From: Actinomycetota bacterium
GTDB lineage: Bacteria; Actinomycetota; Thermoleophilia; RBG-16-64-13
DNA: 41,290 nt
Direction: 5' to 3'
NCBI GenBank assembly: GCA_023483915.1
Contig: JAMDEO010000127.1
Span: 1-41,290, forward strand
The notes below the pieces were generated by a model that was not told the origin of the DNA, made no database searches, and saw only the letters and a program-made list of their open reading frames with translations. The number at the start of each line of letters is the position of its first letter. Position 1 is the first letter of the stretch. This document shows, one piece after another, positions 1 through 41,290 of this stretch. The translations under genes were made by a program, and so were the position numbers.

Positions 1-1
1 T

Positions 2-403
2 CATGGGACGGCCTGTCACGTGTCGGGGGCTACGCTCGTTAGTGAGGAAATCGAGAAGCACCTGGGAATACATGCAGGGGAAAACACCGAGGACATGCTG
101 TATACGATCGAAGAGGTGCATTGCGTGGGCGCGTGCGGAATGGCCCCTGTCGTCATGATTAATGACCGGGCCTTCGGCAAGCTGACCCCAGCAAAGGCCG
201 TAGAGGTTGTGAAGCAGTTTCAGGCCAGGGTTGAGGCCGAAGGCAACGGTGGAGGCCCTGCGTCCGGCAACGGTGGCGGTCCCGCCTCCGGCAACGGTGG
301 CGAAGCGGCATCCGCTGACGATGCAACGACGGAGAATATCCCTGAATCTGAGACGGAGGGGTTCGCGGAGGCGGGGGATGGCACCATGGACAGGGGGGAC
401 TAA
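2..403 (+). CDS. nuoE: NuoE/HydC-like [2Fe-2S] NADH dehydrogenase subunit, 5'-truncated by the window edge
   Basis: The frame is open from base 2 (HGTACHVSGATLVSEEIEKHLGI...VHCVGACGMAPVVMINDRAFGKLTP), matching the thioredoxin-like [2Fe-2S] motif (GTACH...CVGACGxAP). The listed GTG at 20 is internal. The C-terminal tail is low complexity (GNGGGPAS repeats). Its stop overlaps the next ATG. Confidence 0.85.
   Translation, partial: HGTACHVSGATLVSEEIEKHLGIHAGENTEDMLYTIEEVHCVGACGMAPVVMINDRAFGKLTPAKAVEVVKQFQARVEAEGNGGGPASGNGGGPASGNGGEAASADDATTENIPESETEGFAEAGDGTMDRGD
239..310 (+). repeat. Three tandem 24-bp repeats encoding GNGGG(P/E)A(S) in the NuoE C-terminus
   Basis: GAAGGCAACGGTGGAGGCCCTGCG / TCCGGCAACGGTGGCGGTCCCGCC / TCCGGCAACGGTGGCGAAGCGGCA. 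Confidence 0.8.
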
Positions 404-2292
404 TGACGACCGGCGAGCGCACCCTGACAAGACCGTCTCCCCAGCGAGCCTGCCTGACCACCCCCGACGTAGACGTTCGCATCTGCTTGGGTACCGGCGG
501 TGTAGCCGCCGGTAGCCGCGAGGTTCTCAAGGCCTTCGAGGAGGGCTTGGGAAAGACCGGCGTGTATGCGGTGATCCGGCCTCGGGAAGACGCGTGCGCC
601 GGAGAAAGCGCTGCTGTGACAGGAACAGGCTGCCGGGGCCTTTGCGCGATGGATCCGTTGGTAGAGATAACGATGCGGCTCGACGGGCACAAACGTACCG
701 TGACCTACGGTACGGTCACGCCGGTCATGGTCGAGGAGATCATCGCCAAGCACATTCTCGGTGGGGAGATCATCGAGGAATGGTTGGTGCGGACGGATGA
801 GCATCCGACGGAGTACGACGCGTTCTACGCCGCACAGGACAAGTTGGCGCTGCGGCACGTGGGTGTCATTGATCCCGAGGACATCGATGATTACCTGGAA
901 GCCGATGGGTACCAGGCTCTCTACAAGGTGCTCTCAAGCATGACCCCGGAAGAGGTGGTCGAAGAGATCAAGGCCTCCGGCCTGCGTGGGCGTGGAGGGG
1001 CAGGATTCCCTACCGGCCTTAAGTGGGGCTTCGCAGCCGGCGCGAAATCCTCCGACGGAGTCAAGTACTTCATCTGTAACGGCGACGAGGGGGACCCGGG
1101 GGCGTTTATGGACTGCTCGGTCCTCGAAGGCGACCCGCACGCCGTCTTCGAGGGGATGGCCATTGGCGCTTACGCTATCGGGGCCAGCCACGGATATGTC
1201 TATGTGCGGGCCGAATACCCGATGGCCCTACGGCGGCTGAAGATTGCCATGAAGGTGGCCCAAGAGCGCGGTCTCATGGGTGACAACATCATGGGCTCTG
1301 ATTTCTCCTTCCACATCAGGATCAAGGAAGGTGCCGGCGCGTTCGTTTGCGGCGAAGAGACGGCCATGATGGCATCCATAGAGGGCGGACGAGGATTCCC
1401 GCGCATGCGTCCGCCTTTTCCCGCAGAGTCCGGGTTGTGGGAGCGCCCGACCAACATCAACAACGTGGAGACTCTGTCTGTGGTTCCTTGGATCATTCTT
1501 AATGGCGCAGACGCATTTGCCGCACGGGGCTATGAGAAATCGAAGGGCACGAAGGTCTTCGCCTTGGCCGGCAAGGTGAAACGCACGGGCCTCGCAGAAG
1601 TGCCCATGGGCTTGAGCCTACGCGAGGTGATCTTTGGCATTGGCGGGGGCGTCAAGAAGGACAAGACTTTCAAAGCAGTGCAGATGGGCGGTCCCTCCGG
1701 GGGATGCCTGCCCGAATCGCTGCTGGATCTTCCCGTGGACTACGAAACGATCAACCAGACCGGTGCCATCGTGGGCTCCGGGGGCATGATCGTCATAGAC
1801 GAGGACAACTGCATAGTCGACACAGCACGCTACTTCCTCAGCTTCACTCAGTCTGAAAGTTGCGGAAAATGTCCCCCGTGCAGGATCGGCACCAAGAGGA
1901 TGCTCGAGATCCTTGAGAAGATCTGCAACGGCCAGGGCACCCTCTCCGACCTGGCATTTTTGCAGGATATGGCGGGGCAGATCAAAGTGGGTTCCCTCTG
2001 TGCGCTTGGCGGCACGGCGCCGAACCCTGTCATGACGGCGCTGAAATACTTCCATGACGAGTTCGAGGAGCACGTCATCGAGCACAAGTGCCGTGCCGGG
2101 GTCTGCAAAGCTCTCACCACATACGAGATAATCCCCGACATGTGCACAGGTTGTCGAGCTTGTCTCCGTGCCTGCCCTGTGGGAGCGATCACCGGGGAGA
2201 GGAAAGAAGTTCACGTTATAGACCAGGAATTGTGCATCAAATGCGGTGCGTGCCTCGAGAAGTGCCGATTTGACGCTGTAAGGAGGTCGTGA
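403..2292 (+). CDS. nuoF: NuoF/HydB/HndC-like FMN- and NADH-binding Fe-S subunit with C-terminal 2x[4Fe-4S] ferredoxin domain
   Basis: Motifs: GLRGRGGAGFPTGLKW, CNGDEGDPGAFMD, GAGAFVCGEETA, ESCGKCPPCRIGT, and C-terminal CTGCRACLRACPVGAI plus CIKCGACLEKCRFDAV. The N-terminal thioredoxin-like domain is HydB-like. Confidence 0.9.
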   Translation: MTTGERTLTRPSPQRACLTTPDVDVRICLGTGGVAAGSREVLKAFEEGLGKTGVYAVIRPREDACAGESAAVTGTGCRGLCAMDPLVEITMRLDGHKRTVTYGTVTPVMVEEIIAKHILGGEIIEEWLVRTDEHPTEYDAFYAAQDKLALRHVGVIDPEDIDDYLEADGYQALYKVLSSMTPEEVVEEIKASGLRGRGGAGFPTGLKWGFAAGAKSSDGVKYFICNGDEGDPGAFMDCSVLEGDPHAVFEGMAIGAYAIGASHGYVYVRAEYPMALRRLKIAMKVAQERGLMGDNIMGSDFSFHIRIKEGAGAFVCGEETAMMASIEGGRGFPRMRPPFPAESGLWERPTNINNVETLSVVPWIILNGADAFAARGYEKSKGTKVFALAGKVKRTGLAEVPMGLSLREVIFGIGGGVKKDKTFKAVQMGGPSGGCLPESLLDLPVDYETINQTGAIVGSGGMIVIDEDNCIVDTARYFLSFTQSESCGKCPPCRIGTKRMLEILEKICNGQGTLSDLAFLQDMAGQIKVGSLCALGGTAPNPVMTALKYFHDEFEEHVIEHKCRAGVCKALTTYEIIPDMCTGCRACLRACPVGAITGERKEVHVIDQELCIKCGACLEKCRFDAVRRS

Positions 2293-4892
2293 TGTCTGCC
2301 GCTGCCGAGGCGACCGAGGTACAAGTGGTCAATGTAACCATTAATGGAAAAGAGGTCGAGGCGCGCAAAGGGCAGACCATCCTTGAGGCTGCGCGTGATG
2401 CCGGCGTGGAGATCCCTACGCTCTGCCATGATCCTCGGCTCGAGCCATATGGTGCTTGCCGTGTCTGTCTGGTTGAGGTGGAGGGAGCGCGGGGACCTAT
2501 GGCCTCGTGCGGCACCAAGGTGAGCGAAGGCATGAAGGTTCAGACGCATACCGACAAGATCCTCAAGCTTCGCAAGTTCATCCTCGAGTTGCTGCTCACC
2601 AATCACCCCCTCGACTGCCCGGTGTGCGAAGCCGCCGGCGATTGCCGCCTGCAGGACTACGCATACGAATACCTGGTGGACATGGTTCCCTGGGGATGGC
2701 GGGCGCCGGGACCTGATGATCCTGGGCCTCATCCCAACGTGGCCCACTTTGGCTCCCGTTGCATCCTGTGCGGGCGTTGTGTGCGCATCTGCCGGGAAAT
2801 CATGTCCATCGGATGCTGGGGCTATCTCAACCGCGGCTACGACAGTGAGGTGGACACTCCCTACCGGCGGCCTCTCCAGGAAGTCGGGTGCGTGTCGTGT
2901 GGGCAATGCGTAAGCACCTGCCCTGTGGGAGCCATCGTTGGCCAAAGGACGCCTCAGGGAGCTCGGGAGTGGCAGACCGATAAGACCCGCACTGCCTGCT
3001 CCTACTGCTCCAACGGCTGTGAGCTGGTAGTTCACTCCTATAATGGTCGACTGGTTCGGGTGACCTCCGCGCTCGAACGCGGTCTGAACAAGGGAAACCT
3101 GTGTATCCGGGGCAGATTTGGCCAGGGATATGCCAACTCGCCCGATCGGGTGCTCAAGCCTCTGGTTAGGGATGAAGGCGGAGAGCTGCGGGAGGCGTCG
3201 TGGGACGAAGCTCTGGGGAAAGTGGCCGTCGAGATCGGCCGTCTGAGGGATGAGGGCGCCGGGGGTGCTTTCGCCGTGCTTTGTGGCACTCACACCACCA
3301 ATGAAGCCGCGTATTTGGCCGGCAAACTTGCGCGCGGCGTGGTGGGTTCGAATTACGTGGCCGCATCTGATCAGGCCAACAAGGCTGCCGCTGATGAGGT
3401 GCTAACTGCCGCCTTCGGGAATGCGGCCGCCACTAACACCCGGGATGATCTGGCGCAGGCTGATGTGATCCTAGTAGTCGGCTCGAACCTCACAGAATCA
3501 AATAACGTTCTTGCGCTTACCGTCATCTCGGCCATTCGCAAAGGCAAGTCGGTCATTGCCATCGATCCGCGGGTGACGGAACTCGCCCGCAGAACGAAGA
3601 TCCACCTTGCCCCGAAGCCGGGGACGGATATTGCCGTGCTCCGCGCGATGATGGCTCATATCGTCAACCGGGGTCTTCACGACGAGACCTTCATCGCGAA
3701 TAAGACCGAAGGTTTCGAGGTGCTCACCCGGTCTCTTGAGAACGTTGACGTGGACGACGAGGCGCGCTCGGCCGGGGTGGACCCGGATCTACTACGTGAG
3801 GCCGCCGAAGAGTTCGCGCGTGCCAATGCGGCAGCCGTCATGTTCGGTTCCGGTATTAGCCTCAGCCCCACTGCGGTCGAGAGCGTCAAGGCTCTGGCAG
3901 ATCTGGTGCTGCTCACCGGCAACGTCGGGAAACCGGGAAGTGGGCTATACCCACTTCTGACCGGTGCCAACTCTCAGGGACTGAGGGACATGGGCCTCAG
4001 TTCCGACGGCGCAGGTAGCTCCCCCGCTGGCATCTTCGAAGCAATTGAAGCAGGCGACGTCCGCCTGCTGTACATAGTGGGCGAGGACGTGGTTCTTTCA
4101 ATGCCGGACGAAGCGCAGACAAGGAAGGATCTCGAGAAGCTGCCGTTCCTGGTAGTCCAGGACAACTTCCTTACCGAGACAGCCAAGCTCGCAGATGTGG
4201 TATTGCCGGCGGCCACCTCGACAGAGGATGACGGAACGTTCACGAACGTCGAGCGGGTGATTCAGCGGCTCAAGCCTGTGGCTCCGTTGCGGGGAGAGAG
4301 CCTCTCAGACTGGAACATACTGCGGGGCGTCGCAACAAAACTGGGTGCAGACTGGGCTTACGCAGCCCCCGCGGACATCATGCGGGAGATTGTGGCCGCC
4401 GTTCCCGCTTATGCCGGGGTCTCGTATGGGCGTCTGGACTCCGCCGGTCTTACCTGGCCTTGCCTTAGCGCTGACGACCCTGGGACCCCAATCCTGCACA
4501 CCGGAGACTTCAAAGGCAGGTTCATGCCGGTTCCCGCAGGTGTCGTCAAGACCAGAAGCGACGATGGCAAGCCGTTCCTTCTCACGACCGGCTCGGTGCT
4601 GGAACACCATGAGGTTGGAACCCGCACGCGTCGCACCGACGGTGTGACGAAGCTGAATGGAGCGGCGGCAGTGGAGATCAACACGGCAGATGCCGGGAGC
4701 CTCGGCCTTACCGACGGCGCTCGCGCCAGGATCTCGAATGAGTTCGGAGCTATCGAGCTGGCGGTGAAAGTAACCGATCGCATTCCTGCTGGGGTGGTAT
4801 ACGTCCCCGGGTTCGATTGGGAGGCTCCGGTGGCCCGCCTGCTGAGCCGTGATCGGAGTGCGATTCCCGCTGTTCAGGTGGAGGCTTTGTAG
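2289..4892 (+). CDS. Formate dehydrogenase alpha/NuoG-like molybdopterin-family Fe-S subunit, catalytic site degenerate
   Basis: N-terminal [2Fe-2S] domain (CHDPRLEPYGACRVCLVEVEG), His-Cys3 region (NHPLDCPVCEAAGDCRLQ), 2x[4Fe-4S] (CILCGRCVRICREI, CVSCGQCVSTCPVGAI), then a molybdopterin oxidoreductase core with CSYCSNGCELVV...LCIRGRFG, and a C-terminal MGD-binding-like domain (TGSVLEHHEVGTRTRR). Stop/start overlap with nuoF. Confidence 0.85.
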   Translation: MMSAAAEATEVQVVNVTINGKEVEARKGQTILEAARDAGVEIPTLCHDPRLEPYGACRVCLVEVEGARGPMASCGTKVSEGMKVQTHTDKILKLRKFILELLLTNHPLDCPVCEAAGDCRLQDYAYEYLVDMVPWGWRAPGPDDPGPHPNVAHFGSRCILCGRCVRICREIMSIGCWGYLNRGYDSEVDTPYRRPLQEVGCVSCGQCVSTCPVGAIVGQRTPQGAREWQTDKTRTACSYCSNGCELVVHSYNGRLVRVTSALERGLNKGNLCIRGRFGQGYANSPDRVLKPLVRDEGGELREASWDEALGKVAVEIGRLRDEGAGGAFAVLCGTHTTNEAAYLAGKLARGVVGSNYVAASDQANKAAADEVLTAAFGNAAATNTRDDLAQADVILVVGSNLTESNNVLALTVISAIRKGKSVIAIDPRVTELARRTKIHLAPKPGTDIAVLRAMMAHIVNRGLHDETFIANKTEGFEVLTRSLENVDVDDEARSAGVDPDLLREAAEEFARANAAAVMFGSGISLSPTAVESVKALADLVLLTGNVGKPGSGLYPLLTGANSQGLRDMGLSSDGAGSSPAGIFEAIEAGDVRLLYIVGEDVVLSMPDEAQTRKDLEKLPFLVVQDNFLTETAKLADVVLPAATSTEDDGTFTNVERVIQRLKPVAPLRGESLSDWNILRGVATKLGADWAYAAPADIMREIVAAVPAYAGVSYGRLDSAGLTWPCLSADDPGTPILHTGDFKGRFMPVPAGVVKTRSDDGKPFLLTTGSVLEHHEVGTRTRRTDGVTKLNGAAAVEINTADAGSLGLTDGARARISNEFGAIELAVKVTDRIPAGVVYVPGFDWEAPVARLLSRDRSAIPAVQVEAL

Positions 4893-4919
4893 CCGGGCGG
4901 TCTGCTACGGACAAGAAAT

Positions 4920-4950
4920 GGGGCCGCCCAGGCCGAGCCTGGGCGGCCCC
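4920..4950. terminator. Strong hairpin between convergent genes, probable bidirectional terminator
   Basis: Perfect 14-bp inverted repeat GGGGCCGCCCAGGC-CGA-GCCTGGGCGGCCCC between the stops of the FDH-like gene (+) and the lon-like gene (-). Confidence 0.75.
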
Positions 4951-4963
4951 ACTAATCTTCGGC

Positions 4964-7437
4964 CTATTTGTCACCTCTAGATTCCAGACTGGTTTCCGCG
5001 ACGGTCTGATCGTGCGCTTTCTTGGCTGCAGCTCGGGCTTTCTCCGCGAGCGCCGTCAGCCGGTCGATGACTCTGGCATTGATGGTGTCCTTTGGATAGA
5101 CGCCCTTGGCACTCAGAGCGCCTGCGGGAACTCCGGTGAGTGTGGAGATCCCTTCGTCGATAGTCGTGATAGGGTAGATATGAAAGCGTCCCTTGGCCAC
5201 AGCTTGGCGCACCCGGTCGTTCAGCATCAGATTGGTGACGTTGGCTTTGGGGATGAGGACGCCTTCGTCTCCCTTGGCGCCCAGGGCTTGGCAGACTTCG
5301 TAGAAGCCCTCGATTTTCTCGTTCACTCCGCCTATCGCCTGCACTTGTCCCCGCTGATTCACTGAACCGGTGACCGCGAAGCGCTGCTGAACTGGGACGT
5401 CGGCCAGGGAAGAGAGAAGCGCGTAGAGTTCGGCGGACGACGCACTGTCGCCTTCCACACCTGAATACGACTGCTCGAAAACCAGTCGTGCGCTCAGGGA
5501 AAGGGGCCGGTCGGAAGCGTACTTCTGACCAAGATAACCTGCCAGGATGAGCACCCCTTTCGAGTGGATTGGACCGCCCATCTCCACCTCACGCTCGATG
5601 TCCACGAGTTCGCCTTCGCCCAACCGGTGTGTGGCCGTGATCCGGCTCGGGCGGCCGAACATGTAATCTCCGATGGAGGAGACGGAAAGCCCGTTTATCT
5701 GCCCCACTACTGCGCCCTTGGTGTCCACCATCACCGTTGCCTGCGCGATCATCTCCCGAACCCGTTCCTCGATGCGGTTCGAGCGGTAGACTTTCTCGTC
5801 GATCGCCTTCTGAACATGCTCGCGTCGCACGACAGGCTTCCCTCGTCCGCGACGGCCACGCTGTGCCCAGTAGGATGCCTCAGTAAGCAGGTCAACTACG
5901 TCAACAAAACGTGTCGTCAACTTGCGCTGGTCCTCAACCAGACGCGAGCAATGCTCAATGACTCTGGCCGTCCCGTCGGGAGAGAATGGTGACAGATCAC
6001 GATCCTTGGCTGCACGGGCGACAAAGCGCGCGTAAAGCTGTTCGTTTTGAGGCGTGCGATCGGCGACGGTGTCAAAATCAGCCTTGACCTTGAATAGATC
6101 CTGGAAGTCCGGGTCCATCGTAAAGAGAAGGTAGTAGATGTAAGGCTCCCCTATGAGGACGATCTTGGCTTTGAACGGGATCGGCTCCGGATCAAGCGTT
6201 GCGGTCGCGGCAAAGCCCAGTTGTTGAGCAATGTCCTCGATCCTGATCTCGTTCGTCTTGAGAGTCCGCTTGAGGGCATCCCAGGAATAGGGCTTGAGAA
6301 GCACATCACGGGCCTCGAGGACCAAATAGCCGCCGTTCGCCTTGTGGAGCGCACCGGGCTTGATCATGTTGAAATCGGTGACCAAGGCGCCAAACTGGGC
6401 TTGATGCTCCACGCGTCCAACCAGATTCTGCATGACAGGGTTGCTCTCAGTGACCACCGGAGCCCCCGTCTTGGCGGAGTTGTCCACGAGTACATTGATA
6501 CGGTATTTACGAAACGCACCCTCGCCCTTCTGCCGTGGAGAGACCGGGACGCCCATAAACATCACCGGAGTCTCTTCATCAGGCTTCTTGAAATCCTCGA
6601 CATTCTCCACCACATCCCTGAGGACGGCCTGGAGATAGTCCACAACCTCGGCTACCTCACACCATTTCTCGCACATCTCATCAATCAGATGCTTGGCGGC
6701 GTAGGTAGTGACCTGGTTTTCCAGGTCACGCAGGGCTTCGCGCCCGCCTCGCTCGTCTTGGCGGACGAGGCGCATGATCTGCTGGAGCTCCTCATTGAGC
6801 GCCTCGAGCCCGTCGTCGATGCGCTTCTGTTCCTCGGGAGGAAGCGCTTCATAGGCCTCGCGGGACATGGTCTCGCCCTCCGGAGTCTTGGGCGCGAAGG
6901 CCAGACCCGCGGGGGTCCGCACCATGACGAATCCCTGCGACTCTGCCTTCTGGCTCAGCGCGGTGAGCTTCGCCTCTTGTTGTTCGCCTACCTTCTGCCC
7001 GATCTCCCGCCTCTGCTTGTCGTATTCTTCACTTTCGAAGGCCTGGGTAATAGCAGCCTGAAGATCCTCGACGAGCTTCTCCATGTCCTTGCGAAACTCT
7101 TGACCTCGGCCTGGGGGCATCCGTATGGCCCGAGGCTGGTGCGCAGTCACAAAGTTGTGAACATATACCCAGTCGTCAGGTGCCGGTTGCGCGGTCGCCT
7201 GCCGAGAAAGGAACTCGTAAATAGTAGTCGACTTCCCCGTCCAGTAGGTCCCACGGCGAAGATGTTGTAGCCGCCGTCGCGAATCCCCATGCCAAACTCC
7301 ACCGAAGAAACGGCCCTAGCCTGGCCGATAACTTCGGATAGCTCAGCCAACTCGGCTGTAGTGCGGAAATTGAAGCCCGAGACGTCGCACTCGCGGTAGA
7401 TTTCCTTCGGTCCCAACTCGGCGGGAGTCTTTGCCAT
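4964..7437 (-). pseudogene. Lon-related ATP-dependent protease (AAA_32/LonB-like), split by a 1-nt frameshift near 7240
   Basis: Two minus-strand ORFs: 7147..7437 (N-terminus ...VIGQARAVSSVEFGMGIRDGGYNIFAVGPTG) and 4964..7150 (rest of protein). Adding one base near 7240/7241 gives continuous ...GPTGTGKSTTIYEFLSRQATAQPAPDDWVYVHNFVTAHQPRAIRMPPG... The C-terminus has the Lon proteolytic domain (GDSASSAELYALLSSL, GGVNEKIEGF). Confidence 0.8.
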
Positions 7438-7613
7438 TTCGGTCCTCCGGGATCGTTTACGGTTGTGAGAGACGGTACCAGTCTACCCATTCTTGGACGA
7501 AGTAATCCGGGTCGACCCAGCCTCATGCGCTAACGCCCTTGTGGTGATGGCCGGCAGTCGCAATCGGGGGCTAGGAGGTGAAGATTCCGCAGTCTCGCTC
7601 GCCCCGGAACAGG

Positions 7614-7772
7614 CTAGACTGGGGAGCTTCGCCTCACGCCGGAACCACCCAGGATGAACCGCGCCTTGCGTGCAAGAAAAGAAGCCTGCCTGTGAAGCTT
7701 GTGTCTCCGGAGCCAGAACTCGCAGGCGCCCGCACAACCCCCCAGAACAGCAACTACCAGCAGGTTCCCCAT
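7614..7772 (-). CDS. Possible small membrane protein (52 aa)
   Basis: The ATG at 7772 has a good Shine-Dalgarno (GGGAGGAGG, 7779-7787). Peptide MGNLLVVAVLGGCAGACEFWLRRHKLHRQ... has a hydrophobic N-terminal segment and a basic tail. No homolog recognised. Confidence 0.35.
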   Translation of the reverse strand: MGNLLVVAVLGGCAGACEFWLRRHKLHRQASFLARKARFILGGSGVRRSSPV

Positions 7773-7963
7773 GCTCAGCCTCCTCCCAAGCGGTTTGCAC
7801 CCGAGAATCATCGGCCACTGGACTCCTCTAGCGGACAATGTACTCTCTGAGCGGTGAAGTCGCAAGACCGGAAATAGAGTGGTAAGGGCTCGCCGTGGCA
7901 GTCATGCGGTAAGGGCGGCAACCCGCATGTCGGGCTAGAGCGGTGAAGGGGATGAGTTTCAGG

Positions 7964-8048
<85 letters not shown>

Positions 8049-8150
8049 GTAGCGCTATAGAACCGCGTGAGTATAGGGCGCGCATGAAGGCTAGTCAACC
8101 GGCGGCTTCGCCGGCGATTCACCACGGCTGCAATGCTCTGCGCCCACATC

Positions 8151-8179
8151 TTGCACCTGTCCGATGCGTCGTCTATACT
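8151..8179 (+). promoter_or_regulatory. Sigma70-type promoter for lexA
   Basis: TTGCAC (8151-8156), 17 bp spacer, TATACT (8174-8179), about 75 bp upstream of the lexA start. Confidence 0.7.
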
Positions 8180-8189
8180 CTCGATCAGG

Positions 8190-8203
8190 CGAACGAATGT
8201 TCA
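8190..8203 (+). promoter_or_regulatory. LexA/SOS box (Gram-positive/actinobacterial type)
   Basis: CGAACGAATGTTCA matches GAAC-N4-GTTC. It lies just downstream of the predicted lexA transcription start. Confidence 0.85.
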
Positions 8204-8252
8204 CCACGTCTGCGTCGCGGGCGTGCTGCCAACATGTTGAGGGCGAGGTCGC

Positions 8253-8867
8253 GTGATGGAATTGCCGGAACGTCAACGCATGATCCTGCAGTTCATTGAG
8301 GACACGGTGGACCGCCAAGGTTATCCTCCCACGGTGAGAGAGATTGGGTTGGCGGTGGGCCTATGCTCGCCGGCCTCCGTGCAAAGTCATCTTGCGTCTC
8401 TTGAGGCGAAGGGCCTTATCCGGAGAGGGTCCGCCAAGAGACGCGCGTTGGAGCTTGTCAGGCCAGCGGGTCGACGGCGAGATTCGCGTCCTTCAAGTTC
8501 CAGGATTCCGCTTGTGGGGCGAGTAGCAGCTGGGATGCCAATGCTCGCGACAGAGAGCGACCATGAGGCCATTGAGATCCCGGAGTTCCTCGGCGAGTCC
8601 GACGGGTGTTTCGCCTTGCGCGTCACCGGCAGTTCAATGGTCAAGGCGGGCATTCTTCATGGCGACGTGGTGGTGGTGAAACGTCAGGAAACCGCCGAAG
8701 ACGGCGACATCGTAGTGGCGTTGCTGGACGATGAGGCCACTCTCAAGCGGTTCTTCAAGGAAGACGACCACGTGCGTCTACAGCCTGAGAACGATTCCAT
8801 GGAGCCCATCTTCACCCGGGATCCCCGCATTGTCGGCAGGGTAACGGGTGTGCTCAGGAGGCTTTGA
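8253..8867 (+). CDS. lexA: LexA repressor
   Basis: Winged-helix N-terminus (ERQRMILQFIEDTVDRQGYPPTVREIGLAVGL), Ala-Gly cleavage site (GRVAAGMP), catalytic Ser (TGSSMVKAGI) and Lys (DEATLKRFF). Start is GTG 8253 or ATG 8256. Confidence 0.95.
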   Translation: MMELPERQRMILQFIEDTVDRQGYPPTVREIGLAVGLCSPASVQSHLASLEAKGLIRRGSAKRRALELVRPAGRRRDSRPSSSRIPLVGRVAAGMPMLATESDHEAIEIPEFLGESDGCFALRVTGSSMVKAGILHGDVVVVKRQETAEDGDIVVALLDDEATLKRFFKEDDHVRLQPENDSMEPIFTRDPRIVGRVTGVLRRL

Positions 8868-9131
8868 ATGCAAACCAACCGCCGGGACCACCGGGCAGCA
8901 GGGACATCGTTGGCGCAGTACGTGCTCACTCTGCGTGCCGGAAGTCGCTGTCACTGCTGCGGCGGACCGCTCGCAATCGCCGACCCCAATGTTTCCGGAG
9001 ATTGCCTCTTGGGCATGCGCGTATTGAAATGCCCACACTGCGGGGGCGAAGTGGCCGGTTTGCCCGGCTCGTCGTCCGCCCAGGAGGGTGATCGAGCCGT
9101 GTTTGCGGGGGCTCAAAGACCGGCGGCATGA
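8868..9131 (+). CDS. Small zinc-ribbon-like hypothetical protein
   Basis: ATG immediately follows the lexA TGA. Two C-x2-C knuckles (CHCCGG ... CPHCGG), suggesting a small zinc ribbon co-transcribed with lexA. Confidence 0.55.
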   Translation: MQTNRRDHRAAGTSLAQYVLTLRAGSRCHCCGGPLAIADPNVSGDCLLGMRVLKCPHCGGEVAGLPGSSSAQEGDRAVFAGAQRPAA

Positions 9132-9153
9132 AGGTGTGAGAGAGCCAGAAGAA

Positions 9154-9228
9154 TGGCTCCTCGGGCAGGACTCGAACCTGCAACACCCTGGTTAACAGCC
9201 AAGTGCTCTACCATTGAGCTACCGAGGA
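9154..9228 (-). tRNA. tRNA-Asn(GTT), CCA encoded
   Basis: Reverse complement TCCTCGGTAGCTCAATGGTAGAGCACTTGGCTGTTAACCAGGGTGTTGCAGGTTCGAGTCCTGCCCGAGGAGCCA; anticodon loop CTGTTAA. Confidence 0.95.
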
Positions 9229-9402
9229 GCGTGGACCTCGCGTAGTATAGGCGACGCCCAGGCTGGGTGCAAATGCCTCGTGCCGGACTGGCTTACCTCC
9301 GGCGCTCTCTGGGCAGACAGTGCATTTCGGCGTCGAGCCAGGCAGGAACGGCCGATATCAGTTCGATACGATGCGGAAAAGACGGCCATCTTGGAGGTTA
9401 GG

Positions 9403-10815
9403 GTGAGTACTGACTCCGCGCATCTCGAGAGCTTCAAAGCATATGACATTCGGGGGCGAATACCCGACCAGCTCAACGAAGAGATGGCGGAGATCATCGG
9501 GGCGGCCTATGCCGAATTCGTGCACCCCTCGAAGGTAGTTGTCGGTCATGACATGCGGCTATCCAGCCCCTCGCTGGCGCAGGCCGTATCAAAGGGCATT
9601 CGGGCAGCCGGGACAGACGTCGTCGATATCGGCCAAGTGGGCACTGAGGAGGTGTATTTCGCCACATTTGCTCTCAATCTCGATGGCGGAGTGATGGTCA
9701 CCGCAAGCCACAATCCCAAGGACTACAACGGGATGAAGTTCACCCGCGATCTGGCCAGACCCATCAGCGCAGACACCGGGTTGATGGACATCGAGCGTCT
9801 CACGCTCCAGGCGATGAGCGAGGCGGCCTCCCGCGAGAGTGACGCTGGCACGCGACCAGTCCGCAGCAGAGGGAAGCTCGAGACCATCGACAACCGATCC
9901 CGCTATGTCGAGCATCTCCTCACCTACATCGACATGGCCAAGCTCAAGCCGCTCAAGATCGTGGCCAACAGTGGCAACGGCTGCTCGGGTCCCGTCCTTG
10001 ACTTGCTGGAGAAACACCTGCCCTTCGAGTTTGTCAAGCTCAATCACGATCCGGATGGGTCTTTCCCGCACGGCGTACCCAACCCGTTGCTTCCGGAGAA
10101 CCGGGCTGCTACGTCCGAAGCGGTGAGAGCGGAGAAGGCTGACCTGGGCCTCGCCTGGGACGGCGACTTCGACAGGTGCTTCTTCTTCGATGAGAACGGC
10201 GAATTCGTCGACGGCTACTATTTGGTAGGCCTGCTCGCTCAGAGGGCCCTAAGACGTCATCCAGGAGCGAAAATAATCCACGATCCACGGCTGATATGGA
10301 ACACTGTGGAGATAGTTGAGGAAGCAGGCGGCACTCCTGTCCAGTCGAAGAGCGGGCACGCCTTCATCAAAGAGAAGATGCGGGCCGTGGACGCGGCCTA
10401 CGGTGGGGAGATGTCGGCACATCAGTACTTCAAAGAGTTCTCCTATTGCGACAGTGGCATGATCCCCTGGCTGCAGATAACCGAGACGATGTGCACCACG
10501 GGCCGCCCGCTGTCGGCAATGGTGAGCGAGAGAATTGCTCGCTATCCCGTTAGCGGCGAAATCAACCTAACCCTCAAAGACCCCGGCGCAGCTCTGGCCG
10601 CTATTGGGAAGGCTTACGGAGGCGGGGCTCTGTCGATCGACGAAATGGACGGCCTCAGCATCGAGTATCCAAAATGGCGCTTCAACGTGCGGCCGTCCAA
10701 TACCGAGCCGGTGATTAGGCTGAATGTGGAAACGAGAGCAGATGCCGGGCTTCTTCACGAGAAGACTCAAGAGGTACTCGACATACTGAAGTCCAGCGGC
10801 GGAGGAGGCTCGTAG
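9403..10815 (+). CDS. Phosphomannomutase/phosphoglucomutase
   Basis: AYDIRGRIPDQLNEE, phosphoserine loop VMVTASHNPKDYNGMKF, metal loop WDGDFDRCFFFDE, C-terminal RPSNTEPVIRLNVE. The GTG at 9403 has upstream TTGGAGG. The longer ORF start at 9214 overlaps tRNA-Asn and is unlikely. Confidence 0.9.
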   Translation: MSTDSAHLESFKAYDIRGRIPDQLNEEMAEIIGAAYAEFVHPSKVVVGHDMRLSSPSLAQAVSKGIRAAGTDVVDIGQVGTEEVYFATFALNLDGGVMVTASHNPKDYNGMKFTRDLARPISADTGLMDIERLTLQAMSEAASRESDAGTRPVRSRGKLETIDNRSRYVEHLLTYIDMAKLKPLKIVANSGNGCSGPVLDLLEKHLPFEFVKLNHDPDGSFPHGVPNPLLPENRAATSEAVRAEKADLGLAWDGDFDRCFFFDENGEFVDGYYLVGLLAQRALRRHPGAKIIHDPRLIWNTVEIVEEAGGTPVQSKSGHAFIKEKMRAVDAAYGGEMSAHQYFKEFSYCDSGMIPWLQITETMCTTGRPLSAMVSERIARYPVSGEINLTLKDPGAALAAIGKAYGGGALSIDEMDGLSIEYPKWRFNVRPSNTEPVIRLNVETRADAGLLHEKTQEVLDILKSSGGGGS

Positions 10816-12569
10816 TGAGGTTTGCCCTCGCGCAGGTGAACCCCACCGTCGGTGACCTCGCCGGCAATGCCTCCCTCATAACGGCTTACATCGAAGCTGC
10901 GCGGCGCGCCGGGTCGCGGATCGTTGTCTTCCCTGAGCTTGTCGTCTCCGGGTACCCGCCCGAGGATCTGCTGCTGAAAGATCACTTTCTCCTCCAGTGC
11001 AGAGAGGCGTTGGGTCAGGTTGCCCGAGCCTGCCGGGACATTGTGGCCCTGGTTGGGGTTCCTTTATGGGAGGAAGGGGCCGTCTATAACGCAGTGGGCA
11101 TCCTTGGAAATGGGGTGGAGATCGATTTCTACCGCAAGATCTGCTTGCCCAACTACGCCGTCTTCGATGAGAAGCGGTACTTCCAGACTGGAGACCGTCT
11201 CGCCATCTTGGAAGTGGGAAAAGCACGCCTCGCGGTCAATGTATGCGAAGACATTTGGATCGACAAGGGCCCAACCGAGGCCGCGGCCCTACTGGGGGCG
11301 GCCAACGCGGTAATCAACCTGTCTATGTCTCCCTACCACCTGGGCAAGGGAAAAGAGAGAGAGGCCATGCTTTCGCGTCGGGCCTCGGTCGCCGATGCAT
11401 TCGTGCTGTACGTGAACGGCGTTGGCGGTCAGGACGAGTTGGTCTTCGATGGGCAAAGCGTGGTTTTCGACCCGCAGGGACGGCTTATTGCCCGGGCATC
11501 GCAGTTTGTGGAGAGCCTCTTGATCGTCGACCTGGAAATCGAGAGAGCCTCATCAACCCTCCCATCCGCGGATATCCGAGAGGAGTGGTCCCTTGACGTG
11601 ATCAAAGTGCATCTGGGACCGGCTGCTCCGCCGGTCAAGGAAGTGGCCTCCCCGCTGGTTGACGATGCCGGTTCCTCGCCTGCGGTTCCGGTTCCGGCGA
11701 CGATAGTCCCCTCACTGTCCACAGAGGCCGAGATCTACGAAGCCCTTTGTCTTGGCGTACGCGATTACGTTCAGAAGAACGGTTTCCGCCACGTAGTGAT
11801 CGGCATGAGCGGCGGCATTGATTCTGCCCTCACTGCCTGCATCGCGACCGACGCGCTGGGCAACGAGAGGGTAACCGGAGTGTCCATGCCCTCGAGGTAT
11901 TCCAGCGAGGGCACCCAAAGCGATGCCAGGGAGACCGCTAGACGCCTGGATATCGACTTCCGCGAGATCCCAATAGAGAAAGTGTTTCATCTTTACCTCG
12001 AAACCTTGGAGCCCTATTTTGCGGGAACACAGCCCGGTGTGGCGGAGCAGAACATCCAGGCTCGAATCAGGGGAAATCTGCTGATGGCGCTCTCAAATAA
12101 ATTCGGCTGGCTTGTCTTGACCACCGGCAATAAAAGCGAGACGGCCGTTGGATACGCCACCTTGTACGGCGACATGGCAGGTGGATTCGCGGTTCTCAAG
12201 GATGTTCCCAAGACGATGGTCTACCGCCTTTCGCACTACCGCAATGGGCTGCAAACCAACGGTGGACCTATCCCGGACACCACGATCACGCGCGCTCCAT
12301 CCGCCGAACTGGCCGCCAACCAAACGGATCAGGACAGCCTGCCGCCGTACGAGATCTTGGACCGCATCATCGAAGCCTACGTTGTCAGTGACGAAAGCGT
12401 GGAAGAGATAGTCGCTCGAGGCATCGAGCGCCGGGAAGTGGAGCGGGTGGTGGCCATGATCGACGGGAATGAGTACAAACGTCGCCAGGCACCGCCGGGA
12501 GTCAGGATCACGCCTAAAGCCTTTGGAAAGGATAGAAGGCTCCCCATGACGAACCGGTATCGGGGATAG
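10815..12569 (+). CDS. nadE: Glutamine-dependent NAD+ synthetase
   Basis: N-terminal nitrilase-like glutaminase ([24 protein letters not shown]) and C-terminal NAD synthetase PP-loop ([48 protein letters not shown]). GTG start overlaps the upstream TAG. Confidence 0.95.
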
Positions 12570-12619
12570 GGGCTATTATTCCGATACCTGTATCCATACC
12601 TACCCTCGGAACCAAGAAT

Positions 12620-13789
12620 TTGAGCGACTACATTATCAGTGAGAGCGCGTCGGCTGCGTCGGTGGGCCTGGTCGAGTTGCGGACGATCGACTTCGAGTCG
12701 CTCGCCCTCGATTCCGGACTCACGCTCGCTCCTGTCACCATTGCCTATGAGACGTACGGCCGGCTGAATGAACAGCGTGACAACGCGATCCTCATCCTCC
12801 ATGCCCTATCAGGTGATGCTCATGCCGCCGGCTATTACGAGGGTGAGACCCGGCTCGGCTGGTGGGAGACGATGATCGGTCCCGGCAAGGGATTCGATAC
12901 GAATCGGTGCTTTGTGATGTGCTCGAATGTCATCGGCGGCTGCAAAGGCAGTACCGGCCCGAACAGTATAAATCCGGAGACCGGCCGCGAGTACGGCCTC
13001 GATTTCCCAGTCGTGACCGTTGGCGACATGGTCCGGGCCCAGAAGATGCTCATCGACCACCTTGGCATCGCCAGGCTGCTGTGCGTTACCGGCGGATCTA
13101 TGGGGGGCATGCAGGCCCTGCAGTGGGCGGTGGCCTATCCTGAGAATGTGGCCTCCTGCATCCCTATCGCGGCGACGCCTAAGCATTCGGCAATGCAGAT
13201 TGCCTTCAACGAGGTGGGCCGCCAAGCCATCATGGGCGACGCCAACTGGAACGGCGGAAACTACTACCAGGGCGACCCGCCGGATGCAGGCCTGGCGGTG
13301 GCTCGCATGATCGGCCACATCACCTATCTGTCCGACGAGTCCATGCACGAGCGCTTCGGCCGGCGGCTGCGCAACAAGAAGGCCTTGGGCTACGACTTTA
13401 CCCTGGACTTTGAGGTCGAGAGCTACCTGCGCCACCAGGGGGAGTTGTTCACTCGCCGCTTCGACGCCAATACTTATCTCTATATCACCAAGGCGCTCGA
13501 CTACTTTGATCTTTCCGATGAGAGGGGCGTCCTAGTGGAGACCTTCCGGGACCTGCCGGCGGACATGCGCTTCTTGCTGATTGCATTCAGCAGCGACTGG
13601 CTCTATCCGCCGTATCAGTCCAAGGAGATCGTTCGGGCTCTCAAGGGCAATGGCCTGGACTGCTCCTATCTCGAAATGAGGTCGTCTTTCGGTCACGATG
13701 CTTTCTTGTTGGAGAACAAGGACATGACCCGGGTCGTCTGGCACTTCATGGAGTCCACGGCCCGCATAAACGGGGTGAAGCTTGGCTAG
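12620..13789 (+). CDS. metX: Homoserine O-acetyltransferase
   Basis: MetX-type alpha/beta hydrolase: [43 protein letters not shown] nucleophile elbow, C-terminal [14 protein letters not shown] start. Confidence 0.93.
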
Positions 13790-14606
13790 CGCCGGCAACG
13801 GCGGTGGGGCAGGCGCCGGCGGGCGCTCGGTAGGCACCAACACCGCCGCTGGTAGCGGCGGGGTCACAGGGGGCGCCCACACCGTCGCCGGCGGGGTCGC
13901 TCGTAATGCCGAAGGCGTGCGCTGGGACCACCTCTTCATCGTCGACCAGGTCCCGCAAGGGTCCCGGGTGCTCGACCTGGGCTGCGGCCGTGGGACCCTT
14001 CTCAAGATGCTCGTGGACCGCAAAGGCGTGCGAGGCACCGGCATCGAGATCGTGGAGGAGAAGGTGTACGATGCCGTCACCAAAGGTTTGACCGTCTTCC
14101 ATGGTGACTTCAACGAGGGGCTTTCCTACTACCCGGACAACAGCTTTGATTACGTCATCCTCAGCCAGACCCTGCAAGAGGCGCGGGAAACCGTAGCGAC
14201 GCTGTTCGAGGCGCTCCGGGTTGGGCGCTATGTGGTGGCGAGCTTCCCCAACTTTGGCCAGTGGCACTCGCGTTTTCAACTGCTGGTCAACGGGAGGGCG
14301 CCGGTGACCAAATCGTTGCCTTATCAGTGGTACGACACGCCGAACGTCCACTCGCTCACCATCAAGGACTTCCGGCGGTTTTCCCGGGAACAGGGGATCC
14401 GGATCGTGCAGGAATTCTTTGTGGGGGAGAAAGGCCCATTGCGAGCTTGGCCAAATCTGCGTGCGTCTTACGGGGTCTTCGTGTTGGAGAGCGTATTGGG
14501 CCGAGGAGAGGGCAGAGCGGCGCCGCAGGACGCCAGTGCGGCTCCTTCGGGAGCGGCCGGGGCCAAGGATAGCGCCGCGCCAAGGGCGACTGATACGGTA
14601 GAATAG
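13782..14606 (+). CDS. metW: MetW-like methyltransferase-fold protein with Gly/Ala-rich termini
   Basis: [74 protein letters not shown]; overlaps metX as in metXW operons. TTG start uncertain. Confidence 0.9.
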
Positions 14607-14627
14607 CTACTCCTTGAGCCGGTTCGC

Positions 14628-14701
14628 GGGCCCATAGCTCAGTTGGTTAGAGCTGCCGACTCATAATCGGCCGGTCGCAGGTTCGAGTCCTGCTGGGCCC
14701 A
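14628..14701 (+). tRNA. tRNA with CAT anticodon (elongator tRNA-Met or lysidine-type tRNA-Ile2; not resolved)
   Basis: GGGCCCATAGCTCAGTTGGTTAGAGCTGCCGACTCATAATCGGCCGGTCGCAGGTTCGAGTCCTGCTGGGCCCA; anticodon loop CTCATAA. Confidence 0.9.
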
Positions 14702-15024
14702 CTTCGTTTGGAAGAAATCCCTGCCAGGTGGCATCTCCACCGGGAAGGCGCGAGGTCTCCGTTGACCTAGCGACCCTCCGGGGTCAAGAATTCTGTATTC
14801 CATACGCGCTCGGCTCTCTCCGCCGTTTGTTCACATGTCGAGGGCTCGGGCAAAAGCATTCCACCGGGTCCTCGGCCGGTTGGAGAGCAGCACCTCGTGG
14901 GATAATTGGGCTGACGTAGCAAAGCAAGCTGGTTTGAGGATGCCGCCCTTGCTGGCTAGTAAGCGGTCATCTCATGTTAGGGGTGGCCGCGGGCGATCGC
15001 GGCTTGCGGTTGGAGAGTCACCAC

Positions 15025-15846
15025 ATGAATCAAATATCACACACCGAACAATGCGGTATCTGCGGGGGAAAACTGACGTACTCTGAGGAAGCGCGGCCGT
15101 TCACCTGCTTTATTTGTGGGTCGTCCGAGGTCGGACACGTGTTCTGTTCTGCAGGCCACTATCTCTGCGAATTGTGCCATGGCGCCGACTTCCGACAGCT
15201 TCTGCCCCAGCTTCTGGATGCATCCGACGGAGTATCGGCAAGTGAGATTGCGGAAGAACTGATGGCCCGCCCAGAACTGCCAATGCTGGGCTGTGAGCAT
15301 GCCCTGATCGCGGCCGGGGCTCTGATTACCGCTCTAAGAAACAGGGGGAACCTCGGAGTGACGCACCGTCATGTCATTGAGGTCCTCGAACGAGCGACCC
15401 GTCAGGCGATTAGCGCCTACTGCGGTTTGAGCGGGGTATGCGGAGTCGTTCCCGCTCTTGGGGCCTGCTACAGTGTGCTGATTGGGGCTCAGTGCGGCAA
15501 AGGGCCGGAAACTCGAGCGACAATGGAGCTCGTGAGCCGGCTCGCCGCCGCCACCGCCGAGGAAGCGGAGCCCGGCTGCTGCAAGGCTTTCGTACGGAGT
15601 TGCCTCGCGGTGACTGAGGGTGTTCTGGAGGAGCGGCTGGGTATTCCTACCTCTCCTCGCAAACGCATAATCTGCCGCCATGTCGATCGCCATCCACACG
15701 GTTGCCGCGGGAGTGCCTGCGAGTACCATCCTGAGCATTGCTCGTCTGGGTGGGGAACAGAATTCACGCCGGCCCAACCCGGAAAAGAGGAGAGCTCAAG
15801 TTGCTTTGTCGCGGCCGGAGTCGAGAACGAAGCGGGGCATGGCTGA
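15025..15846 (+). CDS. Cysteine-rich conserved hypothetical protein, DUF5714-like
   Basis: MNQISHTEQCGICGGKLTYSEEARPFTCFICGSSEVGHVFCSAGHYLCELCHG (zinc-finger-like N-terminus), then CEHALIAAGALITALRN...YCGLSGVCGVVPALGACYSVLIG, reminiscent of DUF5714. ATG 15025 has upstream TGGAGAG. Confidence 0.6.
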   Translation: MNQISHTEQCGICGGKLTYSEEARPFTCFICGSSEVGHVFCSAGHYLCELCHGADFRQLLPQLLDASDGVSASEIAEELMARPELPMLGCEHALIAAGALITALRNRGNLGVTHRHVIEVLERATRQAISAYCGLSGVCGVVPALGACYSVLIGAQCGKGPETRATMELVSRLAAATAEEAEPGCCKAFVRSCLAVTEGVLEERLGIPTSPRKRIICRHVDRHPHGCRGSACEYHPEHCSSGWGTEFTPAQPGKEESSSCFVAAGVENEAGHG

Positions 15847-15953
15847 AGTTGCAGCGCGGGTGACGACGTCGGTGCGAGGTCTGGAAAAATCTGAGCTGGG
15901 TTCTTTTCGCGCGAGAGAGCGCAGACCATTCACGCCACCGTCGCTTACGTCGC

Positions 15954-16205
15954 TTACGCGACTCGCATTGGTCGTATTTGGGCTACGCCGAGGTGGGTGA
16001 GAGCTATATGTCCGCGAGCAGGCCAGCGAATAGCGCCACGGTTTGTCCAGAAGTCACAGTAGTCGCTTGCGTCTGTCTCGGAGCATGAGAGATAGTCCTG
16101 AACGTCTTGGAACGAGACCGGCTCGTTCGCCTTGCCGTTCGCAAGATCGAAGATCGCGTGCAGGTAGCCACGCTCTGCTTGACCGATCACATCGTTAAAC
16201 CTCAT
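15954..16205 (-). CDS. Small hypothetical protein, possible winged-helix
   Basis: ATG at 16205 is preceded by GGGGGTGG. Peptide MRFNDVIGQAERGYLHAIFDLANGKANEPVSFQDVQDYLSCSETDASDYCDFWTNRGAIRWPARGHIALTHLGVAQIRPMRVA. The open frame extends to 16448, so an upstream start is possible. Confidence 0.45.
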   Translation of the reverse strand: MRFNDVIGQAERGYLHAIFDLANGKANEPVSFQDVQDYLSCSETDASDYCDFWTNRGAIRWPARGHIALTHLGVAQIRPMRVA

Positions 16206-16383
16206 GGCGCCACCCCCAGCTGCTCTTTTGGCGACGACAAGCGTCACGGAGTCCGAATCCAAGTCAGGCTTCGCGCACCATGTAAAGAAATTATCGCCTA
16301 CATCGGTAACAGTCCCGTAACGATCGGCTGACTTAAACCTGAACAAGCCGGCCCGTGAGCAGCGTTGCGTGCGGTTGGGTACC

Positions 16384-16626
16384 TCAGACGCTGGCTCCAC
16401 CGGCTCCTTCCGATTTCTTCGCTCGAATGGAATCCTCGACTCTCTCAATCTTGGCTTTCAGGGAGCTGATCTCAGTCTCATACGTCTTGACTTGGTTGGC
16501 CGACACGTGCAACCCGGTTTGCCCGAGGACATACATTCTTTCTTGCTCGAGATCTTCAAGATCTCCCTCGAGGGCAGACAACAGCTCTTCTAATTCCGCC
16601 GTGCTCATACCGGAAAAGTCTTCCAT
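16384..16626 (-). CDS. Small coiled-coil hypothetical protein (80 aa)
   Basis: ATG 16626 has upstream GGAGG-ATAACC. Sequence is heptad-like and acidic: MEDFSGMSTAELEELLSALEGDLEDLEQERMYVLGQTGLHVSANQVKTYETEISSLKAKIERVEDSIRAKK. Confidence 0.65.
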   Translation of the reverse strand: MEDFSGMSTAELEELLSALEGDLEDLEQERMYVLGQTGLHVSANQVKTYETEISSLKAKIERVEDSIRAKKSEGAGGASV

Positions 16627-16733
16627 GGTTATCCTCCAAGCCTAGCCTTGACCGCGGCCTCCTAATCTGTTGGGACGCGCAATATAGAAAGATGCGCATA
16701 CAGCCGCCTTTGTATTCATGAACAGGCGAGTGG

Positions 16734-16747
16734 GTCGATCGATCGAC
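16734..16747. promoter_or_regulatory. 14-bp perfect palindrome GTCGATCGATCGAC in a divergent intergenic region
   Basis: Self-complementary sequence between the starts at 16626 (-) and 16804 (+); possible operator. Confidence 0.4.
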
Positions 16748-16803
16748 GACCAAGCGAGCCGTCATAGTATCCTAGGGGACGAACGAGAAACGGGGGACGG
16801 CCG

Positions 16804-18390
16804 ATGTTTGTTTCTGAACTGCTGAGCATGCTGGATGAGCTGGCTCCATTCTCGCTGGCTGAGCCTTGGGATAACTGTGGCTTGCTGGTCGGCGATGAGA
16901 ATGCCGACGCAAATAAGATTATCCTGGCGCTGGAGTTGACCGAAGAAGTGCTCACAGAGGCCATCACTGGCGGCTTTGGCGTCGTCCTTGTCCATCACCC
17001 GATTTTGTTCTCACCGGTGCGCCGCATCGTCGGGTCCGAGGGACAAGGGCGAGTGATTCGCGCGTCGATACAAGCGGGGATCAACGTGATTGCCTGTCAC
17101 ACCAACCTGGATGCGGCCCCGGGGGGCATCGCAGATATTGTGGGAGCTGAACTGGGTCTCACGGATATGGTCCCGCTGCAGATGGCTCCTGCGGGTTGGT
17201 TCAGGTTCGTTGGTTTCGTCCCATTGGATGCGCTTGAGAGTGTCACACGGGCGGTATTCGCTGCTGGTGGGGGCGTCATCGGCAACTACAGCGGGTGCGC
17301 CTACTCGGGGGAGGGTCAAGGCTGGTTCACACCGGAAAAGTCCGCCCGCCCGGCTACTGGCCGGGTCGGTAATGCGGAGCGCACGCCGGAGGCGCGCTGG
17401 GAGACAGTCGTCCCGCGTGGTCGTCTGGGCGCGGTAGTAAGGGCGTATGTCGCCGCTCATCCGTACGAAGAGCCGGCCTTTGACGTGTATCCCACCGAAG
17501 ATCGGCTGCCGAGGATGGGTCTCGGCAGAGTCGGGGACCTGGAATCGCCGCTGACTGTCGCACACTTGGCTTTGCGCGCAGCGGAGGTCTTCGCTCTGAG
17601 TGCGCCTGCGATCGGCGGCGCTCGGGACAAGATGGTTCGTAGGGTTGCCGTCCTGCCGGGAAGCGGACGGTCTCTTGTTGAAGAGGCAGCCAAACTTGCC
17701 GACGTTTTTGTGACTGGCGATCTGACCTACCACGATTCGGAGAAAGCGATGGAACTCGGTCTCGGCCTGATATCGCTACCGCACGGAGAAGTCGAGTGGG
17801 CCGCGCTTAGACGCTGGGCGGCCAAACTCCGAGAGAGGCTTGGCAGGGGCGGCCCGAGTGTTTCCCTTGCTACGGCTTGGCGCCCGGCATGGCAGTCTGC
17901 GGGAGCTTCCAACCCTGCTCCTGGCGGGAGGACGGCTCCGGCTTTGCCAGAAGGTGCCGCCGGACGTTCGAGGGTAACAATGTGGATCGACGGGGGCTGC
18001 CGGGGTAACCCAGGTCCCGGTGGAATTGGGATCGTGCTGAAGACTGCGGGAGGGGCGGTCATCGAGGAGGTTGGCCGGGCTATTGGAGCCTGCACCAACA
18101 ATGTGGCGGAGTACACGGCTCTCCTCGATGGACTTGAGCTCGCGGCCCGGCATGGCGCGCGTGAGGTGGACGTTTTCTCGGATTCAGAGCTACTGGTGAA
18201 ACAGATGAGCGGCGAATACCGGGTCAAGAATGAGGGTCTAAAGGATCTGCATACCCAGGCCAACGCCAAGGTGGCCATTTTCTCTAAAGTCGAGATACGC
18301 TACGTACCCCGGGAACAGAACAAACGCGCGGATGCCTTGGTAAACGAGGCCCTCGATGCCGCGGGGGACGGGCCGGAAGGCCTCTTCTAG
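16804..18390 (+). CDS. Nif3/DUF34 (GTP cyclohydrolase I type 2-like) - RNase HI fusion
   Basis: N-terminal Nif3 motifs: EPWDNCGLLVG, VLVHHPILFSP, ACHTNLDAAPGG, FVTGDLTYHDSEKAMELGLGLISLPHGEVEW. C-terminal RNase HI motifs: WIDGGCRGNPGPGGIG, NNVAEYTALLDGLE, VFSDSELLVKQMSGEYRVKN, NKRADALVNEALD. No intervening stop. Confidence 0.9.
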   Translation: MFVSELLSMLDELAPFSLAEPWDNCGLLVGDENADANKIILALELTEEVLTEAITGGFGVVLVHHPILFSPVRRIVGSEGQGRVIRASIQAGINVIACHTNLDAAPGGIADIVGAELGLTDMVPLQMAPAGWFRFVGFVPLDALESVTRAVFAAGGGVIGNYSGCAYSGEGQGWFTPEKSARPATGRVGNAERTPEARWETVVPRGRLGAVVRAYVAAHPYEEPAFDVYPTEDRLPRMGLGRVGDLESPLTVAHLALRAAEVFALSAPAIGGARDKMVRRVAVLPGSGRSLVEEAAKLADVFVTGDLTYHDSEKAMELGLGLISLPHGEVEWAALRRWAAKLRERLGRGGPSVSLATAWRPAWQSAGASNPAPGGRTAPALPEGAAGRSRVTMWIDGGCRGNPGPGGIGIVLKTAGGAVIEEVGRAIGACTNNVAEYTALLDGLELAARHGAREVDVFSDSELLVKQMSGEYRVKNEGLKDLHTQANAKVAIFSKVEIRYVPREQNKRADALVNEALDAAGDGPEGLF

Positions 18391-18410
18391 ACACCCGTCG
18401 GCCCGCCTGT

Positions 18411-18439
18411 TTGCATCGGTCAAGGGGCTGGTCTATAAT
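18411..18439 (+). promoter_or_regulatory. Sigma70-type promoter upstream of tRNA-Gly/tRNA-Cys
   Basis: TTGCAT (18411-18416), 17 bp, TATAAT (18434-18439). The -10 lies in the loop of a GGCTGGT/ACCAGCC inverted repeat. Confidence 0.7.
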
Positions 18440-18460
18440 CCACCAGCCGTGAGGTTCCGG

Positions 18461-18537
18461 GCGGATGTAGCTCAGTTGGCTAGAGCGTCTGCTTGCCATG
18501 CAGAAGGTCGAGGGTTCGAATCCCTTCATCCGCTCCA
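18461..18537 (+). tRNA. tRNA-Gly(GCC), CCA encoded
   Basis: GCGGATGTAGCTCAGTTGGCTAGAGCGTCTGCTTGCCATGCAGAAGGTCGAGGGTTCGAATCCCTTCATCCGCTCCA; anticodon loop TTGCCAT. Confidence 0.95.
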
Positions 18538-18559
18538 TGTTTTCCCCGCGACTACCCGA

Positions 18560-18631
18560 GGCGACGTGGCCGAGTGGCTTAGGCACGGGTCTGCAAAACC
18601 CGCTACACCGGTTCGACTCCGGTCGTCGCCT
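18560..18631 (+). tRNA. tRNA-Cys(GCA)
   Basis: GGCGACGTGGCCGAGTGGCTTAGGCACGGGTCTGCAAAACCCGCTACACCGGTTCGACTCCGGTCGTCGCCT; anticodon loop CTGCAAA; discriminator U73. Confidence 0.93.
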
Positions 18632-18713
18632 CCTCAGGCGCAGTTCTCTCCGGCCCCTTTTTTGCAGGCAAAGTCAGGAGCATGCCACCGCTATTGCTCT
18701 GGGCCGCTCGGTT

Positions 18714-18742
18714 TTGACTCATTTGGGCCCAGGGCATACATT
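18714..18742 (+). promoter_or_regulatory. Promoter for SLH-L,D-transpeptidase gene, predicted leaderless transcript
   Basis: TTGACT (18714-18719), 17 bp, TACATT (18737-18742); the ATG is 7 nt downstream of the -10. Confidence 0.65.
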
Positions 18743-18748
18743 GTTTTG

Positions 18749-20071
18749 ATGAAATGCGCACGCACGAAACGGAGCCGCGTCACCACGACCGCGCCTTTTT
18801 GGGTGCATGCTTTGCTTTGCCTCGGTCTCGTGATAGGACTGCTCGCACTTGGAATCCCTTCCAGCGGGAATGCGTCGGCTCAATCCTTCCTGGATGTGCA
18901 CGAAGGCGAATGGTTCCAGCCCGCCGTCGAGGCCTTGGCGGAGCAGGGAGCTATCACTGGGTACTCGGACGGGACTTTTCGCCCGTACGATCCGATCACG
19001 CGCGCCGACTTCGCCGTTATTATGGCAGCCATTTTGCACCTGCCGCCCCAGTACAGCAGTCCCTTCAGCGATGTGACCGGGAGCGACTGGTATGCGGGGG
19101 CGGTGGGGGCTCTCGAGGACCTGGGCATCATTCAGGGCACTGCCGCCGGCACCTTCAACCCCTCGGGGGAGGTAGAGCGGCAACAAGCCGCGACCTTCAT
19201 GATTCGTGCAACCGCCTACCAAAACACAATTGACCCGGAGAATGGGATTGAGTTGATGACCGATGCGGAGGAAGCTGCAGCCTGGTTGGGGAGCTTCAAA
19301 GACCGATGGTCGATCACACCGGCCCACTCCTTATCCGTGGCCAATTGCTTTCGACTTGGGATAGTGTCCGGCTACGCGGACCTTCGCTTCTATCCCTTCG
19401 TGACGATCACTCGGGCCCAGGCGGCGGGAATGGTCTACGCAGGACTCGTGATGCAGCGCCCGGCGCGCACGGAGCCGCCAGTCCAAGTAGCTGCCGAGAG
19501 CGGTTATCCAACATTGGTCGCCGGAGCGACGGGGTTCTTCGTCGGTTGGCTTGAACGAAGGTTGACGGCTCTCTCTTACCGGCCAGGAATGGTCGACGGG
19601 ATCTTCGATGAGCGGACGGCTGACGCCGTCCTTGCTTTCCAGAAGGCAGAAGGCTTACCCAGGACTGCGGACGCATCGGACAGGGTGATCCGCGAACTCA
19701 TCTCGGCATCCGTGCCCATGCCGCGTAAGACGCTCGGCGGCAAAAGGGTCGAGATAGACCTGACCCGACAGATCCTGTTGTTGATCGAAGGTCCTGATGT
19801 CACCGCCACCATTCCAGTAGCCACCGGACGCGCCGGTTGGAGAACGCCCACTGGATCCTTCTCCATTGAAAGAAAGCTGCCCTATTGGCGGGAAAGCAGG
19901 CTGGGTCTTCTGTACAAACCGGCGTACTTCTATGGCGGGTATGCCATCCACGGGTCATACTCGGTCCCGGCTGCTCCGGCAAGCCACGGCTGCGTGCGGG
20001 TGGCCGTCACCACGATGGACTGGCTGTACCCGCTGCTGCCGATAGGTATGAGGGTAGACGTGTACTATTAG
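18749..20071 (+). CDS. Secreted SLH-domain L,D-transpeptidase (3x SLH + PG_binding_1 + YkuD)
   Basis: N-terminal signal/TM (FWVHALLCLGLVIGLLALGIPSSGNASA); three SLH repeats (FLDVHEGEWFQPAVEALAEQGAITGYSDGTFRPYDPITRADF...); PG-binding (GFFVGWLERRLTALSYRPGMVDGIFDERTADAVLAFQKAEGL); YkuD catalytic HGSYSVPAAPASHGCVRV. The ORF start at 18356 runs through tRNAs and is not plausible. Confidence 0.88.
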   Translation: MKCARTKRSRVTTTAPFWVHALLCLGLVIGLLALGIPSSGNASAQSFLDVHEGEWFQPAVEALAEQGAITGYSDGTFRPYDPITRADFAVIMAAILHLPPQYSSPFSDVTGSDWYAGAVGALEDLGIIQGTAAGTFNPSGEVERQQAATFMIRATAYQNTIDPENGIELMTDAEEAAAWLGSFKDRWSITPAHSLSVANCFRLGIVSGYADLRFYPFVTITRAQAAGMVYAGLVMQRPARTEPPVQVAAESGYPTLVAGATGFFVGWLERRLTALSYRPGMVDGIFDERTADAVLAFQKAEGLPRTADASDRVIRELISASVPMPRKTLGGKRVEIDLTRQILLLIEGPDVTATIPVATGRAGWRTPTGSFSIERKLPYWRESRLGLLYKPAYFYGGYAIHGSYSVPAAPASHGCVRVAVTTMDWLYPLLPIGMRVDVYY

Positions 20072-20098
20072 GCGCTGTATCATGACCGACCTGAGATC

Positions 20099-20170
20099 GG
20101 GCGCTTAGCTCAGGGGGAGAGCGCTTCCTTGACGCGGAAGAGGCCATAGGTTCAAATCCTATAGCGCCCA
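20099..20170 (+). tRNA. tRNA-Val(GAC)
   Basis: GGGCGCTTAGCTCAGGGGGAGAGCGCTTCCTTGACGCGGAAGAGGCCATAGGTTCAAATCCTATAGCGCCCA; anticodon loop TTGACGC. Confidence 0.95.
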
Positions 20171-20212
20171 CTCCCGAGATGGTGGTTCGCCACGCCTTTC
20201 TTGCGAGGCTCC

Positions 20213-22126
20213 ATGAAGGTACTGCTTCCTGACGGATCAGATCTAATCGTGCCCGACGGTGCTACCGGCACCGATGTTGCCCAAACTATCGGACAACGAT
20301 TGGCCAAGGCCGCTGTCGCCGTCAAGATCAATGGCGAAGTGGTGGACATGGCTACAGCGGTCCACGATGGGGACAGCGTGGCAGTAATCACGGACTCGTC
20401 ACCGGAGGGGCTCGAAGTCATCCGCCATTCTGCCGCGCACGTTCTTGCTGAGGCGGCGGTCAAGCTTTACCCAGGTACCAAAGTTGCCATCGGCCCTGCC
20501 ATCAGGGACGGGTTCTACTACGACTTCGAATTCCCCCAACAGGTAGGCGAGGACGATCTGCATAAGATCACCGACCAGATGACGCGGCTGCTGACTGAGC
20601 ATCGCGCGTTCAATCGCCGTCAGGTGAGCCGGGAGGAAGCTCTGAAGCTATTTGCGGACGAGCCATACAAGAGCGAGCTTATCCGCGATCTGCCCGAAGG
20701 CAGCGCAATATCCATCTACACTCAGGGAGAATTCACCGATCTCTGCCGGGGGCCACATGTTCCGGATACGGCCCGCATCGGGGCTGTGGCCCTCCTCTCG
20801 GTGGCGGGGGCATATTGGCGCGGAGACAGCAAGAAGCCCATGCTCACCCGCATCTATGGGACTGCCTTCCCCACGAAAAAGGAATTGGACGAGTATCTCA
20901 CCAGGCTTGAGATGGCGCGCCAGCGCGACCATCGGCGTCTGGGGCGCGAGCTTGGCTTGTTCAGCTTCCATGATGAAGGACCGGGGTTCCCCTTCTTCCA
21001 TCCCAAGGGCATGCGCGTGATCAATGCGTTGCTGGATTATTGGCGAAGGGAGCACGTTGCCGCGGGCTACGACGAGACCAAGACCCCCATCATGCTAGAA
21101 CGTACCCTGTGGGAGCACTCCGGTCATTGGGACAACTACAAAGACAACATGTATTTCACGGTGATCGACGAAGTAGATTTCGCAGTGAAGCCCATGAACT
21201 GTCCCGGCGGTACGCTGATCTACAAGACCGATCAGCACTCGTACCGCGACTTTCCCATGCGCATGGCCGAGTTGGGACTCGTGCATAGACATGAGCTTTC
21301 TGGGGTGCTTCACGGGTTGTTCCGCGTGCGGATGTTCACTCAGGACGACGCGCACATTTTCTGCCTGCCCACCCAGGTAGAGGATGAAATCGTCGGCGTC
21401 ATCGACCTGGTGCAGCGCATGTACCGAACATTCGGTTTCGAGCGCGTACATATCGAACTGTCCACGCGCCCCGCCAAATCCATCGGTACCGAAGAGATGT
21501 GGCACACCGCGGAGAGTGCCCTCGCGGCAGCTCTGGAGAGGGCCGGGCTCGAGTACGTGTTGAATCCCGGAGACGGCGCCTTCTACGGGCCCAAGATAGA
21601 CTTCCACATCGAGGACGTCATGGGTAGGACGTGGCAATGTGCCACCTGCCAGCTCGACTTTGCCATGCCGGAGAAGCTTGACCTCGACTATGTCGGGGAG
21701 GACAACCAGAAGCACCGCCCGGTCATGATCCACAGGACCGTACTCGGCAGCGTGGAGCGGTTTCTCGCCATCCTCATCGAGCATTACGGAGGGGCATTGC
21801 CCGCTTGGCTGGCGCCGGTTCAGGCAGTCGTGGTTCCGGTGGCCGATCGCCACGTGGAGTACGCGGAAACCGTGAGCCGCAGGCTTGCGGGTACAGGGCT
21901 CCGGGTGGAGGTCGATGGCCGCACGGAATCGGTTTCGAAGAAGATTCGCGACGGTGAGGTCCTCAAGGTGCCCTTCCTGCTGGTAGTTGGCGACCGGGAG
22001 GTCGAGAGCCAGACCGTCACAATCCGCACACGCGGCAGCAAAGAGACGGCCTCGTATTCCCTCGAGAAGGCCTCGGCCGAGTTGGACGCCAAGGCCGCGC
22101 CCCCTGCGGTAGGGTCAGGCGCTTGA
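20213..22126 (+). CDS. thrS: Threonyl-tRNA synthetase
   Basis: TGS domain, editing motif HSAAHVLAEA, class II motifs (MNCPGGTLIYKT, RHELSGVLHGLFRVRMFTQDDAHIFC), C-terminal anticodon-binding domain. ATG 20213 preferred over TTG 20201. Confidence 0.96.
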   Translation: MKVLLPDGSDLIVPDGATGTDVAQTIGQRLAKAAVAVKINGEVVDMATAVHDGDSVAVITDSSPEGLEVIRHSAAHVLAEAAVKLYPGTKVAIGPAIRDGFYYDFEFPQQVGEDDLHKITDQMTRLLTEHRAFNRRQVSREEALKLFADEPYKSELIRDLPEGSAISIYTQGEFTDLCRGPHVPDTARIGAVALLSVAGAYWRGDSKKPMLTRIYGTAFPTKKELDEYLTRLEMARQRDHRRLGRELGLFSFHDEGPGFPFFHPKGMRVINALLDYWRREHVAAGYDETKTPIMLERTLWEHSGHWDNYKDNMYFTVIDEVDFAVKPMNCPGGTLIYKTDQHSYRDFPMRMAELGLVHRHELSGVLHGLFRVRMFTQDDAHIFCLPTQVEDEIVGVIDLVQRMYRTFGFERVHIELSTRPAKSIGTEEMWHTAESALAAALERAGLEYVLNPGDGAFYGPKIDFHIEDVMGRTWQCATCQLDFAMPEKLDLDYVGEDNQKHRPVMIHRTVLGSVERFLAILIEHYGGALPAWLAPVQAVVVPVADRHVEYAETVSRRLAGTGLRVEVDGRTESVSKKIRDGEVLKVPFLLVVGDREVESQTVTIRTRGSKETASYSLEKASAELDAKAAPPAVGSGA

Positions 22127-22151
22127 GGCTCGGCAGGCCTTGGGCTATACT
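22123..22151 (+). promoter_or_regulatory. Promoter for the infC-rpmI-rplT operon
   Basis: TTGAGG (22123-22128), 17 bp, TATACT (22146-22151), overlapping the end of thrS. Confidence 0.6.
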
Positions 22152-22260
22152 TCGCGGTTGCATAAAGAGGAAGCCGTCCTTCCCACCTCGTGCCTCGTTG
22201 GCGCTGGGTCAAGCCATAGATGGTCAGCGGTCAGGCGTTTGACAGCGCGGCCGCATTGGG

Positions 22261-22286
22261 AAGAGCGGTGGCGGACCGCTCTTTTT
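22261..22286 (+). terminator. Intrinsic terminator/attenuator in the infC leader
   Basis: AAGAGCGGT-GGCGG-ACCGCTCTT followed by a T-run (22282-22286): 9-bp stem, 5-nt loop, downstream of the predicted promoter and about 140 nt upstream of infC. Confidence 0.8.
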
Positions 22287-22427
22287 GCGTGTGCAAGTGG
22301 AGAAAGGCTGTTGGGAATTGAAGCTCCGACCCTCAGGGTGCGCCGCCCAGTGCGGCCTGGGGATCGCGGCCTGATTTCCCGACAGCCCCCCAACTAACCG
22401 GTAGCGCCGGGGGAGGTGCAGGGCAAC

Positions 22428-22937
22428 ATAGCCGATATCGTTCGCATCAACGAGAAGATCCGCGCAGACGAAGTCCGGTTGATCGGACCGGATGGTGAGC
22501 AGGTAGGGATCGTGGACATCCGTGAGGCGCTGAATTACGCCGACAGGCTGAATCTCGATTTGGTCGAGGTAGCGCCGATGGCCAATCCGCCGGTCTGCAA
22601 GGTGATGGATTACGGCAAGTATAGGTACGAGCAAGAACAGAAGGCTAAGGAAGCGCGTAAGCGTCAGACGACCATCAGCATCAAGGAGATCAAGCTGAGG
22701 CCGAAGATCGACGACCACGACTTCGAGACGAAGAAAGGGCACGTCGAGCGTTTTCTTAGAAAAGGAGACAAAGTCAAACTCACGATCATGTTTCGCGGCA
22801 GAGAGCTTGTCCATCCTCATCTGGGGGAGAGGCTGCTCCGCCGAATGGCCGAAGATTTGGGCGAAATCAGCGAGGTGGAATCGCAGCCCAGTCTGGACGG
22901 CAGAAACATGGTCATGATGCTGGCCCCAAAGCGCTGA
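22428..22937 (+). CDS. infC: Translation initiation factor IF-3, probably initiating at ATA (22428)
   Basis: [23 protein letters not shown]...[27 protein letters not shown]...GKDKVKL-like core. The ORF-track GTG at 22416 lies inside the SD sequence GGAGGTG (22412-22418); the ATA is 9 nt past it. Confidence 0.9.
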
Positions 22938-23032
22938 CCGGCGCGGGGCGGCTCGGCCGCCACAGCTATGACGGAGCCTCCTGGATCGGGGGGTCGGCGT
23001 GAGTCGGCCCGAGCAAGGACAAAGGGAAAGCC

Positions 23033-23227
23033 ATGCCTAAGAACAAAACGCACAAGGGAACGAAGAAGCGCGTGAAGGTGACCGCTACCGGCAAGCTCAT
23101 GAAGAAACGGGCTTTCGGGAGCCACCTACTCACGAAGAAGTCCGCCAATCGCAAGCGGAAGATCCGCAAGGCGCTGGTTGTCTGCGCGAGCGATCAAGGC
23201 CGCCTGCGCCATCTTCTGGGCCGCTAG
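23033..23227 (+). CDS. rpmI: 50S ribosomal protein L35
   Basis: MPKNKTHKGTKKRVKVTATGKLMKKRAFGSHLLTKKSANRKRKIRK, downstream of infC. Confidence 0.96.
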   Translation: MPKNKTHKGTKKRVKVTATGKLMKKRAFGSHLLTKKSANRKRKIRKALVVCASDQGRLRHLLGR

Positions 23228-23239
23228 GAGGACGGGGTC

Positions 23240-23599
23240 ATGCCTAGGGTAAAGAGAAGCATCCACGCCCAGAAGAAACGCCGCAAAACCCTGGATGAGG
23301 CCAAGGGCTATTGGGGCCTCAAGAAGTCGTCATACCGGAGAGCCAAGGAGCAACTCCTCAAATCCGGCACCTACGCGTATCGGGACCGGCGCGCGCGGAA
23401 GCGTGAATTCCGCCGGTTATGGATCACGAGGATCAACGCGGGAGCTCGCGAGCACGGGATGAGCTACAACGAGCTTATTCACGGGTTGAAGGAAGCTAAC
23501 ATAGAGGTTGACCGCAAGATCCTCGCAGATCTCGCAGTGCGTGAGCCTGAGGTCTTTGCCCAGATGGCGGCCAGGGCCAAAGAGGCACTCGTCGGTTAA
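23240..23599 (+). CDS. rplT: 50S ribosomal protein L20
   Basis: [80 protein letters not shown]. Confidence 0.97.
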
Positions 23600-23649
23600 G
23601 GTTCTGAGCGGCAGGCCGCCGGTCTAGTGGGCGAGCGGGGTCAACCACC

Positions 23650-24489
23650 ATGATTCGCGATATCGCCGGACGGCAGAACCACAGCGTCAAACTGGCCCAA
23701 AAGCTCCAGAGGAAGAACTACCGCCGGGAACATGGGCTTCTGGTTGCCGAAGGAATGGATCTCTTGGCGATCGCAGTGGAGTCTGAGGCCGACCTTCGAG
23801 AGGTCCTTGTCCGTCAAGACCTTGTCGGTAGGCTTCCGGCAGGGCTCGTCGAACGAGCGGAGGCGGGGGCACTCAACATCGGCGTCTGTTCGGCTGAGGT
23901 TCTGAGCGCGGCGAGTTCGCTGGGAGGGGCGGCAGACGTCGTCTTTGTCTGCGGGGAGCCACAGTGGAGTCTAGGAGACCTTGACCTGGAGCAAGGGGTC
24001 GTAGTCTACCTTCAGGAGGTAGGAGATCCAGGGAACGTAGGTACGTTGGTGCGCTCGTGCGTTGCCTTTGGCTCGGCGGGTCTCGTCTGCTCCCCCGGCA
24101 CGGCTGATCCATATGGGCCTAAGGCCATGCGGGCCGGCATGGGGGCACAGTTCCTGCTCCCACTGGTGACAGAGGTGAACGCCCAGGATCTCATGGCGAG
24201 GCTGGAGGTGCTGCGGAAGCAGGGTGCCCAGCCCGCTGATGTCTTGATAGCCGACTCGCGGAGTGGGGAGGACGTCGCGGAGATCTCGCGCGCAGAAGTC
24301 GGAGCAATCATAGTCCTTGGCGCAGAGCGGCGTGGCCCAGGAAACGAGTGGCGCGGACGAAGCCGTGTACGGATTCCTCAAGCCCGGTTCGACTCACTCA
24401 ACGTGGCAATGGCGGGGACGATCCTGCTGTATGAGCTCCATCGGGCCCAGGAGCGACGCGTAGTAGCAATCAATCAGCCGGTCCGCTAG
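23650..24489 (+). CDS. TrmH/SpoU-family RNA methyltransferase
   Basis: N-terminal KLAQKLQRKNYRREHGLLVAEGMDLL; SPOUT motifs LQEVGDPGNVGTLVRSCVAFG, IIVLGAERRGPG, SLNVAMAGTILLYELHR. Confidence 0.88.
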   Translation: MIRDIAGRQNHSVKLAQKLQRKNYRREHGLLVAEGMDLLAIAVESEADLREVLVRQDLVGRLPAGLVERAEAGALNIGVCSAEVLSAASSLGGAADVVFVCGEPQWSLGDLDLEQGVVVYLQEVGDPGNVGTLVRSCVAFGSAGLVCSPGTADPYGPKAMRAGMGAQFLLPLVTEVNAQDLMARLEVLRKQGAQPADVLIADSRSGEDVAEISRAEVGAIIVLGAERRGPGNEWRGRSRVRIPQARFDSLNVAMAGTILLYELHRAQERRVVAINQPVR

Positions 24490-24493
24490 GATT

Positions 24494-25564
24494 GTGGGCC
24501 TGGAAGGAGGGGGCATAGCAGCGCAACCGAGCATTTCCGAACAAATCTCGCGGCCGGACCTAAGGGCCATCTATTCCCACGCCATGGAGTCCATTGCCAC
24601 CGCGACCGATCTCGCCTCCCTGGATGCCGCGAGGGTGCGATTCTTGGGGAGAAAGGCCGAACTTACTGCCCTTCTTCGCAGCATCCCAGAATTGCCGGTC
24701 GCTGAACGTCCCGAGGTGGGCAAGATCGGCAATCTCGTCCGGCGCGAACTCGAGGCGGCCATCGAGGCGCGCCGCGAGGAGCTCGAGGCCGGCGAGCTCA
24801 TGCTGGGATTGGAAAAGGACCGGGTTGACATCAGCCTTCCCGGGTGGACGCTACCACTGGGGCATCTTCATTTGGTGACTCAGACGCGGCGGGAGATCGA
24901 GGACATCTTCATCGGCATGGGCTACGAGGTGGCCGACGGGCCCGAGGTCGAGACCGACTACTACAACTTCGAAGCCTTGAATACGCCCGCGGATCATCCC
25001 GCACGCTCTCTCCACGATACGTTCTTCGTCAATGATCAGGTCCTGTTGAGGACGCATACCTCACCAGTCCAAATACGGACGATGGAGAGGCAACGGCCAC
25101 CTATTCACATCATTATCCCGGGAAAGGCTTATCGCCGCGATTCCGACGCCACCCACACACCCATGTTCCACCAGGTCGAGGGACTGGTCGTCGGTGAGCA
25201 CGTCACTCTGGCCGATCTCAAGGGCACACTGGAGACATTTGCTCGCGCGATGTTTGGCAGCGAACGGCAGGTGCGCTTACGGCCGCATTTCTTTCCGTTC
25301 ACGGAGCCTTCGGTGGAGGTCGACGTTTCCTGCATGATTTGTGAAGGAGCCGGATGCCGCCTGTGCAAGAAAAGCGGGTGGCTCGAGATTCTGGGCGCAG
25401 GCATGGTGGATCCGAACGTGTTTGGCTTCGTCGACTACGACCCAGAGGTGTACTCCGGCTTTGCCTTCGGTATGGGCATCGAGCGAATCGCGATGCTCAA
25501 GCACGGTGTGAACGATCTCCGCCTTTTCTTCGAAAACGATCTGCGCTTCTTGCGCCAATTCTGA
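24494..25564 (+). CDS. pheS: Phenylalanyl-tRNA synthetase alpha subunit
   Basis: RVRFLGRKAELTALLR, HPLGHLHLVTQTRREIEDIFIGMGY-like region, GPEVETDYYNFEALNTPADHPARSLHDTF, FRFFPFTEPSVEV-like region. Exact start uncertain (AAGGAGG at 24504-24510). Confidence 0.95.
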   Translation: MGLEGGGIAAQPSISEQISRPDLRAIYSHAMESIATATDLASLDAARVRFLGRKAELTALLRSIPELPVAERPEVGKIGNLVRRELEAAIEARREELEAGELMLGLEKDRVDISLPGWTLPLGHLHLVTQTRREIEDIFIGMGYEVADGPEVETDYYNFEALNTPADHPARSLHDTFFVNDQVLLRTHTSPVQIRTMERQRPPIHIIIPGKAYRRDSDATHTPMFHQVEGLVVGEHVTLADLKGTLETFARAMFGSERQVRLRPHFFPFTEPSVEVDVSCMICEGAGCRLCKKSGWLEILGAGMVDPNVFGFVDYDPEVYSGFAFGMGIERIAMLKHGVNDLRLFFENDLRFLRQF

Positions 25565-25574
25565 CGGAGTTGTC

Positions 25575-27998
25575 ATGAAGGCCCCACTCTCCTGGCTGCG
25601 GGAATTCGTGTCCATCGACACGAGGATCGGTGAGCTGGGCCCGCGTCTCGCCCTTACCGGCACAGAGGTGGAACGAATCTCCCCGGTGGGGGTGCCGGGT
25701 GACCCGGAGAATCTCAGCCGTTTCGTCGTGGGCAAGGTGCTTGCCTGCGATCGTCACCCCAATGCCGACAAGCTTTCAGTCTGTAAGGTGGACGTCGGTG
25801 AGGCATCGCCGCGCACGATAGTGTGCGGCGCACCCAATGTCGCTGCGGGACAAACAGTTGCTGTGGTCTTGCCGGGAGGGACCATGCCCGATGGGACGCG
25901 GATTCGTGACGCGAAGCTTCGTGGCGTGGAGTCCTCGGGAATGATCATGTCCGAGGCTGAACTGGGCCTCGCCGCAAAGAGCTCCGGGACTATGGAGCTT
26001 CCTCCTTCCTGGGAAGCCGGCGAGCTCCTCTCGCACTACTTCGCCATCGCAGATGATGTCCTGGAGGTAGAGGTAACTCCGAATCGCCCCGACTGCTTGT
26101 CGGTACGCGGCCTGGCCCGGGAGATCGCGGTCATCACGGGAGCTGCTTTTGATGAGGACCTGCGGTTCACCCATCCCTGGGGCGATAGGCCCATCGACGC
26201 CGATATCTTCATCGAAGTTCGGGATCCTGACCTATGCCCCAGGTACGCGGCTAGGGTCATCCGTGGGGTTACCGTCGCAGATTCTCCGCTCTGGCTGAAA
26301 GCCAAGATCTCTCACGCCGGGATGCGGCCGGTGAATAACGTTGTTGACGTTACCAACTACGCTTTGTGGGCTCTTGGTCAGCCGCTTCATGCCTTCGATC
26401 TCAGAACTATCCGAGGCGGCCGCATCGTTGTACGTCGGGCGTTTCCGGGCGAAAAGATAACGACCCTGGACAACCAGGATCGTGTTCTGAGTGAGGACAT
26501 GCTCGTGATCGCCGATGCCGAGCGGGCCTCGGTAGTGGCTGGGATCATGGGCGGCATCGACAGCGAGGTCACCAACGATACTACCGACGTGCTGCTGGAG
26601 GCGGCGAATTTCGCTGCCCCTTCGATCATGCGAACCTCCTCGGCGCTCGGCCTGCGGAGCGAGGCTTCTACTCGCTATGAAAAAGGGCTCGACCGGGAAA
26701 TGATCCCCGTTGCCCTCGACATGGCGTGCAAGCTGCTGGTTGAGGTCTGTGGCGGCGAGGTCTCAGTTGGCACGATAGATGTCAGGACCGAGCCCTTGCC
26801 CGACGTGGTGATCGGCCTCCGTACGGCGCGCGTAGAAGCGACCCTCGGACTGGCAATCGAGAGGGACGAGATGGCCGACATCTTGACTCGCCTTGGCTGC
26901 ATGGTTCTTGCGGACGGGAACAACCTCAGAGTCAAAGTCCCCACTTTCCGAATAGATCTCGAGCGGGAAATCGATCTCATCGAGGAGGTGGGGCGCATTC
27001 ACGGGCTTGACGTCATTCCCTCCACTCTGCCGGCTAGGCGTGAGGGGAGGGGAGGGCTCACCGCGTTTCAAGCCGCAAGGCGGAAGGCGGAGGATCTTCT
27101 GGCGGGTTGCGGGCTCGTCGAGACCATCAACTACAGCTTCGGGGACGGCAGGTGGGGTGATCAGCTGCGGCTGGATGCGACAGATCCAAGGCGGCGAGGC
27201 TTGCCGATCGCCAACCCCTTGAGTATCGATCAATCTGTGATGCGCACAATGCTTCTTCCGGGGCTGCTCCAGACCGCCCGGGCAAACATATCTGTGCGAG
27301 AGACACGGGTGCACATCTTCGAGGTGGGTAGAGTCTTCCGTCCGGTTGGCTCGCAACTGCCCGAAGAGAGGACCCACCTTGGGATACTACTCAGCGGACA
27401 GTGGGACGAGGGGTCTTGGCTAAACACGGGCATCTCGGTCGACTACTTCTTGGGCAAAGGTATCCTGGAGCGCTTGGCGCAAGGGCTGAATGTCGAGCTC
27501 CACTATGCTCCGGCCGAAGAGCCTTTCCTTCATCCCGGCAAGAGTGCCGCGCTGTCCGATCGGCAGGGGCGGACGGTCGGCTGGCTCGGCGAGATTCATC
27601 CCTCGGTGCTCCAGGAATTCGACGTCCGCTCGGAATCCGTGATTGTCTCCGAGATCGATTTGGACACTTTTTTGGAGGACTGCGCGGGAGCCACGATGTT
27701 CAAAGACCTTCTCGCCTATCCGAGGGTGGAGCAAGACTTGGCCCTCGTCGTGGACGCCGCGATACCGTCGTCGGTTGTGGTGGTGGAATTGCGGGTGGCG
27801 GGCGGAGAGCTCCTGGAAGAGGTGAGGGTCTTCGACGTGTACGAGGGGCCGCAGGTCGGTGAAGGCAGGAAGAGCCTTGCTCTGCGGCTGTCCTTCCGTT
27901 CCTCGGAGAGGACTCTCAGCGAAACCGAGGTCAACGAGATCCGCTCCTTGATCCTCGCCAAGGTGTCTGCCCGCCTGGGGGCGCAGCTTAGGGCCTAA
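25575..27998 (+). CDS. pheT: Phenylalanyl-tRNA synthetase beta subunit
   Basis: N-terminal tRNA-binding domain (VGKVLACDRHPNADKLSVCKVDVG), B3/B4 and B5 domains, FDX-ACB C-terminus. Confidence 0.96.
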   Translation: MKAPLSWLREFVSIDTRIGELGPRLALTGTEVERISPVGVPGDPENLSRFVVGKVLACDRHPNADKLSVCKVDVGEASPRTIVCGAPNVAAGQTVAVVLPGGTMPDGTRIRDAKLRGVESSGMIMSEAELGLAAKSSGTMELPPSWEAGELLSHYFAIADDVLEVEVTPNRPDCLSVRGLAREIAVITGAAFDEDLRFTHPWGDRPIDADIFIEVRDPDLCPRYAARVIRGVTVADSPLWLKAKISHAGMRPVNNVVDVTNYALWALGQPLHAFDLRTIRGGRIVVRRAFPGEKITTLDNQDRVLSEDMLVIADAERASVVAGIMGGIDSEVTNDTTDVLLEAANFAAPSIMRTSSALGLRSEASTRYEKGLDREMIPVALDMACKLLVEVCGGEVSVGTIDVRTEPLPDVVIGLRTARVEATLGLAIERDEMADILTRLGCMVLADGNNLRVKVPTFRIDLEREIDLIEEVGRIHGLDVIPSTLPARREGRGGLTAFQAARRKAEDLLAGCGLVETINYSFGDGRWGDQLRLDATDPRRRGLPIANPLSIDQSVMRTMLLPGLLQTARANISVRETRVHIFEVGRVFRPVGSQLPEERTHLGILLSGQWDEGSWLNTGISVDYFLGKGILERLAQGLNVELHYAPAEEPFLHPGKSAALSDRQGRTVGWLGEIHPSVLQEFDVRSESVIVSEIDLDTFLEDCAGATMFKDLLAYPRVEQDLALVVDAAIPSSVVVVELRVAGGELLEEVRVFDVYEGPQVGEGRKSLALRLSFRSSERTLSETEVNEIRSLILAKVSARLGAQLRA

Positions 27999-28078
27999 CC
28001 TCTCCGTCTGATGTCCCGAGGCCGCTACCTTTCTGGCTCCAGGGGGCGCGCACAATTGAACTCCTCACATCAGCTTCC

Positions 28079-28114
28079 TTGCATCATATTGCATTTCGAT
28101 GTATAGTCATGCAC
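28079..28114. promoter_or_regulatory. ArgR operator (ARG box) array overlapping the argC promoter
   Basis: TTGCATcataTTGCATttcgATGTAtagtcATGCAC: half-sites 10 bp apart, symmetric about 28096.5. Promoter TTGCAT (28079-28084), 17 bp, TATAGT (28102-28107) lies within it. Confidence 0.7.
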
Positions 28115-28143
28115 TTGTGGAAAAGCGAGCGAAAGGTCCGATC

Positions 28144-29157
28144 GTGGTCACGGCTAGCGTAGTGGGAGCCACCGGTTATACCGGGGCAGTGCTGACAGAC
28201 ATCCTGAGTTCACACCCGGATGTGAGACTGCAGGCACTGACTTCGAAATCGTACGCCGGCGACCGAGTCTGCGACGTGTTTCCACACTTGCGCGTGAGCG
28301 GCGTTTACACCCAATATTCAGCCGAGGCCGTCGGCGGGTCGGATGTGGCATTTGTGTGCTACCCGCATGCTGAGTCCCATGCTGTGGTAGCTCAACTCCT
28401 CGACGAAGGTTGCCGGGTCATCGATCTCAGCGCCGATTTCCGGCTGAAGGACCCCGAGGCCTACGCGCTGTGGTACGGCTTCGATCATCCTCGGAAGGAC
28501 CTGGTCCGCGAAGCCGTCTTTGGATTGCCGGAAAAGTATCGGGCGCAACTTCCGGGGGCACGCCTGGTGGCTAATCCCGGCTGCTATCCGACCGGCGCGA
28601 TCCTCGCTGTGCTCCCGGTAGCGTCCGACATCGATGCCTCAGGGCTCGTCATCGATTCGAAGTCGGGAGTTTCGGGCGCCGGTAGGAATCCCTCCGCGAA
28701 GACACACTTCTGTGCCGTCGAAGGGGACTTCCGGGCCTACAATGAGGTCGGACACCGCCACACCTCCGAAATGATCCAAGAAGTAAGTGGGGCAGCCGGC
28801 CATGCGGTCACCATCAGCTTCACTCCCCATCTGCTTCCGGTGGACCGCGGCATACTCACAACCATGTACTTCCGTCCTTTGCGCGGCCTCGTTGGAGATC
28901 AGGCGTGGACACAGAAGTATCGCGACTTCTACGCGGGTGAGCCTTTCGTGGAAGTCTGTGACGCGGTGCCCGCCCTTTCAGAGGTTGCATACACCAACTA
29001 CTGCCGCCTCGCCGTCAGGGAGGACCCAGCGGCCGGTCTGGTCAAGGTTTTCAGCGTCATCGACAACCTGGTCAAAGGCGCCTCTGGTCAAGCCGTACAG
29101 AATATGAACTGCATGTTCGGCTTTCCGGAAGATGCCGGTCTGCAACGGAAGGTTTGA
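28144..29157 (+). CDS. argC: N-acetyl-gamma-glutamyl-phosphate reductase
   Basis: VVGATGYTGAVLTDILSSHP, ANPGCYPTGAILAV, VSGAGRNPSAKTHF. The ORF-track ATG at 28099 falls inside the operator/promoter, so GTG 28144 is preferred. Confidence 0.93.
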   Translation: MVTASVVGATGYTGAVLTDILSSHPDVRLQALTSKSYAGDRVCDVFPHLRVSGVYTQYSAEAVGGSDVAFVCYPHAESHAVVAQLLDEGCRVIDLSADFRLKDPEAYALWYGFDHPRKDLVREAVFGLPEKYRAQLPGARLVANPGCYPTGAILAVLPVASDIDASGLVIDSKSGVSGAGRNPSAKTHFCAVEGDFRAYNEVGHRHTSEMIQEVSGAAGHAVTISFTPHLLPVDRGILTTMYFRPLRGLVGDQAWTQKYRDFYAGEPFVEVCDAVPALSEVAYTNYCRLAVREDPAAGLVKVFSVIDNLVKGASGQAVQNMNCMFGFPEDAGLQRKV

Positions 29158-29158
29158 G

Positions 29159-30502
29159 ATGACAGATTCTCTTCGTCCACTTGGAGCCGCTCCCATGGCC
29201 GCCGCTCCGGCAACCGCTGCTCCGATCGTAGTCGCACCGGCGCAATCTCGCTTCTTTTCCGTGCCTGCCGGCGCGAAGTTGATCGAACCGGCGGAGGGCT
29301 CACCCGGCGTGACATTCCCGAAAGGGTTTCTCGGCAGTGGCCTTGCGGTCGGCATCAAGGAAAGCGGCCGGCCAGACATGGGCGTGCTGTGTGTCATGCC
29401 GGAGTGGAGGAGTTCAACCGTTTCGGCTGCCGTGTTCACGACGAACGCCTTCGCCGCCGCTCCGGTGATTGTAAGCAAAGAGGAGTGCCATCGCTCTCAT
29501 TTGGTTGGCCTAGTGGCCAACAGTGGCAATGCCAATGCGTGCACAGGCGCCAATGGTTTGACGGTCGCGCGGGCCATGCGGTCCTCATGCGCGGAGGCAC
29601 TCGGAATCGCGTCAGAGAATGTGGCCGTGGCGTCTACCGGAATAATCGGCGTTCAGCTTGATGCCGGATTCATGTCGGCTGCGGCAGGAAGGGCGGCAAG
29701 GGCGGTTGCCCCGGGGGGCGGAGGCGATTTCACGCGCAGCATCATGACCACCGACAAGTACCCGAAGGAGTCTGCAGTTGAGCTGAGCCTTCGCGGAGGT
29801 ACGATCAGAATAGGCGTGTGCGCAAAGGGCGCCGGCATGATCGCACCGGCGCTTGCTACCATGATCTGCGTCGTAACCACGGACGCGTCGCTTGATGCCT
29901 CGCAAGCAGCCTCTCTGCTGCATGACGCCGTGAACAGCTCATTCAACAAAGTGACTGTCGATGGAGAGATGAGCACAAACGACTCGGTGTTCTTCCTCGC
30001 CAGCGGGGCCTCGGGCGTGCAGGTGGCACCGTCGGATATACCTCTCTTTGGCGAAGCCCTCAAGTCGATGCTGCTTCGTATCGCCCTGATGATGGTTGCC
30101 GACGGCGAAGGCTCGACTAAGATCATCAAGGCAGTGGTGCGCGGCGCCGCCTCCGACCAGGAGGCGGCGCGTGTGTGCCGGGCAATAGCGGATTCTCCCT
30201 TGGTCAAGACGGCCATGCATGGAGGCGACCCTAACTGGGGCCGGGTGATCAGCTCTGCCGGCGCGGCGCTGGCAGGACAGTCGCTCCCCAATTCCTCACT
30301 CCGCCTCTGCGGAGTTCAGGTTGTGGCCGGGGGAGCTGCGTCTAGAGTGGCTGAAAAGGAATGGGGCACGCTTGTTGCTGGAATGAAGCAACCCGAGATC
30401 GAGATCGAGCTGGACTTGGGTGTCGCCTCCGGCGAAGGCGAGGTCTTCTTCTCCGATCTTGGCCACGAGTACATCACTATCAACGCCGAATATCACTCGT
30501 AG
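29159..30502 (+). CDS. argJ: Bifunctional glutamate N-acetyltransferase/amino-acid acetyltransferase
   Basis: ANSGNANACTGANG, VASTGIIGVQLD, autocleavage region KGAGMIAPALATMICVVTTDA; Ala-rich N-terminal extension. Confidence 0.94.
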   Translation: MTDSLRPLGAAPMAAAPATAAPIVVAPAQSRFFSVPAGAKLIEPAEGSPGVTFPKGFLGSGLAVGIKESGRPDMGVLCVMPEWRSSTVSAAVFTTNAFAAAPVIVSKEECHRSHLVGLVANSGNANACTGANGLTVARAMRSSCAEALGIASENVAVASTGIIGVQLDAGFMSAAAGRAARAVAPGGGGDFTRSIMTTDKYPKESAVELSLRGGTIRIGVCAKGAGMIAPALATMICVVTTDASLDASQAASLLHDAVNSSFNKVTVDGEMSTNDSVFFLASGASGVQVAPSDIPLFGEALKSMLLRIALMMVADGEGSTKIIKAVVRGAASDQEAARVCRAIADSPLVKTAMHGGDPNWGRVISSAGAALAGQSLPNSSLRLCGVQVVAGGAASRVAEKEWGTLVAGMKQPEIEIELDLGVASGEGEVFFSDLGHEYITINAEYHS

Positions 30503-30510
30503 GGGCAGCC

Positions 30511-31407
30511 ATGCGCGAAGTCTACAGGAAACGGGTCGAAACACTTCTGGAGTCGCTGCCGTACATACGCATGTTCAACGGCAAGACGGTAGTCATCAAG
30601 TACGGTGGGGCGGCGATGAGCTCGGCGGATCTCAAAGATGAGTTTGCCACCGACATCGCGTTGCTCCGATATGTTGGCATCAAGCCCATCATCGTTCACG
30701 GCGGAGGGAACGAGATCAGCAAGTACATGCGCAGGCTCGACCTCCCGGTCAAATTCGTTGAGGGGCTGCGAGTGACCGACGACGCCACCATGGAAGTCGC
30801 AAAAATGGTTCTCGTTGGCAAAGTCAACAAAGAGATCGTCGCGCTCATCAACAGCAAAGGAGCCCCGGCTGTGGGCCTGTGCGGCGACGACGGGATGCTT
30901 CTCAAGGCCAAGCCCCTGCTCAAACGTGGCAAGGACGGAACCCCGATTGACCTTGGTCTTGTAGGCGAGGTGACCGAAGTGAACACGGCGCTGCTCGCCG
31001 CGCTCGATGTTGACTACGTGCCCGTTGTGGCTTCGGTTGGGGTAGGGCCCAATGGAGAGACCTACAACATTAATGCCGACACCGTCGCCGGGGCTCTGGC
31101 TGCTGCTCTGCAGGCAGAGAAGGTGATATTCCTCACCGATGTGACCGGTCTCCACGGAGATCTGGAGGATGAGTCCAGCGTGATCTCGGAGTGCACGGCC
31201 GCTGACCTGGTGGATCTCATCGACGGGGGTAGGGTGTCCAAGGGGATGATCCCGAAGCTCGAAGCGGTCCTCACCAGCTTGCGGGGAGGGGTGGCCGCCG
31301 CTCACATCATCGACGGCCGGATAGCACACTCGGTGCTCCTGGAGATACTCACTGACGACGCCGGCTTGGGAACGAAGATATCCTCGGGTGCGGGGATAGG
31401 TTCCTAA
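30511..31407 (+). CDS. argB: Acetylglutamate kinase
   Basis: MREVYRKRVETLLESLPYIRMFNGKTVVIKYGGAAM...IKPIIVHGGGNEIS...VGLCGDDG...NINADTVAGALAAAL. The start at 30361 overlaps argJ and is unlikely. Confidence 0.95.
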   Translation: MREVYRKRVETLLESLPYIRMFNGKTVVIKYGGAAMSSADLKDEFATDIALLRYVGIKPIIVHGGGNEISKYMRRLDLPVKFVEGLRVTDDATMEVAKMVLVGKVNKEIVALINSKGAPAVGLCGDDGMLLKAKPLLKRGKDGTPIDLGLVGEVTEVNTALLAALDVDYVPVVASVGVGPNGETYNINADTVAGALAAALQAEKVIFLTDVTGLHGDLEDESSVISECTAADLVDLIDGGRVSKGMIPKLEAVLTSLRGGVAAAHIIDGRIAHSVLLEILTDDAGLGTKISSGAGIGS

Positions 31408-31416
31408 GGAGGAAGC

Positions 31417-32328
31417 ATGGCAGTCAAGCACTTTCTCACCGTTCCGGATCTGAGCAAAGACGAGTTCGAGCACGTTCTGCAACAGGCTGCCGCCTGGAAG
31501 CGCCAGCCTTATGGCGGTGTTCTGGCCGGTAAGACGGTCGCTCTTGTCTTCGGAAAACCGTCCACGCGCACGCGGGTCTCCTTCAGTGTAGGCGTGTACC
31601 AACTCGGAGGCTTGCCGCTGACTCTCTCCGAGCAGGAATTGCAGATCAGAACGTCGGAAAGCATCGAAGACACAGCTCGGGTCTTGTCGCGCTACGTGAA
31701 CGCCATAGTAATCCGGACTTTCGCCAAAAAGGACGTGGAGGATCTGGCCGCGGCAGCCTCGGTTCCTGTGATCAACGCGCTTACCGACGAGGATCACCCG
31801 TGTCAGGCCCTTACGGACATCTTCACCTTCAGAGAGCATTTTCCAGACACCGGGCGCAAGATCACCTATCTCGGGGATGGGAACAATGTCGCGGCATCTC
31901 TGTCAGAAGCCGCCGCTCTTGCCGGCATCGATATCTGCCTCGCCGTCCCGGAAGGCTGTGATCTTCCCAAAGTGAAGATGGACTCCATCGCCATGCTTTC
32001 GGAGAGCTGTGGGACGAAGTTTTGGGTCGAGCGGGACCCGGAGGCGGCGGCAGCCGGGGCTTCCGCGCTCTACACCGATGTGTGGATCAGCATGGGACAG
32101 ACCGACGATTCCGCCAAAGTGGAGCGTCTTCTCCCGTTCCGTCTCGATGGACGTCTGTTGGCCCGGGCCCTTCCGGAGGCGCTTGTGATGCACTGTTTGC
32201 CCGCTCACCGGGGCGAGGAGATCACCGACGAGGTCATGGATGGCCCGCAGTCGGTGGTCTTCGATCAGGCCGAGAATCGGCTTCACGCTCAGAAGGCGCT
32301 GATGGCTTACATTTTGGGAGGTCGGTAG
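31417..32328 (+). CDS. argF: Ornithine carbamoyltransferase
   Basis: FGKPSTRTRVSF, LSRYVNAIVIRTF, NALTDEDHPCQALTDIFT, YTDVWISMGQ, MHCLPAHRGEEITDEVMDG. Confidence 0.95.
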   Translation: MAVKHFLTVPDLSKDEFEHVLQQAAAWKRQPYGGVLAGKTVALVFGKPSTRTRVSFSVGVYQLGGLPLTLSEQELQIRTSESIEDTARVLSRYVNAIVIRTFAKKDVEDLAAAASVPVINALTDEDHPCQALTDIFTFREHFPDTGRKITYLGDGNNVAASLSEAAALAGIDICLAVPEGCDLPKVKMDSIAMLSESCGTKFWVERDPEAAAAGASALYTDVWISMGQTDDSAKVERLLPFRLDGRLLARALPEALVMHCLPAHRGEEITDEVMDGPQSVVFDQAENRLHAQKALMAYILGGR

Positions 32329-32332
32329 TCGG

Positions 32333-32791
32333 GTGAACAAGCGGCAAAGACAACAGATGCTGCGGCGGTTGGTGCGCGAGCGCATAATCGGCAGCCAGAT
32401 GGAGTTGGTCGACGCCCTTCGCGCTACCGGGTTTGTGGTCACCCAGGCCACTATCAGCCGCGATTTGCGGGAGCTGGGACTTCAGAAGGAGCGCGACGTA
32501 ACCGGCAGAACGCGCTACGTCCTCGTGCCGACCAGTGAGGAAAAGCCAGACCCGCAAGTCGCCTGCAGCAGGATGCTACAGGAATTCGGCCGCGGCGTGG
32601 ATACTGCGCAGAACTTGTTGGTGGTGCGTTGTGACCCCGGTGCCGCACCCGGTCTCGGCAGGGTTATCGACGAGCTTGAACACGCGGCGATACTCGGTTG
32701 CGTCGCCGGCGACGACACGGTGATAATTGTGGCCAAAGACGGGCGGGCAGCGGAGACTGTCTGCGCCTATCTTAGGGAACTGGGAGGATAG
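32333..32791 (+). CDS. argR: Arginine repressor
   Basis: Winged-helix (RATGFVVTQATISRDLRELGLQKE) and C-terminal hexamerisation/Arg-binding domain (VRCDPGAAPGLGRVIDELEHAAILGCVAGDDTVIIV). Confidence 0.95.
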   Translation: MNKRQRQQMLRRLVRERIIGSQMELVDALRATGFVVTQATISRDLRELGLQKERDVTGRTRYVLVPTSEEKPDPQVACSRMLQEFGRGVDTAQNLLVVRCDPGAAPGLGRVIDELEHAAILGCVAGDDTVIIVAKDGRAAETVCAYLRELGG

Positions 32792-32796
32792 TCAAG

Positions 32797-33999
32797 ATGA
32801 GCAAAGAGAAGTGCGTTCTGGCCTACTCGGGCGGGCTGGACACGTCGGCCCTCATTCCTTACATGATGGAGAAGTATGGTTACGAGATCGTGACAGTTCT
32901 CGTAGATGTAGGGCACATGAAAGACGTCGAGGGACTGCGGCAGCGGGCGCTCACGGCAGGCGCCGTCGAGTCCGTCGTGGTGGATGCCAAAGAGGAGTTC
33001 GTGACCGGCTATGCGTTCGAGGCTCTCAAGGCAAACGCGCTTTATGAGAACAAATACCCGCTACATTCGGCCCTCTCTCGGCCCTTGATCGCCAAGAAGA
33101 TGGTGGAAACCGCCCATAAGTACGGGGCGAAGACCGTTGCCCACGGCTGCACGGCCAAGGGTAACGACCAGGTGCGTATCGATGTGTCGGTTCGCTGCCT
33201 CGACCCCTCCGTCAAGGTCCTTGGGCCTGCTCGCGAATGGGGTATGACGAGGCCTGAGTTGCTGGACTATCTCGCCGCCCGGGGGATCAATCTCCCTCTA
33301 ACGAAGAAGAATCCGTATTCGATCGACGAGAACTTGTGGGGCCGCGCGATAGAGTGCGGCGAGCTTGAAGATCCATGGACCGCTGCCCCAAGCGACGCTT
33401 TTGCGTTCACCACCAATCCGGAAGATGCTCCGGACGAAGCGGTCGAGTTGGTGGTGGGCTTTTCGCAAGGCATCCCAGTCTCGCTGGACGGCCAACCAAT
33501 GGGGCCGGTGGAGTTGGTGGAAAAGATCGATAGCACGGCGGGTGCGACAGGGTTCGGCCGGATCGACATGGTCGAAAACCGCCGGGTCGGCATCAAGAGC
33601 CGGGAAGTATACGAGGCCGCCGGCCCGCTCTCGTTGATTATGGCCCACAGTGCGCTCGAGGATCTGACACTCACCCGCGAGCTGCAGCACTACAAGTACT
33701 CGGTGGGACAGCGCATGACCGAGCTCATCTACGACGGACTGTGGTTCAGCCCGCTTGCCGACTGCCTGAGGGTTTTCATTGACGAGAGCCAGAAGCACGT
33801 GAGCGGGGATGTCCGGCTGCGCTACTACAAAGGTACGTGCAATGTCGTCGGCAGGCGTTCACCCAATTCTCTTTATGTCGACGCGCTCGCCACCTACGGG
33901 TCGGGTGACACCTTCAGTCATCAATCCGCCGTGGGGTTCATCGAGTTGTGGGGCCTGCCGGTTGAGGTCTACGCACGGCGTCATCAGGGACTCATGTAG
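32797..33999 (+). CDS. argG: Argininosuccinate synthase
   Basis: VLAYSGGLDTSALIPYM, VAHGCTAKGNDQVRIDV, ENRRVGIKSREVYEAAGPL. Confidence 0.96.
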   Translation: MSKEKCVLAYSGGLDTSALIPYMMEKYGYEIVTVLVDVGHMKDVEGLRQRALTAGAVESVVVDAKEEFVTGYAFEALKANALYENKYPLHSALSRPLIAKKMVETAHKYGAKTVAHGCTAKGNDQVRIDVSVRCLDPSVKVLGPAREWGMTRPELLDYLAARGINLPLTKKNPYSIDENLWGRAIECGELEDPWTAAPSDAFAFTTNPEDAPDEAVELVVGFSQGIPVSLDGQPMGPVELVEKIDSTAGATGFGRIDMVENRRVGIKSREVYEAAGPLSLIMAHSALEDLTLTRELQHYKYSVGQRMTELIYDGLWFSPLADCLRVFIDESQKHVSGDVRLRYYKGTCNVVGRRSPNSLYVDALATYGSGDTFSHQSAVGFIELWGLPVEVYARRHQGLM

Positions 34000-34001
34000 C
34001 C

Positions 34002-35417
34002 ATGGGTGCCGGATCCGGTGAGGGATCGAGCAAGCCTTGGGGCGGACGTTTCGAGGAGGAGCAGTCTCCTCTGTTCGAGCGGCTGAACGCATCGATACCC
34101 TTCGATCACGTGCTGGCTCCATACGACCTGAAGGGATCCCAGGCCCATGTCCGCATGCTCGCGGGCATCGGCGTGTTAACGGAGAATGAGCGGGACACTA
34201 TCCTCGAGGCACTCGTTCAAGTTGCTCGTGAGGTCGAGGAAGGCTCCTTCACGTGGAGCTTGAAGGACGAAGACATCCACATGGCGATCGAGCGGCGCCT
34301 GACGGAGATCGCGGGCGCCGTGGGGGGCATGGTTCACACGGGCCGGAGCCGCAACGACCAGGTTGCCCTGGATCTGCAACTTTACCTTCGCGATGCGGTT
34401 TCTGGGCATCAGCGCCGCCTGCGCAACCTCATGGGGGTGCTACTCGGGCAGGCAGAGGAGGGACGTGATGTCATCTTCCCGGGGTATACCCACCTGCAGC
34501 GGGCCCAGCCCATTCTGTTGGCCCATCATCTGCTGGCATACGTCTTCATGCTCGAGCGAGACTGGGACCGATTCGCCAGCTGGGTGAAGTCCTCATGGAT
34601 GCCACTGGGGGCGGGGGCGCTGGCCGGCGTGAACTACCCGTCGGACCGCAAAAAGGTGGCGTCGGAGCTTGGGTTTGAGCGCGTTGCTCTCAACGCGATG
34701 GACGCCGTTGCCAGTAGGGACGCGGCCTTCGAATACCTTGCAGACGCTGCCAATTGCGGACTGACGCTGTCTCGCCTGGCCGAGGAACTGGTCCTTTGGA
34801 CAAGCCAGGAGTTCAACTTTGCCGCACTTCCCGAATCATGGAGTTCTGGTTCTAGCATCATGCCCCAGAAAAGGAACCCGTCGGGAGCGGAGTTGGTAAG
34901 AGCCAAGACGGCGGGCTTCCTTGCCAGACTTCAGGGATTGGGCGTTGTCCTGAAGGGACTTCCGCTTGCCTATGACAACGATCTCCAGGAGGACAAACTC
35001 TACGTGTTCGGCACGCGCGAAGAGCTAGATCTCTGTCTTGACGCCATGGCGGCCATGGTTGGCGGCCTTTCGTTTCACCCGGAAGTTGCCCGGGCGGCGG
35101 CGGAGGGGAGTTACTCGCAGGCAACCGACGTGGCCGACTACCTCGTGGAGAAGGGCCTGCCCTTCCGCGAAGCCCACCGTATCAGCGGTCGTCTCGTGGC
35201 CAAGTTGGCCGCTGAGGGCCGTCCCTTTGCCGACGCCGGTATGGAGGAGCTGACGGTGCTGTCTCCGCTTTTTGACGAAGGCTATTACGAGGTCGTGAAG
35301 CTAGAGCGCGTCATCGCGGCCAAGAGATCCCCGGGGGGGACGTCGCCGAGCTCGGTCGCCGAGCAGCTGCGAATTGCGCGCGACGTGCTGAATCGGCTCG
35401 ATTCCGCGGCCGGCTGA
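34002..35417 (+). CDS. argH: Argininosuccinate lyase
   Basis: WGGRFEEEQSPLFERLNASIPFD, HTGRSRNDQVALDLQLYLRD, GYTHLQRAQPILLAHHLLAY, fumarase-family signature GSSIMPQKRNP. Confidence 0.96.
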   Translation: MGAGSGEGSSKPWGGRFEEEQSPLFERLNASIPFDHVLAPYDLKGSQAHVRMLAGIGVLTENERDTILEALVQVAREVEEGSFTWSLKDEDIHMAIERRLTEIAGAVGGMVHTGRSRNDQVALDLQLYLRDAVSGHQRRLRNLMGVLLGQAEEGRDVIFPGYTHLQRAQPILLAHHLLAYVFMLERDWDRFASWVKSSWMPLGAGALAGVNYPSDRKKVASELGFERVALNAMDAVASRDAAFEYLADAANCGLTLSRLAEELVLWTSQEFNFAALPESWSSGSSIMPQKRNPSGAELVRAKTAGFLARLQGLGVVLKGLPLAYDNDLQEDKLYVFGTREELDLCLDAMAAMVGGLSFHPEVARAAAEGSYSQATDVADYLVEKGLPFREAHRISGRLVAKLAAEGRPFADAGMEELTVLSPLFDEGYYEVVKLERVIAAKRSPGGTSPSSVAEQLRIARDVLNRLDSAAG

Positions 35418-35418
35418 C

Positions 35419-35446
35419 GGGGCGCCGCCGTAAACGGCGGCGCCCC
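35419..35446 (+). terminator. Perfect 12-bp hairpin after argH, terminator-like without a T-tract
   Basis: GGGGCGCCGCCG-TAAA-CGGCGGCGCCCC begins one base after the argH TGA. Confidence 0.55.
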
Positions 35447-35461
35447 TGGTAACATGACTGC

Positions 35462-36142
35462 ATGCGTCTCAATGTACGGGAACCCTCATCCACACTTGCC
35501 ACGAGGCCGGTGCCGGAGCTTCCCGCGCAGCCCCTCGCGGGGCCCCTGGAGCTCCCCCTCGCGGAGCTTCCAGTCGAGTTTTTTGTCCGGCCGTCCGACG
35601 CAGTTGCGCGCGACCTGATCGGCAAGATACTGTGGCGAACCGGCATAGGAGGGGGCCGCCTGACCGAAGTCGAAGCCTATCTTCCCAAAGGGGATCCGGC
35701 GTCTCATTCATTCAGGGGTCGCACGAAGCGCAACGCCTCGATGTTCGGGCCGGCGGGCCACATCTATGTATATCTCAGCTACGGCGTGCATGTGCTTCTG
35801 AACATTGTGTGCGACGGCGAGTCCATCGGCTCTGCGGTTTTGATACGATCATTCGAGCCCCTCGGAGAGACCTCCGTCCTTTGTCAGAACCGGAGTCTGC
35901 CCGTCGATCTCTCCCGCGGCCATGGAACTCTCAAGCGGGTGGCGTGCGGCCCGGGGAGGGTAGGTCAAGCACTCGGACTTCACCTCGGTTTGGATGGGCT
36001 ACCACTGGGACCAGCATCGGGGGTCCGCATACTCGATGACGGCTCCAGGCCGGCGCTGGCTTGTGGCACCAGGATCGGGATTTCCAGGGGGGAGAATATG
36101 CCCCTCAGGTACTTTGCTGCTGATAGTCCGTACGTAACCTAG
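35462..36142 (+). CDS. mpg: 3-methyladenine DNA glycosylase (AAG/MPG family)
   Basis: VARDLIGKILWR, TEVEAYLPKGDPASHSFRGRTKRNASMFGPAGHIYVYLSYGVHVLLNIVC, GPGRVGQALGL; Pro-rich N-terminal extension. Confidence 0.92.
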   Translation: MRLNVREPSSTLATRPVPELPAQPLAGPLELPLAELPVEFFVRPSDAVARDLIGKILWRTGIGGGRLTEVEAYLPKGDPASHSFRGRTKRNASMFGPAGHIYVYLSYGVHVLLNIVCDGESIGSAVLIRSFEPLGETSVLCQNRSLPVDLSRGHGTLKRVACGPGRVGQALGLHLGLDGLPLGPASGVRILDDGSRPALACGTRIGISRGENMPLRYFAADSPYVT

Positions 36143-36167
36143 GTGTGTGCAGGGGAGGTTGGCGGGG

Positions 36168-37124
36168 ATGAGATTGCAGGACATGTACGAGACGGCGTTT
36201 CGCGCGGGGATCAAGGCAGACCCTCGCGGTGAGGATCGAATCAAGTCGCTACTCGACCGGGTTCGCAAGGAATACGACGGCCTCGCCGAGGATAAGCGGT
36301 GGGAGTTCGACGCCGAGCGTCTGACCAACCCGTTTGCCGACACCCGGATTCTGGTCGGTACTCCTGACACGGAAGTGAAGACGGTCCTCGTCGGGATCGA
36401 CATGGAGGTGGGAGAACTTCTCTTGGCCGATGCCCTCCGCCGACAGGGCCGTACTGTCGACCTGCTCCTCGCGCATCACCCCGAGGGCCGGGCGCTTGCA
36501 CGGATAGATGAGGTGATGGGCGTGCAAGCGGACATATGGAGGGATTTCGGGGTCTCCATCGCCTATGGGGACGCCATCCTGAGCGAGCGGATGGCTGAAA
36601 TCATGCGGGCCGTGCATCCGCGTAACAACGAGCGTGCCATCGCAGCGGCTCGGCTTCTCGGATTCCCCTTCATGTGCTGTCACACCCCGGCGGACAACAG
36701 CGTGCAAGCCTTTCTCACCGAAAAATGCGGCGAGCTGGACACCGAGGGCACCGTTGACGAGTTGGTCGACTTTCTCAAAACCATCCCGGAGTACCGAGAG
36801 GGCGTCATCCATGGAATGGGGCCCACTATCTTCGAGGGGAACGGTAGCCGCCGGACAGGCAAGATCATGGTCGACATGACCGGCGGCACCTCGGGTCCGG
36901 TCGATTCCATAGCCAAGCTGGCGGCGGCAGGAGTAGGGACGATCCTCGGCATGCACATGGGTGAGGACCACCGCAAGAAGGCCAAAGAAGAGAAGATCTC
37001 CGTGGTGATAGCCGGTCATGCGTCGTCGGATTCGCTCGGCATGAATCTCATTATCGACGAGTACGAGCGGCAGGGAGTCGAGGTAATCGCCTGCTCCGGA
37101 TTCACGAGGGTCAGCCGGGTTTAA
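36168..37124 (+). CDS. Nif3/DUF34-family-like protein (divergent paralog)
   Basis: LLLAHHPEG, CHTPADNSVQAFL, GPTIFEGNGSRRTGKIMVDMTGGTSGP, GMHMGEDHRKKAKEEKISVVIAGHASSDSLGMN: Nif3-type HHP and HTxxD signatures. Start uncertain (GTG 36147 or ATG 36168). Confidence 0.75.
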   Translation: MRLQDMYETAFRAGIKADPRGEDRIKSLLDRVRKEYDGLAEDKRWEFDAERLTNPFADTRILVGTPDTEVKTVLVGIDMEVGELLLADALRRQGRTVDLLLAHHPEGRALARIDEVMGVQADIWRDFGVSIAYGDAILSERMAEIMRAVHPRNNERAIAAARLLGFPFMCCHTPADNSVQAFLTEKCGELDTEGTVDELVDFLKTIPEYREGVIHGMGPTIFEGNGSRRTGKIMVDMTGGTSGPVDSIAKLAAAGVGTILGMHMGEDHRKKAKEEKISVVIAGHASSDSLGMNLIIDEYERQGVEVIACSGFTRVSRV

Positions 37125-39619
37125 TCGACCAGGCCTCCGTTCAGGGCCTCCGTGCTGCTGGTTGTCGAATCAGGTCCCGAACTGATCAGCAGGTTGACCG
37201 CGGTGCCGGGATCCACCAAGGTGCCGGGCTGGATGTCCTGGGAGAGCACAGTGCCGGCCGTAGACGCATCTGGGGTGGACGTCTCGTTGGCCGTCAAGCC
37301 GATCGCCGACAATTGTGCCCTAGCGTCGGCGATGTCCAACCCGGTTAGCGTCGGCACCATTACCTGTTGAATTGTCCTTGCCGAAACCACCAAGGCAACC
37401 GTGCGACCCTGCAACAGCGCGGTGCCGGCAGGGGGGTCCTGATGGGTGACGACGCCGGCCGGTTCGGACGATTCGGGATCTTCTGTATAGGTGACCTTGA
37501 ACCCCGCCTCTCCCAGCAACGCCCGAGCGTCCGCGATGGTGTCCCCGACCACCGCAGGAACCGAGATCTCCTTGGCTTTGTGGATCTGACACTCCTCCGT
37601 GGGCACGTTTTCGGCCCGGAAGAGCATTCTCACCCTCGTGGGACACAGGGGCGTGGGGAGCTGATGAGACTCGCTGCAGACCTCGACTTCGACCCACTGG
37701 TCTGGGGAAGGCTTGGCAAAGTCTGATGCAGGAATACTCTTGACGGCCTGCTTCATGAAGGCTGCCCATATCTTGGCCGGGAACGATCCTCCTGTAACCC
37801 TGATGCCGTGCACGTTCGTCATGGCCTTTTGTTCGTCGGAATAACCAACCCACACCGCAGTGACTATGTCGGGTGTGTAGCCGACAAACCAGGCATCGCG
37901 ATAGTTCGAGGTAGTCCCGGTTTTGCCGGCGGCCGGCCTCCCAATCTGAGCTGCAGTTCCCGTGCCATCGGTGATGACACCTTCGAGGATGGACGTCACG
38001 ACCGCGGCTATCCCCGAGTCGAGAGTAGGCGTCCGTTTGATGCTGTTCTTATCGAGGACCTTCCCGGTCGAGTCCGTCACGCGGTCTATTACGACTGGGA
38101 AAGACGTGCTCGTAGGATTGAAGGGGACTGTGGCCGTCAGGCGTTCCCCCCCGGTCGCGAGAGTGGCATAGGCCATTGCCATCTCTAGAGGGCTGACCCC
38201 AGTGGTCAACCCACCCAGAGCTATCGCCGGATTTGGGTTCTGGCCGAAGCTCGTTTGAATTCCCATGTCGTTTGCGGTTTTGGCGACCGCTTCTGGTCCG
38301 ACATCCATGACCAAGCGTGCGTAAACCCCATTGGAAGATCGGGCGGTCGCCTCGCGAAGAGTGATGGGCCCTTCGTCGGTGGAGTCCACGCTCCATGTCC
38401 CATCAGGTAATTCTATTTGAGCGGGCCCGGAGTCGTACAGGGCATCGGGACTGGTTCCCTGCGCAAGTGCTGTCGCGAGCACGAATGGCTTGAATGCTGA
38501 ACCTGGCTGGCGTTTTCCCTGGGTCGCCAGGTTGAATTGGGATTGCGAAAAGTTCTGCCCCCCCACCATCGCTAGGAGCTTCCCTGTGTGCACGTCCACG
38601 CATACGAGAGCTGCAGCCGGGTCATTCTTGGAGGAAAGGACGCTGGCTATCGCCTCCTCGGCCTGCTTTTGGAGGGAGAGATCCACGCTGACATACACAC
38701 GAAGCCCCCCGCCCAGCACAGTCGATGAGCCATATCGGCTGACCAACTCCTCTCGCACCATCTCGACCCAGTAAGGCACTTGGGTGGTTTGGGAACCGGC
38801 TTGCTTCGCGAGCTTGAGCGGCTTGGCAAGGGCCTCTTGCAGTTCATTGCTCGTGATGTAATGTTGCTGGTACATCTTGTTCAGGACTAGATCGCGGCGG
38901 GCAAGCGCAGCTTCGGGGTCGCGCCTGGGCGAATAGGCCGATGGGGCCTTCGGGATGGCGGCGAGCAGCGCCGCCTGATCGATGGTCAGATCTGCCGCAC
39001 GGACGCCGAAGTATTCCTGAGCGGCCGCCTCGATGCCGTATGCGCCTTCGCCGAAGTAGATTATATTGAGGTATTCGGTGAGGATCTTCTCCTTTGACCA
39101 CTGCTTCTCCAGTTGGTAGGCGAGCGTCGCCTCCTTGAGCTTGCGGTCGATTGTCCGATCATCATTGATATAGGCATTCTTGATGTATTGCTGGGTGATG
39201 GTCGAGCCGCCCTGCACGATCTCCCGTTGCCGGAGGTTTGCCCAGAGAGCGCGAAGGATGCCCAAGAAGTCGACGCCGCTGTGAACATAGAAGCGCTCAT
39301 CCTCCACCGCGACGATCGCGTCGCGCATTACCTGCGGAATCTGGTCGGAAGTGAGGACCTCGCGATTTTCCACCCCGTGCAGCTCGGCAAGCAGCGTAGG
39401 CTTCTCTGCGTCATCGAATACCTTTGTGGTCTGATCCGGGTGGGCGGAAGCGGAAGCTAGGTCAAGGGGGGGCAAGCTCCGAGCCACACCGACGTAGAAA
39501 CCCGCAAACATGGCAAGCACTGCGACGATAAGCAGCAGGAAGCCAAAGAGCGTTCCCCTCAGAATCCGGCGGCCTCGGCCTGTCCGCCTTCTCCGTGCTG
39601 GCTTGGTGTCGCCGACCAT
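37121..39619 (-). CDS. Class A penicillin-binding protein with C-terminal PASTA domains
   Basis: TM N-terminus; glycosyltransferase motifs EDERFYVHSGVD, GGSTITQQYIKN, KILTEYLNIIYFGEGAYGIEAAAQEYFG; transpeptidase QPGSAFKPFVLA, SSNGVY, AGKTGTTSNYRDAWFVGYTP; two PASTA repeats (SVPAVVGDTIADARALLGEAGFKV, MVPTLTGLDIADARAQLSAIGL). Confidence 0.94.
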   Translation of the reverse strand: MVGDTKPARRRRTGRGRRILRGTLFGFLLLIVAVLAMFAGFYVGVARSLPPLDLASASAHPDQTTKVFDDAEKPTLLAELHGVENREVLTSDQIPQVMRDAIVAVEDERFYVHSGVDFLGILRALWANLRQREIVQGGSTITQQYIKNAYINDDRTIDRKLKEATLAYQLEKQWSKEKILTEYLNIIYFGEGAYGIEAAAQEYFGVRAADLTIDQAALLAAIPKAPSAYSPRRDPEAALARRDLVLNKMYQQHYITSNELQEALAKPLKLAKQAGSQTTQVPYWVEMVREELVSRYGSSTVLGGGLRVYVSVDLSLQKQAEEAIASVLSSKNDPAAALVCVDVHTGKLLAMVGGQNFSQSQFNLATQGKRQPGSAFKPFVLATALAQGTSPDALYDSGPAQIELPDGTWSVDSTDEGPITLREATARSSNGVYARLVMDVGPEAVAKTANDMGIQTSFGQNPNPAIALGGLTTGVSPLEMAMAYATLATGGERLTATVPFNPTSTSFPVVIDRVTDSTGKVLDKNSIKRTPTLDSGIAAVVTSILEGVITDGTGTAAQIGRPAAGKTGTTSNYRDAWFVGYTPDIVTAVWVGYSDEQKAMTNVHGIRVTGGSFPAKIWAAFMKQAVKSIPASDFAKPSPDQWVEVEVCSESHQLPTPLCPTRVRMLFRAENVPTEECQIHKAKEISVPAVVGDTIADARALLGEAGFKVTYTEDPESSEPAGVVTHQDPPAGTALLQGRTVALVVSARTIQQVMVPTLTGLDIADARAQLSAIGLTANETSTPDASTAGTVLSQDIQPGTLVDPGTAVNLLISSGPDSTTSSTEALNGGLVD

Positions 39620-39682
39620 CGTACCGAGATGTTACACCAGGCCGCACTGCAGCATGATATTCTCCCCGCCTGGAGGTGTGAT

Positions 39683-40915
39683 TTGGACGTACCCGGCGAG
39701 GTCCGTGAACAGTACGAGGAGCTCCTTTTGGGAAGCGTGGACACGCTTCCGGCTGGAGAGCTTCTTCAGCAGCTGGCATATTCGCGCACCGCTGATCGTC
39801 CTCTCAGAGTGAAGCTGGGGGTAGATCCCACCGCTCCTGATATCCATTTCGGTCACACGGTCGTCCTCAGGAAACTGGCTCAATTTCAAAACTTCGGGCA
39901 CACGGCGGTACTCATTATCGGCGACTACACCGCCAAGGTTGGCGACCCGTCGGGTAGATCGAAACTGAGACCGCGTCTATCCGACGAGGAGATCAACGCG
40001 AATGCGGCCACGTATGTGGATCAGGCCACCAAAGTACTTGATATGGAGAAAGTGGAGTTGCTTCGGAACAGCGACTGGCTGGGGCCGCTGCGCATGAATG
40101 AAGTGCTCCGGCTCACTGCGACGACTACCGTGGCGCGCATGCTGGAAAGAGACGACTTCTCCCGCAGGTATGTCGCCAATGAGCCCATCTCGATGCTGGA
40201 ATTCATGTATCCGCTCCTCCAGGGTTATGACAGCGTGGCCGTGCGGGCCGACATTGAACTGGGGGGGACCGACCAGAAGTTCAACCTGCTCATGGGCCGG
40301 ACGATCATGGAGGCCTATGGTCTTTCCCCGCAGACCATCCTCACCGTCCCGCTTTTGCTCGGGACAGACGGCGAGCAGAAGATGTCGAAATCCTACGGCA
40401 ACTACGTAGGGGTCAACGATTCGCCGGACGAGATGTTCGGCAAGGTCATGTCGATTCCGGACACTCTTATGGTGACTTATACGGAGCTGCTAAGCGGAGC
40501 GACGAAGCGAGAAGTGGAAAACCTGGAACGTTCTCTTCGCGACGGCAGCCTGCACCCTGCGCAGGCAAAGCGAAACCTCGCGGAGCGCCTCGTCACGCTT
40601 TATCACGGAGCGGCCGCGGCTGCCGCGGCCAGATCCGGGTTCGACAGGGTTTTCAAAGAGAAGGAGTGTCCGGAGGTAATCCAGGAGGTCGGCATTTCAG
40701 CCGACATGTTGCGTGACGGGCGCGTCTGGCTGCCGCGCCTCCTCACAGGGCTGGGGCTTGCAGGCTCCAACGGGGAAGCGCGCCGCCTTATAGAGCAGGG
40801 GGGCGTCAAGATCGATGACGTTGTCCAAGGCGATGCGTCTGCTGAGCTCGAGGCCGGTTCTCTTCACGGAGCGGTCTTGCAGGTAGGGAAGCGAAAGTTC
40901 CTGCGGATCAGCTGA
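39683..40915 (+). CDS. tyrS: Tyrosyl-tRNA synthetase
   Basis: VKLGVDPTAPDIHFGHTVVLRKL (HxGH), IELGGTDQKFNLLMGR, DGEQKMSKSYGNYVG (KMSKS), C-terminal S4 domain. GGAGGTG at 39672-39678 fits TTG 39683. Confidence 0.95.
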   Translation: MDVPGEVREQYEELLLGSVDTLPAGELLQQLAYSRTADRPLRVKLGVDPTAPDIHFGHTVVLRKLAQFQNFGHTAVLIIGDYTAKVGDPSGRSKLRPRLSDEEINANAATYVDQATKVLDMEKVELLRNSDWLGPLRMNEVLRLTATTTVARMLERDDFSRRYVANEPISMLEFMYPLLQGYDSVAVRADIELGGTDQKFNLLMGRTIMEAYGLSPQTILTVPLLLGTDGEQKMSKSYGNYVGVNDSPDEMFGKVMSIPDTLMVTYTELLSGATKREVENLERSLRDGSLHPAQAKRNLAERLVTLYHGAAAAAAARSGFDRVFKEKECPEVIQEVGISADMLRDGRVWLPRLLTGLGLAGSNGEARRLIEQGGVKIDDVVQGDASAELEAGSLHGAVLQVGKRKFLRIS

Positions 40916-41045
40916 CAGCTGGTTCTCTGAATCCGCCTGTTCCTCCGACCCGTTTTCCCCAATCTAGGTCCAAAGTTGCACCCAAGTCGCGCAATGCACA
41001 GGCTACCTTGGGAACTGAGGGCTGTTCGGGCAGAAGTGGAGGGAG

Positions 41046-41290
41046 ATGACCGGGTCGCCGAGAGTATCCAACTGTCGCTCAAGTCGAGTCTGGGTAGTGG
41101 CTGTTCTCATTGCGCTCTCGGGTGTGACTATCATGACACAGGGCTGCGGGGTGACCGGCTCTCCAGGAGGCATCACAACCGGACCAACAGAGGCCGCCAA
41201 CCATGCCGACCTCAGCACGACGACGGCTTCCTCCCAGGCGAAGCCCCCTACCGCGGAGTGGCAACCTTCCGAGTTGCGTCCGACAACGCT
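41046..41290 (+). CDS. Putative lipoprotein, 3'-truncated by the window edge
   Basis: Open frame from ATG 41046 to the end: MTGSPRVSNCRSSRVWVVAVLIALSGVTIMTQGCGVTGSPGG..., hydrophobic signal with lipobox-like Cys and low-complexity Ser/Thr/Pro region. Upstream GGAGGG. Confidence 0.6.
   Translation, partial: MTGSPRVSNCRSSRVWVVAVLIALSGVTIMTQGCGVTGSPGGITTGPTEAANHADLSTTTASSQAKPPTAEWQPSELRPTT

Follow-up and report, generated by a model that had tools for sequence, protein, structure and literature searches.

In Streptomyces, the argC operator consists of two 18-nt ARG boxes with 2 bp between them (PMC3293853). A second description, in which two 20-bp boxes adjoin each other as in Bacillus, is given in PMC5839063. 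In a box of the form TTGCAT-N4-ATGCAA the TGCA cores are 10 bp apart, and a second box 20 bp further on extends the series. The locus studied here lies in the gap between pheT, which ends at 27998, and argC, in a window of 41,290 nucleotides (the whole stretch of DNA that was analyzed) from an actinomycetotal genome.

Direct reading of the sequence revealed the four half-sites TTGCAT (28079-28084), TTGCAT (28089-28094), ATGTAT (28099-28104), and ATGCAC (28109-28114) at exact 10-bp steps, and the inner as well as the outer dyad has its centre at 28096.5. A TATAGT is found at 28102-28107, 17 bp past the first TTGCAT. Thus, the phased array with its shared dyad centre and its span over TTGCAT-N17-TATAGT, both described in an earlier note on this DNA, were confirmed. 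A series of four TGYA motifs with 10-bp steps is present a single time in the window, both strands counted, and it was absent from all 60 simulated windows of matched dinucleotide make-up. The orientation of the half-sites is only weakly readable, because TGCA itself is palindromic. The region 28077-28116 is very probably a conventional ArgR operator, with two contiguous ARG boxes over the predicted sigma-70-type promoter of the argC operon. The features are listed in Table 1.

Table 1. Positions of the predicted operator, promoter, and leader and of the argC and argR genes in the window.
Feature	Positions	Strand	Remarks
ARG box A, putative	28077-28096 (20-bp form; 18-nt form 28078-28095)	.	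half-sites TTGCAT (28079) and TTGCAT (28089); matrix score 9.05
ARG box B, putative	28097-28116 (20-bp form; 18-nt form 28098-28115)	.	half-sites ATGTAT (28099) and ATGCAC (28109); matrix score 12.48
-35 TTGCAT, predicted	28079-28084	+	deduced, 17 bp before the -10; doubles as ARG half-site 1
-10 TATAGT, predicted	28102-28107	+	within box B; overlaps half-site 3
Short leader, probable	28113-28143	+	from the +1 near 28113, deduced from the -10 position, up to the start codon
argC	28144-29157	+	Pfam semialdehyde dehydrogenase domains; GTG start probable, GAAAGG at 28131-28136
argR, presumed regulator	32333-32791	+	PF01316 (8e-22), PF02863 (1e-19)

A palindromic weight matrix was derived from 37 experimentally bound ARG boxes of S. 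coelicolor, those in the authors' own model (PMC5839063), and a tandem score for two contiguous boxes, 20 bp apart, was calculated over about 41,000 window positions. With this matrix the region 28077-28116 was at the top of the tandem ranking, with a score of 21.5 versus 11.2 for the next best position. A distance of 20 bp was the best one, i.e., with spacings of 18, 19, 21, and 22 no tandem score as high was obtained anywhere in the window. Scored singly, box B had rank 3 and box A rank 13 of the about 41,000 positions, and the pair of both was first. The centres of the boxes, 28086.5 and 28106.5, are 20 bp apart, likewise in relatives, and this explains the four cores at 10-bp steps as well as the central dyad. 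The central register at 28096.5 had the lowest score of the three (6.05, versus 9.05 at 28086.5 and 12.48 at 28106.5). The inner pair, to which the earlier note had ascribed the 5-4-5 geometry of an ARG box, is thus below both outer registers. In the 13 loci of the window's family that are in register, the scores were 12.3 to 18.9 for box B, -1.8 to 14.8 for box A, and -3.7 to 8.2 for the central register, which was below box B in all 13 cases. By score, box A was weak or absent in three loci (L012, L014, and L015). On the basis of these sequence comparisons we favour a tandem operator in which the -10 would be covered by a strong box and the -35 by a more variable one. An equally high tandem score (21.97, observed 21.5) was also reached at some position in one of the 60 simulated windows. 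Because the simulated maximum is about as large as the observed value, the score alone is not decisive, and score, place, and conservation are needed together.

ArgC was present in 45 of 61 relatives. In the family of the window, the array or its remnant was found upstream of argC in all 15 loci. The exact register was seen in 13 of them, half-site 4 is displaced by 2 bp in L004, and the array is broken by Ns in L002. An alignment of 14 family members revealed that 28079-28116 is conserved column by column, while the flanks are variable. Half-sites 2 to 4 and the -10 are almost invariant, and half-site 3 is TGTAT in every family case. Conservation in relatives, which the earlier note had named as a check, was therefore found, i.e., the block is kept upstream of argC across the family.

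The array pattern was also searched for in 15 genomes, and with at most one mismatch only argC matches were found (control counts 0). The pattern TTGYA-N6-TGTATRRTNATGC, again with at most one mismatch, yielded 14 matches in the 15 genomes and none with the reversed control, and 12 of the matches are at argC. The remaining two matches (L073 in G003 and L074 in G014, both at about 1501-1524, TTGCAC..ATGTATAGTGxTGC) are located at the starts of genes for PadR-like regulators, as judged by translation, and they are probably PadR autoregulatory sites and not ARG boxes. When 397 genomes of the phylum were searched with a stricter pattern, 4 had a match. Three of these belong to the window's family, and the sole match outside of it (L179, from another family) is also situated between pheT and argC. 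For other families of the class that were examined, no operator was found in the 250 bases upstream of the argC start region. In these loci (L016-L030) the end of pheT is often overlapped or directly followed by argC, and arginine control must be elsewhere or absent. The same tandem-box layout was seen upstream of a Pelotomaculum argC gene (L094, 2924-2963), with a TATAAT within the second box and a tandem score of 19.4.

The predicted argC promoter is backed by conservation. In 14 of 14 aligned family members the -10 is TATAGT, TATAAT, TATGAT, or TATATT. In the -35 columns a T is found at 28080 in all 14 and a G at 28081 in 86%, and the TTG can survive the loss of the rest of half-site 1, e.g., as TTGGCC in L012. 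The argC promoter was absent from the list of a promoter scan, because its -35 agrees with TTGACA at the TTG only. The overlap with the -10 also explains why half-site 3 contains TGTA and not TGCA, as a compromise between TGCAT and TATA. The leader had no Rfam match and no unusual fold, and an RNA leader or attenuator was rejected for this reason. The longest argC frame starts with an ATG at 28099, inside the operator. The GTG at 28144 is the likelier start, because the start codon of the relatives is at the same point, and the automatic annotation may have placed the argC start 45 bases too far upstream (28099-28143).

The gene argC is the first gene of the order argC-argJ-argB-argF-argR-argG-argH. 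The encoded ArgR matches solved ArgR chains, 3laj and 3lap among them, and the GDDT motif is retained in its C-terminal domain. Both Arg_repressor domains were found, and, thus, the claim that ArgR is encoded alongside argC holds. In all family members tested, the contig with argC had a TIGR01529 match. In G000 there was a single match, and with 127.3 bits it was just under the curated cut-off of 130.45. Between argB and argF of the window (30361-32328) there is no argD gene. It is within the cluster in G002, G003, G004, G007, G009, G012, and G014 and outside of it in about half of the family, the best argD-like genes elsewhere being lower-scoring.

Further ARG boxes were searched for at the starts of argJ, argB, argF, argR, argG, argH, pheS, and pheT in the window. 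The best single score was 5.9, and none was credible. No credible box was found upstream of non-operonic argD-like genes in seven loci either. Additional ArgR sites near argD and argG, for which the earlier note had suggested a scan, were thus not found at these seven loci and at the argG start in the window. A simple half-site pair pattern was not enriched genome-wide in G000 (16 matches, control 15), and, therefore, one loose box by itself does not count as evidence.

Two other readings of the conserved block were weighed. The inner box (28089-28104) could be the main ArgR site, with the outer half-sites as a second, concentric contact. The outer letters of the four half-sites follow the order L-L-R-R (TTGCAT, TTGCAT, ATGTAT, ATGCAC), as would be expected for a common dyad at 28096.5, and in the 14 family members half-site 1 is less conserved than half-sites 2 and 3. 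However, the -10 accounts for the conservation of half-site 3, the inner register has a lower score than both outer registers in the window and than box B throughout the family loci, and published operators have the tandem register. Such a nested operator is thus very unlikely. It is likewise highly improbable that an ArgR hexamer uses the central register in addition and switches between tandem and central binding on the 10-bp-phased array, which would result in graded repression.

The other reading is that ArgR is uninvolved, and that the block represents either the promoter alone or the binding site of a different regulator with TGCA repeats as its target. Indeed, the most conserved parts include the -10 as well as the TTG of the -35. 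However, the near-invariant half-sites 2 and 4 fall outside of the -35 and -10 hexamers, the independent ArgR matrix picks the site, the pattern is specific to argC, and argR is part of the same cluster. We regard this reading as the least probable one. Taken together, the phylogenetic footprint, the experimental ARG-box matrix, and the neighbouring argR strongly support the earlier proposal of a candidate ArgR operator that overlaps the argC promoter.

That the window's ArgR binds to the tandem operator, that this depends on arginine, and that it leads to repression is inferred, as is the position of the transcription start. When arginine is plentiful, an ArgR hexamer that is encoded in the same cluster and loaded with arginine would occupy the two boxes from one face of the helix and cover the -35 and the -10. 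Half-site 1 would at the same time be the -35 and half-site 3 the -10. Bound ArgR would exclude RNA polymerase, and arginine synthesis would be turned off. With this proposal the arginine operon of a little-studied, apparently actinobacterial family receives a regulator and a promoter, and the Streptomyces-type ArgR operator would hold in this family. An actinobacterial affiliation is indicated by the gene order pheST-argCJB-F-R-G-H and by the type of the ARG boxes. The knowledge of ArgR itself is unchanged.

The earlier note had compared the layout solely with two boxes separated by 3 bp, the spacing of Escherichia coli. The E. coli system is similar in that paired 18-bp boxes lie over the promoter, and the spacing in its argR operator is 2 bp, but usually it is 3 bp. 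The half-sites of E. coli ArgR are TGAAT/ATTCA, unlike those of the window. Bacillus AhrC/ArgR differs in that B. subtilis argC was reported to have two boxes 11 bp apart and one within the gene. The argC operator of Streptomyces clavuligerus and S. coelicolor is alike in its 18-nt boxes, its 2-bp gap, and its position upstream of argC (PMC3293853, PMC5839063), and in addition the TGCAT/ATGCA half-sites and the presence of argR in the arginine cluster are shared. In contrast to Streptomyces, half-site 3 is TGTAT in the window, because the -10 lies inside of it, and box A is the weaker of the two boxes. The view that the nested dyad is unlike the usual layout was not supported: the central register is the weakest, the central dyad is a by-product of the 20-bp distance between the box centres, and the published tandem layout is identical. 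The sequence comparison thus gives good support for an ordinary layout of the predicted operator, as it was known before from Streptomyces and Bacillus, and not for a new nested one.
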